From NCBI RefSeq assembly GCF_026914285.1, contig NZ_CP113864.1, forward strand, positions 1,581,001 through 1,645,000: 64,000 nucleotides of DNA. Direction: 5' to 3'. The notes beneath the pieces were generated by a model. The model did not search any database, was not told the origin of the DNA, and saw nothing but the letters and a program-made list of their open reading frames with translations. The DNA is from Caldicellulosiruptor naganoensis. GTDB taxonomy: Bacteria > Bacillota > Thermoanaerobacteria > Caldicellulosiruptorales > Caldicellulosiruptoraceae. This document shows positions 1 through 64,000 of this stretch, in pieces. The number at the start of each line of letters is the position of its first letter. Position 1 is the first letter of the stretch. Both the position numbers and the translations under genes were made by a program.

Positions 1-1307
1 TTCCTTCAATTTCTCTAACCTCGGTCTTATACTAAATCTCTTCTTCCATCTCTTACCTTTATAACATTTTTCTCTGTGTTCACAACCATTACAAATATCT
101 TCACATTGATATACCTTCTCATAACTTACAAATCCTCTCTCATTTGCACTTATCTTCGGATATAAGTATTTCACCTTCTTACCAGCAGGACAAATATATG
201 CATCTTCTTCAGCTATGTACTCCCAGTTCCTTACATTGAAAATATCCTTCTTAAATCTTCTTGTCTGTTCCAAGTCAAATGTGTTATACTTAATGTAGCT
301 ATTTATGCCACATTCTTTCAGATGAAGGTAGTTTTCTTCAGACCCATAGCCACTGTCTGCTACAATGTTCTTTGGCATGAAACCTGTTATCTTCGTCACA
401 AGCTCAAGGTGTTCCTTTAGACAGACAGTGTCTGTGGGACTTTGGTGGATGCTAAAACCTATGACAAATCGGTTCTGTGTGCCGATTTGTACATTATACC
501 CGGGTTTTAGCATCCCATTTTTCATATGGTCATCCTTCATCCTCATAAATGTGGCATCATTGTCTGTTTTTGAAAAACTATTCCTGCCATTTAAGATCTG
601 CTCATAAGACTCATATTTCTTGAGTCTTAATACGCAGTTGTTTTGGAGAGTTTTTACAAGCTTTTTCACTCTCCTTTCTTTCCTTTTGCTCCCAAAGTTA
701 GCTTCTGCTATCTTTTGGGAGAGTTCTTCAACTTTTTGTTCAAGCTCTTGGCTATCATAATCAGCTTCTAAATTGACATCCAACTCGCCAAGAATTCTGT
801 CTTCTTCCTCATTTATCCTCTCTATTTCATTAAGAATTTCTCTTACTTTTTCTCTTAATTTCTTTTTGTATGTTCTTGTACTTCTTGCCCATACAAATGT
901 ATACTTGTTCGCATTTGCTTCAATCTTTGTCCCGTCAAGGTAGTAATACTCAAAGTTTACATACCCCAGTTTTACAAGAAGTTCAATAACTTGTGCGAAA
1001 ATCTCTTCAATGCAATCACCTATTATCTCTTTTCTGAATCTATTGATAGTTCTGAAATCAGGGGTTTGAAGTTTTGAAAGCCACATAAAGGTTATATTCT
1101 CTTGAAGTGCTTTTGCTATCTTTCTTGAAGAGTATATCCCCTGTATGTAAGCATAGATAAGTACTTTCAAAAGCATCAAAGGATGGTAGCTGGAAGTCCC
1201 ACCACCTTTGTATTTCTCTACTATGGTTGAGATATCTATTTTATCAATGATTTTATCGATTGCTCTTACTAGATGAGTTTGAGGGATAAAGGCTTCAGGG
1301 TCGATTG

Positions 1308-1337
1308 GCATTATTAATTGGTTGGGGTTATATTCTT
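1308..1337. repeat. 30-bp target-site duplication, left copy
   Basis: These 30 bases recur exactly at 3320-3349 on the other side of the IS. Both copies lie within the start of the IS1182-family transposase gene, and removing one copy plus the element restores its frame. Confidence 0.93.
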
Positions 1338-1417
1338 CTTGACTTTGTCAGTTTGAAGCTCAAAAAGCTTGGGAGGACTGGGATTGACAAAATATGGACC
1401 TCAATTTTGTCACTACA

Positions 1418-3121
1418 TCATTTGCTAATACCAATAAATTCTAAGCCTTCCTCATATGTCATGAAGTTTTTTGGACCCTTTATCTTCATTACATTCAGTA
1501 TATCTCCAGCTTCTCCCTCAATTTTTTGCTTTATCAAATATTTCTTCCCTTTTATCTCTATTTCAAAAAAGTTCATTGAATATATTGCTTCCATTATCCT
1601 TTCACTACTTATTCCTTTACCTTTTCTCCTCAAAATATATTCCAATGTCCTTTGCAGTAAAAATGCCAAAAAACATATCACAAAATGTCCTTTTATTCTG
1701 CTTTCTGTAAAGTGATATATCGGTCGCACTTCTAAACAGCTTTTCATTACTCTGAATGACTGTTCTATCTTCCATAAATCGTGATATGCTCCTAAAACCT
1801 CTTCTACATCCATATCCTTTTTGCTCGTTTGAATTGCATAATAACCGTCAAATTTCTCATCTCGTTTTATCGTTTCCTCATCCAATACATATTCTTCTGA
1901 TTTTGATTTCTTCTTCAAATATTTCCTTGCACCTTTCTTTTCTAAGGCTGTTATGCTTCCTTTGTTCTCTAAAAGCTCTTTGGCTTTTCTTACCAATCTC
2001 TCTCTGTCTTCTTTGTCTTTCTTGGCTCTCTTGCTTGAATACGTTATTATCAAATTCTCTTCTATTTTGAACTCTTTACCCTCTTCATCCTTGACAATAT
2101 TTGTTCTTTCCAATACCTTATATTTGAATTCATCACCATAAATTTCTTCAGCATTCAAACATCTTTTGCCATCAAGTCTTTTATATCCTTCTTCATTAAA
2201 AACTTCATCTAAAATTTCTTTACTTGCATTCTTTAATCTGCTTGCTACTATATAGTCGTACCCAGCTTCTTTTATCATCTTTAAATTTATTCTGCTGTTA
2301 AGCCCTTTGTCTGCTACTATTATTATCTTATCTATACTAAATTTTTCCTTCAGCTTCCTCAGTATCTTTACCATCGTCTTGCTATCTATCGTATTACCAG
2401 GAAAAAGTTCATACCCTATCGGTCTGCCTTCTTTGTCCACCAAAAGCCCTAATACAACTTGCACTTCATTTACCTTGTTGTCTTTGCTAAACCCAAAATT
2501 TTTAAGTTCATCCGCTCTACAACTCTCAAAGTATATTGTCGTCACATCATAAAACACTACATCAACTACCATCTTAAATAAGTCTTTATTTCTCTGATAC
2601 AGGTATGTCTCTAAATCTTCTTTTACACTGTCAAGAAAATCTAAACACCTGTACAATTGATTCAAATCTATATCCTCTTCAAATCCAAAATATTTGCTTC
2701 TCTGATGATAAGTTCTTAGTTTGCTCATTGGCTCTATCAATCTCTGTATGGTCATTAAAAAACTTACTTTGTCTACATCAAATTTTATCTTTCTCTCTTT
2801 TGCTGCTTTCCCTTTTAAAAACTTATCAATTTCAAGCTCCTGCCATAACTTTCTGTATACAATGTATCCCCAGTTTTTTACAACTGCATCCGAAATATCT
2901 TCTTCAGATTCAATAGTAACAGCTTTTGCATTCTCAGTAGTTGTTTCAGCGACAATATCAGATAGTTTTTTTACAATGTTTTTAAAAGCGGGGTCATCTT
3001 TGAGAATATCAAGTCTACCAAAGTTAAATAGTACTCTTTGCTTTACTTTACCATTTTCACGGTAATTTTCGACTAACCTAACATACTGATAACCGCCAGC
3101 ATTAGTAATTTTGACAAACAT
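1418..3121 (-). CDS. IS1634-family DDE transposase (copy A)
   Basis: This is the only gene of the element. A longer frame starts at 3160, but the ATG at 3119-3121 has AAGGAG seven bases upstream and gives the usual family N-terminus (MFVKITNAGGYQYVRL), so I prefer it (567 residues). The catalytic aspartates are visible in FYDVTTIYF and VADKGLNS. The family signature with the glutamate is YHDLWKIEQSFRVMKS, equivalent to Y-(2)-R/K-(3)-E-(6)-K of IS4-like enzymes. No frameshift or stop is seen, so it should be active. A consensus promoter lies directly upstream inside the element. Confidence 0.93.
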   Translation of the reverse strand: MFVKITNAGGYQYVRLVENYRENGKVKQRVLFNFGRLDILKDDPAFKNIVKKLSDIVAETTTENAKAVTIESEEDISDAVVKNWGYIVYRKLWQELEIDKFLKGKAAKERKIKFDVDKVSFLMTIQRLIEPMSKLRTYHQRSKYFGFEEDIDLNQLYRCLDFLDSVKEDLETYLYQRNKDLFKMVVDVVFYDVTTIYFESCRADELKNFGFSKDNKVNEVQVVLGLLVDKEGRPIGYELFPGNTIDSKTMVKILRKLKEKFSIDKIIIVADKGLNSRINLKMIKEAGYDYIVASRLKNASKEILDEVFNEEGYKRLDGKRCLNAEEIYGDEFKYKVLERTNIVKDEEGKEFKIEENLIITYSSKRAKKDKEDRERLVRKAKELLENKGSITALEKKGARKYLKKKSKSEEYVLDEETIKRDEKFDGYYAIQTSKKDMDVEEVLGAYHDLWKIEQSFRVMKSCLEVRPIYHFTESRIKGHFVICFLAFLLQRTLEYILRRKGKGISSERIMEAIYSMNFFEIEIKGKKYLIKQKIEGEAGDILNVMKIKGPKNFMTYEEGLEFIGISK

Positions 3122-3150
3122 ATGGCAACTCCTTGAAGATAGTTTGTTAT

Positions 3151-3179
3151 ATTGTACCACAAAATATTTAAAAAGTCAA
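3151..3179 (-). promoter_or_regulatory. sigma-A type promoter of transposase copy A
   Basis: On the minus strand TTGACT (3174-3179) and TACAAT (3151-3156) are separated by 17 bp. The same promoter occurs in copy B at 36745-36773. Confidence 0.8.
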
Positions 3180-3319
3180 GCAAATTCAGTATATATTAAG
3201 CTAAAATTTGTCCCTACATTTTTTAAAATTTTTTATTTTTCTCTTCTTGAAACCCGCATAAATTAAGACTTTGTTATTTTTTGTTAGCTCAAAAACACCT
3301 CTTAACTGACAAAGTCAAG

Positions 3320-3349
3320 GCATTATTAATTGGTTGGGGTTATATTCTT
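3320..3349. repeat. 30-bp target-site duplication, right copy
   Basis: Exact repeat of 1308-1337, immediately outside the right end of the IS. It contains codons 11-20 of the interrupted IS1182-family transposase. Confidence 0.93.
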
Positions 3350-3456
3350 TGAAGACTATTTTATCATGTTTGCGTGGCATATTAATCCTCCTTATGTAAT
3401 CATTTCTGAGATATTATATCATAAATATCTTACAATGTAAATACAGTAAAAATAAA

Positions 3457-3488
3457 GAGGCTGTCACCTCATCTTTTTAGACAGCCTC
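3457..3488 (-). terminator. Terminator downstream of cysK
   Basis: A 9-bp perfect stem (GAGGCTGTC / GACAGCCTC) with a 14-nt loop is followed on the minus strand by TTTATTTTT. It lies 8 bases past the cysK stop. Confidence 0.8.
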
Positions 3489-3496
3489 GAAATTTT

Positions 3497-4423
3497 TTAT
3501 ATATTCACATTAAATAAATCCGTTGACAAATACCTCTCACCTGTGTCAGGAAGAAGAACAACAATCATCTTCTTTTTATTTTCGCTCCTTTTTGCAACCT
3601 CAACTGCTGCATATAAAGCTGCACCTGATGAGATTCCAACCAAAATCCCTTCTTCTCTTGCTAAGTACCTTGCCATCTCAAAAGCATCCTCAGATTTTAC
3701 CTTTATTATCTGGTCATAAATCTTTGTGTTTAAAACCTTTGGTACAAACCCAGCACCAATCCCTTGTATCTTGTGAGGTCTTGGCATCTCGCCTGATAAT
3801 ACTGCAGACTCAAAAGGTTCAACTGCAACAATTTTCACAGTTGGCTTTCTTTCTTTTAACACTTCCCCAACACCTGTAATTGTTCCACCTGTGCCAACAC
3901 CTGCAACAAATATGTCAACCTGACCGTTTGTGTCATTCCAAATCTCAAGCGCAGTCGTTCTTCTGTGAATTTCTGGGTTTGCTAAATTTTCAAACTGCTG
4001 AGGCATAAAAGCGTTAGGAGTTGAGTTGTAAATCTCGAAAGCTTTTTCAATTGCACCTTTCATTCCCTTTTCACCAGGTGTCAAAACAATCTCTGCACCA
4101 TATGCCCTAAGAAGCTTTCTTCTTTCAATGCTCATTGTCTCTGGCATGGTCAAAATCAGCTTGTAGCCTTTTACAGCGCATACCATCGCAAGAGCAATAC
4201 CTGTATTGCCACTTGTTGGCTCAATGATCACTGTGTCTTTGTTAATCAGACCCCTTTTTTCAGCATCCTCAATCATTGCAAGGCCAATCCTGTCTTTTAC
4301 ACTTCCGCCAGGATTGAAATACTCTATCTTTGCAACGATTTCAGCATCAAGCTCTTTTGAAAGCTTGTTTAGTCTCACAAGCGGTGTCCTTCCAATAAGT
4401 TCGGTTATATTGTTGTAAATCAT
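3497..4423 (-). CDS. cysK: Cysteine synthase (O-acetylserine sulfhydrylase)
   Basis: The enzyme makes L-cysteine from O-acetylserine and sulfide using pyridoxal phosphate, in the cytoplasm. The protein has 308 residues, normal for the CysK family. Lys43 in NPGGSVKDR is the expected Schiff-base lysine. [10 protein letters not shown] near residue 70 is the substrate-binding loop and [10 protein letters not shown] the phosphate-binding loop. The C-terminal GISSGAAL segment is also typical. The gene stands alone, with its own consensus promoter upstream and a hairpin terminator downstream. CysM-type O-phosphoserine or cystathionine synthase specificity cannot be excluded, but the short length without a regulatory domain favours CysK. 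Confidence 0.95.
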
Positions 4424-4466
4424 TTATATACCCCCAATTCCAATCGAAATAGTCGGCTTTTATTTT

Positions 4467-4495
4467 ATTATACAACTTTTTTATTACTATGTCAA
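4467..4495 (-). promoter_or_regulatory. sigma-A type promoter of cysK
   Basis: TTGACA (4490-4495) and TATAAT (4467-4472) on the minus strand are separated by 17 bp, a full consensus match. The leader to the ATG is short and shows no T-box or S-box structure. Confidence 0.88.
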
Positions 4496-4515
4496 AAAAA
4501 ATTAAAAAGGCAGTT

Positions 4516-4824
4516 TTAATTTCCCTGAGATTTTGAAATCTCTTCTCTTACAATTTCTCTTATTCTTTCTTCTGTTAAAATTTCAGACTTTGTAGCAAGG
4601 TTCATCTTATTCAGAATATTTTCAACCTGCTTTGAAATATACTCATTTAATTCCTTTTTCTGCTCTTCACCTTTTTCCATTATTTTTTGAATTATTTCTT
4701 GTATCTCATTTTTACCAATCTCACCTTTCTCAGCCAGCTCATTTACAATCTTCTCCACCTTTTCCTTAGAGAGTGCAAACACACCAAGTCCAATGTTGAT
4801 AAGCTTTTCCAAAAGGTCCTTCAT
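4516..4824 (-). CDS. Phasin-like small helical protein
   Basis: The protein has 102 residues and is almost entirely helical and charged, with a short hydrophobic start (LINIGLGVFALS) followed by heptad-like Lys/Glu repeats. This matches the small phasin-like (polyhydroxyalkanoate granule-associated type) family often found next to AarF/UbiB genes in Bacillota. It follows the aarF-like gene by 19 bases and is probably in the same operon. A true role in polyhydroxyalkanoate granules is doubtful here, since no synthase is nearby. A membrane- or lipid-associated partner of the AarF protein is my inference. Confidence 0.6.
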   Translation of the reverse strand: MKDLLEKLINIGLGVFALSKEKVEKIVNELAEKGEIGKNEIQEIIQKIMEKGEEQKKELNEYISKQVENILNKMNLATKSEILTEERIREIVREEISKSQGN

Positions 4825-4843
4825 TCTTTACACCTCCACAAAC

Positions 4844-6487
4844 TTACTTTTCTTTTCTGATAATCATTAAAAGCATGACAATGATAAGACCAATCAATAT
4901 TAATATACCCAATCTTAAAGCCCATAAATACCAAGCCGACAAAATTGTTTTATATAAAGCTGGAGATAAAAGACCTCCAACTGTCATCCCTGCAATTATT
5001 ATACTCACAGAAAGAAGTATAATCGAAAGTGAAAATTTATTTGCAAGTCTTTCAATTCTCTGCAGCACTTTATCTAAACCCTTTAGTTCAATATTTAACG
5101 TAAGATCTTCATTTTCAAGTTTATCAAGAATTGTCTCAGTCTTTTTAGGAAGAAACTCGAACAGGTCAAAGTAAGAAAATAACAGATTAAGGATATTTGT
5201 AAGTCTTAGTTTTGACAATCTATTCTTCAAAATTAGCCTCTTTACATAAGGCAAAATTGCTTCTAAGATATTTAAATCAACTTTTAAAATTGCTATGCTA
5301 TTTTCAAGGAGACTCAAAGTTCTGCCAAGTAAAACAAGTTGCTCAGGAATTTTTAGCTTATATTTAAATGTGAGCTTAAACACATCATTAAAGATTTCCG
5401 CAATTTTAATTGAAACAATAGGCTGGTTGATATAGTGATTAACTATACTCTCAACTTCCTTGTAAAACTTGTTGGCATCAATACCTCTGCCAATTATCCC
5501 AAGCTCTTTAAACGCCTTTATTGCCATCTTCTTGTCATTTAGAACTATTCCAAGCAGCAAATTTGAAAGGTTTTCTTTGTCTTGACTGCCGAGTCTTCCT
5601 ATCATACCAAAATCTACAAAAGCGATGTTATGGTCGTTTGTAATTAAAATATTGCCTGGATGAGGGTCGGCATGGAATATTCCAATTTCAAATATTTGCG
5701 ATAGATAAAGATTTATAAGCTTTTTACCAAGCTTTAATCTCTCGTTTTGTGAAAGAGAGTCAATATCAAGAGTATTCAAGGTTTTTGCTTCAATAAAACT
5801 TGTAACTAAAACCTTATCTGACGAAAGTTCTTCATAAACATCTGGAATGATAACTTCTTTGTTAGATAGAGCTTTTTTGAGCTTTTTGATATTGTTCTGT
5901 TCAAACCTAAAATCAATCTCATGCAAAAGAACATTTGCAAGCTCATTTACAATGTCAGAAAAGCTTACAATACCTTTAACTGGTGAATATCTGTCTAAGA
6001 TGGATGTGAGTTTCCTCAATATTTCTATATCAGTCTTAACTTCATCATCAATATTCGGTCTTCTAACCTTTATAGCTACTTTTTTGCCATTTACATATCC
6101 GACATGTACCTGACCAATTGACGCTGTTGCAATTGGGCGTGTTTCAATGTGTTCAACCTTATTTAGCAAATTCTCCTCTTCTAATATCTTTTTTACTTCT
6201 TCAAAAGAAAAGGGTCTTACATTTTCTTGTAGCTTCTTTAGCTCAACAACAATATCTTCTGGCACCAAATCAGGTCTGTTTGCAAGTAGCTGACCCATCT
6301 TGATAAATGTTGTGCCAAGCTCTTCTAAAGCGTTTCTTAGTCTTACTCCTCTGTTTATTCTGTTTTCAGAAAATCTTTTAAATCGCACAAGTGGGGTGTT
6401 GCTAAATACATACCCAAATCCATGTTTTACAAATACATTTGTGATATGCTTTAGCCTATTGATTCTCCTTTTTCTTGCGTTTGTCAA
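4844..6487 (-). CDS. AarF/UbiB-family atypical kinase (ABC1/ADCK)
   Basis: This 547-residue protein belongs to the atypical kinases that support quinone or isoprenoid lipid functions. KMGQ (residues 63-66) is the family's KxGQ motif. An Ala-rich loop (ATASIGQVHVG) replaces the normal Gly-rich loop, followed by VAIKVRRP with the ATP-binding lysine. HADPHPGNI and VDFGM are the catalytic and metal-binding motifs. Two hydrophobic segments at the C-terminus (about 490-540) should anchor it in the membrane. The start is TTG, with GGAG located in the last codons of ligA. It lies between ligA and the phasin-like gene. The substrate is unknown. Confidence 0.88.
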   Translation of the reverse strand: MTNARKRRINRLKHITNVFVKHGFGYVFSNTPLVRFKRFSENRINRGVRLRNALEELGTTFIKMGQLLANRPDLVPEDIVVELKKLQENVRPFSFEEVKKILEEENLLNKVEHIETRPIATASIGQVHVGYVNGKKVAIKVRRPNIDDEVKTDIEILRKLTSILDRYSPVKGIVSFSDIVNELANVLLHEIDFRFEQNNIKKLKKALSNKEVIIPDVYEELSSDKVLVTSFIEAKTLNTLDIDSLSQNERLKLGKKLINLYLSQIFEIGIFHADPHPGNILITNDHNIAFVDFGMIGRLGSQDKENLSNLLLGIVLNDKKMAIKAFKELGIIGRGIDANKFYKEVESIVNHYINQPIVSIKIAEIFNDVFKLTFKYKLKIPEQLVLLGRTLSLLENSIAILKVDLNILEAILPYVKRLILKNRLSKLRLTNILNLLFSYFDLFEFLPKKTETILDKLENEDLTLNIELKGLDKVLQRIERLANKFSLSIILLSVSIIIAGMTVGGLLSPALYKTILSAWYLWALRLGILILIGLIIVMLLMIIRKEK

Positions 6488-6493
6488 TAAACT

Positions 6494-9643
<3,150 letters not shown>

Positions 9644-9650
<7 letters not shown>

Positions 9651-10306
9651 TTACTTAAAACCTCCTCAATCATCTGTAAGACCTTTTTTTCTTCTGAAAA
9701 ATCTTTTTCATTTTCTTTCTTCATCTCTGCTATTTTTCTCAGTTTCTCCTTTTTTCTCAAAAGATATTCTAATGACTCCTTGCTCCTGCCCTGGATATGT
9801 CTTCCTACATATATGTCAATGTCTGAATATTCAAGTTCACTCGACTTTTCTGTTTTCATTATTATATAGAATTTTTCTTTATCATTTACAATGATTTCTT
9901 CACTTATATCAAATCCATTCTCAAAAAGCCATCTTCTTAAAAGTTCTATATCCTTCATTGGTTGTAAAACGAGCTTTGTGTTTTTAACTTTGTCTTTAGC
10001 AGAAGACAAAATACTTAAGATTGTATCTCCACCCATTCCAGCAATAACAGCTTGGTCAACTGGTTCTCTAATTGGTTCAAAGCCATTTCCCACAAAAAAC
10101 TCTATCTTCTCAAAAACCCCTTCTTTTTTTGAAAGCTCAATTGCTTTTTGAAGAGGGTTTGGATTTATATCGACTGCAAATGCCTTTTTGGCAACCTCTC
10201 TTTTTATTGCCTCAACAGCAACATAGCCATGGTCACAGCCAATGTCAGCAAGTGTGTTGCACTTTTCTAAAACTTTTAAGATTGTTTCTATTCGTTTAGA
10301 GTACAC
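9644..10306 (-). CDS. trmK: tRNA (adenine22-N1)-methyltransferase
   Basis: TrmK methylates A22 of tRNA with S-adenosylmethionine. The 220-residue protein has the class I SAM-binding motif ADIGCDHGYVAVEA (motif I), the acidic AVDINPNPL (motif II), and AVIAGMGGDTI, the family's replacement for a catalytic NPPY. A C-terminal coiled coil (about 170-220) is typical. The start is GTG with AAGGA upstream. It is followed by the overlapping Nif3-family gene. A TTGACA box upstream near 10360 suggests a promoter, but no convincing -10 box was found at the right distance. Confidence 0.92.
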
Positions 10307-10412
10307 TTTTCTCTTTCCTTCTCTTCATGTTTTAAAAAATCTTCTAATAACAATTATAATTTTTGTCAATAATAATATCAAACTTTTGTTAAAAAAGAAG
10401 AGTGTACGAAAA

Positions 10413-10565
10413 ATGAAAAAATCCAAAGATTTTGAAAATGATAAAGAGACATTTCAAAATTTCCTCCATACAAATAATGCAGGTTTGCGCGATAACATTA
10501 CAACTACTATTGAAAAACAGAACCAGCCAATTTTTAAAAAATCAGAAGAAAAAAAGAGGTTGTGA
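10413..10565 (+). CDS. Possible small ORF (50 residues)
   Basis: An ATG-initiated, highly charged ORF (MKKSKDFEND...SEEKKRL) ends inside the left arm of the terminator hairpin at 10554-10583. The upstream sequence AAAAAAGAAGAGTG is at best a weak ribosome site, and no promoter is obvious on this strand. It has no recognisable domain. The hairpin is symmetric enough to end a plus-strand transcript too, which is the main reason to list it. It may be chance. Confidence 0.22.
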   Translation: MKKSKDFENDKETFQNFLHTNNAGLRDNITTTIEKQNQPIFKKSEEKKRL

Positions 10566-10583
10566 TATTTTACACAACCTCTT
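10554..10583 (-). terminator. Terminator overlapping the stop of the glycosyltransferase-pair operon
   Basis: An 11-bp perfect stem (AAGAGGTTGTG / CACAACCTCTT) with an 8-nt loop is followed on the minus strand by a T-rich run. The stop codon of the gene ending at 10570 lies in the loop. Confidence 0.85.
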
Positions 10584-11652
10584 TGCTCTTTTCTTCACTT
10601 TTTATCAAATCTTCAATGCAAAGTCTTGCTAAAAGGTAGCAAATTGTAGACTCTGCACCTTGGTTTTGATTTATTCCATCTTCTTCAATTCCATCTCTGC
10701 ACCCGCCAGTCTTTTCATCATATAAAGGTTGCTTATGGATATTTTCACCTAAAAACCATTTAAATGCTTTTAGTGCTTTTTCTTTGTATTCCTTATCTTC
10801 GGTAATCTTGTATGCCTCTGTATATGCAAGTACACAGTCACATGCATCTATTGGCTGCTCATCAAAGTATGGACGCTCTTTCCCCTTTTCATACCAGCCT
10901 CTGTTACCAATCACGCGCAAAATACCATTTTCAAATAAAATGGTTGTAAGAAAATCAAGTGACTCTTTTGCAACCTTTAGATACTTTTCTTTTTCAGTTA
11001 CCGCAAATGCCCTGAAAAGTGCATAAGGAATGATTGCGTTTGCATATGTGAGTTTGTCAGAAAACCATTTCCAATTTTCATCGGAATGTTTTCTGTAAAG
11101 GTTAAGAAGTTTTTCAGAGAGGACTTCTAAGTATATCTTTGCCTCATTTGAAAATTCTTTAATGTCATGCAGCATAGACAAAGCTATAATTGCATATGCC
11201 ATACTGATAGGATACTTTAATTCAAGGACATTTCTAAGTGATCGCTTCAACATTACATATGAGAGCTCTTTGATGCTGCTGTCAAGCACATCAGAGGAAT
11301 AGACATAAGAGAGGGCTATGAGTGACCTTGCAAAACAGTCCTCTGTTCCTTTTTCGTCAATGAAAACTCTTGAGTAGTTCATAAAGTTTCTGAAATACCC
11401 ATCATCGGTATAGCTATTGTATAAAAATGCCATATATCTGTAAACCAAATCCAAGTAAGCTTTGTCACCTGTCTTTTCATAAAGCCTTAGCGCAACAATT
11501 AAAGCTCTTGCGTTGTCATCCGTTGTATATCCTTCTTTGTAGTTTGGCACAGAAAATTTGGCATGCTGTAAAATACCGGTTGAATCTGTCATCCTAAACA
11601 AATGCCTTGTATTCAGAGAAGGTAGGGCAAGCCGCTTTATTCCCTTCTTCAT
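10570..11652 (-). CDS. (alpha/alpha)6-barrel glycosidase-like protein
   Basis: The 360-residue protein has no signal peptide and shows repeated helical hairpins with aromatic-acid patterns (TTDDNARALIVALRLYEKTG, EDCFARSLIALSYVY, DEQPIDACDCVLAYTEAY, NQNQGAESTICYLLARL). These resemble six-hairpin glycosidases and glycan phosphorylases. TTDDNAR and NQGAEST look like active-site strings. It overlaps the upstream glycosyltransferase gene by ATGA, so the two are translationally coupled. Such pairs occur in other bacteria as a glycosyltransferase with an uncharacterised barrel protein, or as a fusion. The sugar and reaction are unknown; an intracellular oligosaccharide or glycolipid route is an inference. 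Confidence 0.6.
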   Translation of the reverse strand: MKKGIKRLALPSLNTRHLFRMTDSTGILQHAKFSVPNYKEGYTTDDNARALIVALRLYEKTGDKAYLDLVYRYMAFLYNSYTDDGYFRNFMNYSRVFIDEKGTEDCFARSLIALSYVYSSDVLDSSIKELSYVMLKRSLRNVLELKYPISMAYAIIALSMLHDIKEFSNEAKIYLEVLSEKLLNLYRKHSDENWKWFSDKLTYANAIIPYALFRAFAVTEKEKYLKVAKESLDFLTTILFENGILRVIGNRGWYEKGKERPYFDEQPIDACDCVLAYTEAYKITEDKEYKEKALKAFKWFLGENIHKQPLYDEKTGGCRDGIEEDGINQNQGAESTICYLLARLCIEDLIKSEEKSKEVV

Positions 11653-12809
11653 GCTATCACCCCAACCTTCTTATTTAGCTCTACCACATCATAAAATATA
11701 TCAATCATCCTCTTTGCAACATTGTGCCAGTACATTTCTTTTCCAATCTCTAAAGTCTTTCTCTCAATCTCTTTTCTGAGCTTTTCATCCCTCAAGAGAG
11801 TGATAATAGCATCTGCAATGGAATGAGCATCTTCAAACTCAACAAGCATTCCTCTTCCATCAGAGAGCATTTCCTTTGCGTAAGTGTATGGTGTTGAAAC
11901 TATTGCCTTGCCAGATCCAATTGCATATGCCAGCGTTCCTGATACCGCCTGCTCCCTCCCTATGTAAGGAGTGAGGTAGATATCAGACAGGCGCAGATAT
12001 TCCATTATCTCTCTTTTTGTAAGATATTTGTCAACGAATATCACATTGTTTTCTAATTTTAATTCTCTTACCAAATTTACAAGCTTGTCTCTGTACTCTT
12101 CACCTTTTATCCTCTTTATATTTGGATGTGTCTGACCTAAAATCAAGTATACTGCCTCTGGAAATTCTCTTCTTACCTTGTCCATGGCTTGTATAGCATA
12201 CTCCAAACCTTTTCCAGGACTGATTAGTCCAAATGTGCTTATAACCTTCTTTCCATCAAGATTATATTTCTTCTTTAAGGTTTCTTTATCTTCTAATTCC
12301 ATATATGGTACTCCATGGTGAACTATTTCTATTTTTTCTTCCTCAATGTCGTACACATTCATCAATATCTCTTTTGTTGTCTTTGCCATAGTAATTACTT
12401 TGTAACTTGCATCAGCAAGCTTTTTGAGTATCTCAAACTGTTTTGCTGTTGGATTTTTCAAAACTGTGTGGAATGTGGTAATGATTGGCTTTCTGATAAG
12501 CTTTACAAATGGAACTATATAATCTCCATCTTCCCCACCAAATATACCATACTCATGCTCAATTATAACAACATCTATATCTGACATATTGATTAAATTA
12601 GCAGCCTTTACATAATTTGAAAATTTATCTTGATTTATATCATATAAGACTCTATTGTCATAAAGATGTTTGTCTTTGCTAAGTGCAATTACATAACAAT
12701 GTCTTACATCATTATATTTTTCAATTGCATTTACCAAATCTTGTGTAAATGTGGCAATACCACATTCTCTTGGGGGATAAGTGCTTACAAAAACTGGTTT
12801 GATAGACAC
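11649..12809 (-). CDS. Glycosyltransferase family 4 protein
   Basis: The protein has 386 residues and a GT-B fold. The N-terminal domain starts with STYPPRECGIATFTQDLVNAI, a nucleotide-sugar enzyme signature. The C-terminal domain carries STFGLISPGKGLEYAIQAM, DIYLTPYIGREQAVSGTLAYAIGSGKAIVST, and the donor-binding E-(7)-E region typical of GT4 enzymes. The start is GTG with GGGAGGG upstream. It is coupled by ATGA to the barrel protein downstream, with which it probably shares a substrate. Donor and acceptor cannot be told from sequence. Confidence 0.85.
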   Translation of the reverse strand: MSIKPVFVSTYPPRECGIATFTQDLVNAIEKYNDVRHCYVIALSKDKHLYDNRVLYDINQDKFSNYVKAANLINMSDIDVVIIEHEYGIFGGEDGDYIVPFVKLIRKPIITTFHTVLKNPTAKQFEILKKLADASYKVITMAKTTKEILMNVYDIEEEKIEIVHHGVPYMELEDKETLKKKYNLDGKKVISTFGLISPGKGLEYAIQAMDKVRREFPEAVYLILGQTHPNIKRIKGEEYRDKLVNLVRELKLENNVIFVDKYLTKREIMEYLRLSDIYLTPYIGREQAVSGTLAYAIGSGKAIVSTPYTYAKEMLSDGRGMLVEFEDAHSIADAIITLLRDEKLRKEIERKTLEIGKEMYWHNVAKRMIDIFYDVVELNKKVGVIA

Positions 12810-13227
12810 TTTAATCCCTCCCTTTTCAATAATTTTAATTACTAAAAGGACATAATTATTTTTCCCTATTTATCTTGCACTATACCTTTTTATTCTACCT
12901 TCTGGAAAACCGCAAACGACATGGAGTTTAGACTTTATACCCTGACTTGTTTTACTTTGACCTTCCTTGATTTTCATTATAAATATCTGCGAATTTTTGT
13001 CAAATTAATATTAACCTGATTTTTTGTAATTTTTGACCGTTATCAATTATTTAAAAAGATTTTTAAGCGTAATTTTAATTATAGCTTTAATTTTCTTCAA
13101 AATTCTTATACATGTATATTTGTCTCAATATTACCATTTATTTTTTTATAAATTTCTGTTGACAAAATAATGAAAGTGGGTATAATAAATAAGTGATAGG
13201 GGTATATGGTATATGGGGGGTTGAAAA
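12810..13227. other. Divergent intergenic region between the glycosyltransferase and the repressor-thioredoxin operon
   Basis: This 418-base AT-rich gap holds the start signals of both flanking operons. The plus-strand promoter at 13159-13186 is clear. On the minus strand TATAGT near 12880 is a possible -10 box, but I find no good -35. No ORF or stable hairpin was seen in the middle part. Confidence 0.6.
13159..13186 (+). promoter_or_regulatory. Promoter and possible operator of the csoR-like/trx operon
   Basis: TTGACA (13159-13164) and TATAAT (13181-13186) are separated by 16 bp. Just downstream (13199-13220) is a G-rich direct repeat, GGGGTATATGGTATATGGGG, which overlaps the ribosome site. 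Its GGGGTAT elements resemble half-sites of CsoR-family operators, so autoregulation is likely but inferred. Confidence 0.8.
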
Positions 13228-13497
13228 ATGGATGAGCTCTATAAAGAAAAAGAAAATCTGCTTTTGAGGCTTCGCAAAATTGAAGGACAAATAAAGGGTA
13301 TTCAGAAGATGATTGAAAATGACAAGTCGTGTAATGAGGTTTTAACTCAAATAGCAGCTGTCAAGGCTGCGCTCAACAAGGTAGGTGCAATTATTCTTGA
13401 AAAGTATTCAAAGTCATGTATTGCTGAGTACAAAAACACCGAAAATGAAAAAAGCATTGATGAGCTGATAGAAACCTTACTAAGGTTTATCAAATAA
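13228..13497 (+). CDS. CsoR-family repressor, CstR-like (persulfide or redox type)
   Basis: The 89-residue all-helical protein fits the DUF156 family of metal- or sulfur-sensing repressors (LRLRKIEGQIKGIQKMIENDKSC...IAAVKAALNKVG). Cys35 and Cys64 match the two conserved cysteines. The position of the copper-binding histidine of CsoR (four residues before the second Cys) is Tyr60 here. Loss of that His with retention of both Cys is the pattern of CstR-type persulfide sensors. The next gene is a thioredoxin rather than a copper pump, which fits a redox or sulfur signal. A GGGGGG ribosome site lies 7 bases before the ATG. Copper sensing is less likely. Confidence 0.85.
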   Translation: MDELYKEKENLLLRLRKIEGQIKGIQKMIENDKSCNEVLTQIAAVKAALNKVGAIILEKYSKSCIAEYKNTENEKSIDELIETLLRFIK

Positions 13498-13541
13498 ATA
13501 AAAATGGGTATATATAAAAATTGAAAGGAGCTGTGATAAAG

Positions 13542-13868
13542 ATGGCAAACAACATTGTAACTTTAACAAGCGAAAATTTTGAAAGGGAAGTTTTGCAATC
13601 TGACATCCCTGTTGTTGTTGATTTTTGGGCTGCATGGTGTGGTCCATGCAGAATGGTTGCGCCTGTAATTGAAGAGCTTGCCCAAGAGTATGCTGGCAGA
13701 GTCAAGTTCGCAAAATTAAATGTTGATGACTATGGCGATATCGCATACACATTTAGAATTATGAGCATACCAACTATCATGCTTTTTAAAAATGGTCAAG
13801 TTGTTGACAAGATAATCGGTGCAAGACCAAAGAGTGATTTCGTAAACTTTATAAACAGAAACTTATAA
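13542..13868 (+). CDS. trxA: Thioredoxin
   Basis: The 108-residue protein has the full thioredoxin fold, with the active site WCGPC at residues 32-36 ([14 protein letters not shown]), the cis-proline in MSIPTIMLF, and a C-terminal helix. An upstream TTG at 13521 is in frame, but it lies inside the AAGGAG ribosome site, so the ATG at 13542 is the start. It is co-transcribed with the CsoR/CstR-like gene 44 bases upstream, and a strong hairpin follows. It reduces protein disulfides and persulfides in the cytoplasm; no thioredoxin reductase is present in the window. Confidence 0.95.
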
Positions 13869-13877
13869 AAGCACCAA

Positions 13878-13913
13878 CAAAATGGCAGCACTGGTTAAAG
13901 TGCTGCCATTTTG
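13878..13913. terminator. Bidirectional terminator between trx and the SIMPL gene
   Basis: A perfect 14-bp stem (CAAAATGGCAGCAC with its complement) and an 8-nt loop are followed by a T-rich run on the plus strand. The convergent gene ends at 13933, so it can serve both. Confidence 0.9.
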
Positions 13914-13932
13914 TTTTTGTTTTGAAAAAATT

Positions 13933-14676
13933 TTAATAAGTAAGTGTAACCTCCGCTTTTATCTCAATTGTCCCACCCTGAATCTGAGAAGATGATGCTG
14001 AAAGTGCCATCTCTTGAGTCTTGTATACAATTGGTGGTGTGTTTATATAGGTATTTTCGTTCACAATTCTTGGCTTTCCTAAGCTAATCCCAAGCCCTTT
14101 TGCCAGAACATTTGCCTTTTCTTTTGCATTTTCAAGTGCTTTTGCAAGGGCCTGATTATAATATGCTCCTACGTTTGAAATGTCAAATCGCAGATCAGAA
14201 AAAGTATTTGCGCCGTTTTTAAATGCACTGTCAACAACTTTCCCTACCTGGGATATATTTCTCACTGTGACTGTCAGATCTGTTGATGCATAAAAACCAA
14301 TTATCTTTGAGGCGTTGTCGTCCTTGTTATATGAGTATTTTGGGTAAACGCTAATTTTAAGTGTTTTAATATCTTTTGAATCAATTCCAAGTTTTTTAAT
14401 TGCATCTATTATTTTGTTTATCTTTGAAGATGTTTTAGAATAAGCAGCATCTGCACTAACATCTTCACTCAAAACGCCAAACGTCACAACTGCAATGTCT
14501 GGCTCTGCCAAAACTGAAGCTACTCCTTTAACATTTATCTCTGTCTTATTTATCTCTGTCTTTGGCTGAGATGCTGAAGCTGACGAGGCTTCTGCTCTCC
14601 ATAGAGAAAATATAAAAACGCTTACAAACAACAGCACAATTACCATTAAGATTGCTTTTAATTTTTTTGTTTTCAC
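13933..14676 (-). CDS. SIMPL-domain (DUF541) secreted protein
   Basis: The 247-residue protein starts with a short basic stretch and a hydrophobic segment (AILMVIVLLFVSVFIFSLW), a signal peptide or N-terminal anchor. After it comes the SIMPL domain: EINVKGVASVLAEPDIAVVTFGV at the start, KTLKISVYPKYSY in the middle and ALENAKEKANVLAKGLGI near the end. The family is related to the periplasmic BP26/YggE proteins linked to oxidative stress, but its biochemical role is unknown. It is a single gene, convergent with trx and sharing its terminator. Confidence 0.85.
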   Translation of the reverse strand: MKTKKLKAILMVIVLLFVSVFIFSLWRAEASSASASQPKTEINKTEINVKGVASVLAEPDIAVVTFGVLSEDVSADAAYSKTSSKINKIIDAIKKLGIDSKDIKTLKISVYPKYSYNKDDNASKIIGFYASTDLTVTVRNISQVGKVVDSAFKNGANTFSDLRFDISNVGAYYNQALAKALENAKEKANVLAKGLGISLGKPRIVNENTYINTPPIVYKTQEMALSASSSQIQGGTIEIKAEVTLTY

Positions 14677-14777
14677 AAAAAATCCCTCCTAAAAAATAAT
14701 TAAAATTCTTTTGCACGTTCTTTTCTAAACATTATAACGCCTCCACTTTGGTAAATGTTGCGTTTACTTTTTAAAAT

Positions 14778-15599
14778 CTATCCAAAAAGCCTTTTAAACT
14801 GCAAAGGGGTAATGCCCTCTAATTTTTTGAACATGTAGCAAAAATAGCTTGGATTTTTAAAACCAACTTCATAGCAAACCTCTTTTATTTGAATTGAGCT
14901 TTGCTTCATCAAAAGTTCTTTTGCCTTTTGAATCCTAACTCTTATCAGGTACTCATAAGGAGTTGTTTGAAATGTTTTTTTAAATACTGTGCACAGATGT
15001 TGTGGCGAAAGATTTACTATGCTTGATATCTCATCAAGTGAAATAGCTTTTTTATAGTTTTCTTCGATGTACTGAAGTACAGGTAAAAGCTTTAAATAGT
15101 TACTTTCAAAGTTTTTTTCAATCTTATTTTGAAGGTTTAAAAACATATGAAGAATAAAGCTGTAGATAAGCTGAGAGCATTCAATCGACACAATGTAATT
15201 ATATACACTTGCTTTGTTCGATATTGCTTCCAATATTCCTTCCAAGTACTTTTTGTTTGCAAGCTTGAATATCTCAAAAGGTCTTATTCCCATTGTCTTG
15301 AGGATTGTCTCTGATGCTGGTCCATTGAAAGTAAGCCAGATGGTGGACCATTTAGACGTTGCTGCAAAATATTCATGCGCAATGCCTGGATACATGAAAA
15401 AGGCTGTATTCTCATCAACTAAGTACTTTTGCCCATCAACAATCAAATATCCATTTCCTTCTAATGTATGCAAATAATGATAATCAGGATGCCCATTTTT
15501 TCTTATAACATGTTCTTGGTATTCATTAGAACCAACGCTTTTGAGATAGATTGGAAGCCCTTTTTCAAGTGATGTATTGACAATAAAACAGGTTTTCAT
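14778..15599 (-). CDS. AraC-family transcriptional regulator
   Basis: The 273-residue protein has an N-terminal cupin-like effector domain (YHYLHTLEGNGYLIVDGQKYLVDENTAFFMYPGIAHEY) and a C-terminal double helix-turn-helix (LDEISSIVNLSPQHLCTVFKKTF and IKEVCYEVGFKNPSYFCYMFKKLEGITP), which is the classic AraC/XylS layout for sugar-responsive regulators. It stands alone, so its target is not evident. No sugar transporter or glycoside hydrolase lies next to it. Confidence 0.9.
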   Translation of the reverse strand: MKTCFIVNTSLEKGLPIYLKSVGSNEYQEHVIRKNGHPDYHYLHTLEGNGYLIVDGQKYLVDENTAFFMYPGIAHEYFAATSKWSTIWLTFNGPASETILKTMGIRPFEIFKLANKKYLEGILEAISNKASVYNYIVSIECSQLIYSFILHMFLNLQNKIEKNFESNYLKLLPVLQYIEENYKKAISLDEISSIVNLSPQHLCTVFKKTFQTTPYEYLIRVRIQKAKELLMKQSSIQIKEVCYEVGFKNPSYFCYMFKKLEGITPLQFKRLFG

Positions 15600-15663
15600 A
15601 GCAAAAGTCTATCACCTTTCTTGTCAAATAAAATCTTTATAAAATCTCCATAAAATAATTATA

Positions 15664-16095
15664 TCAGCCAAGTGCAACAAAAATAGACCCAATAGCAATG
15701 AGTAAAACTCCCAAGCCTGTATAAAATGAAATCTTCTCACCAAGGAATATTGCAGCAAGCACTATCGCAAATACAACAGAAAGCCTGTCAATTGGCGCAA
15801 CCTGCTGAACCTTTCCATTCTTGAGAGCCAAAAAATAAAATAGCCATGACAGTGCTCCCGCAACACCACTTAGCACAATAAACAAAATGGCCTTTTTATT
15901 CGCCAATATCTCTCCTACTTTGCTCAGCCTACCCTGAAATATGATTACTAAAACTAAAAATAAAGCCATAATGACTGCTCTTATTGCTGTCGCCACATTT
16001 GTGTCAAGATTCTTAAGGCCGATCTTGCCAAAGATTGCAACAAGAGAGGCAAACAGAGCTGATAAAAGTCCAAATATCAGCCATAAATAGTTCAT
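15664..16095 (-). CDS. EamA-domain (DMT superfamily) small membrane protein
   Basis: The protein has 143 residues and about five hydrophobic segments, corresponding to one EamA repeat (half a normal 10-TM drug/metabolite transporter). The signature LSWLFYFLALKNGKVQQVAPIDRLSVVFAIVLAAIFLGEK is clear. Single-repeat members, like the SMR proteins, probably act as dimers. GGAGG lies upstream of the ATG. The substrate is unknown. Confidence 0.85.
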   Translation of the reverse strand: MNYLWLIFGLLSALFASLVAIFGKIGLKNLDTNVATAIRAVIMALFLVLVIIFQGRLSKVGEILANKKAILFIVLSGVAGALSWLFYFLALKNGKVQQVAPIDRLSVVFAIVLAAIFLGEKISFYTGLGVLLIAIGSIFVALG

Positions 16096-16193
16096 ATCTT
16101 TTTACCTCCATATCCAAAGATGTATAACTAATTATATTTTAGACAATAATCAAAATGATATCAATTACAACTTAAAGAAAGGAATGATAAAAA

Positions 16194-16396
16194 TTGAAAC
16201 AGACAGTTGATGTTTTATCCCAAATAGCCCAACTAAAAGAGGTTGATTACAAAAAAATACTCTGATGATAACATCATTAATAGAAGTGCTTGTCGACAAG
16301 GGTATTATCGCCAGGAAAGAGGTGTTTGAAAAGTCAATATTTTTAGACAGGCTTGTTGAAAGTGAAGCTAAGAGAAAAAATGAAAAGGGCACTTAA
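16194..16396 (+). pseudogene. Small helical gene split by a frameshift at an A7 tract
   Basis: A TTG start at 16194 with AAAGGA upstream opens a frame (MKQTVDVLSQIAQLKEVDYKKIL) that stops at TGA 16263-16265. The next frame begins with the ATG overlapping that stop (16265-16267) and reads MITSLIEVLVDKGIIARKEVFEKSIFLDRL to TAA at 16394-16396. Moving frame inside the A7 tract at 16251-16257 gives one continuous protein with DYK(N)TLMITSLIEVLVDKGII, which looks like a natural small helical protein of about 65-70 residues. It could be an indel, an assembly error, or two coupled peptides. A terminator follows. Confidence 0.5.
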
Positions 16397-16415
16397 AAAC
16401 GTGCTCTTTTTTTAT
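16384..16415 (+). terminator. Terminator after the frameshifted small gene
   Basis: A stem of AAAGGGCAC with GTGCTCTTT (one G-T pair) and an 8-nt loop is followed by a T run. It overlaps the last codons of the small gene. Confidence 0.7.
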
Positions 16416-16513
16416 TTAAAGCTCAATTTTTTTATTATTTTTTATGACAAAACACAATATTTTTGTGGTATTATTAAAATATATCGCACACTTTAGAAAG
16501 GGGAAATGGAGCA

Positions 16514-18331
16514 TTGAAAGGCACAGTAGTTCTAACATGGCTTGAAACAATTGGAAATATATGGGGAGACGATGTAAAAAGATATGCTGAGAAGGGAATA
16601 GGTTTAGATGAGTCAACCATAATTTCTCCGACAGATGACATTGATGATAGTTGAGTTCAGAAGATGATTGAAAAGGCATGTGAAAAGGCAAACATTTTGC
16701 CTCAGCAGATGTGGAGAGAGATTGGAAAAAACAATATAAAAACGTTTAGCAAATGGTTCCCCTCATATTTCCAAAGGCTCTCTTTAAAAGGCTTTTTAGA
16801 GTATATGGACGATGTACACTCTCAGCTCACTCGCATGATAAAAGGAGCAAATCCCCCACGCATTTTGTTTGAAGAAATCTCACCAAATGAAGCATACATA
16901 ACATATGTCTCAAAGCGTGGTTTTTATGACTACTTTTTGGGGCTTTTAGAAGGAAGTGCTGAGTTTTTTAATGAAAAATTGGATTTTGAAGAAATTGAGC
17001 GTTTTAAGGACGAAGAAGGTTTTTATCATTTAAAAATAAGAATCAGATTTGAAAAGACAAACCGAAAGGTTAAAAAAGCACTATTTAATATAATTGCAGG
17101 GTTAGGATTTATAAGGTCATTAGAGTTTAAGATTTCCATCTTTTCTACAATAGCTGTAATTATCTTAAGTTTTCTCCTTGAACCCAACAAAGAAGAATAC
17201 GCAAATCATCTTCTTATGGCTGGACTTACCTTCCTCGCAACTTTTATTGCTGCGTTTTTCATTTTGCGACCTTTAAAGCCTATAAAAGATGAACTCAACT
17301 CTCTTAAAAACCTTGATTTTAGTAGTTCACTCTTCATAAAAACAAACGACAAGCTTGAAGATTTTGCAAAGATTGTTGCAACAACAAAATCTTCAATCAA
17401 AAAAGATTTACTTCTTCTAAAAGGTGGAAGTGACGAGATATACAACTTCTCTAAAAACATAAGAGAAATTGCTGATAAGATGAAAAGTCTCTCTGATTAT
17501 GTTACTGGAATTGTAAACGACGTTGCACAAGGTGCTGTTCATCAGGCAGAAGAGATTGAAAAAGCTGTAACAACACTCAATGAAAATATTGAAAATCTAA
17601 AATCAATTGTGTCGCAGCAAACCCAGACAAAAGATATTTTGACAGAGGTAAATCAAACACTTAACAATTCCGGAAAAGACATAAGTGAAGCTGCAAAAGA
17701 TATAAACATAATTAGCACAGAGTTTTCTGACATAGTTCAAAAAGGCAGTAAACTTTCTGAAGAGGCAAATGAAGTCATGAAGATAACATCAACAGTTGCA
17801 GAGATTTCAAACCAGATTAACATGCTTGCACTCAACGCTTCAATCGAAGCTGCAAGGGCTGGAAATGTCGGTGTTGGATTTGCAGTTGTCGCAGATGAGA
17901 TAAGAAAACTTGCAGACAGTACAATGTCATTTGCAAAGACAATTAACAAAAATCTCAAAACATTTGTTGAGGAGATTGAAGCCCTTTCAACCACTTTAAC
18001 TCAGCAGTTTGAAAAACTTACAAAGAGCGAGTCTACTTTAAATGATGTTGTGAATAGGAATAACCAAAACATTGAAAGAATATCAAATGTAGTTGAAACT
18101 TTAATTTTGCAAATTGAATCTCTTTCGCAGGAAGCCGAAAGGATTTCGAGCGTATTTGAAACAATTACCTCACTTTCTGCAATCTCACAAGAAAACTCGG
18201 CATCAGCTCAGGAGATGGTAGCTTCAATCTCTATGTACGCAGAGAGCATCAAAGACCTTTTGACAAAAGTAGCCGACCTTGAGAATCTTTCAAATGTATT
18301 TAAAGAAGAGCTTTCAAAATACCGATTATAA
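16514..18331 (+). pseudogene. H-NOX heme sensor fused to a methyl-accepting chemotaxis protein, with in-frame TGA at codon 47
   Basis: From a TTG at 16514 the frame reads MKGTVVLTWLETIGNIWGDD...DIDDS, then TGA (16652-16654), then VQKMIEKAC and on to 18331 without another stop. The joined product is an H-NOX domain (about 1-190), two membrane helices and an MCP signalling domain ([32 protein letters not shown]). It parallels the H-NOX-MCP of Thermoanaerobacter (Tar4H): Trp9, Asn74, the heme-ligand His in [10 protein letters not shown], the YVSKR motif and the distal Tyr in FYDYF are all kept, which is the O2-binding type. If translation restarts at ATG 16664, the protein lacks the first 50 residues, including part of the heme pocket. 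Readthrough, recent decay or a sequence error are the options. Confidence 0.82.
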
Positions 18332-18354
18332 ATTTAAAGGGAGGGATTTTAAAA

Positions 18355-18612
18355 ATGTGCCAAACTTACATTGTCGCAATTTTGGTTGACAACAGGCTCC
18401 ATGATGCTCCAAAATTGCAAGAAATTTTGACAAAACATGGCTGCTTAATCAAAACACGACTTGGCATACATGAAGCTGGCAGCGACAGCTGTTCAAATCA
18501 AGGACTTATCATCCTTCACATGCAGGCAAAAGAAGAGGAGATAAAAGCTTTTGAAAATGACATCAAAACTTTGGAGCATGTAAAACTTCAGATGATGAAA
18601 TTAGAATGTTAA
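18355..18612 (+). CDS. TM1266-like ACT-fold protein (iron-only hydrogenase system regulator family)
   Basis: The 85-residue protein (MCQTYIVAILVDNRLHDAPKLQEILTKHGCLIKTRLGIHEAG...) matches the small ACT-like family known from Thermotoga TM1266 and annotated as an iron-only hydrogenase system regulator. The pattern is beta-alpha-beta-beta-alpha with a conserved TRLGIHEA loop. It follows the H-NOX receptor gene by 23 bases with a GGGAGGG ribosome site, so it may be co-transcribed. No hydrogenase maturation gene is nearby, so its role here is open. Confidence 0.65.
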   Translation: MCQTYIVAILVDNRLHDAPKLQEILTKHGCLIKTRLGIHEAGSDSCSNQGLIILHMQAKEEEIKAFENDIKTLEHVKLQMMKLEC

Positions 18613-18643
18613 AAGAAATTTTAGATATAGGTGAAAGAGAAAG

Positions 18644-19309
18644 ATGAATATTCCAAACGTAAATGAGATAATAACCCAAAAGTTTGAAGAGATTGCTGCG
18701 AGGATTGCAAACAAGCCAAATCTTCCACAAAGTTTTAAAACCATTTTTCAAAATAGTTTTGCACTTTCTATAAATAAGGATTTGGCAATTACTACTTACC
18801 AGCAACTATCAAACTCTGAAAGTGCAAAGACATTGGAAGATAAAAGCTTTGCAAATAAATTCTATGAACTTGAAAAGTCAAGCTATACACCTTATAATTT
18901 ATCTACAAATCTTAGCAAAAGTGAAATAATAAATATTGCAACAAAAAAGGCAAAAGAGTATGGACTTCCGCCAAGCTTAGTTTTGAGTGTAATTGAAGCA
19001 GAATCTGGTTTTAGACAAGATGTAATATCAAAAGCTGGGGCAATTGGACTTATGCAGCTCATGCCAGAAACTGCAAAAGCGCTCGGTGTCAACCCCTATG
19101 ACCCAATTGAAAATTTAGATGGTGGAATAAGATATCTAAAAGAAAAGCTTGAACAATTCGGAGGTAATATTGAACTTGCACTTGCAGCATATAATGCAGG
19201 ACCTGCAAATGTCATAAAGTATGGTGGTATCCCACCTTTTGATGAAACAGTAGAGTATGTTCAAAAAGTGCTTTTGCTATCCCAAAAATACAGAAGATTT
19301 GATGTATAA
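18644..19309 (+). CDS. Lytic transglycosylase (SLT domain)
   Basis: The 221-residue protein has a helical N-terminal half with no evident signal peptide and a C-terminal SLT (goose-lysozyme-like) domain. SVIEAESGFRQD contains the catalytic glutamate (Glu120), followed by GAIGLMQLMPETAKALGV and AALAYNAG-type motif LALAAYNAGPANV, all diagnostic. It cleaves peptidoglycan with 1,6-anhydro product formation. The absence of a clear signal sequence is typical of several such proteins near flagellar genes, which may leave by the flagellar export route, though this is inferred. It is 31 bases after the TM1266-like gene. Confidence 0.88.
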   Translation: MNIPNVNEIITQKFEEIAARIANKPNLPQSFKTIFQNSFALSINKDLAITTYQQLSNSESAKTLEDKSFANKFYELEKSSYTPYNLSTNLSKSEIINIATKKAKEYGLPPSLVLSVIEAESGFRQDVISKAGAIGLMQLMPETAKALGVNPYDPIENLDGGIRYLKEKLEQFGGNIELALAAYNAGPANVIKYGGIPPFDETVEYVQKVLLLSQKYRRFDV

Positions 19310-19310
19310 A

Positions 19311-19348
19311 ACCCCTCTTGTTTTGAGCATATTAATTGCAAGAGGGGT
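19311..19348 (+). promoter_or_regulatory. Hairpin sequestering the ribosome site of the next small gene
   Basis: ACCCCTCTTG (19311-19320) pairs perfectly with CAAGAGGGGT (19339-19348). The right arm contains the AGAGGGG ribosome site, which sits just before the ATG at 19352. No T run follows, so it is not a plus-strand terminator. Confidence 0.6.
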
Positions 19349-19351
19349 GTG

Positions 19352-19516
19352 ATGAGTAATATGAGAACAAGAAAGCTTTATAATAGGCATAAAGAGATGT
19401 ATAACATGCTAAAACGCAAGAAAAATATGCTAAAAATGCTTGGAATGTATCTAACTGGACTTTGTAAAGGTATGATGTTAGGAATACTCATTGGAAAGAA
19501 GTTAAAAAGGGACTGA
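19352..19516 (+). CDS. Small basic protein with one hydrophobic segment
   Basis: The 54-residue ORF (MSNMRTRKLYNRHKEMYNMLKRKK...) has an AGAGGGG ribosome site and is followed by a terminator. The first half is strongly basic with repeated Met-Leu; the second half (MLGMYLTGLCKGMMLGILIGKKL) is hydrophobic with small residues, suggesting membrane attachment. I do not recognise a family. Its ribosome site is buried in a 10-bp hairpin, so translation may be controlled. Confidence 0.5.
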   Translation: MSNMRTRKLYNRHKEMYNMLKRKKNMLKMLGMYLTGLCKGMMLGILIGKKLKRD

Positions 19517-19534
19517 AAAAAGTGGGAATTAGGT

Positions 19535-19578
19535 AGGCTGTTTTGCTTTGGTTATTTGAGCAAAGCAGCCTTTTTATT
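19535..19578 (+). terminator. Terminator after the small basic gene
   Basis: An imperfect hairpin pairs AGGCT and GCTTTG (19535-19550) with CAAAGC and AGCCT (19561-19571), with a bulge, and is followed by TTTTTATTTT. Confidence 0.7.
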
Positions 19579-19605
19579 TTAGCGAGAATTTATTTTTTAC
19601 ATAGA

Positions 19606-19634
19606 TTGATTTTCCTTTTGATTTGTTCTATACT
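19606..19634 (+). promoter_or_regulatory. Promoter of ychF
   Basis: TTGATT (19606-19611) and TATACT (19629-19634) are separated by 17 bp, followed by a leader of about 50 bases with AGGAGG at 19675-19680. Confidence 0.7.
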
Positions 19635-19692
19635 CTTTACTTGTAAATAAATTCTTTTACACAAAAGTTTTTATAGGAGGCAAAAAACTAAG

Positions 19693-20781
19693 ATGCGACT
19701 TGGAATCGTTGGACTTCCGAATGTGGGCAAAAGCACCCTTTTCAATGCAATTACAAAAGCTGGTGCAGAGGCAGCAAACTATCCATTCTGTACAATTGAG
19801 CCAAATGTTGGAGTTGTGGCTGTACCTGATGAGAGACTTGAAGTTTTGGCAAAGATATATAATCCCGAAAAGGTCACACCTGCATTTATTGAGTTTGTTG
19901 ACATTGCAGGGCTTGTAAAAGGCGCAAGCAAGGGCGAAGGTCTTGGCAACAAGTTTTTGTCTCATATAAGAGAGGTTGATGCAATAGTCCATGTGGTAAG
20001 ATGTTTTGATGACTCTGAGATAGTACATGTTGAAGGAAGTGTTGACCCAAAAAGGGATATTGAGACAATCAACTTAGAGCTCATATTTGCTGACATGGAG
20101 GTATTAGAAAGGCGTATTGAAAAAACCCGGAAGCTTGCAAGAAATAGTAAAGAGGCCGCTCATGAGCTTGAAATCTTAGAGAAGATATATTCTACTCTGG
20201 AAAGTGGCAAAATGGCACGTACTTTGAAGTTTGATGATGAGGAAGATTTGAAGTTTGTAAATTCTTTGAATCTTCTCACATTTAAACCAACAATATATGC
20301 AGCAAATATATCTGAAAAAGACATTGGAAAAGAAAATGAATATGTAAAAGTTGTAAAAGAAATTGCCTCACAAGAAGGATCAGAGGTAATTGTCATCTGT
20401 GCAAAGTTAGAAGAAGAGATTGCAGCTCTGCCAGATGAAGAAAAGAAGGAATTCTTAAAAGAGCTGGGAATTGAAAAATCAGGACTTGACAATTTAATCC
20501 AGGCAGGGTATAGACTTTTAGGGCTCATTTCTTTCCTAACAGCTGGTGAAAAAGAAGTAAGAGCTTGGACAATCAAAAAAGGTACAAAAGCACCACAGGC
20601 AGCAGGAAAGATTCATAGCGATTTTGAAAGAGGGTTTATCAGGGCTGAGGTTGTTCCGTTTGACGTATTAGTTGAATGCGGCGGATTTGCTCAGGCAAAG
20701 GAAAAGGGACTTGTACGCTCAGAGGGCAAGGATTATGTTATGCAGGACGGCGATGTTGTAATTTTCAGATTCAATGTGTAA
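19693..20781 (+). CDS. ychF: Redox-regulated ATPase YchF (OBG family)
   Basis: The 362-residue protein is the universal ATP-preferring Obg-like P-loop protein that binds ribosomes. The G1 motif is GLPNVGKS (7-14), the G3 motif is FVDIAGLVKGASKGEGLGN, and the usual NKxD is degenerate, as in YchF, where ATP is preferred. A coiled-coil insert (about 130-200) and a C-terminal TGS domain (AWTIKKGTKAPQAAGKIHSDFERGFIRAEV) complete it. It has its own promoter and a strong terminator, so it is monocistronic. Confidence 0.96.
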   Translation: MRLGIVGLPNVGKSTLFNAITKAGAEAANYPFCTIEPNVGVVAVPDERLEVLAKIYNPEKVTPAFIEFVDIAGLVKGASKGEGLGNKFLSHIREVDAIVHVVRCFDDSEIVHVEGSVDPKRDIETINLELIFADMEVLERRIEKTRKLARNSKEAAHELEILEKIYSTLESGKMARTLKFDDEEDLKFVNSLNLLTFKPTIYAANISEKDIGKENEYVKVVKEIASQEGSEVIVICAKLEEEIAALPDEEKKEFLKELGIEKSGLDNLIQAGYRLLGLISFLTAGEKEVRAWTIKKGTKAPQAAGKIHSDFERGFIRAEVVPFDVLVECGGFAQAKEKGLVRSEGKDYVMQDGDVVIFRFNV

Positions 20782-20799
20782 ATGAAAGAAAACATATTT

Positions 20800-20857
20800 A
20801 AAGGGGCTGGCGATTGCGATTATTTATCCAAGTTGTCGGCAATCGCCAGCCCTTTTT
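20800..20857. terminator. Terminator between ychF and larC (bidirectional)
   Basis: An approximately 17-bp GC-rich stem (AAAGGGGCTGGCGATTGC with its complement at 20839-20855) is followed by a T run. The convergent larC stops 8 bases later. Confidence 0.9.
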
Positions 20858-20864
20858 TGAAACT

Positions 20865-21989
20865 TTATTTTGTCAATTTTTTGATGTCTTCAAACTCTAA
20901 TTTTAGCCTTTTTATGTCTTTATATGAGCTAATTTTTAACCTGAGTGGCACTTCTTTTATATTTTCCTGCTTTCTTTCCATCTCAATGCGCCTTAGCTCA
21001 ACATATCGAACGCCTATCGTAGAAGTCCACCTGAATACTGCATCTACTACATCTTCAAAACTTTCACTTTTCGCAATTACCCCAAGCTTATACGCAGGTC
21101 TTCCCTTTTTCATATAAATGGGAGTAAAATACACATCTAATGCACCGGCTTGCATTATCTTCTCAAGAGCAAGCGACAGATCCTCACCTGTCATATCATC
21201 AATGTTAGCAAATATCTCAAAGTATTTGCTACTCAAGTTTAGTTTTTTTTTTCCTATGATTGCCCTTACTATATTAGGAATAGGAAGGTCTTTTGTTCCA
21301 CTGCCATACCCAATTTTTTCTATCTGCATCCTTGGCATGTTCACAAAACCGTTTGAAATTGCTGCTGCAATCCCTATACCAGTCGGAGTTATCAGCTCAG
21401 TATCAATATCTACAGTTGCAATTGGAATACCATTTTGTCTTGCTATCTCCAAAACAGCAGGTGCCGGCACAGGGATTATTCCATGCATTGATTTTGTAAA
21501 TCCTCTTCCATCAGACAGTGGTGAGAACAAAACCTCTTGAGGCTTTAAATACTCTATACAAAGCGAAAATGCAACAATATCCACAATTGAGTCGTCAGCG
21601 CCTACCTCATGAAATGCAATCTCTTCAATGTCCATACCGTGAACAGTTGCTTCGGCCTTTGCAATCTTTTCAAAAATTCTGATTGACAAATCTTTTACAG
21701 CTTCTGGCAGCTTACTTTCTTGTAAAAGCTTTTTGATATCTTTAAAGGTTCTATGATGATGGTGATGGTGATGGTGAGCATGATCATCGTGATGATGCTG
21801 CAAAACATTTACAACAAAATTTTTGGCTTTAATACCGTTCACCATTTTTTCTTTAAGGTCTATTTCAACATCAAGCCCAAGCAAAGCTATATTTGACTTT
21901 ATATACTCAAAATCAACTCCCGCATCAATCAAAGAGCTAACCAGCATATCACCAGCAATTCCAGATGGTGCATCAAAATAGATAATCAT
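20865..21989 (-). CDS. larC: Nickel-pincer cofactor biosynthesis protein LarC
   Basis: LarC inserts nickel into the pyridinium bis-thiocarboxylate mononucleotide made by LarB and LarE. The normal family N-terminus YFDAPSGIAGDML begins at the ATG at 21989; an in-frame ATG at 22022 overlaps the larB stop and would add 11 residues. A histidine-rich stretch of about 14 residues (HHDDHAHHHHHHHHH, near residue 80) is probably for nickel handling. Later motifs include HEVGADDSIVDIVA and ANIDDMTGEDL. It is a single uninterrupted frame, unlike the frameshifted larC1/larC2 of lactobacilli. Confidence 0.92.
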   Translation of the reverse strand: MIIYFDAPSGIAGDMLVSSLIDAGVDFEYIKSNIALLGLDVEIDLKEKMVNGIKAKNFVVNVLQHHHDDHAHHHHHHHHRTFKDIKKLLQESKLPEAVKDLSIRIFEKIAKAEATVHGMDIEEIAFHEVGADDSIVDIVAFSLCIEYLKPQEVLFSPLSDGRGFTKSMHGIIPVPAPAVLEIARQNGIPIATVDIDTELITPTGIGIAAAISNGFVNMPRMQIEKIGYGSGTKDLPIPNIVRAIIGKKKLNLSSKYFEIFANIDDMTGEDLSLALEKIMQAGALDVYFTPIYMKKGRPAYKLGVIAKSESFEDVVDAVFRWTSTIGVRYVELRRIEMERKQENIKEVPLRLKISSYKDIKRLKLEFEDIKKLTK

Positions 21990-22018
21990 AGTCTTCTCAA
22001 ATCCCCTCTTTTTAAATT

Positions 22019-22780
22019 TCACAAATTCCCGTTTGCCAAAGAATTTATCATATGCGCAACAACTGCCGCACCAAACCCGTTGTCAATGTTAACAACTGCA
22101 ACACCATTTGCACACGAGTTTAGCATGGTAAGAAGCGCTGAAAGTCCTTTAAAGTTTGCTCCATACCCCACAGATGTTGGCACAGCAATCACAGGCCTTG
22201 ACACAAGCCCAGCAACAACAGATGCAAGCGCACCTTCCATCCCAGCAACTGCTACGACAGCGTTGGCTGACTGAATCTCATCAAGATGAGAAAATAGCCT
22301 GTGAATTCCCGCAACACCAACATCGTATATTCTTTTTACATTATTCCCCAAAATCTCCAAAATAACTGCTGCCTCTTCAGCTACTTTCAGGTCGGCAGTT
22401 CCAGCAGACACCACCGCTACATGGCCTTTGGGGTTTTTCTTTATCTCAACCCTTTTTGCACAGACAATTCTTGCAGCTTCATAATAGATTATATCCTCTT
22501 TTAGGTTTTCTTTTAGATATTCATAAAGTTCCTTGCTCGCACGCGTACCAATAATATTTACCTCTCCCTTTTCAATCATCCTTTCAAAAATCTTCAAAAC
22601 TTGCTGCTCAGTTTTCCCTTCACAAAAAACGACTTCAGACATACCTTGGCGAATCTTTCTGTGATGGTCTATCTTTGCAAAGTCAATATCTTCAAATGGA
22701 AGCCCAGAAAGCTTTTTGAGAGCATCATCAATAGAAAGCCTATTTTCCTTCACATCTTCCAATATCTTTCTTATGTCCAT
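22019..22780 (-). CDS. larB: Nickel-pincer cofactor biosynthesis protein LarB
   Basis: LarB carboxylates and hydrolyses nicotinic acid adenine dinucleotide, the first step to the nickel-pincer cofactor. Its C-terminal half resembles AIR carboxylase (PurE): HVAVVSAGTADLKVAEEAA, VVAVAGMEGALASVVAGLVSRPVIAVPTSVGYG. The frame opens at 22840, but the ATG at 22780 (MDIRKILEDVKENRLS) has GGAG eight bases upstream and gives the usual 253-residue length. It is in the larE-larB-larC operon. Confidence 0.93.
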   Translation of the reverse strand: MDIRKILEDVKENRLSIDDALKKLSGLPFEDIDFAKIDHHRKIRQGMSEVVFCEGKTEQQVLKIFERMIEKGEVNIIGTRASKELYEYLKENLKEDIIYYEAARIVCAKRVEIKKNPKGHVAVVSAGTADLKVAEEAAVILEILGNNVKRIYDVGVAGIHRLFSHLDEIQSANAVVAVAGMEGALASVVAGLVSRPVIAVPTSVGYGANFKGLSALLTMLNSCANGVAVVNIDNGFGAAVVAHMINSLANGNL

Positions 22781-22803
22781 ACCTTTCTCTCCGTTTCTAT
22801 ATT

Positions 22804-23616
22804 TTATTGTTGGTTCATGCTTCCCATCTTGTAGCCACACAGGTCAAGTGCGACAAATTTAAATCCAAAACTTTTAATTTTATTTGAAATATCTTTCATC
22901 AACTCTAAATCAAAAAATCTTGGAAGTTCCTCAAAATCAACCTCAATTCTGGCAATATCGTCATGGTGCCTAACTCGTACTTGTTTGAAGCCTTTTTCAA
23001 GCAAAACTTCTTCTGCCTTTTCAATCATCTCAAGTTTTTGCAAGGTTACTTGACTACCATAGGGTATACGGGTAACTAAACACGCCATTGATGGCTTATT
23101 AAAAGTAGGAAGACCAAATTCTTTTGATAAAAATCTTATCTCATCTTTTGTAAATCCAACCTCAAATAAAGGGCTTTTAATACCTCCTTCCTCCAAAGCT
23201 TTTCTGCCAGGCCGAAAATCTTTTAAGTCGTCTATGTTAGAACCTTCAACTATTTGGTTTAGTCTCAAGTTCTCTTTTAACTCTTTTAGTCTTTTTATCA
23301 AGTCCTTTTTACAATAATAGCACCTGAACATGTCATTTTTTAAAAAATCCTCATTAGCAAATATATCCCTCTCAAGCACAATTAGTTTTGCTCCGATAGC
23401 ACCAGCAAGTTTTTCTGCTTCTTGTTTTTCTCTTTTTGGACTTAAGGCAGAGTTTGAAAAAACAGCAACGCAATTTTCACCCAAAACATCATGGCAGACT
23501 TTTAATAAAAATGTAGAATCAACTCCCCCTGAAAACGCAACAAGTACGCTTTTGTAAGACTGTAAAAGATTTTTTAGTTTCTCAAGCTTCTCATAAGAAA
23601 GCTTTGGATCAACCAT
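22804..23616 (-). CDS. larE: Nickel-pincer cofactor sulfur transferase LarE
   Basis: LarE adenylates the dicarboxylate intermediate and donates sulfur twice. The PP-loop SGGVDS is at residues 29-34. Cys99 and Cys102 are in RCYYCK. Cys179 in KPSMACLVTRIPYG matches the sacrificial or cluster-binding cysteine of the family. The C-terminal LDLCGYKMGSMN is typical. It leads the larE-larB-larC set and follows the epimerase gene by 17 bases. The nickel enzyme itself (LarA, lactate racemase or relative) is not in this window. Confidence 0.93.
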   Translation of the reverse strand: MVDPKLSYEKLEKLKNLLQSYKSVLVAFSGGVDSTFLLKVCHDVLGENCVAVFSNSALSPKREKQEAEKLAGAIGAKLIVLERDIFANEDFLKNDMFRCYYCKKDLIKRLKELKENLRLNQIVEGSNIDDLKDFRPGRKALEEGGIKSPLFEVGFTKDEIRFLSKEFGLPTFNKPSMACLVTRIPYGSQVTLQKLEMIEKAEEVLLEKGFKQVRVRHHDDIARIEVDFEELPRFFDLELMKDISNKIKSFGFKFVALDLCGYKMGSMNQQ

Positions 23617-23633
23617 TATTCAAACCTTCCTTT

Positions 23634-24506
23634 TTATTCTTTTTTCAATACAATCGCAAATGTTGCTTTAAAAATATCATTTGGTTTTAAATAATAGTAC
23701 TTGTTTTGAAGATATCCTTCATGCTCTCCCATCCACGGTTCTATGCAAACAAAATCGTAGTCTTTTAAAGACCACACGACAATGTTTTTAAAGCTTTTGT
23801 CTTTTACGAGTAAAAGCTTTTTGTCCTTGTCAAGAGTAAACTCAATGCTATCGCTTCCAACATCAAAAAAATCAAGGTTGATCTCAGGTTTTGAAAAGTC
23901 AAGTTCTTTGTAATTTTCAAGGTCAACAAATTTCTTCTCAACATCATCAAAACATTTCTCGCAGTCAAGCTTTAGTGTAAACTCATCCTTGTTACACAGA
24001 AAATATGGATGAAACCCTGCATAAAATGGCAACTCTTCTCTGTCGTTGTTTTTTACAAGCATCTCAACAGCAAAAATTTCATCGTTTATTGTGTATTTGA
24101 TGAAAAGTTCAAAGTCATATGGATAAAATGCCTTTGTGAAGCTATTACTTGAAAGCTTTAATACTACTCCATTTTGAGAAAGCTCATCTATATAGCCTAC
24201 AACTTCCCAAGCAGCATCTCGTGCAAACCCGTGATTCTTCATGGAATACTCTTGACCTTTGAATGTAATTTTGCCGTCCACAACCCTTCCACATATAGGA
24301 AATAGAATAGGAATTCCGCCTCGAACATTCTTTGTCCTGTCAAACAACGTCTCTTTGTTAAGATACAGTATGTCTTTGCCACTTAAATTCAGTAAAACAA
24401 CAATTGCACCCCGTTCGGGTGCAACTGTAAAATATGAGTTTTTTGTCTTTGAGTATACTTTAATAAACTCCAGACCGTTTTCTGCAAAGCTTTCTACAAA
24501 ATCCAA
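23634..24506 (-). CDS. Aldose 1-epimerase family protein
   Basis: The protein has the galactose mutarotase-like fold: GAIVVLLNLSGKDILYLNKETLFD, RGGIPILFPICGRV, MKNHGFARDAAWEV and FYAGFHPYF, which provides the conserved histidine. The frame opens with ATG at 24536, overlapping guaB by 11 bases, but AAGGGAGG lies 8 bases before a TTG at 24506, which is therefore the more likely start. It may act on a hexose-6-phosphate or a free sugar anomer. It lies between guaB and larE and is probably co-transcribed with them. Confidence 0.82.
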   Translation of the reverse strand: MDFVESFAENGLEFIKVYSKTKNSYFTVAPERGAIVVLLNLSGKDILYLNKETLFDRTKNVRGGIPILFPICGRVVDGKITFKGQEYSMKNHGFARDAAWEVVGYIDELSQNGVVLKLSSNSFTKAFYPYDFELFIKYTINDEIFAVEMLVKNNDREELPFYAGFHPYFLCNKDEFTLKLDCEKCFDDVEKKFVDLENYKELDFSKPEINLDFFDVGSDSIEFTLDKDKKLLLVKDKSFKNIVVWSLKDYDFVCIEPWMGEHEGYLQNKYYYLKPNDIFKATFAIVLKKE

Positions 24507-24525
24507 GCTTTCTTCCTCCCTTTTT

Positions 24526-26022
<1,497 letters not shown>

Positions 26023-26547
26023 TTACCTGTAAACCTGGTAAGGCTTTTTCTGCAAAAATCTCTTAATTGCCTCGACAATCTCTTCATTTGGTTCAAACAA
26101 AATGCGTGTCTTTTTCCCATCGACGTTTGCAATTATAGCATACACGTTTTCTTCGCCTTTGTTAGAAGTGCAGTCAAACGACTGGACAATGCTTTTGTCA
26201 TTCTTTTGAGCGTTGTACATACTGCTATCTTTTGAGGATATGAAATAGTCAATCTTTCGAATGTCTAAAGACACAACCCTGCTTCGTTTCCTCTGGGCAA
26301 TAATCTTGTCTATGTCAAGATAGTAGTTTGTTACAGCATATTCAAACTCAATATTGTAGTTTTTTGAAAGATAGACTGCTCCCCAGATTGCCAAGACCAA
26401 AAGAACTGGGCCTAAGGTGTTTAGAATTGGAATGAAGAAGGTTGCAAGTCCTACAAGCACCCCGCCTATGATTATCAAAACCTGTTTTGCCTTTTCGCTT
26501 GAGGTCTTTCTTCTGACTATCAACTGTTCGTGAAATACATCATTCAT
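26023..26547 (-). CDS. DUF6106-type membrane protein
   Basis: The 174-residue protein starts with MNDVFHEQLIVRRKTSSEKAKQ, then two close hydrophobic segments (VLIIIGGVLVGLATFFI and LGPVLLVLAIWGAVYL, about 25-60), then a cytoplasmic beta-rich domain ending in KRFLQKKPYQVYR. This matches the DUF6106 family of unknown function in Clostridia. It lies between lepB and guaB on the same strand, 42 bases after lepB. Its C-terminal domain resembles PH-like domains, which is an impression only. Confidence 0.7.
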   Translation of the reverse strand: MNDVFHEQLIVRRKTSSEKAKQVLIIIGGVLVGLATFFIPILNTLGPVLLVLAIWGAVYLSKNYNIEFEYAVTNYYLDIDKIIAQRKRSRVVSLDIRKIDYFISSKDSSMYNAQKNDKSIVQSFDCTSNKGEENVYAIIANVDGKKTRILFEPNEEIVEAIKRFLQKKPYQVYR

Positions 26548-26588
26548 ATTTAAATATCAACCCTCCGCCTCGATTTATCTTTAAAAAA

Positions 26589-27146
26589 CTATTTTACAAT
26601 CCCTATTCTGGAAAGAGGCCATATTCTAAATTCAACCTTGCCAATAATATCATCACGGGGAACATACTTGTTTTCCCAGAATCGGCTGTCGTGTGAGTCG
26701 TTCCTGTTATCACCCATCATGAAATAATGCCCAGGTGGCACTTTATACGGTCCAAAGCTCCCTACCATTGGCTCTTTTAGATAGTTTTCCTTGTACACTT
26801 TTCCGTTGATGTACAAAATACCATCTTTTATCTCTATTGTATCGCCCGGAAGTCCAATTACCCTTTTGACATACAGTGTTTTTCTGTCGTCAGGGTACTT
26901 GAACACAACAATATCGCCTCGTTTTACATCTTGGATATGCAGAGCGTATCCAAGCTTGTACACAAACAACCTGTCATTGAGTTGAATTGTGTTTAGCATC
27001 GACCCTGTGGGAACAATTACAAGCGAAAAGACATATGTTCTTAAAATAAGGGCAACTAAAACTGCTCCGCCTATCCACAAAATCCATTCAATAACTTCTT
27101 TGAGTACTTTGTTTTGTAGTTTTAATGTTTGCTCTTCCATTTTCAT
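26589..27146 (-). CDS. lepB: Signal peptidase I
   Basis: The 185-residue protein is anchored by one N-terminal membrane helix (ILWIGGAVLVALILRTYVF). Catalytic Ser49 is in PTGSMLNTI and Lys94 in YVKRVIGLPGD; box E is GDNRNDSHDSR. It removes signal peptides from secreted proteins outside the membrane. AGGAG lies upstream of the ATG. Confidence 0.95.
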   Translation of the reverse strand: MKMEEQTLKLQNKVLKEVIEWILWIGGAVLVALILRTYVFSLVIVPTGSMLNTIQLNDRLFVYKLGYALHIQDVKRGDIVVFKYPDDRKTLYVKRVIGLPGDTIEIKDGILYINGKVYKENYLKEPMVGSFGPYKVPPGHYFMMGDNRNDSHDSRFWENKYVPRDDIIGKVEFRIWPLSRIGIVK

Positions 27147-27231
27147 GACCGTCTCCTTCTTTGCAAAAAATAGAATTAAAAGCTTAAATATAAGTTTAAA
27201 TGAATTTATTTATCAAGTCAATAATTAGAAG

Positions 27232-29595
27232 TTAGTCTCTCAGCTCAACAATGGTAACCCCTTGCTCACCTTCACCGTATGTTCCGTCTCTGAAAGACTT
27301 CACAAGCGGATGGCGTTTTAAAAAGTTCCTGATTGCCTGGCGTAACACCCCTGTGCCTTTCCCATGAATTATTGTAACTTGCTTCAGCCCGCTTGTGTAC
27401 GCATCATCTAAATACTTATCCACATCTAAAATTGCATCATCACTTGTCTTTCCCCTGACATCAATAGACAAATCAACTCTTTTTTCTTTGAGTTTGACGT
27501 TTTTAGAGGCTGTTTGATAAATTTTGTTTTCTTCCTCTTCTACCTCTTCAATATCAGAGATATTGACATTTAGCTTCATAATTCCTATCTGAACAGTCAA
27601 ATTTCCTTTTGAGTCGGGCAGGCTCTCGACAAACCCCACCGCATCAAAGCTTCTGACATACACTTTTTGACCTAATCGAATATTTTGCAGTGTTTTTTTG
27701 GTTTTGAACTCAGCTTCTTGTTTTTCCTGCTGTGATATGCTTTGAATCAACCTTTCATATTCTCTTTTTTTCTCTTCTAACTCCTTTAAAACCTCTTTTT
27801 CTTTTAAGTTTTCAGCAAGTTTTCGAAGGTCTTTAAAAAGATTTTCTATTTCATACTGTGCTCTTTCTACAATCTCTTTTGCCTCATTTATGGCCTTTTT
27901 GCGAATTCTCTCCTTCTCTTGATCAAACCTTTTTTTCTCCTCTTCATACGCCGCCTTTAAAGCTTGTGCTTCAAGCTTCAATTTCTGAGCAAGTTCAAGG
28001 TTTTCCTCAGCTTCTTTTCTCTTTTGTTCCATTTCGTTTATTATTCTGTCAAGATCAATTGTCTTTTGAGACAAATACCCTCTTGCCATCTCAACAATAC
28101 CTTTGTCAAGTCCAAGATTGGATGAAATTACAAGTGCATTGCTCCTTCCAGGAATTCCTATCAAAAGCCTGTACGTAGGCTTTAGGGTTTTTACATCAAA
28201 CTCACAAGAAGCGTTTTCAAACCGATCTTCTTGCTGAGCAAATATTTTTAGCTCACCATAGTGTGTTGTAGCTATCACCTTGCTGCCCTTCTCAGAAAGA
28301 TATTTCAAGATTGCTTTCGCCAAAGCTGCACCTTCTTCAGGGTCTGTACCTGCTCCAATCTCATCTAATAGCACAAGAGTTTTATCATCTGCATTTTTTG
28401 TTATTTCAATGATGTTTTTCATATGTGCCGAAAATGTGGAAAGGCTCTGGACTATACTTTGATCATCTCCAATATCAGCAAAAATCTTTTGAAATATGCA
28501 AAGCTGGGAGCCTTCATCTGCTGGGATGAATATTCCGCTCTGGCAAAGAAGACAAAAAAGCCCTACCGTCTTTAGTGTTACAGTCTTTCCACCTGTGTTG
28601 GGGCCTGTTATTATAAGAACGTCGAAGTCTTTGCCTAAATGAATATCAATAGGAACAACCTTGTCTTTTTGTATTAATGGATGCCGAGCTTTTTTGAGAT
28701 TTATAATGCCATCTGTAGTTATTATTGGTTTGCTTGCGTTCATTTCTTTTGCCCAAATAGCTTTCGTAAATACTATGTCAAGCTCAACAAGTGCATAAAA
28801 AGATGTTTCAATTTCCTCACAATAGCTTGCTATCAAAGAGGATATCTCTTGCAAAATTCTCTCTATTTCCTCTTTTTCTTGATTTTTTAAAATTCTGATT
28901 TGATTTGATATCTCAACACAAACAAAAGGCTCAACAAATAAAGTTGCACCTGTTGCTGACTGGTCATGGATAATTCCTTTCACTTCATTTCTAAACTCTG
29001 CCTTAACAGGAAGTAAGAGCTTTTCGCCTCTGATTGTTATAATTGGCTCTTGTAAAAACCTTTGGATTTTTGGGTCGCGAATCATGCTATTTAGTTCATC
29101 TCTTATTCTACTCTCAAGTTTTCTAATCCTATCTCTTATTTCCTTTAACCTTGGTGATGCAGTATCTAAGATTTCATCTGCTGTTAAAAATGTCTGGTCA
29201 ATTCTTGAGATTACTTCTTTTAAATTTACAAGTCTTTTTTTCATACTTTCAAGAAAACTAAAGTCTTGTGTGTAAGAAAGATAAGTTCGCATCTCATAAG
29301 AAAGTTTCAACACTTTTCCAATTTGCAAAATCTCTTGTGGATTTAAAGTTGCCCCAAGCTTTGATTTCTTAAGGCTTGGCAGTATATTTTCAAACTCCAA
29401 AGTTGGTGGATTTCCATACTTTAGAACGTACCTGTAGCCTTCATCGACCTTATTAAGTTCATTTTCTATATCTGCAACATTGGTTGATGGAATGAGGTTT
29501 TCAAAATATTCCTTTGCTGGAGTTGACTTTGCCATGTTTTTTAAAATCTCAATTATCTTGTCATACTCCAACGCTTTGAGTGTCTTTTGGTTCAA
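27232..29595 (-). CDS. mutS2: Endonuclease MutS2
   Basis: The 787-residue protein lacks the mismatch-recognition domain of MutS. The core domain is followed by the ATPase (GPNTGGKTVTLKTVG, Walker B LVLLDEIGAGTDPEEGAAL), a long coiled coil (about 510-630), a KOW-like segment, and a C-terminal Smr nuclease domain (SIDVRGKTSDDAILDVDKYLDDAYTSGLKQVTIIHGKGTGVLR). It suppresses homologous recombination and, in Bacillota, rescues collided ribosomes. TTG start. An extended -10 promoter lies at 29640-29645. Confidence 0.95.
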   Translation of the reverse strand: MNQKTLKALEYDKIIEILKNMAKSTPAKEYFENLIPSTNVADIENELNKVDEGYRYVLKYGNPPTLEFENILPSLKKSKLGATLNPQEILQIGKVLKLSYEMRTYLSYTQDFSFLESMKKRLVNLKEVISRIDQTFLTADEILDTASPRLKEIRDRIRKLESRIRDELNSMIRDPKIQRFLQEPIITIRGEKLLLPVKAEFRNEVKGIIHDQSATGATLFVEPFVCVEISNQIRILKNQEKEEIERILQEISSLIASYCEEIETSFYALVELDIVFTKAIWAKEMNASKPIITTDGIINLKKARHPLIQKDKVVPIDIHLGKDFDVLIITGPNTGGKTVTLKTVGLFCLLCQSGIFIPADEGSQLCIFQKIFADIGDDQSIVQSLSTFSAHMKNIIEITKNADDKTLVLLDEIGAGTDPEEGAALAKAILKYLSEKGSKVIATTHYGELKIFAQQEDRFENASCEFDVKTLKPTYRLLIGIPGRSNALVISSNLGLDKGIVEMARGYLSQKTIDLDRIINEMEQKRKEAEENLELAQKLKLEAQALKAAYEEEKKRFDQEKERIRKKAINEAKEIVERAQYEIENLFKDLRKLAENLKEKEVLKELEEKKREYERLIQSISQQEKQEAEFKTKKTLQNIRLGQKVYVRSFDAVGFVESLPDSKGNLTVQIGIMKLNVNISDIEEVEEEENKIYQTASKNVKLKEKRVDLSIDVRGKTSDDAILDVDKYLDDAYTSGLKQVTIIHGKGTGVLRQAIRNFLKRHPLVKSFRDGTYGEGEQGVTIVELRD

Positions 29596-29639
29596 CTTTC
29601 AAAACCCCTTCTTATATGAATTTAAGTTCTCAAGTTTTA

Positions 29640-29645
29640 ATTATA
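29640..29645 (-). promoter_or_regulatory. Extended -10 element of mutS2
   Basis: On the minus strand TGGTATAAT occurs about 45 bases before the mutS2 start. There is no good -35 box, in line with an extended -10 promoter. Confidence 0.5.
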
Positions 29646-29660
29646 CCACAAAACAAAAGC

Positions 29661-29691
29661 GGGCTGTCTTCATAATTCATGAAAACAGCCC
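29661..29691 (-). terminator. Terminator after the HEPN/MNT pair
   Basis: A stem of GGGCTGTCTTCAT with ATGAAAACAGCCC (one mismatch) and a 5-nt loop precedes a T-rich run on the minus strand. Confidence 0.75.
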
Positions 29692-29705
29692 CTAACATTT
29701 TCTTT

Positions 29706-30110
29706 TTATTTTTCTTTAAAATGCTCGCAAATAAACCTTTCAACTTCTTTAATGAAAAATTCAGCATTTTTCAGTTGATTTTCTGCTTGGTCTCTTGACA
29801 CCATATAAAAATCATCATAGTCACATCTTTCTCTTAATTTAAATGCCGAAGCTACTATTTTATAGAGTTCTTTGCTAAATTTCTCAGTATGAATAAAATG
29901 CTGATTAAAATATGCTATTACACCTGAATGTCTTTTCGAATCAAATTTGTTTATTGCATTAACGGCTCGAATCGCATGAAATATTGCATAATAAGACCTA
30001 TTAATAGAAGCTTTGTAAAGTCCATTCTCATAATTTACTTTAGCAGCTTTTAAATCTTCTTTGGCTTTTTCCAGACGATAAAATGAAAGAGCTTTAATAT
30101 ACTCATCCAT
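29706..30110 (-). CDS. HEPN-domain protein (probable toxin of a HEPN/MNT pair)
   Basis: The protein of about 134 residues fits the HEPN family: LEKAKEDLKAAKVNYENGLYKASINRSYYAIFHAIRAV, then KRHSGVIAYFNQHF, then LRERCDYDDFYMVS. A TTG frame start lies at 30119, but the ATG at 30110 has AAGGGAT eight bases upstream and is preferred. It overlaps the nucleotidyltransferase gene by 8 bases. HEPN/MNT pairs act as toxin-antitoxin modules in which the MNT partner adenylylates the HEPN RNase. It lacks the RX4HXY motif of the DUF86 branch, so whether this subtype cleaves RNA is not settled. Confidence 0.82.
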   Translation of the reverse strand: MDEYIKALSFYRLEKAKEDLKAAKVNYENGLYKASINRSYYAIFHAIRAVNAINKFDSKRHSGVIAYFNQHFIHTEKFSKELYKIVASAFKLRERCDYDDFYMVSRDQAENQLKNAEFFIKEVERFICEHFKEK

Positions 30111-30450
30111 ACAATACAATCCCTTCGTTCTCTATATTTTTATAGTAAGGTAAGATTTCTTTATATTGCATATATCTCTGATAACTGATGTCTACTATAG
30201 AAATTAATTTCAAGCTTCTATATCCAATTTCACTTATTATTTCATCCAACTTATTTTCATAGTCTTTTAACGCTTGCTCGTCCTCATCAACTAATACCGC
30301 TATATCAATATCAGATTCTTCATTTTGAGTTCCTTTAGCATATGAACCATAGAGGACTATTTTTTTTAGTTTATCACCATATAATTCTTTTAACTCTTCA
30401 ACCACTTTATTAATAACATCTTGGTAATTTTCCAGTTTGATATCACTCAC
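30103..30450 (-). CDS. MNT-type nucleotidyltransferase (probable antitoxin)
   Basis: The 115-residue minimal nucleotidyltransferase has GS at 35-36 and the metal aspartates Asp47 and Asp49 in GSYAKGTQNEESDIDIAVLVD. It is coupled to the HEPN gene by overlap. It starts 22 bases after proA, so the pair rides on the proBA operon. Confidence 0.85.
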   Translation of the reverse strand: MSDIKLENYQDVINKVVEELKELYGDKLKKIVLYGSYAKGTQNEESDIDIAVLVDEDEQALKDYENKLDEIISEIGYRSLKLISIVDISYQRYMQYKEILPYYKNIENEGIVLYG

Positions 30451-30472
30451 AACAAATCAACTCCAATTTCTT

Positions 30473-31732
30473 CTATTCTCTTACCTGCCCGCTTCCATAG
30501 ATAATGTATTTTATAGTTGTGAGCTCTTTTAGTCCCATAGGACCTCTTGCGTGAAGCTTTTGAGTAGAGATTCCAATTTCTGCACCAAAGCCAAATTCAA
30601 ATCCGTCTGTGAATCTTGTTGAGGCGTTTACATAACAAGCTGCCGCATCAACCAAGTCCAAAAACTTTTGTGCATTGAAATAATCCCTTGTAACAATTGC
30701 CTCTGAGTGTTTCGAACCGTACTTATTTATGTGTTCTATTGCCGCATCAACACTATCAACAACCTTCACACCTATTATCAAATCCAAATACTCTGTGTAC
30801 CAGTCATCTTCAGTTGCCTCTTTTACCTCAATACCATTTTTCTTGCAGATTTCAACTGTCTTGCTACAACCTCTTATTTCAACACCTTTTGACATAAGTT
30901 CCCTTACAATCATTGGCAAAAAGCTCTCTGCTATATTTTTGTGGACAAGGAGCTTTTCAGCTGCATTGCAAACACCGGGCCGCTGTGTTTTCGCGTTAAC
31001 TACAATTCTTTTTGCCATCTCAAAATCAGCACTCTCATCGACAAACACATGGCAGTTGCCAACACCTGTTTCAATTACAGGCACAGTTGCATTTTGAACA
31101 ACTGTCTTTATCAAATTTGCTCCCCCGCGCGGAATCAAAAGGTCTAAATATTCATTGAGCTTCATCATAGCCACTGCTGTCTCTCTTGATGTATCCTCTA
31201 CAATCTCTATGCTACCTTCATCAATCCCTGCTTCAATCAATCCCTCTTTCATTGTCTTGACAAGTGCGATGTTAGAATTTATAGCTTCTGAGCCGCCTCG
31301 CAAAAGAACGCTATTTCCTGCTTTTAAACACAGCACAGCTGCGTCAACTGTCACATTTGGACGTGCCTCATAGATTATACCAATTGCCCCAATTGGTACT
31401 CTTTTTTGTCCAATAATAAGCCCATTTGGGCGCTTCCACATAGAAATAACCTCGCCAACAGGATCTGGAAGCTTTATAACATCTTCTATTCCCTTGCAAA
31501 TCTGTCTTATTCTATCTTCTGTTAGTTTTAGCCTGTCTAAAAGCGCACCCTTTATACCTTTGTTTTGTGCATTTTCCATGTCTTTTTGGTTTTCAACAAG
31601 AATGTATTCCATGTTATCTAAAATCTTTTTTGATATGCAGCTCAAGGCAAGGTTTTTCTGGCTTTCAGAAAGATTCATAAGTTTTTTTGAAGCCTCTTTC
31701 ACCTTTTTTGCTTTGTAAATCAAGTCACTCAT
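30473..31732 (-). CDS. proA: Gamma-glutamyl phosphate reductase
   Basis: ProA reduces glutamyl phosphate to glutamate semialdehyde with NADPH, the second step of proline synthesis. The protein has 419 residues. GAIGIIYEARPNVTVDAA and VLLRGGSEAINSN are cofactor-binding motifs, and the catalytic cysteine is in KTQRPGVCNAAEKLLVH. It overlaps proB by ATGA. Confidence 0.97.
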   Translation of the reverse strand: MSDLIYKAKKVKEASKKLMNLSESQKNLALSCISKKILDNMEYILVENQKDMENAQNKGIKGALLDRLKLTEDRIRQICKGIEDVIKLPDPVGEVISMWKRPNGLIIGQKRVPIGAIGIIYEARPNVTVDAAVLCLKAGNSVLLRGGSEAINSNIALVKTMKEGLIEAGIDEGSIEIVEDTSRETAVAMMKLNEYLDLLIPRGGANLIKTVVQNATVPVIETGVGNCHVFVDESADFEMAKRIVVNAKTQRPGVCNAAEKLLVHKNIAESFLPMIVRELMSKGVEIRGCSKTVEICKKNGIEVKEATEDDWYTEYLDLIIGVKVVDSVDAAIEHINKYGSKHSEAIVTRDYFNAQKFLDLVDAAACYVNASTRFTDGFEFGFGAEIGISTQKLHARGPMGLKELTTIKYIIYGSGQVRE

Positions 31733-32547
31733 CTTTTCACTTCACTCCCTCTTTGATATACTTCTTTGCAAATAAACAGTGTGCCAACATCTTTCCCTGC
31801 TAAGATATCCCTCAAAACTGATGGATTTTCTCCATTTGCAATTACCATAGGAATTTTATTTTGCATTGCAATCTTTGCCGCTTCAATTTTGGTTTGCATA
31901 CCACCAGTTGAGTTCAAAGACCCAGCTCCTCCTGCAATGCTCTCTATGTATGAGTCAATCTCAAAAACCTCTTTTATAAGCTCTGCATCCTTGTTCAGTC
32001 TTGGGTCACATGAATAAAGTCCGTCTATGTCAGAAAGAATTATCAGAAGGTCTGCACCAATTATTGTTGCAACATAGGCAGAGAGCGTGTCATTGTCGCC
32101 AAATTCAAGCTCTTCGATGGCAACAACGTCATTCTCATTTACAATTGGAATTGCACCAAACTTGAAAAGCTGCTCAAAAGTGTTTTTAACATTCAACATC
32201 TTTTTTTCCTCATCAACAACATCTTTTGTCAAGAGTACCTGGGCAACCACAACTCCATACTCACCAAAAAGCTTTTCGTAAATCTGCATTAAAATTCCCT
32301 GGCCAATAGCTGCAAGCGCCTGTTTTTCCTGGGTTGTTTTGTGATTTTTTGTAAGCCCAAGCCGCCCCAAGCCTGATGCAACAGCGCCAGATGTGACAAG
32401 CACAACGTCTCTTCCCTCATTTTTTATGTCAGAAAGAACTCTTGCAAGTTTCTCCAATCGCGAAAGATTTAGTTTGCCGGTTGGATATGTAACAGTGCTT
32501 GTTCCAACCTTAACTACAATCTTTTTGACATCAGCAAAATTCCTCAT
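31729..32547 (-). CDS. proB: Glutamate 5-kinase (short form)
   Basis: ProB phosphorylates glutamate to start proline synthesis. KKIVVKVGTSTV binds ATP, VVLVTSGAVASGLGRL binds substrate and VNENDVVA is conserved. At 272 residues it ends after the amino acid kinase domain and lacks the C-terminal PUA domain of E. coli ProB, as in several Clostridia. It is coupled to proA. Confidence 0.96.
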   Translation of the reverse strand: MRNFADVKKIVVKVGTSTVTYPTGKLNLSRLEKLARVLSDIKNEGRDVVLVTSGAVASGLGRLGLTKNHKTTQEKQALAAIGQGILMQIYEKLFGEYGVVVAQVLLTKDVVDEEKKMLNVKNTFEQLFKFGAIPIVNENDVVAIEELEFGDNDTLSAYVATIIGADLLIILSDIDGLYSCDPRLNKDAELIKEVFEIDSYIESIAGGAGSLNSTGGMQTKIEAAKIAMQNKIPMVIANGENPSVLRDILAGKDVGTLFICKEVYQRGSEVKR

Positions 32548-32564
32548 TAGCCTGCCCCCAGTAC

Positions 32565-32867
32565 CTATTCTTTTTCTATTTTAAAATCTTCAGGGGATTT
32601 GTTAAAATATACATGATACTTATTATCTTCTTCGACGATGTAAAAATCTGTCTGTGTAACTAAATCGATATTGATTCTTCTTAGAAGTTCTTCTTGGATA
32701 ATTGTGGCAATGTTTGGTATATACTTTTTTATGTCATTTTCATCAAGGCTTTTTACATAGATTGGAAGCTTTCCTTTTTGCGGTTTGTATATTTCTACAT
32801 TGATAATTCCTGGCGATACAGGTTTGTCTGTGGGATATAGAAGCTTTGTGTTATAAAGTGCTTCCAT
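32565..32867 (-). CDS. Hypothetical protein upstream of proB
   Basis: The 100-residue protein (MEALYNTKLLYPTDKPVSPGIINVEIYKPQKGKLPIYVKSL...) shows alternating strands and helices and no transmembrane segment. I do not recognise a family. It ends 17 bases before proB and has no separate terminator, so it is likely the first gene of the proBA operon. A conserved PIYVKSLDENDIKKYIPNIATIIQEELLRRI segment suggests a folded cytoplasmic protein. Confidence 0.65.
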   Translation of the reverse strand: MEALYNTKLLYPTDKPVSPGIINVEIYKPQKGKLPIYVKSLDENDIKKYIPNIATIIQEELLRRINIDLVTQTDFYIVEEDNKYHVYFNKSPEDFKIEKE

Positions 32868-32986
32868 TGCCTCTTTCCCCCTGCTAAAATTTAAAAATAG
32901 ACCTTCCTCCTTTTTATTCTACCAAATTGTATGCGCGCATTCAAAGGTTTTTGAAAAAATGATGTAAAGAAAGGAGAAAAACCAAA

Positions 32987-33541
32987 ATGAGAACCTTCAT
33001 TGGAATTGATTTCCCAAGAAAGCTAAAAGAGCAAATAGTCGAAGCACAGAGCTATTTAAAATCAATCAGTAAAAAAGGAAGGTGGAAGTACATCGATAAC
33101 TTTCATCTTACTTTAAAATTCTTAGGTGAGATAGAATATGACCATGTTGAGAAGATTAAAGAGGTGTTAACAAAGAATTTAGAAGGTTTTTCTTCTTTTT
33201 CACTTAAGATTTTCTCTTGTGGATATTTCAAAGGAAGCAAAAACGCTTTGCGTGTTGTATATTTAAAGCCAGATGGTGATTTAGATAAGTTAAATAATCT
33301 TTATCAAATAGTGGAAGACTCTCTTTATTCAATCGGTTTTGAAAAAGAAAAAAGAGACTATACTCCTCATATAACAATTGCTCAGGATGTTATTTTGGAT
33401 GAGTCTTTTGACAAGTTCAAGCAGTACGTTGAAAACTACAAATTTGACCTAATTCCTGTTGAAAGTGTTATTTTATTTTTAAGCGAAGAGATTGATAGAA
33501 AAAGAGTCTACACACCACTTTTTGAGATAAAGCTAAAGTAA
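32987..33541 (+). CDS. thpR: RNA 2',3'-cyclic phosphodiesterase (2H family)
   Basis: The 184-residue protein has the two diagnostic HxTx motifs, HLTLKFLGE (about 41-49) and HITIAQD. The ThpR/LigT family opens 2',3'-cyclic phosphates on RNA ends and can ligate tRNA halves in vitro. AAAGGAG lies upstream of the ATG. It is divergent from the proBA operon and is followed by an MFS gene on the same strand. Confidence 0.92.
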   Translation: MRTFIGIDFPRKLKEQIVEAQSYLKSISKKGRWKYIDNFHLTLKFLGEIEYDHVEKIKEVLTKNLEGFSSFSLKIFSCGYFKGSKNALRVVYLKPDGDLDKLNNLYQIVEDSLYSIGFEKEKRDYTPHITIAQDVILDESFDKFKQYVENYKFDLIPVESVILFLSEEIDRKRVYTPLFEIKLK

Positions 33542-33585
33542 GTAAATTTAATAAAAAATTTTTAGAAAGGACTGAGGATTTTAAT

Positions 33586-34761
33586 ATGCAAAAGACACAG
33601 GGCAGCGTTAGACTTGCATTCTCAGCTATTTCACTTTTTATATTGGCAAATGCATTTATGGGAATTGGTGGTGGGATTAATGACACTATCTTTAACAACT
33701 ATATTGCAGCAACTTTTAAAATTTCACCTGTGGCACGAGGTGTGCTTGAGTTTCCTCGCGAGACACCAGGGTTTTTGATAATCTTTTTAATAGGCTTTTT
33801 ATACTTCCTTGGGGATTTGAGAGTAAGCATCATAGCAACACTTCTTTGCTCTGTATCTCTGGTTGGACTTGGCTATTTTGCGCCAAGCTTTGCTCTTTTG
33901 ATTTTATGGACAGCTTTTTACAACACAGGCACCCACCTTAACATGGTTTTGACATCAAGCATTGGAATGGCACTTTCAAAAGAAGACTCTTACGGCAAAA
34001 CCTTAGGGCTCATTGGCTCTGTTTCAACCGCCGCTGCAGTTATTGGTTATTTCACTGTCATGGTAGGGTTTAAATTTCTCAATTTTTCATTCAAAACAGC
34101 CTACCTCATTGCTGCAGTGATGTACATCCTTGCTGCAATATTTTTGATGCCAATCAAAATGCCAAATGTGAGAAATCACAAAGGTCTAAAGTTTGTAATC
34201 AAAAAAGATTACTGGCTCTACTATGTTCTTTCTATCTTCTTTGGTGCAAGAAAGCAGATTTTTATCACATTTGCTCCTTGGGTGTTGATTAAGATATTTA
34301 AACAGCCTGTTTCAAATTTTGCTCTGGTTGGAATAATCTGCTCCATTTTAGGAATTGGGTTTAGAAACGTTATAGGCAGGCTTATTGACAAGCTTGGTGA
34401 AAAGAAAGTTTTGACATTTGATGCGATTGTCATTTTCTTAATTTGTATAGGATATGCTATGACCGAGAACATAAAGATAAAAAGCTTGGCTTTGGGCTTG
34501 GCATATGCGTGTTATATAATTGATAATCTAATGTTTGCAACATCAATGGCAAGGTCAACGTACATAAAGAAAATTATAAAACATCCTGATGATTTGACTC
34601 CAACTCTTTCAACAGGCACAAGCATGGACCATGCAGTTTCTATGAGCCTTCCTGTGCTATCTGGCTTTTTGTGGAATAAGTTCGGGTATGAATATGTGTT
34701 TTTACTTGCAGCTCTCTTTGCCCTGGGGAATTTGTATTTTGTGAGGAAGATAGAAATTTGA
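33586..34761 (+). CDS. MFS-family transporter
   Basis: The 391-residue protein has about 11-12 hydrophobic segments and no soluble domain. The start LAFSAISLFILANAFMGIGGGINDTIFNNYIA and the central loop (MPIKMPNVRNHKGLKFVIKKDYWLYY) separate two six-helix halves. The G-RLIDKLGEKKVLTFDA segment in the second half corresponds to an MFS loop motif. The substrate is unknown. Confidence 0.85.
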   Translation: MQKTQGSVRLAFSAISLFILANAFMGIGGGINDTIFNNYIAATFKISPVARGVLEFPRETPGFLIIFLIGFLYFLGDLRVSIIATLLCSVSLVGLGYFAPSFALLILWTAFYNTGTHLNMVLTSSIGMALSKEDSYGKTLGLIGSVSTAAAVIGYFTVMVGFKFLNFSFKTAYLIAAVMYILAAIFLMPIKMPNVRNHKGLKFVIKKDYWLYYVLSIFFGARKQIFITFAPWVLIKIFKQPVSNFALVGIICSILGIGFRNVIGRLIDKLGEKKVLTFDAIVIFLICIGYAMTENIKIKSLALGLAYACYIIDNLMFATSMARSTYIKKIIKHPDDLTPTLSTGTSMDHAVSMSLPVLSGFLWNKFGYEYVFLLAALFALGNLYFVRKIEI

Positions 34762-34916
34762 AAGGAGGGGATTTTAAACATGATGGAATATTATCCTGAG
34801 GTTGTTCAGGTTATACCTACAGAAGACTATAAAGTTTATATTTACTTTGATGATGGTAGCATAAAACTCTTTGATGCATCAAGTCTTCTTGAAAAGGGTG
34901 AATTTCAAAGACTTAA

Positions 34917-34931
34917 AGACAAAAAGTTTTT
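34917..34931. repeat. 15-bp target-site duplication, left copy (IS copy B)
   Basis: AGACAAAAAGTTTTT recurs at 36914-36928 on the other side of the element. Confidence 0.92.
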
Positions 34932-36913
34932 CTTGACTTTGTCAGTTTGAAGCTCAAAAAGCTTGGGAGGACTGGGATTGACAAAATATGGACCTCAATT
35001 TTGTCACTACATCATTTGCTAATACCAATAAATTCTAAGCCTTCCTCATATGTCATGAAGTTTTTTGGACCCTTTATCTTCATTACATTCAGTATATCTC
35101 CAGCTTCTCCCTCAATTTTTTGCTTTATCAAATATTTCTTCCCTTTTATCTCTATTTCAAAAAAGTTCATTGAATATATTGCTTCCATTATCCTTTCACT
35201 ACTTATTCCTTTACCTTTTCTCCTCAAAATATATTCCAATGTCCTTTGCAGTAAAAATGCCAAAAAACATATCACAAAATGTCCTTTTATTCTGCTTTCT
35301 GTAAAGTGATATATCGGTCGCACTTCTAAACAGCTTTTCATTACTCTGAATGACTGTTCTATCTTCCATAAATCGTGATATGCTCCTAAAACCTCTTCTA
35401 CATCCATATCCTTTTTGCTCGTTTGAATTGCATAATAACCGTCAAATTTCTCATCTCGTTTTATCGTTTCCTCATCCAATACATATTCTTCTGATTTTGA
35501 TTTCTTCTTCAAATATTTCCTTGCACCTTTCTTTTCTAAGGCTGTTATGCTTCCTTTGTTCTCTAAAAGCTCTTTGGCTTTTCTTACCAATCTCTCTCTG
35601 TCTTCTTTGTCTTTCTTGGCTCTCTTGCTTGAATACGTTATTATCAAATTCTCTTCTATTTTGAACTCTTTACCCTCTTCATCCTTGACAATATTTGTTC
35701 TTTCCAATACCTTATATTTGAATTCATCACCATAAATTTCTTCAGCATTCAAACATCTTTTGCCATCAAGTCTTTTATATCCTTCTTCATTAAAAACTTC
35801 ATCTAAAATTTCTTTACTTGCATTCTTTAATCTGCTTGCTACTATATAGTCGTACCCAGCTTCTTTTATCATCTTTAAATTTATTCTGCTGTTAAGCCCT
35901 TTGTCTGCTACTATTATTATCTTATCTATACTAAATTTTTCCTTCAGCTTCCTCAGTATCTTTACCATCGTCTTGCTATCTATCGTATTACCAGGAAAAA
36001 GTTCATACCCTATCGGTCTGCCTTCTTTGTCCACCAAAAGCCCTAATACAACTTGCACTTCATTTACCTTGTTGTCTTTGCTAAACCCAAAATTTTTAAG
36101 TTCATCCGCTCTACAACTCTCAAAGTATATTGTCGTCACATCATAAAACACTACATCAACTACCATCTTAAATAAGTCTTTATTTCTCTGATACAGGTAT
36201 GTCTCTAAATCTTCTTTTACACTGTCAAGAAAATCTAAACACCTGTACAATTGATTCAAATCTATATCCTCTTCAAATCCAAAATATTTGCTTCTCTGAT
36301 GATAAGTTCTTAGTTTGCTCATTGGCTCTATCAATCTCTGTATGGTCATTAAAAAACTTACTTTGTCTACATCAAATTTTATCTTTCTCTCTTTTGCTGC
36401 TTTCCCTTTTAAAAACTTATCAATTTCAAGCTCCTGCCATAACTTTCTGTATACAATGTATCCCCAGTTTTTTACAACTGCATCCGAAATATCTTCTTCA
36501 GATTCAATAGTAACAGCTTTTGCATTCTCAGTAGTTGTTTCAGCGACAATATCAGATAGTTTTTTTACAATGTTTTTAAAAGCGGGGTCATCTTTGAGAA
36601 TATCAAGTCTACCAAAGTTAAATAGTACTCTTTGCTTTACTTTACCATTTTCACGGTAATTTTCGACTAACCTAACATACTGATAACCGCCAGCATTAGT
36701 AATTTTGACAAACATATGGCAACTCCTTGAAGATAGTTTGTTATATTGTACCACAAAATATTTAAAAAGTCAAGCAAATTCAGTATATATTAAGCTAAAA
36801 TTTGTCCCTACATTTTTTAAAATTTTTTATTTTTCTCTTCTTGAAACCCGCATAAATTAAGACTTTGTTATTTTTTGTTAGCTCAAAAACACCTCTTAAC
36901 TGACAAAGTCAAG
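34932..36913 (-). mobile_element. IS1634-family insertion sequence, copy B (1982 bp)
   Basis: It has the same ends, length and orientation as copy A, and its reading frames translate identically. Its target duplication is 15 bp, against 30 bp for copy A, showing variable-length duplication by one element. It interrupts a DUF2442 gene. Because copies A and B are direct repeats, recombination between them would remove about 33.6 kb. Confidence 0.95.
35012..36715 (-). CDS. IS1634-family DDE transposase (copy B)
   Basis: It is identical in translation to the transposase of copy A, with the same preferred ATG (36715, AAGGAG upstream), the same catalytic motifs (FYDVTTIYF, VADKGLNS, YHDLWKIEQSFR) and the same promoter (-35 at 36768-36773, -10 at 36745-36750). 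No damage is seen, so both copies should make active enzyme. Confidence 0.93.
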   Translation of the reverse strand: MFVKITNAGGYQYVRLVENYRENGKVKQRVLFNFGRLDILKDDPAFKNIVKKLSDIVAETTTENAKAVTIESEEDISDAVVKNWGYIVYRKLWQELEIDKFLKGKAAKERKIKFDVDKVSFLMTIQRLIEPMSKLRTYHQRSKYFGFEEDIDLNQLYRCLDFLDSVKEDLETYLYQRNKDLFKMVVDVVFYDVTTIYFESCRADELKNFGFSKDNKVNEVQVVLGLLVDKEGRPIGYELFPGNTIDSKTMVKILRKLKEKFSIDKIIIVADKGLNSRINLKMIKEAGYDYIVASRLKNASKEILDEVFNEEGYKRLDGKRCLNAEEIYGDEFKYKVLERTNIVKDEEGKEFKIEENLIITYSSKRAKKDKEDRERLVRKAKELLENKGSITALEKKGARKYLKKKSKSEEYVLDEETIKRDEKFDGYYAIQTSKKDMDVEEVLGAYHDLWKIEQSFRVMKSCLEVRPIYHFTESRIKGHFVICFLAFLLQRTLEYILRRKGKGISSERIMEAIYSMNFFEIEIKGKKYLIKQKIEGEAGDILNVMKIKGPKNFMTYEEGLEFIGISK

Positions 36914-36928
36914 AGACAAAAAGTTTTT
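36914..36928. repeat. 15-bp target-site duplication, right copy (IS copy B)
   Basis: Exact repeat of 34917-34931, directly outside the right IS end and within the DUF2442 gene. Confidence 0.92.
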
Positions 36929-37103
36929 TATGGAAAGGTGCACAGTTTTAAATGGCACACTTGCATGGGATGTGAGTGGAAACTACGATGAGGCGACCTG
37001 TCTTGATTTAGACCCACTTGTTTTGTATCAGACCTGTCCTGATGTTGACGAACCAGAATGGTTGTTTAAACAAAGTGAAGACAAAAATACTAAATAGCAA
37101 AGA

Positions 37104-37158
37104 AAAAGGGTCCCTCTTCTTTGTTGGTTCTGATTTGTTAAAGTAAAGGAGCCCTTTT
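37104..37158. terminator. Hairpin between the DUF2442 gene and the flagellar operon
   Basis: AAAAGGGTCCC pairs with GGAGCCCTTTT with one mismatch and a long loop, and T runs follow on the plus strand. It probably ends the plus-strand transcript and overlaps the end of the convergent flgN-like gene. Confidence 0.5.
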
Positions 37159-37621
37159 ATTCCTTTTTGTCAAATCCAGAATGATAGTCTATTTGTTTAT
37201 AAGATGTATAATCTTTTATAGCCTCTTTTTTGTATCTAAGAGTTTTTATAGTCCTTTTTACCTCATCAAACTTTGCTCGAATTAGAATGCTATTTTTCTC
37301 ATCAATCTCTTTTATTACTTTTAATTTCTCCATAATTGATGAAGTCAAGCTCTTGAGCAAAATCCCTGTCTCTTTGTCTATATCAGTTATCTCATCAAAG
37401 CTTTTGATATTTTTTGCCTTTTTTATCCCCTCAAACTCCTTTATAAACTCATCGTCAAGGATATTTATCCTTTCAATTAGCTTTGCTTTCTTATCAACAA
37501 TTTCAGATAATTCATCAAAATTGTCATTTAAAATATATTCTTGTTGAAGATTTGTAAGCTCTAAAAACTTATCAACAAGCTTTTCCTTTTCTTCAAGAAG
37601 ATTTATCAATTTTTCATACAT
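37157..37621 (-). CDS. FlgN-like flagellar export chaperone (second copy)
   Basis: The 154-residue protein is all helical (MYEKLINLLEEKEKLVDKFLELTNLQQEYILNDNFDELSEIVDKKAKLIERINILDDEF), matching the FlgN layout of a long coiled coil with the ELSEIVDKK-type segment. A TTG at 37630 is in frame, but the ATG at 37621 is the better start. It is the last gene of flaG-fliD-fliS. A separate FlgN lies at 62765-63253 next to flgK and flgL. This one might serve FliD or the FliS pathway (compare FliT), which is inferred. Confidence 0.65.
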   Translation of the reverse strand: MYEKLINLLEEKEKLVDKFLELTNLQQEYILNDNFDELSEIVDKKAKLIERINILDDEFIKEFEGIKKAKNIKSFDEITDIDKETGILLKSLTSSIMEKLKVIKEIDEKNSILIRAKFDEVKRTIKTLRYKKEAIKDYTSYKQIDYHSGFDKKE

Positions 37622-37635
37622 AAACCCCAACCCTT

Positions 37636-38013
37636 TTACTTATTTTTTTGCTGTCTTGCAATCTTAATTGCCTCTGCCCAAGTATTTCGCATCTCCTCAA
37701 CAATTTCAAGAGCTTCTTGTAAATATTTCTTATCTTTTTTAAGATTTGCTTGAATAAGCCATCTGTAGATAAAATCGTATAGGCTCATCAAATTTTTTGA
37801 AATCTCATAACTCATATCAAGTGTTGACATAAGCTCTGTGATGATATTTTCGGCTTTTATAATGTTCTCATTTGCCTTGTCAAGCTTTTTTTCATCAATT
37901 GCTTGCATTGCAGCTTTAATAAACCTAATACAACCATCATATAGCATTAAAGTTAGTTCTTCAGGTGGTTTTGTCATTATAACCTCTTCTTGATATCTTG
38001 CTGCAGCATCCAT
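37636..38013 (-). CDS. fliS: Flagellar export chaperone FliS
   Basis: The 125-residue helical protein binds the flagellin C-terminus and prevents early polymerisation. AARYQEEVIMTKPPEELTLMLYDGCIRFIKAA is the family signature, and SLYDFIYRWLIQANLKKD is the third helix. It follows fliD by 97 bases. Confidence 0.95.
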   Translation of the reverse strand: MDAAARYQEEVIMTKPPEELTLMLYDGCIRFIKAAMQAIDEKKLDKANENIIKAENIITELMSTLDMSYEISKNLMSLYDFIYRWLIQANLKKDKKYLQEALEIVEEMRNTWAEAIKIARQQKNK

Positions 38014-38110
38014 AAAATCTCTTCCCCCTCATATTTTTTAAACTTGAAGTTTTTGTTTCTCCTCTATGTTTTATTTAACACTTCTATTGTTCGAACTTTT
38101 GTCATCTTCA

Positions 38111-39736
38111 TTACTTACCACTGAATTGTTGAGAAAGCCATGAGCTTTGTGTATTCATTTGAGCAATCAGTCGTTCAAGCTGAGTAAATTGTCTGTAGTA
38201 TCTATCCTCTATTTGTTTTAATCTTTCTTGTTCAGCATTCATTTGATCTGCAATGCTTCTTAATTGTTTACCAATATAGCTGTTGGGATCATAATAATTT
38301 GTAAAGTAAGGCTTGCCTGCTATGTCATTAATTTTCTTCAAAGTATCATTTGCCAGCTTGTAAAATCTTTGTAAAATTCCTTGATTTTCTATTGGTGTAT
38401 CGGGATCTGAGTCGGTGTATGTGAAAAGTTTTACAAATGCGTCTAAATTATTAGATATTGCTTCTCTAAGTTTGCCTTCGTCTCTTATATAAAGCTTCCC
38501 TTCTTTGCTCTCAAAGTAACTAAATGTTTCAATCCCTGCTTCTGTAATAACATCCAAACTTGAAGGAAGACCAGGTACTGCTTTATAGAGGTAATACCTT
38601 ATATTGTTCAGAAAACTGCTTAATATAGGGTCATTATTCAATAGTCCCTTTTTTGCTGCCTCTTCCCATTTTTTGATGTCCTCTTCTTTCATCTGAGCCT
38701 TTTGGTCTTCTGTGAGAGGTGGATAGTCTCTATTTCTTTTTTCTGTAATTTTGCTGTAAATCTTGCTAACTAGGTCATTATACTTATTTATAAAATCCTT
38801 TACATTATTTACAATCGCATCAATGTCTTTAGAGACAGTAAATCCCACTGTTGCCCCAGTCGTATCTTTATTCAACGTTATAACCATTCCTAAAAAACTA
38901 AATGAATTTCGGGAATATTTTAAATTTAAATAAGCAACATTTCTTGACAAATCGTTGATAGACACTTCTGCATTAGTTCCTCGTGTCCTACTATCTACCG
39001 TCAGATCTGATAAATTTGGGTCTCCACCAGTATCTAAGTTAAGTTCTATTAAACCAGTTTGTTTTGTGGTAACAAGAAGCTTTCCCAATGTCGAATCATA
39101 ATAAGCACTCACTGTGCCCGTAGAATTTAGTTTGGATACTATCTCTGCTGCAAAACTATTTGCATCAGAAAATTTTGTCACATCTATAGTAAGATAATCA
39201 GAGGTGGATGGTTGAGTAGTTGAAAGTTTTACTGTTACATAATCGAAGGTGTTTATATCGGCGTCTGTTTGAGTGCTAATACTGACATATAGTGTGCTGA
39301 TATTATTAGATTTTAGCTTATCAAAAGTTGCAGAAATATTTGAAAGCACCATCGTAGAAGGTTTTGCGATACTATTTATTGTTATTTCATAATTACCCTC
39401 TAAAGCATTGGCCGTTCCAGTAACATTTATATAGCCGCCATCAATTGCCGGACCTGTTGCTTTGAACTTAACAAAGTTACTTGAAAGCTTAAGATTAAAT
39501 ACATAATCTTTAAAACTTGAGATTTCTTTTGCCATATTCATATAATCTTCTCTTTGCCATTGAAGAAGCTGATGCTGCTGATATAGTTTATTATATCTTG
39601 CTTTCTGAATACTCATTAAGCCTTGTATAATTGAGTCTGTATCAAGCCCGCTGGCAAGTCCACCGATTCTTGTATAGTATTTGTATGCATTATAGGGATT
39701 TGTGTAACTTGTAGAACTTGTCGAGCCAACATTCAT
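38111..39736 (-). CDS. fliD: Flagellar hook-associated protein 2 (filament cap)
   Basis: The 541-residue protein has the FliD N-terminal domain (YTRIGGLASGLDTDSIIQGLMSIQKARYNKLYQQHQLLQWQREDYMN) and the C-terminal domain with coiled coils (IGKQLRSIADQMNAEQERLKQIEDRYYRQFTQLERLIAQMNTQSSWLSQQFSG). The middle region forms the cap domains. It is exported and caps the filament. It lies between flaG and fliS. Confidence 0.95.
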   Translation of the reverse strand: MNVGSTSSTSYTNPYNAYKYYTRIGGLASGLDTDSIIQGLMSIQKARYNKLYQQHQLLQWQREDYMNMAKEISSFKDYVFNLKLSSNFVKFKATGPAIDGGYINVTGTANALEGNYEITINSIAKPSTMVLSNISATFDKLKSNNISTLYVSISTQTDADINTFDYVTVKLSTTQPSTSDYLTIDVTKFSDANSFAAEIVSKLNSTGTVSAYYDSTLGKLLVTTKQTGLIELNLDTGGDPNLSDLTVDSRTRGTNAEVSINDLSRNVAYLNLKYSRNSFSFLGMVITLNKDTTGATVGFTVSKDIDAIVNNVKDFINKYNDLVSKIYSKITEKRNRDYPPLTEDQKAQMKEEDIKKWEEAAKKGLLNNDPILSSFLNNIRYYLYKAVPGLPSSLDVITEAGIETFSYFESKEGKLYIRDEGKLREAISNNLDAFVKLFTYTDSDPDTPIENQGILQRFYKLANDTLKKINDIAGKPYFTNYYDPNSYIGKQLRSIADQMNAEQERLKQIEDRYYRQFTQLERLIAQMNTQSSWLSQQFSGK

Positions 39737-39750
39737 CTTTCATCATCTCC

Positions 39751-40149
39751 TTATCTTCTCTCATCCACAAAAATGCCTGCAAGCTCCCAAAGCTTTGCAA
39801 TTATATCTAATATCTTCTCTGGAGGTATTTCTCTTATTAGTTCATTTGTTTCTTTATCATATACTTTTACAACAATTTCATGTGTCTCCTTGTGTATTGA
39901 AAATTCAAGCCTTGTGTACTTCGCCTCAAACGCTTTATTTGCCTGGTTTATCATTTTAATAAGTGTATCTTCATCAAGCTCTTTTCTGCTGTTCTTGTCT
40001 GCAAGCTTATCATTAACTTCTTCTTTGTTTATACCCTTCTCTTCTTGCAAGTTAACTTCGATATTTTCAAGTTTTGTTCTGCTGTCTTGAACTCTTGAGA
40101 CTGTATTTGATATATCAACAGCTTTGACTCCAATGCTATCAACAACCAT
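39751..40149 (-). CDS. flaG: FlaG family protein
   Basis: The 132-residue protein has a disordered, charged N-terminal half and a C-terminal FlaG domain (LEFSIHKETHEIVVKVYDKETNELIREIPPEKILDIIAKLWELAGIFVDERR). In several bacteria FlaG affects filament length. It is the first gene of flaG-fliD-fliS-flgN-like, driven by a sigma-28-type promoter at 40187-40214. Confidence 0.92.
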   Translation of the reverse strand: MVVDSIGVKAVDISNTVSRVQDSRTKLENIEVNLQEEKGINKEEVNDKLADKNSRKELDEDTLIKMINQANKAFEAKYTRLEFSIHKETHEIVVKVYDKETNELIREIPPEKILDIIAKLWELAGIFVDERR

Positions 40150-40186
40150 TATCGTTTCCCTCTCTTTTTAGTCTTCTCTTATTATA

Positions 40187-40214
40187 TTATCGGTTGTGGA
40201 AAGGAAAAAGTTTA
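40187..40214 (-). promoter_or_regulatory. sigma-28 (FliA/SigD) type promoter of the flaG operon
   Basis: TAAA (40211-40214) and ACCGATAA (40187-40194) on the minus strand are separated by 16 bp, close to the TAAA-N15-GCCGATAA consensus. Confidence 0.85.
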
Positions 40215-40277
40215 ATGAGTGCTTTTTTTGCACTTTAGATTTGTGATAAAATATTTAGTAAGAACATTATAGATTTT

Positions 40278-40684
40278 GTGAGTGTGAACGTTTTGAAAAA
40301 AGAAGAAATAATTCAGTACTGGATTGATTCGGCACTTGACGATTACAAGACCATGAAGCATTTATTTGAAAGTAAGGACTATCTTTGGCGTTTATTTATG
40401 TGTCATATAATTGCCGAGAAATTATTAAAAGCTTTATATGTCAAAAATATTGAAACCATTCCTCCAAAAACACATGATTTATTGTTTCTTGCAAAGAAAA
40501 TACAACTTCCTTTGGACACTTCTATGGCAGATTTTTTGACCTTCTTACAACTTTTAATATAAATACAAGGTATCCCGATTATAAAAGAGAATTTCACAAA
40601 AAATGCACACGAGAATATACACAAAATATAATTGAAAAAGTGGAGAATGTTATAGAATGGTTAAAAAGATTGATTCAAGAGTAA
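40278..40684 (+). pseudogene. HEPN-domain gene broken by a frameshift at a T6 tract
   Basis: The frame from GTG 40278 (YWIDSALDDYKTMKHLFESKDYLWRLFMCHIIAEKLLKALYVKN...PKTHDLLFLAKKI) stops early at 40562. From the T6 tract (40532-40537) the next frame continues with DLLTTFNINTRYPDYKREFHKKCTREYTQNIIEKVENVIEWLKRLIQE to TAA at 40682-40684. One extra T would join them into a normal HEPN protein of about 135 residues. The 3' end overlaps the nucleotidyltransferase gene by 28 bases. Real decay and sequence error are both possible. Confidence 0.8.
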
Positions 40685-40977
40685 AAAATACAATTATGGA
40701 GTATATTAGTAAACTCAAAAAAGAAATAAATGTTATTGATGTATATCTATTTGGTTCATATGCAAAAGGAAATTATCATAATGATAGCGACATTGATATT
40801 GCAGTAATTTCTGACCAGTTCAAAGGTGACTGCATTGAAGATAGATTATTATTAATGCGACTTAGAAGAGACATCGACCTTAGGATTGAACCCCATCCTT
40901 TTAGACCTGAAGATTTTACCGATGAGAATCCTTTTGTAAAAGAAATTAAAGAGTACGGAATTAGAATACCATATTAA
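40657..40977 (+). CDS. MNT-type nucleotidyltransferase (partner of the HEPN gene)
   Basis: The 106-residue protein has GS at 33-34 and Asp45/Asp47 in GSYAKGNYHNDSDIDIAVIS, the minimal nucleotidyltransferase signature. It overlaps the HEPN gene, which appears frameshifted. If the HEPN toxin is dead, this antitoxin-like gene is orphaned. It is unlike the pair at 29.7-30.4 kb in sequence and gene order. Confidence 0.85.
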   Translation: MVKKIDSRVKNTIMEYISKLKKEINVIDVYLFGSYAKGNYHNDSDIDIAVISDQFKGDCIEDRLLLMRLRRDIDLRIEPHPFRPEDFTDENPFVKEIKEYGIRIPY

Positions 40978-40980
40978 AAC

Positions 40981-41568
40981 TTATTTGTTCTTAACATTGA
41001 ATATTTTCTTCATCTGCAGCTCATATGCTTTATTGAAAAGCTCTTCATCGCTAAAAAATGAATGCTGTTCGCTTGTTTGAGGAAAATACCTAAAAAAAAG
41101 ACTCTCTTCTAATGCACGCTGATCTACTTGTACCCATCTCCCCATCAAATGATTGATAGCTATGTTGTGATAACTCAGCAAATATCGACCAATTATAAGG
41201 GCTCTGTGACATTGTGCAGGATCAAATTCACTGCACATCAAAACTATTGTTTCTCTTTCCGCAAGTTCAAGTAAAGTCTCTATGCCTTCTTTAAACTCCA
41301 TTGACTGGATTATTGCGTTGTAGTTCCAATAACCCTCGGGAGTATAGAAAGAAGGATTTTCCAACTTTCCGCCAAGGAGATTCCCAAGAAAAATGTAGCC
41401 AATATTTGCCTGTTTTAAAGCTTTTTCTAAATTTTCTTTCCTATACTCTGGAACAAACCTTGAAAAAGGGTTTGTTCTTATATCTATTGAAATTCTGAAA
41501 CTTTTAAGTATCTCTAAAAAATCGTCAAATTTTACAGATGAATATCGAATGGAATATATTGGCTTCAC
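40981..41568 (-). CDS. DUF488 family protein
   Basis: The 195-residue protein starts MKPIYSIRYSSVKFDDFLEILKSF and has the DUF488 pattern IDIRTNPFSRFVPEYRKENL and CSEFDPAQCHRALIIGRYL; the Cys and CHR motifs suggest a redox or nucleic-acid role, but none is proven. The start is GTG, preceded by a run of nine G on this strand that serves as its ribosome site. A diverged copy of its 3' end lies at 43781-43895. Confidence 0.82.
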   Translation of the reverse strand: MKPIYSIRYSSVKFDDFLEILKSFRISIDIRTNPFSRFVPEYRKENLEKALKQANIGYIFLGNLLGGKLENPSFYTPEGYWNYNAIIQSMEFKEGIETLLELAERETIVLMCSEFDPAQCHRALIIGRYLLSYHNIAINHLMGRWVQVDQRALEESLFFRYFPQTSEQHSFFSDEELFNKAYELQMKKIFNVKNK

Positions 41569-41575
41569 AAAATTA

Positions 41576-41584
41576 CCCCCCCCC
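41576..41584 (-). repeat. G9 homopolymer in the ribosome site of the DUF488 gene
   Basis: Nine C on the plus strand are G9 on the coding strand, 7 bases before the GTG start. No other purine-rich ribosome site is present, so length changes would alter its spacing. Confidence 0.75.
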
Positions 41585-41917
41585 TATAATTTTCTAAAAA
41601 TTGTAACTTGTGCATCAATTCTTATATAACCAATAAGTCATAATTAGATTTTTCCAATTATCAAAATAAAATAGAAAACACATTTCAGCTTTCAAGCATA
41701 ACTGTACATATATTTCAACCTTAGATTTAACTACTGGCAATAGATACTTGGCACAACAAAAAGCTTTTCTTTTGTATGTTTAATAAGATTAGTCAATGTC
41801 ATCCTCCTTGTTGTGTGCTTCTGCGTTCTTACTATAATTTACTTCAATAAAGATGGCTTTTTATCTGTTTCAACTTATTGCTTTTTGTTTGTTTATTTTA
41901 TTCAACAAGTTTATTAT
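41585..41917. other. Intergenic stretch in the decayed accessory region
   Basis: No gene is supported. The part near 41800-41917 resembles 44650-44770 (shared TCATCCT, GACTTTTTATnT and TTTATTCAACAAG blocks), so it may be part of an old duplication. No strong promoter or terminator was seen. Confidence 0.4.
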
Positions 41918-42638
41918 TTATAAAGAAGAGTTACATATATTTAATAAATTCTCACGTTCAACACACTTTAAAAACTTTGAGCCTTCTATCCAGTTAAATT
42001 TTTTTATTTGCCTTTCTAACCTCTCCACACTTGCCATTTTGTAACACAAGCCACAATAGATTTTAGACTCACTTTCTGTAATTCAACTGCCAATAAACCC
42101 AAATACTTTATAACTTTTTCGTCAAACAAGTTAGGACCTACTTTAGTTTCGTAAAACTCACCAAACATACCATTCCAAGCTGCTATATCAACAGTCTTTC
42201 TCTCTTCAGTTGCAATTAGTCTCCCATTTATCTTAACACCACAACCTTGTAAAACTATGTAACCTGGCGCATTATATCTTTTATAAACAAAATGAAGAAT
42301 GAAAAGTTCTAAAATTCTACCTCTCAAACGTGACAACTTTTTATGATCATCTTTACCTTCTTCATAAAGTCTCCTTAATTTCAAAATAAAATCATCAACA
42401 AACTCAGTCTTAAAGATACTTTTCAATCTTTCTTGCCATTTTTCAAATGATGTAATATTTCCTTCTTTCCTACTATATTTTTCATAATTGTTAATATAAA
42501 GGATACACTCACATAAGTAAGGAAGAAGGTGAGTGTTATTAACTACAGAAGTGACTATAGGCTCTACAATCCTATCAAACGAAGTATCATTAAATCATAT
42601 CTTTCAAATTCAATAAAATTACTTATCTGACCTTTCAT
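41918..42638 (-). pseudogene. PD-(D/E)XK nuclease-like gene with two frameshifts
   Basis: An ATG at 42638, overlapping the SecB-like gene, reads MKGQISNFIEFERYD, then shifts frame near 42590 into NDTSFDRIVEPIVTSVVNNTHLLPYL...ERKTVDIAAWNGMFGEFYETKVG. The longest undamaged block is 42016-42426. Near 42037 the frame shifts again, to MASVERLERQIKKFNWIEGSKFLKCVERENL and a TAA at 41918. The core VDIAA...FYETKV fits a PD-(D/E)XK active site, with Asp, Glu and Lys in place. Rejoined it would be about 240 residues. It resembles a restriction-type nuclease; both shifts look like one-base homopolymer changes. Confidence 0.65.
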
Positions 42639-43080
42639 CCCTTTCTATCTCTCTACTATTCATATTTTTCTTTAAAGTGTTTAAAATATCAATTGTAGGT
42701 AAAGGTTGAGGTATCAAACCAATTTTGCTCATCACGTCGGAAACTACTTCCTTTAAGTATGGCCATAAAAATCTTACACTTTGAATTTCCAAAAATTTTT
42801 GAAAATCTTCTTTCGATATTGACGCATCATTATTAATACAGCTGCCTTTGTAGACCGCTTCAATTTCAAATATCTTTTCGTTTTCCTCTGTTACTCCTAA
42901 TCGTAAAGCAACATACATATTACCATTTGCATTATCAATAGCTTCACTCCAAGTTTTTACCTCAAGTAAAAATGGAATATTTCTGAATTTAAATGGTTCT
43001 ATTTCCTTTAGCTTTTTTGTTCTTAATTTTATCAGTTCAGTCTTAACAAGCTGAATTGGAGAAAAATAATATTTTCCCAA
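42619..43080 (-). CDS. SecB-like chaperone-fold protein
   Basis: The protein of about 153 residues ends with VRFLWPYLKEVVSDVMSKIGLIPQPLPTIDILNTL, which closely follows the SecB C-terminal signature (FP/LWPY..E.....G.PP..L.PIDF), and the middle has the antiparallel strands of SecB (VALRLGVTEENEKIFEIEAVYKGSC). The start is uncertain: TTG at 43080 has poor ribosome-site spacing, and an out-of-frame ATG upstream is better placed. In Bacillota such SecB-like proteins are not the general export chaperone and are often tied to toxin-antitoxin or defence loci. Here it sits between an unknown gene and a nuclease-like gene. Confidence 0.65.
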   Translation of the reverse strand: MGKYYFSPIQLVKTELIKLRTKKLKEIEPFKFRNIPFLLEVKTWSEAIDNANGNMYVALRLGVTEENEKIFEIEAVYKGSCINNDASISKEDFQKFLEIQSVRFLWPYLKEVVSDVMSKIGLIPQPLPTIDILNTLKKNMNSREIERDERSDK

Positions 43081-43093
43081 TTGAACATTTATT

Positions 43094-43612
43094 TCACTCC
43101 CATAAATTGTAATTACAATATAAATAAAAACCTGCGTCTGTACCGCAGGTTTTTACAATCTTATGGTCACTAATTTCTACAAATCCCTCATAAGAGATGA
43201 AGTTTACTTCAGACTTTAAATTGAAATCAAATCTTTCTAAAAGCCTATCATTTAGACTCTTTAATATTCCATATAGCCAGTCAATTATTTCTACAATATC
43301 ATTGTTCTCGTATGCATCTTTTAAATAAAATATATAATAATCAACTACTGCTTCAAAATTAGGCAGAAATGCTCCATATGTTTCAACTAAATCTATTAAA
43401 CTCAATAAGTAGTCCTTACCTTTTTCTTCAAACCATTCTCTAAACAGTTTCTTTTCTTCTTCTGATACCATAGGAGTTTTCTGAACAAAATAAATCATTT
43501 CAAAATAAATCTTCAAAAACTCAATTAACTTGGAAAATTTTTTATTATTACTTTTTTTAAGCTGCTCCAAACGATAAATTATATCATTAGAAAAATTAAA
43601 ATTTGCTTCCAT
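43094..43612 (-). CDS. Hypothetical helical protein upstream of the SecB-like gene
   Basis: The 172-residue protein (MEANFNFSNDIIYRLEQLKKSNNKKFSKLIEFLKIYFEMIYFVQK...) is mainly helical and acidic, with no signal or membrane segment. I do not recognise a family. AAGGTGAT precedes the ATG. Its stop is 13 bases before the SecB-like frame, and the three genes 43612-41918 appear to form one operon. It could be the client of the SecB-like chaperone or an antitoxin; this is inferred from position only. Confidence 0.6.
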   Translation of the reverse strand: MEANFNFSNDIIYRLEQLKKSNNKKFSKLIEFLKIYFEMIYFVQKTPMVSEEEKKLFREWFEEKGKDYLLSLIDLVETYGAFLPNFEAVVDYYIFYLKDAYENNDIVEIIDWLYGILKSLNDRLLERFDFNLKSEVNFISYEGFVEISDHKIVKTCGTDAGFYLYCNYNLWE

Positions 43613-43780
43613 TACTTATCACCTTCTTAAATTGGTAAATAATCGCGCATATTAAACAAATACTATTCAATTATATGCATATGGATAGCAAAACGACAAC
43701 TAAAATTTATTTTGTAGATATTATTCCTTTCCGTATTTTATTATACCCAAAAACTTCTTTTCTAACCATTCAATTAGAAC

Positions 43781-43895
43781 TTATTTATTCTTAAGCTTTA
43801 ATATTTTCTTCATCTGTAGCTCATACACTTCATTGATATGATCTTCATTGTTAAAAAATGAATAATGTTTGGTTGTTTGAGGAAAATACTTAAAT
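43781..43895 (-). pseudogene. Remnant: duplicated 3' end of a DUF488 gene
   Basis: The minus-strand translation KYFPQTTKHYSFFNNED and VYELQMKKILKLKNK, then TAA, matches the last 38 residues of the DUF488 protein at 40981-41568 (RYFPQTSEQHSFFSDEE, AYELQMKKIFNVKNK). DNA similarity is high over about 115 bases and ends abruptly upstream. There is no start codon. Confidence 0.85.
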
Positions 43896-43915
43896 TTTGT
43901 ATCTATAACTATATC

Positions 43916-44562
43916 TTACATCTCATCTTTACTCTTAACTGTTGGTAGTAGATTGACAAATCTTGCCAAGCACAATAATGTCATAAATAAGCCTGTAATA
44001 TTTTCAAAAAATATTAGATTAGCTATATTTGAATTTGTTTTATTTACTATTTTCTCTATTTCATTACTATTAAATGTTGCCACATTTAAAATATTTGATC
44101 TTATATAATCCCAAACAGTACTTTGTTGAGAAAAGTCTCCTTCAAGCTTTAAAATACAAATCATCATAGACAAATACCAAAACATTATTTCAGCAAAATT
44201 GTGAAGTAGTAACATAACCATTTTGGTTGCTGATTTTATAGAATAATCTTGATTTTTCTTTTGTGCCCTTATTCTATCAAAAAATAATACATTGAGCTGG
44301 TATATTATTATTTCGAAAACTCTCAAAATACCATAAGTTAAAATTATCCAAAATAAAAATTTAAACCGAATATTATGTAGTAGGTTAGTATAACAGCCAA
44401 AAATGATAGAAATAAATTTCCTAATACCCAAGCATCAACAAAAAAATAACTTATATTTTTTATAATTCTTCTGAGCCAGTAGAATATTGAGATTTTTTCT
44501 AAAATGTAAAATATCTTCTCATATAAATTTACGATAAAGGTATCCTTACTGTTATTATTCAT
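43916..44562 (-). pseudogene. Membrane protein gene with a frameshift
   Basis: The ATG at 44562 with AAGGTG upstream reads MNNNSKDTFIVNLYEKIFYILEKISIFYWLRRIIKN...LGNLFLSFLAVILTYYIIFGLNFYF and stops near 44344. The overlapping next frame continues with LFWIILTYGILRVFEIIIYQLNVLFFDRIRAQKK...MVMLLLHNFAEIMFWYLSMMICIL to 43916. Adding one T to the T4 run near 44350 joins them into one protein of about 215 residues with about four membrane segments. I do not recognise a family. Confidence 0.6.
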
Positions 44563-44809
44563 CGATAACACCTTACAACAAACCATTTTATGCCTCAATT
44601 GTTATAAGGACCTTTGAAATTTTTGTTTTTGTGCTATAACTAAATTAGCATTATCATCCTTTTTGCCGTACGTTTTGCCTTTTATAAATTTTACCTCAAG
44701 GATGATGACTTTTTATTTATATCTATTATTTGACTTTTCTGTTAATTCATTTATTCAACAAGCTATTAACAAAAATTAAAGAAGATGACACAAAAATGTC
44801 CACCTGCCC

Positions 44810-45180
44810 TTACTTCTTTCTTAGAATAACTATTTTTTCTTTCAACATAGTGTCACCTTTTTCTCCTCGAATATTAGTAGGACTATTTTTAAGTGGCATC
44901 CGTTTGTTTACAATATTACGAAGCGTTTCAACCCATTCAAAATTAAAAACTTTAAAATTTCTTTTGTAATCTCATTAATTGGAAATTCTATACCTTGAAC
45001 CCTTCTGCTTGCAACAACACAAATTGCATATCCTTTAAGTTCAATTAATTTAGCTAATTTTTCTATTGCACAGAAATAGTCATAAAAAAACTAACTAACT
45101 CTGTCGCTTTTTTCTTATCTATCTGTGATATATAATTAAATCTTTTAAAACTGAAGCATATTGAAAGATCTTTAAAAATC
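44810..45180 (-). pseudogene. DNA methyltransferase C-terminal remnant
   Basis: Three frame pieces on the minus strand line up: FKRFNYISQIDKKKATELVSFF, then YDYFCAIEKLAKLIELKGYAICVVASRRVQGIEFPINEITKEIL, then FEWVETLRNIVNKRMPLKNSPTNIRGEKGDTMLKEKIVILRKK and TAA at 44810-44812. The last part matches the C-terminus of a group of site-specific DNA methyltransferases (NKRMP.KNSPTN..G..G.TM.KE.IV.L). The N-terminal SAM and catalytic motifs are missing. At least two frameshifts are present, one at a T7 tract. Confidence 0.7.
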
Positions 45181-45495
45181 TATCATTATATTTTTACCTC
45201 CTAAAATCTCTTTATCAACGTCGTATTCCCACAAATCTAACTATTGTAAAGAAAGTCTTTAAAATTGACCATAGGCAACTGTAGTCTTTGCATCTCCATA
45301 AGATGGAAATATTAAATACTAAATTAACATTTTCTTTTTAAACTTTTTCAAACTCTAATTTGATGAGCTTATATGTTCCTTGTATTGGAATAACTTTTAT
45401 TGACTCATATGCAAAAATATTTTATTACGACTATTACAGAGAAACATAACTCACCTTTAGTTTTCACTATTAGAGTTTTTTAAACATTTACCAAA
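45181..45495. other. Intergenic stretch with no gene seen
   Basis: This AT-rich gap has stops in all frames. It may hold decayed upstream sequence of the methyltransferase remnant, but I could not recognise any further motif. An AGGAGGT-like site on the minus strand near 45200 has no usable start after it. Confidence 0.4.
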
Positions 45496-46095
45496 TTAGG
45501 GTTTATTATGTTTTACCCATGTAAGATACTGAATCAAATTAGACATAAAGAATCCTCTGTCTGAATACTTTTCTTCATACTTCTTAATTTTAGAACAAAT
45601 GAAATTATCAACCTCAAATAACGATATATTTTTAACATCTTGCTTGCAATTGTTATTTTGTAATGAAATAAGAATTTTGACTATTGTATACATTTCATTA
45701 GAGTAAACTGAGCCTTTTTCTAATTCATTCAACGCCACAGAAAACTCTTCACTTTTATACTCAAAAAAGCCCAACCTTGATAAGCACTTCTCCAGCTTTT
45801 CTTTTCTGAACAATTTACGCGTGTGATAATTACCTTCTCCACTTTTTACTTCACAAATTACTCCTAAAATATTTTTATCAAAATTAGGAATAAGCTCTTT
45901 CAACTTATCATGCCAATCATCTTTATAACCTCCAACATCTTCGTAAACATATGGAAATCTTACAGCAATAATGTCTGTTTCATATGTATTACCGAATTCG
46001 TCATTTTTCTTTTCTAAAACATAATTCTCTAAGATAAAAAAGCCATTGAGCCTAAAATACCAATATGCAAGTTCCTCGGCGTAATTTCTCATCAT
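45496..46095 (-). CDS. PD-(D/E)XK-type nuclease-like protein
   Basis: The protein of about 199 residues (MRNYAEELAYWYFRLNGFFILENYVLEKK...) has YETDIIAVRFP followed by GVICEVKSGEGNYHTRKLF. The Asp, then Glu-x-Lys on adjacent strands form a PD-(D/E)XK active site, and the N-terminal helix resembles restriction-like nucleases. The ATG at 46095 is preferred because AAAGG lies nine bases upstream. It is uninterrupted, unlike its neighbours. It could be a stand-alone restriction-like nuclease or an effector of a lost defence module. Confidence 0.62.
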   Translation of the reverse strand: MMRNYAEELAYWYFRLNGFFILENYVLEKKNDEFGNTYETDIIAVRFPYVYEDVGGYKDDWHDKLKELIPNFDKNILGVICEVKSGEGNYHTRKLFRKEKLEKCLSRLGFFEYKSEEFSVALNELEKGSVYSNEMYTIVKILISLQNNNCKQDVKNISLFEVDNFICSKIKKYEEKYSDRGFFMSNLIQYLTWVKHNKP

Positions 46096-46306
46096 TTTTA
46101 ACACCTTCTTTCTCAGTGTAAGTAAAGGAAATTAATAGCAAAAATTTTATCTTCATAACAATGAAGAACTTTTCCATGTTTACTCACTTGTTACTATTAT
46201 CAACATTGTATTGTTTAAATTTTCCATTTCGTTTTTAACAAACTTTTTTAGCAAAAATTTCAACAACCACTTTAAAATAAAATAGCAAGTCTACAAGCAT
46301 ATAATA

Positions 46307-48325
46307 TTACTCCACTTTTGCATATAAGTATGTTGGTGTGGCATTAAATACCTTTGTTGCCTTATATCCTAAATTATTTAAGAACGAATTAACCTTACTA
46401 AAATTCTCATTTAAAATTTCTACATATAGTATTGGTTTATAATATAGAAGAGTCTGAATAGAACCCTCTAGAACTTCCAACTCCATGCCTTCCACATCAA
46501 TTTTGATTAAATCTACTCTCTTTAAATTTAATTGTCCAACTATTTTATCTAGAGTTTCAAGAGTTATATTTCCAGTTTCATCTTTTGCAACTTTACATCC
46601 ACCCAAGTTATTTTTGTTTTCTATAATTAGTTTGCATCTTCCATTACTATTCCCTAAAGCTATCTGCAGAGGTACTACTTTTTCGTTTAAACCATTTAAC
46701 TCTATATTCTTTAGTAGAATTTTGAAACTATATTCATAGGGTTCGATTGAAACAACTTTCTTTACCCTTTTCAGAGAAGCTATAAAAACAGTATGATTAC
46801 CAATATTAGCACCAATGTCAATAACAATGCTTTCTCCCTTTATTCTTTGCTTAATGTCTCTTAACATTTCTTCTTCATAAAAGCGAGAGGTTTTGTACAT
46901 GACTTTTTGAATATAATCGGATAAATTAGGAAGGTAAAACTTATATTCTTCATTCTCGAAATATACCTTTGTGATAAATTTAATTTTTTCAGGATTTTGC
47001 TCATGCAAAATACTTTCTAAAAGTTTTTTTATTTCGCAAAGTTTGTTTTCTAATGAATAATTTTTTTCAATGAACTCTCTGTATTTTACAGAATCATAAT
47101 TTTCAGATAATATAATATCTATAGCCTCATCAATTGTAGTCCATATTAGATGTGAAGGATATATCTCTCTTGCTCCTACAAAATTATGTATCACAGGTTT
47201 TATCCCCTTTGCCATTGCTTCCATGATACTAATATTTTGAGATTCTAAGATACTACTACATATAACATAATTCTTGTCTTCAAGCCATTTATTAATATCA
47301 TTTTGCCAACCTTCAAATACTATAGAATCCTCTAATTCCCATTCCTTCATCATTTGTTTAAAATAGAGAAGATATCTCTCATCTTGAAACTCGCCGGCAA
47401 TGTGTAATTTATATCTGTTATCTTTATCGTGTAAAGCTTTAAAAAGCTGTAATAATAACATTGGACCTTTCTTGTAATTTATATAACCCACGTAAGCGAG
47501 ATTAAATCCTCTATTTCTTTTTTCAAAAGTAAATTTTTTGAGATCAATCCCATTTGGAATTACCACGCTCTTCGAACGTAGAACACCCTGCAATTTATCG
47601 TTTACAAGTTCAAAAATATGCTTTGCAACAAATATTATTTTATCAATATTATCCCAATTCACTTTGAAAATATAATCCGTGAAAGCTTCATAACTATGAA
47701 CTCTGCATATTAACTTCTTCCCTCTTGCAAGCTCATGCCTGCTCCCATATATCACAAGCTCATCGCACCACTCAAACCAACAAATATCAGCCCATTGCAT
47801 GCCTTCGTCGATTTGTTTAAAATCTGTTACAACAATTTTTCTTACAAAGTACTCGTCCATCAAGCCTAATATTATATCGTTTAAAAAACTATCTAACCCC
47901 GGTTTTACAAAGAAAGCTATTTTGGTCTCGTCTTTTAAAGGTGTAGAAATTTTATACAAAATATTATTCAACTTTCTGCCAATTTCTATTGTCTCATCGC
48001 CAGTAGCAAACTCTAAGGCTCGAGCAAAGAATTTCGCCGCTTTTTCATATTCTTCTTTTAATTCGTATACACAGCCCAAGTTGTAATAAAAATCTGTATA
48101 CGTTGCATCAACAAGCAAACCTTTTTTGAAAATCTCTTCTGCTTTTTCAATTTCATTTTTAGCGTAGTATATTATCCCTTTCATTGAAATAATCTCTATA
48201 TCATTTTTAATAACATTTTCGCACTTGTTAATCACTTCTAACGCATAATCTAATTCTCCTTTTTCAACAAGTTCATTAAGAAGCTTTTTTATTCTCTCAA
48301 CTTTACTCTCAATGTTTTCATTCAC
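46307..48325 (-). CDS. TPR - glycosyltransferase (GT4) - FkbM methyltransferase fusion
   Basis: This 672-residue protein has three parts. Residues 1-120 are TPR-like helices (NEIEKAEEIFKKGLLVDATYTDFYYNLGCVYELKEEYEKAAKFFARALE). About 130-430 is a GT-B glycosyltransferase (FNLAYVGYINYKKGPMLLLQLF, VICSSILESQNISIMEAMAKGIKPV). From 470 on is an FkbM-type SAM methyltransferase (SIVIDIGANIGNHTVFIAS, VVSIEPYEYSF, RVDLIKIDVEGMELEVLEG). Together it could add and O-methylate a sugar. It is two genes from flagellin, so flagellin glycosylation is likely but unproven. The start is GTG with GGGAG upstream. Confidence 0.85.
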   Translation of the reverse strand: MNENIESKVERIKKLLNELVEKGELDYALEVINKCENVIKNDIEIISMKGIIYYAKNEIEKAEEIFKKGLLVDATYTDFYYNLGCVYELKEEYEKAAKFFARALEFATGDETIEIGRKLNNILYKISTPLKDETKIAFFVKPGLDSFLNDIILGLMDEYFVRKIVVTDFKQIDEGMQWADICWFEWCDELVIYGSRHELARGKKLICRVHSYEAFTDYIFKVNWDNIDKIIFVAKHIFELVNDKLQGVLRSKSVVIPNGIDLKKFTFEKRNRGFNLAYVGYINYKKGPMLLLQLFKALHDKDNRYKLHIAGEFQDERYLLYFKQMMKEWELEDSIVFEGWQNDINKWLEDKNYVICSSILESQNISIMEAMAKGIKPVIHNFVGAREIYPSHLIWTTIDEAIDIILSENYDSVKYREFIEKNYSLENKLCEIKKLLESILHEQNPEKIKFITKVYFENEEYKFYLPNLSDYIQKVMYKTSRFYEEEMLRDIKQRIKGESIVIDIGANIGNHTVFIASLKRVKKVVSIEPYEYSFKILLKNIELNGLNEKVVPLQIALGNSNGRCKLIIENKNNLGGCKVAKDETGNITLETLDKIVGQLNLKRVDLIKIDVEGMELEVLEGSIQTLLYYKPILYVEILNENFSKVNSFLNNLGYKATKVFNATPTYLYAKVE

Positions 48326-48382
48326 TTAAATTCACTCCCTCAAATGTATGTAAAAATTACTAACTGTTCCCTACACTTTTAC

Positions 48383-50293
48383 TTAATCTAACTTCTCAAC
48401 ATCCACTCCCAAGATGTCCTTAGAGAATCTTTTAAGGTGTTTAACCAATTTTGGCATTGTTGATATTGCTTCACGCAAGTATTTTATACTTTTGTCCATT
48501 CTCTTCTCTTGCAATGAAAGGTAAATCAAGTACATCAAAGCAAAATATTTTTCTTCCTCAGATAAAAAATATCTGTATTTTTCTTTAATTTCTTCACTTT
48601 TATAAAGCTTGCTCATCAATAATATACCATTTTCTGTGTAGTTTAAGAATATCTCATATAATCTTTCATCACTTTGGCGAGGAAAATTTAACAATACCAA
48701 CAATGCTAAAGCTATATAACGAGCTAAAATATCTATATCTGCTTTTTCTGGCTTTATTACTTCTAAAAGACTAATAACATCTTCAAAATCAATAAACTTT
48801 GCTGTCAACGCCTCTGCTATTTTTGTCCTCAGAACCATTACATCAACTTTCTTTAATGCCTCAATCAAAAATTCTTTTTTTTCTGCAACCCTAAAAAGAA
48901 CTTTTGTGTAAAAGGAAGGTAGTAATCCGAAAACATTTGAGTCAAATATATTTAAAATAGCAGACTCTACCTTTTCTTTTTTTGTTATTATACAGCAATA
49001 TTTGCCATAGAAATCATTTGATTCCGAAAATTTCTTATATATTTCTAACCTTTCATCCTCATCAAATTTGAAGTAAGTAATATATTTTTCAATAAATTCA
49101 GAAACTTTTTCTTTGTCTTCTAGGTTACAAGAAGAATAAAAATCAAACAATTCATTAAAATTTCTTTCTTTTATATGCAAAAGAGTCCTATACTGAAGTT
49201 TTAGCTTATTGTCTTTAAATTGCTCTATATGTACCTTGGCTTCTAAAAAATTATTTATATCTAATAAGTATTGCACAACCATAGCGTTAGCATTATCAAA
49301 ATAACTATTACTTATATTGTAAAATACAACTCTTGCATCGTATAGGAGTTTAATCTGATCTAGCTTTTTAAAAAGGTCCATGTATTTTTTGAAATATACC
49401 AATGCTTCTTGTCTTCTTCCCATTGCATAAAGAGATAGCCCAGCAATGTAATACAAATCAATATACTCATCATTAAAATTAAGTCCCTCTTCCGCAACCT
49501 CTAAGGCTTTATCGAAAAGTCCAAGTAATAAAAGATTATTTGCATACAAACCATATACCACAACTAAGCCTTTTTTCATTTCACTATTTTCCATTTTCAA
49601 AAGGTTATAGACCTTTCTAAATTCTTCTATTGCTTCCCTAATTTTTCCATACATACTATAACTAACACCAAGTTGATATCTATAATAAATATTTAATGGG
49701 TCTTTCTCAAGTTCTTTTTTAAGAAGTGAAACTGTTCTCTTATATTTATATTCCATAAGCTTAGTATCATTCATAATATAGCCATAATGGTAAATAACAA
49801 TTTTACTGTTGTATATAGGAGTTCTAAAAATAGGCTGATTGTGAACTGCTCCTTCGTATTTTATAAAACCATTTCTAAAGAGTCTTGGTGAAAAACCGAA
49901 AACAAAGTTTTGTTTATTATTTTCTTCAACTAAATTTTTTACGGCTATATTAATTGCATTTGCACCTTCCTTCTCAGCCATTTCTATTTCCTTTAATATT
50001 ATCTTTGCGTCTTCAAGCTCTTCGTCAGCATCTAAAATAAAAATCCATTCACCTTTTGCAAGTGAAATCGTGTAATTTCTCATCTCAGAAAAATTATAAT
50101 TCCAAGGTTTATAAAAGATGTTATTAGTATATTGTTTTGCAATTTCAACAGTTCTATCTTTCGAACCTGTATCAACCACAATCAATTCAACTTCGTCGCC
50201 TTTAAGAATCGGTTTTAAACTTTCCAAACATCTTTTCAAATTTTTTTCTTCGTCTTTTACCATCATACAAATACTAAGCTTTCTCCAACTCAA
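48383..50293 (-). CDS. Family 2 glycosyltransferase with TPR domain
   Basis: The 636-residue protein starts with a GT-A domain (LSICMMVKDEEKNLKRCLESL, LIVVDTGSKDRTVEIAKQY, WIFILDADEEL with the DxD motif). From about 190 it continues with TPR-like helices (YRYQLGVSYSMYGKIREAIEEFRKVYNLL, DLYYIAGLSLYAMGRRQEALVYFKKYMDLF) and a long helical C-terminal part. This GT2-TPR layout is frequent next to flagellin in Clostridia and related groups and fits protein glycosylation. TTG start with GGGAG upstream. It is separated from fliC by a terminator. Confidence 0.85.
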   Translation of the reverse strand: MSWRKLSICMMVKDEEKNLKRCLESLKPILKGDEVELIVVDTGSKDRTVEIAKQYTNNIFYKPWNYNFSEMRNYTISLAKGEWIFILDADEELEDAKIILKEIEMAEKEGANAINIAVKNLVEENNKQNFVFGFSPRLFRNGFIKYEGAVHNQPIFRTPIYNSKIVIYHYGYIMNDTKLMEYKYKRTVSLLKKELEKDPLNIYYRYQLGVSYSMYGKIREAIEEFRKVYNLLKMENSEMKKGLVVVYGLYANNLLLLGLFDKALEVAEEGLNFNDEYIDLYYIAGLSLYAMGRRQEALVYFKKYMDLFKKLDQIKLLYDARVVFYNISNSYFDNANAMVVQYLLDINNFLEAKVHIEQFKDNKLKLQYRTLLHIKERNFNELFDFYSSCNLEDKEKVSEFIEKYITYFKFDEDERLEIYKKFSESNDFYGKYCCIITKKEKVESAILNIFDSNVFGLLPSFYTKVLFRVAEKKEFLIEALKKVDVMVLRTKIAEALTAKFIDFEDVISLLEVIKPEKADIDILARYIALALLVLLNFPRQSDERLYEIFLNYTENGILLMSKLYKSEEIKEKYRYFLSEEEKYFALMYLIYLSLQEKRMDKSIKYLREAISTMPKLVKHLKRFSKDILGVDVEKLD

Positions 50294-50329
50294 ACCAATG
50301 ACATCTCCCTTCCAAAAAACTTTAAAAAA

Positions 50330-50350
50330 GCCCTGGCTTAAAACCAGGGC
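50330..50350 (-). terminator. Terminator after fliC
   Basis: A GCCCTGG / CCAGGGC stem with a 7-nt loop is followed on the minus strand by TTTTTT. It separates fliC from the glycosyltransferase genes, though readthrough is possible. Confidence 0.85.
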
Positions 50351-50373
50351 CCTTTTATTTAGCTTTAAACCTC

Positions 50374-51195
50374 TTACCTCAACAACTGTAAAACAGCTTG
50401 TGGAAGCTGATTTGCCTGAGCGAGCATTGCTGTTGCTGCCTGCATCAAAATGTTGTTTTTTGTAAATGCCATCATTTCTTTTGCCATATCAACGTCTCTG
50501 ATTCTGCTTTCTGCAGCAGTGAGATTTTCAGAAGCAACACCTAAGTTATTTATTGTATGTTCAAGTCTGTTCTGATATGCACCAAATTTTGCTCTTACTT
50601 CAGAAACATATTTTATCGCATTGTCAATTGTAGAAATTGCGTTATTTGCAGACGTTTGTGCAGCAACCGATAAAGAAGTAATTTGCAATGAGCTTGTGTT
50701 AACAGCACGTATCGTTAAAGTAATATTCTGGTCGATATTAGCTCCAATGTGGAATATTAATCCAGTATTTGCTACCAATCCTCCGTTTAATAAGGTCTTT
50801 GTGTTAAATTGTGTAGTACTTGCGATCCTGTCAATCTCAGCCTTCAGCTGATCAACTTCAGCCTGCAGAGCGTTCCTGTCATCATCTGTATTGGTGTCGT
50901 TTGCTGCCTGAACAGCAAGCTCTCTCATTCTTTGCAAGATCGAATGTGTCTCATTTAAAGCACCTTCAGCTGTTTGAATTAATGAAATAGCATCTTGAGC
51001 ATTTCTAATAGCTTGGTTCAAACCTCTGATCTGTCCTCTCATCTTTTCTGAAATTGCCAAACCTGCTGCATCATCGCCCGCTCTGTTGATTCTCATACCA
51101 GATGAAAGTTTTTCCAGTGATTTTGAAAGCATCTCATTGTTAATTGTCAATCTGTTGTAAGTATTAAGCGCTTGAATGTTATTATTAATACGCAT
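50374..51195 (-). CDS. fliC: Flagellin
   Basis: The 273-residue protein is a short flagellin (hag type). The N-terminal D0/D1 part ([59 protein letters not shown]) and the C-terminal part ([42 protein letters not shown]) are standard, while the variable D2/D3 region is only about 60 residues. It polymerises into the filament outside the cell. It has a sigma-28-type promoter and two candidate CsrA sites in its leader. FliS is encoded at 37.6 kb. Confidence 0.97.
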
Positions 51196-51205
51196 CTTAA
51201 CAACA

Positions 51206-51214
51206 CCCTCCCTG
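51206..51214 (-). promoter_or_regulatory. Candidate CsrA site overlapping the fliC ribosome site
   Basis: On the mRNA strand CAGGGAGGG covers the ribosome site, 10 bases before the ATG. The GGA core in A/C-AGGGA context fits CsrA, as for BS2 of Bacillus hag. Confidence 0.6.
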
Positions 51215-51228
51215 AACTTAATTTTTTT

Positions 51229-51250
51229 AGCTTCACGTCCCTGTGAAGCT
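51229..51250 (-). promoter_or_regulatory. Candidate CsrA hairpin in the fliC leader
   Basis: An 8-bp perfect stem (AGCTTCAC / GTGAAGCT) presents AGGGAC in the loop. The strand reads TTCACAGGGACGTGAA, close to the CsrA consensus RUACARGGAUGU. Confidence 0.72.
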
Positions 51251-51270
51251 TTATTTTGTTTTCATTAAGA

Positions 51271-51298
51271 TTATCGGTAAGATGGTTTTATGAATTTA
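51271..51298 (-). promoter_or_regulatory. sigma-28 type promoter of fliC
   Basis: TAAA (51295-51298) and ACCGATAA (51271-51278) on the minus strand with 16 bp between them, the same geometry as at the flaG operon. Confidence 0.9.
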
Positions 51299-51323
51299 GG
51301 GGTTATGTGAAAAATTTTTGAAT

Positions 51324-53426
51324 TTAATGTATTAATTTTGCAAGGTACATTTCTAATTGTGTATGAGTGACATTTTGAAATTCTGCTTTTTTAAATAGTT
51401 TTAGTTCCTCTTCTAAGTTTATAATCCTTAATACTTCTTCCACTCTTATTTTCATTGGGAGCAGTTTGTTCAAAGGATCAATTTTGAGTTCTTTTTCAAT
51501 TTTATCTATATCTTTTTCTATAAACTTAATCATTGAATAATCGTTTAGACATTTTATATCTTTAAAAGAAGAAATAACTTTTTTGCAATAACCTTTATCA
51601 AATTGTACTAAAAACGAATTAACAGCTTCAATAACCTTTAAGTTTAACATCCTTATTAATAACTTTATAAAAAACTCCCTCTGTGTGGACCCCAAATGAA
51701 ACATATAAACCTTGTTATCTCTAATAATATAAGGAAAAACTTTATCTTCTAATCCCAAATATGTCCTTATTGCATAAGGCTGCGTATTAAAAAATATAGT
51801 TTCATATGGTGCATAACTTAAAAGACCACCATCCAACTTCTCAGAGGAATTTTTTACAATTATACTGTTTCCTTGAATATTTATTATCTCTTTGTTTTGA
51901 CCTGTAATTTTAATCCTTTTGTTTTGAAAATCTTGGACATTTGTTGCTAAAACCCTGTTTTTTTCAAGATCATAGATTGACATTCCATTTGCAAATCTAA
52001 TTGTTGAATGAATTTGTCCGTTTGAAAACTTATCAAACCAATCCTTCTTTACAGTTAGCTTGCCATCATCCGCTTCTTTGAGCTGGCCGCTTAAAATTAG
52101 ATTGTTTATAATGTCATTTGCAACTGATAAGTCTTCAAAATAATATTTTAAACAAGATTCTATTAAGCTTTTTAGTGCATCTTTGCTTCGTTTCAAATCT
52201 TTTGACTGAAATATGTATGAGATTATCTGCTGGATAATAACATGAAAAATATTCCCCGCTGCTGTATTTAAAAGAATTCCATTTTGTGCACAAAAGAGCA
52301 TGGCTTTTTGAATTAGTCTTTGAGTATCATTTTCAGCACATAAAAGGACATCTATTCTCTCGTTTTTTCTGTTCCCACGCCCAATTCTTTGAAGAAAGCT
52401 ATTCATATCAAGTGGCGGTTCTGCCAAAACAACCAAATCAATTGAGCCAATATCAATTCCTATTTCAAAGGTAGAAGATGAAACTGCTATAACCCTTTCA
52501 TGCCTTTTTAAAATTTCTTCGGTTTCTTCTCTTTCAGACTTTGCTAAACTGCCATGATGAGATACAATTTGGTAGCTTGAATCTTTTAAAATACTTCTGA
52601 GCTCTGCTACTAAAGCATCAACTTTATTTCTTGAATTACAAAAAATTAGAATTTTCTTAAACCTGTTTTGAAAATCAATGCTGCAAAAATGCTTGAATAT
52701 TGTCTCATCAATTGAAACAATTTCATCTGATATTAGATTTATTTCTCTTTTCCCTTCAGCTTTTATTATTTCACCATCAGGAATATAATACTTTAATATC
52801 TTTTCAGGTTCCTTCATTGTTGCGCTCATTGCAATAATCTGAATCTTTTCATCATCACACCACTTTTCTTTAAAAGCTTGAGCTTTTAGCCTTCTTAACC
52901 TTTCAAGTAGCCATCTTACTTGTTCACCTCTTGAGCTACCATATAAAAGATGTACCTCATCTAAAATAACCGCATAAACACAAGATAAAATATGCCCAAA
53001 ACCATTTTTAAGTTTTCCTTTACACATCATACTGTCAAATGACTCTGGTGTTGTAATTAGTATATTCGGAATTGTTTTAAATTCGGCTTGATAATCCCCT
53101 GTTTTTCTTAAAATATTAATATCATAATAGATAAGCCGTGAATAAAGCCTTTCATAGATATCGTTAACCAGTGCTCTTGTTGGACAAATGTATAAAATTG
53201 TCCAGACCTTGAACCTTGACTTTAACCTCTCAATCAAGGGTGCACATGCAGCTTCTGTTTTGCCACTTGCAGTAGGTGAGCATATTAAAATATCTTTTCC
53301 CTCAAGTATTTTGGGAATTGCCTTTCTTTGAACATCTTTTAGTCTACCATAGCTTCCAAAAAACATATCCCATGTTGAAGAAAGCTGATTCTTAATATTT
53401 AGATCTTCTAAATAGCCATTATCCAT
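51324..53426 (-). CDS. Lhr-like superfamily 2 helicase (BrxHI-like)
   Basis: The protein of about 700 residues has a DEAD/DEAH helicase core: Walker A SPTASGKT (50-57), ICPTRALVND, DEVHLLYG (Walker B), SATMKEP, and in the second RecA domain IFCNSRNKVDALV, SHHGSLAKSEREETE and QRIGRGNR. The C-terminal 300 residues form a helical and beta-rich region without a known domain. The frame starts at 53489, but the ATG at 53426 has AAGGTGAT upstream and avoids most of the overlap with the previous gene. It is the last gene of a five-gene operon. Lhr-like helicases next to a BrxD-like ATPase are known from BREX loci. Confidence 0.85.
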   Translation of the reverse strand: MDNGYLEDLNIKNQLSSTWDMFFGSYGRLKDVQRKAIPKILEGKDILICSPTASGKTEAACAPLIERLKSRFKVWTILYICPTRALVNDIYERLYSRLIYYDINILRKTGDYQAEFKTIPNILITTPESFDSMMCKGKLKNGFGHILSCVYAVILDEVHLLYGSSRGEQVRWLLERLRRLKAQAFKEKWCDDEKIQIIAMSATMKEPEKILKYYIPDGEIIKAEGKREINLISDEIVSIDETIFKHFCSIDFQNRFKKILIFCNSRNKVDALVAELRSILKDSSYQIVSHHGSLAKSEREETEEILKRHERVIAVSSSTFEIGIDIGSIDLVVLAEPPLDMNSFLQRIGRGNRKNERIDVLLCAENDTQRLIQKAMLFCAQNGILLNTAAGNIFHVIIQQIISYIFQSKDLKRSKDALKSLIESCLKYYFEDLSVANDIINNLILSGQLKEADDGKLTVKKDWFDKFSNGQIHSTIRFANGMSIYDLEKNRVLATNVQDFQNKRIKITGQNKEIINIQGNSIIVKNSSEKLDGGLLSYAPYETIFFNTQPYAIRTYLGLEDKVFPYIIRDNKVYMFHLGSTQREFFIKLLIRMLNLKVIEAVNSFLVQFDKGYCKKVISSFKDIKCLNDYSMIKFIEKDIDKIEKELKIDPLNKLLPMKIRVEEVLRIINLEEELKLFKKAEFQNVTHTQLEMYLAKLIH

Positions 53427-53434
53427 ATTTCTTA

Positions 53435-54592
53435 TCACCTTCTTATGCCTGGTGGTCCATACTGCAAATCCAGTAGTGTCAAATACCATTTTATAATCGA
53501 ACGAATTTGCCTGCTCTCACTGTTAGGAAGTTTACTTTCTATGAGTTTTGTTAGATTTTCTCCTGTGCTTAAGCTAAACTCAGACCACAATTGATAAGTC
53601 TCACAGTAAAGGACATGCAGCTTCTTTAAAAGCTCTATTTTTTGAGATTCACTCCACTTAGTTACCTCAAACATATTTTCAGGTGTTTTTGAAATATATC
53701 TTGTGATGTCTGGGTCACCCTTTTCACCACCCTGATTTATTGCTGAAAATATTATACAAAGTGGAGCTCTTGGAACATTCAACCCGCCACTTAAATATCG
53801 TCCAATTACGTACAACATGTCTTGAACCATTTTATAATTGCTTGGATTTTTTATTCTTTCAACCTCATACTCGTCTATTGTAACCATAAGGCCTTTATAA
53901 CCTGCAGCAGCTACTAAAGTGGCAATCCCTGCTAATGCCTCAATAAAATCAAAATATCGTTCATCTACTTTTCTGCTAATAAGAGTTTTTAGTTTTAAAT
54001 TTGAATATCCAGAATATCTCAAAGCACTTGATAGCATTTCATTTACATCAGTTGCACTTACCTCATCACTGCATGTAAGAAGTGATTCTATAAAATAAGA
54101 ATATTCATCTAATAAACCCACCTCAGCTAAAGCTGTTATAACATTTAGGTATTTTTGGATTGTTTCAAATCTTTTTAGTTTTTCAAAGCTGCCATTTTTC
54201 AGTAGCAATGCCTTTAAAAAAAGACTTACTAACGGGTAGTCTGAATATATATCATTGTCTTGAATACTTAAAAATAATATGTTCAATAGTTTTGATGGAT
54301 TAGAAAGGCTTATGCCTTCTCCATCAACTTCCACTTTTAAAGTAAAAAACCCTTCTTTTCGTGCTATATATCTCATAACAGATAGGGTGTGACTTTTTCC
54401 ACAGCCATATTCTCCACAAACTTGAAATCCAACAGGCAAAAAAGACTCGCATTTTCTCAGTATCTTTTCTGTAACATCTTTGATCTGATCAAAACCTATT
54501 GTAAGCTGGTCTATGTAATACTCTGGCACCAATCCAAATCTAAGTGATTCTATAACCCTTAATTTTTTAAATGTGGTATCTTCTCTCATCAT
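53435..54592 (-). CDS. P-loop ATPase, BrxD-like (third ATPase of the operon)
   Basis: The protein of about 385 residues has Walker A GEYGCGKS (60-67) and Walker B GLMVTIDEYEVER. The N-terminus VIESLRFGLVPEYYIDQLTIGFDQIKDVTEKIL matches the start of BREX BrxD (DUF2791-type) ATPases. In frame an ATG lies at 54607, but the ATG at 54592 has GATGAGGT at good spacing. The gene overlaps the previous one slightly and is followed directly by the helicase gene, the same order as brxD-brxHI. DNA-dependent ATPase function with the helicase is inferred. Confidence 0.8.
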   Translation of the reverse strand: MMREDTTFKKLRVIESLRFGLVPEYYIDQLTIGFDQIKDVTEKILRKCESFLPVGFQVCGEYGCGKSHTLSVMRYIARKEGFFTLKVEVDGEGISLSNPSKLLNILFLSIQDNDIYSDYPLVSLFLKALLLKNGSFEKLKRFETIQKYLNVITALAEVGLLDEYSYFIESLLTCSDEVSATDVNEMLSSALRYSGYSNLKLKTLISRKVDERYFDFIEALAGIATLVAAAGYKGLMVTIDEYEVERIKNPSNYKMVQDMLYVIGRYLSGGLNVPRAPLCIIFSAINQGGEKGDPDITRYISKTPENMFEVTKWSESQKIELLKKLHVLYCETYQLWSEFSLSTGENLTKLIESKLPNSESRQIRSIIKWYLTLLDLQYGPPGIRR

Positions 54593-54596
54593 GTTT

Positions 54597-55820
54597 TTAA
54601 ACCTCATCTTCGTATATGTTTTGTGTATATATTTTTCCTAAATTACCATAATCAATCTCTCTTTCTTCAAGAATTTCTAACAAATATGTGCAAACAGCCT
54701 TTGTTATTTCACGCTTGTTTGAGCTCGAAACACCCTTTTTTATGATTTCCCCTGATATCTCATCAGCTTTTCTTAGTATCTCATTTTTTGAAATGTTAAT
54801 TTGGTCTTTGAAAGTCTCATAAAATACATCTGAAATCTTCATAGCAATTTTCTTTGACAAATCAATAGAATCAAGTCGTGTAAGGTCAATAACTGGGGCT
54901 AAAACATTTCCACTAAAAAAATCCTTCTCATACGGACTTGAAAGCCTTTGCTGCAATGCTGGGTATTTATTCATTTCTTCATAAACATCATTTGTCATAG
55001 CATATACAATTAGGGCAGAGGCATCTTTTAAGTTGACAATAGCATCTAATAAAGAACGCAGTGTTGAAAAAATCTTGGCAAGTTTTTTTCTATCAACATT
55101 AAAACTCTGTTCAGCCTCATCAAAACCCACAATTATTCCTCTATAACCAATATAATAAACAAACTGGAAAAGAGAAAAAAGCATATCCTCTGCACGCTTA
55201 TTTTGAGCTGATTTTGTCACTTTGGATATACCCAATTCTCTACAAAGTTTACTGTCTGAAATATTGCCTAATAAATAATCACAGCACAAATCAAAGGTTG
55301 AAATATCCCCGTTGAGGTAAGAAATCATTGCTAATTTTATAACCTTTCCAAATTCTCGTGATTTAAAGCTACCATCATTGATATCTCTTAAAAATTTTTC
55401 TTTCAAATACTGAGAATTTTGGGTGTCATTTACCATATTTTCAAGTGTGTATCTTAAAAACTCACTCAAACCCTCATTCCGCTGTAATGGTGCTTTCATA
55501 TTCCGTACAACTTCACTGTAAATCAGTAGCTTATCAGAAAAATCAATATCCCGATTTAAAGCAATTTCAGAAGTAACACAGTTTTCATCTCTTGCAATTT
55601 CCATTAAATGACGTAAAAAATGTGTTTTCCCCGACCCATATGGACCTATAACAAATTTTTGTGCGCAAATGTTTCGGCCAAAATGCTCATAAAAGTATTT
55701 TTGTCTAATTGCCTCAAACACATTCTCATATCCCACACCAAAATATTTACATCCTTCAGCTGGTGCTGTTCCGTGTTGTGCCATAGTATATAATGCTCTT
55801 AAAAATAAGTCCTTATCCAA
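54597..55820 (-). CDS. P-loop ATPase, BREX ATP-binding-like (second ATPase of the operon)
   Basis: The 407-residue protein has Walker A GPYGSGKT (59-66) and Walker B GIIVGFDEAEQSF, and the segment LRALYTMAQHGTAPAEGCKYFGVGYENVFEAIRQKYF shared in outline with the first ATPase (LNKIAQNGTDDVEIADLIDVGNQDYMNYFESEVI). These three proteins are paralogs of the DUF2791 type. It contains a coiled region near 340-400. It is separated by one base from the previous gene and overlaps the next. The three proteins may form a hetero-oligomer, which is inferred. Confidence 0.78.
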   Translation of the reverse strand: MDKDLFLRALYTMAQHGTAPAEGCKYFGVGYENVFEAIRQKYFYEHFGRNICAQKFVIGPYGSGKTHFLRHLMEIARDENCVTSEIALNRDIDFSDKLLIYSEVVRNMKAPLQRNEGLSEFLRYTLENMVNDTQNSQYLKEKFLRDINDGSFKSREFGKVIKLAMISYLNGDISTFDLCCDYLLGNISDSKLCRELGISKVTKSAQNKRAEDMLFSLFQFVYYIGYRGIIVGFDEAEQSFNVDRKKLAKIFSTLRSLLDAIVNLKDASALIVYAMTNDVYEEMNKYPALQQRLSSPYEKDFFSGNVLAPVIDLTRLDSIDLSKKIAMKISDVFYETFKDQINISKNEILRKADEISGEIIKKGVSSSNKREITKAVCTYLLEILEEREIDYGNLGKIYTQNIYEDEV

Positions 55821-55821
55821 T

Positions 55822-56976
55822 TTATCTCATCCTTTCCAATATCATAGTAGCAATAGTCTTTGCCAGCTCTCGTTTGTAACCTGAGCCTACATTTCTTCTT
55901 AGTACCATTACGCAACTGTTTATGACTTCTTTTTTAAAATCATCATCTAAAATACCAAAATTTTTAGCCAATCTCAAATAAGCTTCAACCATGCTATCCA
56001 TAAAACTCTGTGGGTTGTCTCTCAATGTGTTAACAGAGTCAACCTTTTGAAAGGGAATACGCCAACCAATCCATTTATTTTCACCTTTAATTATCTGCAA
56101 GCGCTGAGCCAGAGCCTCGTACCTATTTGCAACTTGGGAAATAAAATCAGGCAAAACTGAAAATACTATCAAAACCCCTTCCAAAGCACCACTTGAACAG
56201 CCATCAATTAATCGACGCATAAGGTTTGCTGCAAGCTGGTTACGCCTTGAAATTCTTCCTCCAAAACCTGAAAGCATTCTTTCATTTTCATCAAACAACA
56301 ATACAACCCCTTTAAAACCCAAAATATGTAAAGATGATAAAACTGTTTTTAAAACATTCTCTGCGTTAGACTTACTCAAGCTTGCCTTTACATTATAAAT
56401 CCCTACGCTTTTAAAGGTTTGAACATTGACTTTTCGACCAACCAAATACTCTTTTACAACTTCCCATGCCTCATTGTTCAAATTCTTTTTGTTAAGAGCA
56501 AGCAAAATGGCATTTTTAAAACTTGCAGATGGCAATTTTGCTGACTTTAAAATTTCCTTTTGCCTCCCATCTACCAACCTTTCCCCTGCAAACGTTAGAA
56601 TCTCTGGCAGTGATTTGTATGTTATCCCTTCATGCCTGTATTCGACGTTTTCCAAGATGTACTCAACCACCAGCTTCCAATCAGTCAATGAAACAGCACT
56701 GTCCAAAGTTGTAAATGCAACCAGCATACCTTTCGATAAAGCTTTTTTGTAAATTAGATTTAAAAGATGAGTTTTCCCCGCACCATATGCACCTTCAATA
56801 AATTTACATGTTGCCCCGCCTTTTGCAATAAGATTCTCAATCACTTCGCTTTCAAAATAATTCATGTAATCTTGATTCCCAACATCAATCAAATCTGCAA
56901 TCTCAACATCATCTGTCCCATTCTGAGCAATTTTATTAAGTGAGGTTATTATACTATCCTTGCTTATCACTTGCAT
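55822..56976 (-). CDS. P-loop ATPase, BREX ATP-binding-like (first ATPase of the operon)
   Basis: The 384-residue protein has Walker A GAYGAGKT (62-69), Walker B GVVLLFDENERML, and the conserved GGRISRRNQLAANLMRRLIDG followed by VFSVLPDF, which resembles a sensor segment. The layout corresponds to DUF2791/BrxC-BrxD-type ATPases. It follows the coiled-coil gene by 3 bases and precedes the second ATPase by 1 base, so the set is one tightly packed operon. Confidence 0.8.
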   Translation of the reverse strand: MQVISKDSIITSLNKIAQNGTDDVEIADLIDVGNQDYMNYFESEVIENLIAKGGATCKFIEGAYGAGKTHLLNLIYKKALSKGMLVAFTTLDSAVSLTDWKLVVEYILENVEYRHEGITYKSLPEILTFAGERLVDGRQKEILKSAKLPSASFKNAILLALNKKNLNNEAWEVVKEYLVGRKVNVQTFKSVGIYNVKASLSKSNAENVLKTVLSSLHILGFKGVVLLFDENERMLSGFGGRISRRNQLAANLMRRLIDGCSSGALEGVLIVFSVLPDFISQVANRYEALAQRLQIIKGENKWIGWRIPFQKVDSVNTLRDNPQSFMDSMVEAYLRLAKNFGILDDDFKKEVINSCVMVLRRNVGSGYKRELAKTIATMILERMR

Positions 56977-56979
56977 TTT

Positions 56980-57816
56980 TTAAACACCTTCTTTTGCTTC
57001 ATACACATAACACATTATCTTGTAGTCATCATCAGGATTAAGCCCGTTTATATACATACCCTTACCCTGCATTGTTTCTTGCATACTGCCAGTTTGCAAG
57101 GCAAGCCGTTTGTCTTTAGGTATCTCATCCCATATGCTTCTGTAGATATCTAAATTATACAAAAACGCCCATTTAGGAAACTCTGTATACTTTGTTATCT
57201 TAGCATCAGGTTTGTTTTTTTCTAAATATCTTCTTATTTGAAGTAGTCTAACTTCTGTATAAAAATCGAAAATACTCACAACATCCTTTCCACTTTTAAA
57301 TCTTGCATATTTATATGCATCCCAGAATATATCTATAAGTTCATCCTTAGGCATAAGGAATTGAAATAGTAACTTTTCTGCCTCTTCTATCAAAGATTTA
57401 ATATCTTCTTTTGAATTGACCCTTGTCCAACCAATGATTGTTTGATTATTATAAGAAATGCTAACAGCTGATGATTGAGGTTTAGTCTTTAACTGAATAC
57501 TTTTTATTCTCCAACCATCACTGCACTCTCTTAGAGGAACTCCTTTTTCTTTTAGTTCCATGATCAATTCAGATTCAATTAGTTTAAAGTTGTAAGATAT
57601 TTTTTCCTTTTCTTTGGCAATTATATCTTTTGCTTTACCTATAATATCATTCAGTGTTTCAAAAATACTATTAAGATTTGATATACCATCTAAAAATTTT
57701 TCCAATTTTTCTAAAACATCTTTGTCATTCGGCTTTATCTCTGTTGCTTTATTGAATACCTTTAAAGTCTCTTTTAGCTCTTTTATAATAATTTCAAGTT
57801 CTGAAGTTTGTTTCAA
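56980..57816 (-). CDS. Unknown protein with N-terminal coiled coil, first gene of the ATPase-helicase operon
   Basis: The 278-residue protein starts with about 100 residues of predicted coiled coil (ELEIIIKELKETLKVFNKATEIKPNDKDVLEKLEKFLDGI). The rest is mixed: GVPLRECSDGWRIKSIQLKTKPQSSAVSISYNNQTIIGWTRVNSKEDI, then a helical part (FWDAYKYARFKSGKDVVSIFDFYTEVRLLQIRRYLE) ending in YKIMCYVYEAKEGV. I do not recognise a family. TTG start with AGGAGG upstream. A weak promoter (TATAAA at 57874-57879) precedes it. It may be the specificity or recognition subunit of the system. Confidence 0.7.
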   Translation of the reverse strand: MKQTSELEIIIKELKETLKVFNKATEIKPNDKDVLEKLEKFLDGISNLNSIFETLNDIIGKAKDIIAKEKEKISYNFKLIESELIMELKEKGVPLRECSDGWRIKSIQLKTKPQSSAVSISYNNQTIIGWTRVNSKEDIKSLIEEAEKLLFQFLMPKDELIDIFWDAYKYARFKSGKDVVSIFDFYTEVRLLQIRRYLEKNKPDAKITKYTEFPKWAFLYNLDIYRSIWDEIPKDKRLALQTGSMQETMQGKGMYINGLNPDDDYKIMCYVYEAKEGV

Positions 57817-57993
57817 ATTAATCTATCCTCCTCATCTTTAGTGTTTTTTACAGAATTAATAACTTTTAATTTATTTATACCACATTGATTCTATTTTAAT
57901 CTAAAGTTATAAAGTATTTTTGATATAAATCTTTCAAAATAATAAAATGTCACGTCAGTATAAATGATCACTAATAGTATTCAAATTTTTTAA

Positions 57994-58425
57994 TCATTCT
58001 CTCCCAAACAAATACATAAACACAAATGCAGGAATCTTTATAATTGGAACCTTTGTATTAAGCTCAAGTCTGCCATAGTATTCTGCTCTTTTTGTAATAA
58101 GCACTGCTGAGATTATATCTTTTTCTTTTTGGCACATCTGCACAATTGCATCATTTTCGGCAAGTGCGCTATCTTCTCTAAATTTCACTTCAATTAAGCT
58201 CTTACCATTTGGAAACTGGGCAACTATGTCAATTTCTTTTTAATTATCAGTTGATTTTCTAAAATAGCCTATCTTTGCATTTTCTTCACTGTAAAAGTTA
58301 TATACATGCTTAAAAACTGCTGTTTCGACCGTAATTCCAAGTTTTTTGCTATCAATAAAGAGATTGTCTATCATCAAAACTGCATTTCTAATAGCTGGGT
58401 CAGATATATATTCTCTGCTTTGCTT
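57994..58425 (-). pseudogene. DUF4143-type ATPase gene, C-terminal remnant with in-frame TAA
   Basis: The minus-strand frame reads YISDPAIRNAVLMIDNLFIDSKKLGITVETAVFKHVYNFYSEENAKIGYFRKSTDN, then TAA (58240-58242), then KEIDIVAQFPNGKSLIEVKFRED to a stop at 57994. This matches the C-terminal DUF4143 half of AAA_14-type ATPases, where VxxxxxxGKSLIEVKF is a nuclease-like strand pair. The N-terminal ATPase part is absent. The palindrome array at 58448-58526 lies just upstream. Confidence 0.78.
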
Positions 58426-58447
58426 TTAAAACATTTTTGCATTTTGT

Positions 58448-58526
58448 AAAGTATACTTCTAATTTTTAGCCTAAAAATATAAAGTATACTTTATATCTTT
58501 GAAGCTAATCTTTTAAAGTATACTTT
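58448..58526. repeat. Three degenerate 33-34 bp direct repeats, each with the palindrome AAAGTATACTT(T)
   Basis: AAAGTATACTT(T) occurs at 58448-58458, 58481-58492 and 58515-58526. Neighbouring bases are also conserved (TTT, AGC), so the unit is a tandem repeat of about 34 bp. The spacing is near three helical turns, so three dimers could bind one DNA face. Confidence 0.82.
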
Positions 58527-58571
58527 GGATTTTTGAGCTTATCCCAAATAAAATAATTTTACAAAAAAAAT

Positions 58572-58592
58572 AGGCAGGCCTTTCTCCTGCCT
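58572..58592 (-). terminator. Terminator after csrA
   Basis: An AGGCAGG / CCTGCCT stem with a 7-nt loop is followed by TATTTTTTTT on the minus strand. It ends the flgK-flgL-fliW-csrA operon. Confidence 0.85.
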
Positions 58593-58627
58593 TTAGTTAC
58601 TCTTCCAAATTTTTGATTATTGCCCCT

Positions 58628-58870
58628 TTATCTTTGCCCATCAGACAAAATTTCTTTTAAATCTTTAATCTTGCTAAGTCTATCTTTGCCTTGTAAAGCT
58701 TCGACATTTTCATTTTTAACCTCTTGAAGTAGCTCATATCGCAAAACCTTTATATTTTTCGGGGCATCTATTCCAAGTTTTACACTATCTTTTTCTATGC
58801 TGATGACTTTTATTATTATATCATCTCCAATTAAAATCTGGTCACCAACTTTGCGCGAAAGAACAAGCAT
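58628..58870 (-). CDS. csrA: Carbon storage regulator CsrA
   Basis: The 80-residue RNA-binding protein has the CsrA dimer sequence MLVLSRKVGDQILIGDDIIIKVISIEKDSVKLGIDAPKNIKVLRYELLQEV, including Arg44 and Leu4, both needed for RNA binding. It represses flagellin translation by binding GGA sites. It follows fliW by 12 bases, the classic pair, and its candidate targets are in the fliC leader at 51206-51250. The C-terminal tail (about 20 residues) is longer than in E. coli, as usual for Bacillota. Confidence 0.96.
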   Translation of the reverse strand: MLVLSRKVGDQILIGDDIIIKVISIEKDSVKLGIDAPKNIKVLRYELLQEVKNENVEALQGKDRLSKIKDLKEILSDGQR

Positions 58871-58882
58871 CTTTTATATACC

Positions 58883-59341
58883 TCATTTCTGCACGTTTGA
58901 ATTTAAATTTTCAAAAAGGTAATACCTAAGAGGATATCTTTCATCGTCTAAAAGATACTGCATTCCCTTTCTCTTGTTCACATTTATAATAATTGGAGCT
59001 TTGAGATTAACTCTTGTTTTCTTTACATCTTCTGGAATTACAACAATACAAAAAACTGCAACGTCTCTTTCTGATTCTATCTTAAGCTTTTTCAAAACTT
59101 CCTCGCCTATGTCAAATTCATAGTCAGGTTTTATGTCAAATGGATTAATGATGACAAATGCAACGTCTTTATCTTCGATTGACTGCAGCCACAAAAATGG
59201 ACTGCCTTCTTCTTTGACAATTACAAATTTTTTTAAATTCTCAAACGCAGGAATCCCCTCTTCAAAGGTTATTATATTCTCTTCATTTACTTCAAGCTCT
59301 CCAAATACCCTTGACTGGACTACTGACTTTTGAACTACCAT
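58883..59341 (-). CDS. fliW: Flagellar assembly factor FliW
   Basis: The 152-residue protein has the FliW signature ITFEEGIPAFENLKKFVIVKEEGSPFLWLQSIEDKDVAFVIINPF and VIPEDVKKTRVNLKAPIIINVNKRKGMQYLLDDERYPLRYYLF. It binds flagellin and, when free, sequesters CsrA. It sits between the HEPN-like gene and csrA. Confidence 0.96.
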   Translation of the reverse strand: MVVQKSVVQSRVFGELEVNEENIITFEEGIPAFENLKKFVIVKEEGSPFLWLQSIEDKDVAFVIINPFDIKPDYEFDIGEEVLKKLKIESERDVAVFCIVVIPEDVKKTRVNLKAPIIINVNKRKGMQYLLDDERYPLRYYLFENLNSNVQK

Positions 59342-59359
59342 TTTTTTATTCTCCCTTTT

Positions 59360-59779
59360 TTATAGTTTTAAATAATCCACAATTTCCTTTAGAACTTTCT
59401 TAATCTCATTTAAATCATTCTTCAAGATGTCATATACAACATTTAAATCTAATTGGGCATATTCAGAAACAATTGCATTTCTCAAATCAATTATTTTCTT
59501 CATAAAGATGGAAGAAGCATCCGAAATAACCTTCTCGTTAGCTAAAATTTCAGGAATATCTTCAAAATTCTCAGGCACTTCAAATTGTTTATCAGCAATT
59601 ATGTGATTGCACAGGCTTATTAGATTTTGAGCTATCAAAAACAAATTGTAAGCAACTACATCTTGAATATTACTATTATCTTTAAAATCTTCAAAAGTAA
59701 TACTTTTAAATCTCTCTATTCTTTTCATTCTAAACATTATTTTGCTTATCTTATCTATTATAACCTCTCTTTCGTTCAT
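59360..59779 (-). CDS. HepT/DUF86-type HEPN-like protein lacking the catalytic histidine
   Basis: The 139-residue protein (MNEREVIIDKISKIMFRMKRIERFKSITFEDFKDNSNIQDVVAYNLFLIAQNLISLCNHIIAD...) matches the HepT/DUF86 family, but the RNxxxHxY motif of active RNases is LRNAIVSEYAQLD here, with Ser in the His position. It overlaps the DUF6470 gene by ATGA and precedes fliW, with no MNT gene nearby. It is a translationally coupled member of a flagellar operon, so it has likely been co-opted for a non-toxin task. Its partner is unknown. Confidence 0.8.
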   Translation of the reverse strand: MNEREVIIDKISKIMFRMKRIERFKSITFEDFKDNSNIQDVVAYNLFLIAQNLISLCNHIIADKQFEVPENFEDIPEILANEKVISDASSIFMKKIIDLRNAIVSEYAQLDLNVVYDILKNDLNEIKKVLKEIVDYLKL

Positions 59780-60162
59780 ACCCTCACATCAACCTTGCCC
59801 ATCTCAAAATCTATATACACCTTGCCACCTACAAAATAGATTTCTGGGCGGCTTTTTGGGATTATATCAACGTTGTAGTCATAGGTTGGAAAAGCCTCTT
59901 CAATGCAGATGTCAATTATAGGCTCACCACCATCTTCAATTCTGGCAAGTCTGTTGCCATTTTCTGCTGTCTTTTGTATATACCTCAAAACCTGTTTATA
60001 TCCTTGCTGGGCGCTTTGACGCACCAAGTAATCTGTTGAACCAAGGTTTACTTCTTCCCAGCACCTGTCTTGATTTATTCTGACTTTAAGATGCTCTTGA
60101 TGAAGTTTTATTTTAGCAAAAGTTTGATGAATTTGAATCCTTGCAATTTGCATCTTTAGCAC
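59776..60162 (-). CDS. DUF6470 family protein (YviE-like)
   Basis: The 128-residue protein (MLKMQIARIQIHQTFAKIKLHQEHLKVRINQDRCWEEVNLGSTDYLVRQSAQQGYKQVLRYIQKTAENGNRLARIEDGG) matches the YviE family found between flgL and fliW in Bacillus and relatives. Its role is unknown, perhaps in hook-filament assembly. It ends with the ATGA overlap to the HEPN-like gene. Confidence 0.82.
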   Translation of the reverse strand: MLKMQIARIQIHQTFAKIKLHQEHLKVRINQDRCWEEVNLGSTDYLVRQSAQQGYKQVLRYIQKTAENGNRLARIEDGGEPIIDICIEEAFPTYDYNVDIIPKSRPEIYFVGGKVYIDFEMGKVDVRV

Positions 60163-60190
60163 TTCCTCAAGCTTTTCTGTTAAAGACTAT

Positions 60191-61138
60191 TTAAAACCTC
60201 AAGAAATCCAAAAGTGTTGGTGGCAAAATCTGTGCCCCTGTCTGAAGTGCTGCCCTGTAAACATTTTCTGCGGTTTTCAGCTGCATTATAATCTCTGCCA
60301 TGTCAACATCCTCGTTGTTTGATAGCAATGTAATAAAGTTCACATTGTCGTCACTGAGCCTATTTTTAATAAGCTCAAGCCTGTTCTGAAGTGCTCCAAT
60401 ATCGCCGCGCTGTGCAACAACATTGTCAATGTGTCTGTCAATATCGCTCAAAAGAGAATTTACTGTAGTTGCATCCCCGCTTTCAAGTGCATTTATAAGA
60501 TTATCTAAAACTTTGAATAAATTGCCTTTATTTTCATCTGCTTCACCCTGGATGTAAAAAATCTGGTTGGCTGTTTTATTTATATTAATATAGTTTGCTT
60601 TCATAAGTTCAAATTGAATAATATTTTTTCCAGTTGACAAATCAACAGGATACCCGCCACTTGAGGCAAAATTGCCTGTATCTGAAAAAGAACCATCTGA
60701 ATTAAGTGGTGCTGTGTCTGTTTTAAAACCAGAGAAGATATATCTTCCTGCATAGTTTGTATTTCCCACCTGAATTATATGCTGTTTTATCTGCGCAACC
60801 TCTTTTGCAATCTGAGCCATGTCTTCTTTTGTATTTGTACCATTTGCACCTCTGACTGCAAGTTCTCTAATTCTTTGCAGTGACTCTGTAATATCTGCAA
60901 GAGCACTTTCTGTCATATCAACCCATGACGTTGCATCATCAACATTTTTCTGAAGCTGCTCTATCTCAGACACATCAGTTCTGAGCCTTAGCGACCTTGC
61001 AGTTATCACTGGGTCATCAGAAGGGTATCTAATTTTTTTGCCTGTTGCCATCTTATATTGCAAATCGTCAAGTCTTGCAAGGTTTTTATTAAGATTTATA
61101 AGGAAATTGTTTACCATCATATTACTTGTTATTCTCAT
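60191..61138 (-). CDS. flgL: Flagellar hook-associated protein 3
   Basis: The 315-residue hook-filament junction protein has the flagellin-like N-terminus MRITSNMMVNNFLINLNKNLARLDDLQYKMATGKKIRYPSDDPVIT and the C-terminus ADVDMAE-type NEDVDMAEIIMQLKTAENVYRAALQTGAQILPPTLLDFL. It follows flgK by 25 bases. Confidence 0.96.
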   Translation of the reverse strand: MRITSNMMVNNFLINLNKNLARLDDLQYKMATGKKIRYPSDDPVITARSLRLRTDVSEIEQLQKNVDDATSWVDMTESALADITESLQRIRELAVRGANGTNTKEDMAQIAKEVAQIKQHIIQVGNTNYAGRYIFSGFKTDTAPLNSDGSFSDTGNFASSGGYPVDLSTGKNIIQFELMKANYININKTANQIFYIQGEADENKGNLFKVLDNLINALESGDATTVNSLLSDIDRHIDNVVAQRGDIGALQNRLELIKNRLSDDNVNFITLLSNNEDVDMAEIIMQLKTAENVYRAALQTGAQILPPTLLDFLRF

Positions 61139-61163
61139 TTTGCTCTCACCTCAAAGCTTCAAA

Positions 61164-62741
61164 TTATCTTCCTACAAGTCCAAGCCTGTTTATAAGGACA
61201 TCCAGCATTTCATCAAATGCATTTATCATTCTTGCTGATGCCTGAAACCCGTGCTGGTACTTTATGAGGTTTGTCATCTCTTCATCTATTGAAACACCAG
61301 ACAAAGCCTGACGACGATTGTCAAGCTGGGTGACCATAACTTTCTGGTTTTCTGCAAAGTTCTTTGCACCTTGTGAATCAACACCAAGGTTTGAAATAAG
61401 CGATTTTAAAAAGTCTTCAAACTTGCCTTCTCTAAAGATTGATGTGTCATTTCTAAGCTGTAGCATCTTTACAACAAGGTCATTGCCACCCGGAAGATTA
61501 TCAGGGTCAGTTGTTGTTGCTATGTTGTTCAGATCATTCATTATATCGTCTGATACTTTGATATACCTTGCAAAGAAGAAATTACCAGAATCAACCGGCG
61601 GTTCAAAAAAGTTAATACCTGTGTTCTGCCCGTTTAATGAATATCCTTGTGTATGAAGCTCATTAAACTTTTCAATTAGCTTTTTTGCAAACTCATTTAG
61701 CCTGTTTAGGTAATATGGTATCCCTGTAAAGTTATTTTTATTTGGTACATCAATATCCTGTCCATTTACAGTCAAATCTTCGTCAATCCCACCAATACCA
61801 TCTCTCATATCCAAAAGCCCCTTTAGCTCGCCAGACTTAACATTTAAAACCTGCCCTGTATCTTTCCACATTACAACAAAGAGTCCCGGAACATCATAGA
61901 GGTTTTGCTGCGAAAGTGCATTATCAGGGTCAAAGTTTGTTGGCTGACCATTTGAATCAAAACCACTTAATCTTTTTATCTTTGCTTTGTCTGTCTCAAG
62001 CTCATACACAGTAAAGTGGTTAACCAATGTCTCCCCACTAATTTGGACTATGAATCTGCCCTCTGAATCTTCATATGCTTGTGTGTCAACAATTTTAGAA
62101 AGCTTATCTACCAAAAGATTTCTCTGATCTCGAAGATCGTTTGCCTTCTCGCCACGAAGTTCTAATACGAAAATCTGTTTGTTCAGGTCTGCTATCTGAT
62201 GAGCAATACTGTTTATATCAAGGATTCTGTCGTAAATCTGGTCGTTTAGCTCACTTTGCAAGTCCTCAAGCTGTTTGTACATCTTATGTATTGCATCAGT
62301 TAAACCTTGAGCTCTCTGGCGCACAAGCGCACGAACTGTCAAGCTCTCAGGATTTTTTGATAGTTCCTGCAAGCTTGAGAAAAACTGATCCATAACAGCA
62401 GACAAGCCTGTATCGCTTGGCTCATTAAATATGGCTTCGATAAAATTTAAGTTATCAGCCTTTATTTCATACTCACCCTGGCGCGAATATTCATTTCTAT
62501 ACTGCATATCTAAAAACATATCTCTAATCTGAACAAGGCTCTGAACATCTGCACCCATTCCCACCTGAAACTTTGGATCATAAATCCCCACCTGATTTGA
62601 AGGGGGAATTGATTTTACATTCAAAACCTGTCTTGTATACCCTGGTGTTGAGGCATTTGCAACGTTGTGGGATGTAACCTCAAGCCCTTTTCTATTTACA
62701 TAAATTCCTGTTCTTGCAATCTCAAGACCATAAAAAGACAT
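61164..62741 (-). CDS. flgK: Flagellar hook-associated protein 1
   Basis: The 525-residue protein starts with the rod/hook-type motif SFYGLEIARTGIYVNRKGLEVTSHNVANASTPGYTRQ and ends with SGVSIDEEMTNLIKYQHGFQASARMINAFDEMLDVLINRLG, both diagnostic. It joins the hook to the filament with FlgL. It follows flgN by 23 bases. Confidence 0.97.
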   Translation of the reverse strand: MSFYGLEIARTGIYVNRKGLEVTSHNVANASTPGYTRQVLNVKSIPPSNQVGIYDPKFQVGMGADVQSLVQIRDMFLDMQYRNEYSRQGEYEIKADNLNFIEAIFNEPSDTGLSAVMDQFFSSLQELSKNPESLTVRALVRQRAQGLTDAIHKMYKQLEDLQSELNDQIYDRILDINSIAHQIADLNKQIFVLELRGEKANDLRDQRNLLVDKLSKIVDTQAYEDSEGRFIVQISGETLVNHFTVYELETDKAKIKRLSGFDSNGQPTNFDPDNALSQQNLYDVPGLFVVMWKDTGQVLNVKSGELKGLLDMRDGIGGIDEDLTVNGQDIDVPNKNNFTGIPYYLNRLNEFAKKLIEKFNELHTQGYSLNGQNTGINFFEPPVDSGNFFFARYIKVSDDIMNDLNNIATTTDPDNLPGGNDLVVKMLQLRNDTSIFREGKFEDFLKSLISNLGVDSQGAKNFAENQKVMVTQLDNRRQALSGVSIDEEMTNLIKYQHGFQASARMINAFDEMLDVLINRLGLVGR

Positions 62742-62764
62742 CTCTTTCAGCTCCTTTGTTATTT

Positions 62765-63253
62765 TTAAAGCTTTACATCAAACAAGTTCTTTTTTGTAAT
62801 TTTGCTCTGACCATTTTTTTGGTAAGTAGTGTCGTCGGTGAAATAGGAAGAGATCAAATTTGTCATAAAATCTATATACTCAAGTGAGCTTTGAATAAGC
62901 CTCAAATTTAGATCATTTACACGCTTTATTTCGCTGACAACCTTACTGATAGAATTTTTTATGTCAATTAACTTCTGTTTCTGCTCATCTTTACAAAATT
63001 CTACCAAGTTATCAAGTGATGAGATTTCTGTACTCTTTTCCTTTGATATCTTAGCAATCAAGCTCTGTCTTAAATCTTCTAACTTGTTTATCTCCTCTGC
63101 TTTTTGTTTTTCAATTGTTGACTGCTCTATGAGGGCTGATATGTTGTTTTCAACTATAAATTTTGTTTTGGAGTTGCAAAGTTCAAGTATTTCTCTTAGA
63201 ATATTGTGTTCTTTCTCTAAAATTTCAATTACACTATTTACATCTTGATTCAT
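62765..63253 (-). CDS. flgN: Flagellar export chaperone FlgN
   Basis: The 162-residue helical protein (VNSVIEILEKEHNILREILELCNSKTKFIVENNISALIEQSTIEKQKAEEINKLEDLRQSLI) has the FlgN layout: N-terminal coiled coil, a central kink and a third helix (NSISKVVSEIKRVNDLNLRLIQSSLEYIDFMTNLIS). It escorts FlgK and FlgL for export. It is directly upstream of flgK, and a second FlgN-like gene lies at 37.2 kb. Confidence 0.92.
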   Translation of the reverse strand: MNQDVNSVIEILEKEHNILREILELCNSKTKFIVENNISALIEQSTIEKQKAEEINKLEDLRQSLIAKISKEKSTEISSLDNLVEFCKDEQKQKLIDIKNSISKVVSEIKRVNDLNLRLIQSSLEYIDFMTNLISSYFTDDTTYQKNGQSKITKKNLFDVKL

Positions 63254-63299
63254 GAAAAATCAACTCTTTCCTAACTAAATTTTAAGCAATAAATATAAA

Positions 63300-63324
63300 G
63301 GCTGCTAAAAATTCAAAAGCAGCC
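63300..63324 (-). terminator. Hairpin between flgM and flgN
   Basis: GGCTGCT / AGCAGCC forms a 7-bp stem with an 11-nt loop, followed by TTTATATTTA on the minus strand. It may end the flgM transcript or act as an attenuator before flgN. Confidence 0.6.
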
Positions 63325-63337
63325 ACCGAAAAATTTT

Positions 63338-63625
63338 TTACCATGCGTTTTTCGCTTGCTTATATTCCCTTATTAGTTTTTCCACAACGTCCTTGGCACT
63401 TACATTATAAGTGCCTGACTCAATTTTACTTTTTATTTCATTTACCTTTTCCTCTCGAATGTCAGGTGTTGACTTTATAGCATTCAGAATTGCTTGAAAA
63501 TCCCTTGCTTCACTTGAGATTTCAAGTTTATCTGCATTTCTTACATCTTGCTTCTTCTCTACCTTGTTTACTCTTGTGCTGCTACTGTATAGCTGGAATA
63601 TCCTCATCCTATCTTCTATCCTCAT
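63338..63625 (-). CDS. flgM: Anti-sigma-28 factor FlgM
   Basis: The 95-residue protein has a disordered start and the FlgM C-terminal domain that binds sigma-28 (ADKLEISSEARDFQAILNAIKSTPDIREEKVNEIKSKIESGTYNVSAKDVVEKLIREY). A GTG start at 63646 exists, but the ATG at 63625 with GGATGGGA upstream gives the normal length. A sigma-28-type promoter lies at 63665-63692, a standard feedback design. Confidence 0.93.
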   Translation of the reverse strand: MRIEDRMRIFQLYSSSTRVNKVEKKQDVRNADKLEISSEARDFQAILNAIKSTPDIREEKVNEIKSKIESGTYNVSAKDVVEKLIREYKQAKNAW

Positions 63626-63664
63626 AGCAAATCCCATCCTTTGCACTCAACATTCTCACTTAAT

Positions 63665-63692
63665 ATATCGTTAAAACTTGCAAAAAAGTTTA
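63665..63692 (-). promoter_or_regulatory. sigma-28 type promoter of flgM
   Basis: TAAA (63689-63692) and AACGATAT (63665-63672) on the minus strand are separated by 16 bp. The -10 box is weaker than at fliC and flaG (6 of 8 matches to GCCGATAT). Confidence 0.68.
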
Positions 63693-63700
63693 ACAGAATT

Positions 63701-64000
63701 TTATTTCTTCTCGTCATCCTTGAAATCTTTAGAAAGATATCTATAGCCGCCTTCTTTTCTCTTAGCATACTCTTCATTCTTCTTCATGCTCTCTCGAAGC
63801 TTTTTATCATCAAGATAGCTCAAAAACCGTGTACCAACTTCTCTTTTGCACTCATCACAAAGCCTACCTGTTTTTATAGCTTTTCCGCATCTTTCACACT
63901 CTAAAATGATATTGCTCTCTCCCACAATCTCAAGTCTTTCCTCTTTTAAAAATCTTAAAATTTTCTCAGGTGACACACCTGTTGCATTAGACACCTCTGG
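63701..64000 (-). CDS. YvyF-type flagellar operon protein (partial, 5' end beyond window)
   Basis: The frame is open to the window edge, so the start is missing; 100 codons are visible (PEVSNATGVSPEKILRFLKEERLEIVGESNIILECERCGKAIKTGRLCDECKREVG...). The N-terminal helix-turn-helix-like part is followed by a zinc ribbon (CERC...CDEC), which matches the YvyF (TIGR03826) family at the head of the flgM-flgN-flgK-flgL locus in Bacillota. The C-terminus is charged and ends KDFKDDEKK. Confidence 0.88.
   Translation of the reverse strand, partial: PEVSNATGVSPEKILRFLKEERLEIVGESNIILECERCGKAIKTGRLCDECKREVGTRFLSYLDDKKLRESMKKNEEYAKRKEGGYRYLSKDFKDDEKK

Follow-up and report, generated by a model that had tools for sequence, protein, structure and literature searches.

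Why should a SecB-like chaperone gene in Caldicellulosiruptor naganoensis stand packed between a gene for a 172-residue protein and a broken, nuclease-like gene? From the letters alone, the first-pass annotation of the window (the whole 64,000-nucleotide stretch analysed) had suggested a chaperone-controlled nuclease module that is now decaying. The conserved gene set, the SecB and the decay hold on comparison with other genomes; we infer that the chaperone controls the nuclease by way of gene 1 and that the third gene encodes an enzyme which cuts nucleic acid. Our best explanation, to which we give a probability of about 0.62, is a decayed toxin–antitoxin–chaperone (TAC)-like module in the order antitoxin (gene 1), chaperone (SecB-like), toxin (PD-(D/E)XK-type nuclease).

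Layout of the locus

How are the three genes arranged? The open reading frames place gene 1, the SecB-like gene and a broken third gene end to end and closely packed, all on the minus strand, as the annotation had it (table 1).

Table 1. Features of the locus, in positions of the window.
Feature	Position	Strand	Basis and remarks
gene 1, candidate antitoxin	43094..43612	minus	ORF, 172 aa
SecB-like chaperone gene	42619..43080	minus	153 aa from the fallback TTG; PF02556, comparison with G009, tree
putative PD-(D/E)XK-like nuclease gene	41918..42638	minus	two frameshifts; ORFs, comparison with G009, motif
terminator-like hairpin and T-rich tract	43124..43156	minus	within the coding sequence of gene 1, 27 nt before its stop codon

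The third gene begins at about 42638, overlapping the SecB stop codon, and is longer than its ORFs suggest. Its counterpart in the congener G009, where the DNA is 95% identical to the window across the last half of gene 1, the SecB gene and the third gene, is a single uninterrupted frame of 239 aa. Against this frame the two breaks that had been noticed are plainly frameshifts, one near the start of the gene and one near its 3′ end; the residues of the nuclease motif lie in the intact middle piece (42016–42591). The same comparison reveals a third frameshift, just past the ancestral SecB ATG (43088–43086), where a small deletion puts that codon out of frame. Since the frameshift follows the ancestral ATG, SecB is left with the TTG at 43080 as a fallback start. 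Promoter-like sites were no commoner than in shuffled sequence.

The surroundings offer several observations of their own. Beside flaG, at 40278–40977 on the plus strand, a HEPN-domain gene adjoins an MNT nucleotidyltransferase gene, a typical HEPN/MNT toxin–antitoxin pair; the HEPN gene has 94 aa in the window against a 135-aa frame in G009, and may be truncated. Two direct repeats of 122 nt (40973–41094 and 43773–43894, 84% identical) flank the whole module and cover the 3′ end of a DUF488 gene; a second copy of DUF488 may have brought the module in or been the site of its recombination. A membrane-protein gene at 43916–44598 (minus strand) lies in two overlapping frames, apparently frameshifted; loci L089 and L091 hold an uninterrupted relative of 212–218 aa.

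Decay within the genus

Is the damage in the window real? The neighbouring flaG gene is present in all 12 genomes of the genus, and in five of them the module or a remnant stands beside it, at a variable locus that also holds the HEPN/MNT pair. No two of the five copies bear the same damage. The window retains an intact gene 1, with the nuclease and the SecB start broken; G009 retains nuclease and SecB intact, with gene 1 cut down to its last part (a 92-codon frame). Gene 1 is likewise intact in G011 (a stop in SecB, no nuclease), in G007 (SecB truncated, a nuclease fragment) and in G008 (no SecB, a nuclease remnant). Across the genus the effector gene is the most frequent loss and gene 1 the rarest. 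Assembly errors are possible in the window copy, though real decay is supported because four congeners carry independent damage, and the proposal of a decaying module is in this respect upheld.

The SecB-like chaperone

Does the 153-residue protein belong to the SecB family? A profile search confirms the identity first assigned to it: it matches PF02556 with E=1.4e-8 and 35.2 bits, above the cut-off of 26. The NCBIfam SecB models and the PADLOC model PD-T4-9_C (CmdC) also match it, weakly. In a tree of 28 SecBs from the inspected loci, those of the nuclease modules (n=13) form one side of a branch (support 90/91) that recurs in 93% of bootstrap trees and in none of 500 label shuffles. They stand apart from the SecBs of CmdT-, HigB-, RelE-, MqsR- and GNAT-type sets.

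How common is the association? Surveying 348 genomes of a Bacillota sample with PF02556, we found SecB in 24, of which nine carry the nuclease module or a remnant of it (seven of 21 when the window's own genus is set aside). Nearly all the other SecB-like operon types in the examined genomes are toxin–antitoxin sets. Outside the alpha-, beta- and gamma-proteobacteria, 44 of 70 SecBs were counted as toxin–antitoxin-associated (PMC4257090). Since nine of the 24 SecB-bearing Bacillota genomes carry the nuclease module, it may explain part of the Firmicutes SecB-like genes outside toxin–antitoxin loci that were counted as solitary.

The third protein

What kind of protein does the third gene encode? 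Among 15 homologues the only invariant columns are G107, D151, E164 and K166 (G009 numbering). The D...ExK pattern, kept in all 15, has the residues expected of a PD-(D/E)XK enzyme, and most members carry a glutamate four residues past the invariant glycine. The homologues fall into two subgroups which are themselves related throughout their length (hhalign 96.6%, E 5.7e-10, 191 columns), the best of 40 column-shuffled controls reaching 0.36%. A low-confidence model (pLDDT 57.6) predicts a helix at 82–105, strands at 112–115, 133–139 and 144–150 and a helix at 158–173, and this order, poor as the model is, is that of the PD-(D/E)XK core.

The label ‘nuclease-like’ thus stands on the conserved E/D/ExK pattern and has no Pfam, NCBIfam or PDB match behind it. 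Searches of Pfam, NCBIfam, PADLOC, PHROGs and PDB sequences gave nothing above the cut-off, and Foldseek and VIA-align on the same low-confidence model found no confident PDB match, a result which, with such a model, counts neither for nor against the fold. The D...ExK region of the homologue L050 matches the Card1 endonuclease domain PF09002 at E 0.0024, below the cut-off, and the L050 protein matches unrelated families equally weakly; Card1-like proteins differ from L050 in that no CARF domain was seen in the latter. From its conserved residues we infer that the third protein is a PD-(D/E)XK-like nuclease.

Homologous modules elsewhere

Are the three genes found together in other genomes? 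The order gene 1–SecB–nuclease recurs in several distant families of the Bacillota and on prophage contigs, with intact sets among them, as the idea of a single module had predicted. A search with the intact nuclease led to the same-order sets L039/L032, L040/L033, L041/L034 and L042/L035 in distant families of the phylum (in the L042 set SecB is reduced to a remnant). It also found L043/L051 and L052, which lie on two viral contigs. Genes for a terminase small subunit and a CI-like repressor are close to the modules there, which indicates carriage by prophages. At L039 (2598–3812) gene 1 and SecB form one frame of 404 codons that runs straight through the terminator-like hairpin; it is either a natural antitoxin–chaperone fusion or a read-through product.

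The second subgroup came to light on inspection of other SecB loci, and comprises L009, L010, L011, L013, L050, L068, L071, L078 and L103. Searches in the two directions agree, nuclease queries leading to SecB and SecB queries to the nuclease. L068, L071 and L078 were found through SecB, which the nuclease adjoins in each, and a nuclease profile built from L009–L011 alone also finds them (E 1.9e-28, 5.3e-9 and 5.2e-20). Conversely, the nuclease profile found L103, in a new family, its SecB and gene 1 having lain outside the query. The subgroup-2 profile matched in ten genomes: seven have intact neighbours, one has a remnant by gene 1, one match sits at the edge of a contig and another is due to chance. 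Two nuclease matches, L036 (G330, in a spoIIIA-like locus) and L104 (E 9.7e-4), have neither SecB nor gene 1 beside them and were set aside as chance. A scan of viral contigs with subgroup 2 gave no match, and neither the PLSDB plasmids nor the INPHARED phages held a relative of the G009, L043 or L010 nuclease or of the L043 SecB. One trait of TACs, an operon that joins a SecB-like gene to two partners and is conserved across genomes, is present here.

The gene 1 protein

If the set is a TAC, could gene 1 be its antitoxin? An AlphaFold model predicts a helical domain (residues ~9–131, pLDDT about 80) followed by a disordered tail (~130–172, pLDDT below 50); such a C-terminal extension is expected of a TAC antitoxin. 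CmdA has a disordered C-terminal region and ends in LAA, a ClpXP signal (PMC11618068), and the HigA-type TAC antitoxins have a chaperone-addiction tail (PMC5105189); in the model gene 1 shares their layout. It stands directly before SecB, and the HigBAC and CmdTAC loci that occur in the same genomes have their antitoxin in this position. Seven homologues from four lineages (L009, L010, L040, L041, L068, L078 and L103) end in an encoded -AA. The analogy suggests to us that gene 1 is the antitoxin.

Gene 1 gave nothing above the cut-off in Pfam, NCBIfam, PADLOC, PHROGs or PDB sequences, no recognisable DNA-binding domain and no confident Foldseek match to its model. No homology was detectable between the gene 1 proteins of the two subgroups. 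Homologues of the WFEEKG type always adjoin SecB or nuclease genes or their remnants, and a gene 1 profile run over 299 genomes matched four, all of them module genomes, of which three (or a near-copy) had fed the profile.

A hairpin inside gene 1

What is a terminator-like hairpin doing inside a coding sequence? The hairpin of table 1 is the only terminator-like site found in 41700–43950. A scan for a perfect stem followed by a T tract found its counterpart in eight gene 1 copies (the window, G009, G011, G008, G007, L042, L043 and L052; with ΔG between −13 and −23 and 6 or more T in 8), ending 12–81 nt before the end of the ORF. A looser scan added L039, with one mismatch. In all nine copies the hairpin lies inside the coding sequence and before the stop codon, the placement that marks arfA and brfA. 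Its core, CTGC...GCAG, is invariant, and the lower stem varies with compensation: 95.7% of cells are paired, five of ten pairs have changed on both sides, and the pairing exceeds that of every slid version of the alignment. Since the right arm is read in different frames in L043 and L052, selection on the hairpin appears to act on the RNA.

How unusual is such a structure? With thresholds of ΔG ≤ −13, at least 6 T in 8 and a position 9–100 nt before the stop codon, none of the 697 other coding sequences of this genome has a comparable hairpin, and hairpins this strong anywhere inside a coding sequence number only nine. None occurs in 14 junctions of the other TAC types examined. An encoded -AA end is missing from the gene 1 copies that have the hairpin, and the hairpin from those with -AA, while L071 and L050 have neither; this mutual exclusion, over about ten lineages, is suggestive.

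The B. subtilis gene brfA and the E. coli gene arfA each contain an internal terminator that yields an mRNA without a stop codon, and their products are tmRNA-tagged and destroyed (PMC6881298, PMC10107115). At the level of sequence the gene 1 hairpin is the same arrangement. Those two genes encode ribosome rescue factors and gene 1 a putative toxin–antitoxin component, for which tagging is proposed by analogy. This genome has a tmRNA gene, with the tag ADKAELALAA. In the hairpin subgroup much of the gene 1 mRNA would probably end without a stop codon and its product would receive this tag, replacing the encoded -AA degron; SecB and the nuclease would be made only from read-through transcripts. 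A bolder reading, which we think possible but less likely than not, is a TAC in which non-stop mRNA serves to make the antitoxin, the terminator in its frame allowing tmRNA to add the LAA degron in trans. Were this so, the stability of the antitoxin would depend jointly on the SecB chaperone, trans-translation and the termination of transcription, and antitermination, disturbance of ribosome rescue or occupation of the chaperone by a phage would shift the balance towards the nuclease.

Might the hairpin instead be a plain attenuator that sets how much SecB and nuclease is made relative to gene 1, with no regulatory part for non-stop mRNA or tmRNA tagging? A terminator between the antitoxin and the genes downstream would cut the output of chaperone and toxin, and subgroup 2 and other TACs manage without any hairpin. 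Yet a simple attenuator is expected after the stop codon, not before it as in nine of nine copies; in L039 the frame runs open through the hairpin into SecB; and the hairpin keeps to copies without an encoded -AA end. We regard the attenuator as a possible reading, though not one to which we incline.

A proposed mechanism and its rivals

How might an intact TAC-like module work? The SecB-like protein would bind gene 1 by its disordered tail and shield it from ClpXP-type proteases, and gene 1 so protected would restrain the nuclease. A phage protein or stress that draws the chaperone away would leave gene 1 to be degraded, and the freed nuclease would attack nucleic acid, so that growth or infection stops. 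The sequestration trigger is modelled on CmdTAC, in which chaperone protection is lost with the capsid protein and the toxin is released (PMC11618068), and on HigBAC, for which a lambda tail protein was reported in the same role (PMC11980606). That nuclease and SecB survive intact in G009, where the first half of gene 1 is gone, speaks mildly against gene 1 being the only antitoxin; the promoter of this copy may be gone too, however, and CmdT alone is likewise not toxic (PMC9519451).

PD-(D/E)XK nucleases are typical effectors of defence systems, and the module rides on prophages and occupies a variable locus beside a HEPN/MNT pair. Could it be a restriction-like or abortive-infection effector with no toxin–antitoxin relation, SecB and gene 1 serving to fold the nuclease or recruit it to a phage target? 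We think this unlikely, though worth keeping in view: gene 1 has the layout of an antitoxin, and the toxin–antitoxin nature of nearly all other SecB-like operon types in these genomes points the same way.

Decidedly improbable is the converse assignment, in which gene 1 is the toxin or trigger, kept low by trans-translation and rising when rescue fails, with SecB and the nuclease downstream. The same layout does report failure of trans-translation in brfA and arfA (PMC6881298, PMC10107115), and the survival of SecB and nuclease in G009 beside half a gene 1 fits it. But gene 1 is kept in four of the five genus copies, the same four that have a broken nuclease or have lost it, as expected if gene 1 neutralises the nuclease, and a helical domain with a tail right upstream of SecB fits the TAC antitoxins. 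That the three genes have nothing to do with one another, SecB serving general export and its neighbours being a hypothetical gene and a pseudogene, would accord with the decay of the window copy but is scarcely credible. In distant families the order is conserved, the genes overlap and the SecBs form a branch of their own, and the conserved synteny contradicts this reading.

Relation to known systems

Which known system does the antitoxin–chaperone–nuclease module most resemble? Like it, CmdTAC (PD-T4-9; PMC9519451, PMC11618068) comprises three genes with a SecB-like chaperone and lies on mobile elements. As in the module, its antitoxin is encoded directly ahead of SecB; it is disordered at the C terminus, as is predicted for gene 1, and has an -AA degron, which several module members share. 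In contrast, the CmdTAC effector is an ADP-ribosyltransferase where the module would have a PD-(D/E)XK-like nuclease, its SecB sits on a different branch, and it has no counterpart to the terminator within gene 1 of one module subgroup. TACs of the HigBAC, HicAB and MqsRA types (PMC5105189, PMC6377645) likewise have a SecB-like chaperone and share the putative chaperone-addicted antitoxin tail; unlike theirs, gene 1 is by profile search not an HTH, HicB or MqsA antitoxin, and the effector is neither a BECR RNase nor HicA. Assignment to the known subtypes HigBA, HicAB, MqsRA or CmdTA was rejected, gene 1 and the nuclease belonging to no such Pfam or NCBIfam family and the order being A-C-T, whereas known TACs run T-A-C.

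We found neither a PD-(D/E)XK TAC nor a non-stop antitoxin in the part of the open literature covered, a partial coverage that leaves the novelty uncertain; provisionally, a TAC with a nuclease effector is undescribed as far as we found. The module appears to be a widespread bacterial suicide-or-defence set in which a chaperone guards the antitoxin of a DNA- or RNA-cutting enzyme. With it, the list of effectors that SecB-like chaperones may guard would gain a nuclease from a new family. As a phage-borne system it is a candidate for a role in defence, and its hairpin suggests that an antitoxin may be tied to trans-translation.

Other SecB-bearing sets were met along the way. In three congeners (L007, L008 and L021, in G001, G005 and G009) CmdTAC-like sets adjoin a membrane transporter-like gene. 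In G104 (L081, 1489–2921, minus strand) a GNAT acetyltransferase (Acetyltransf_7, above the cut-off) stands with a 143-aa protein ending in LKSA and a SecB, possibly a GNAT-type TAC.
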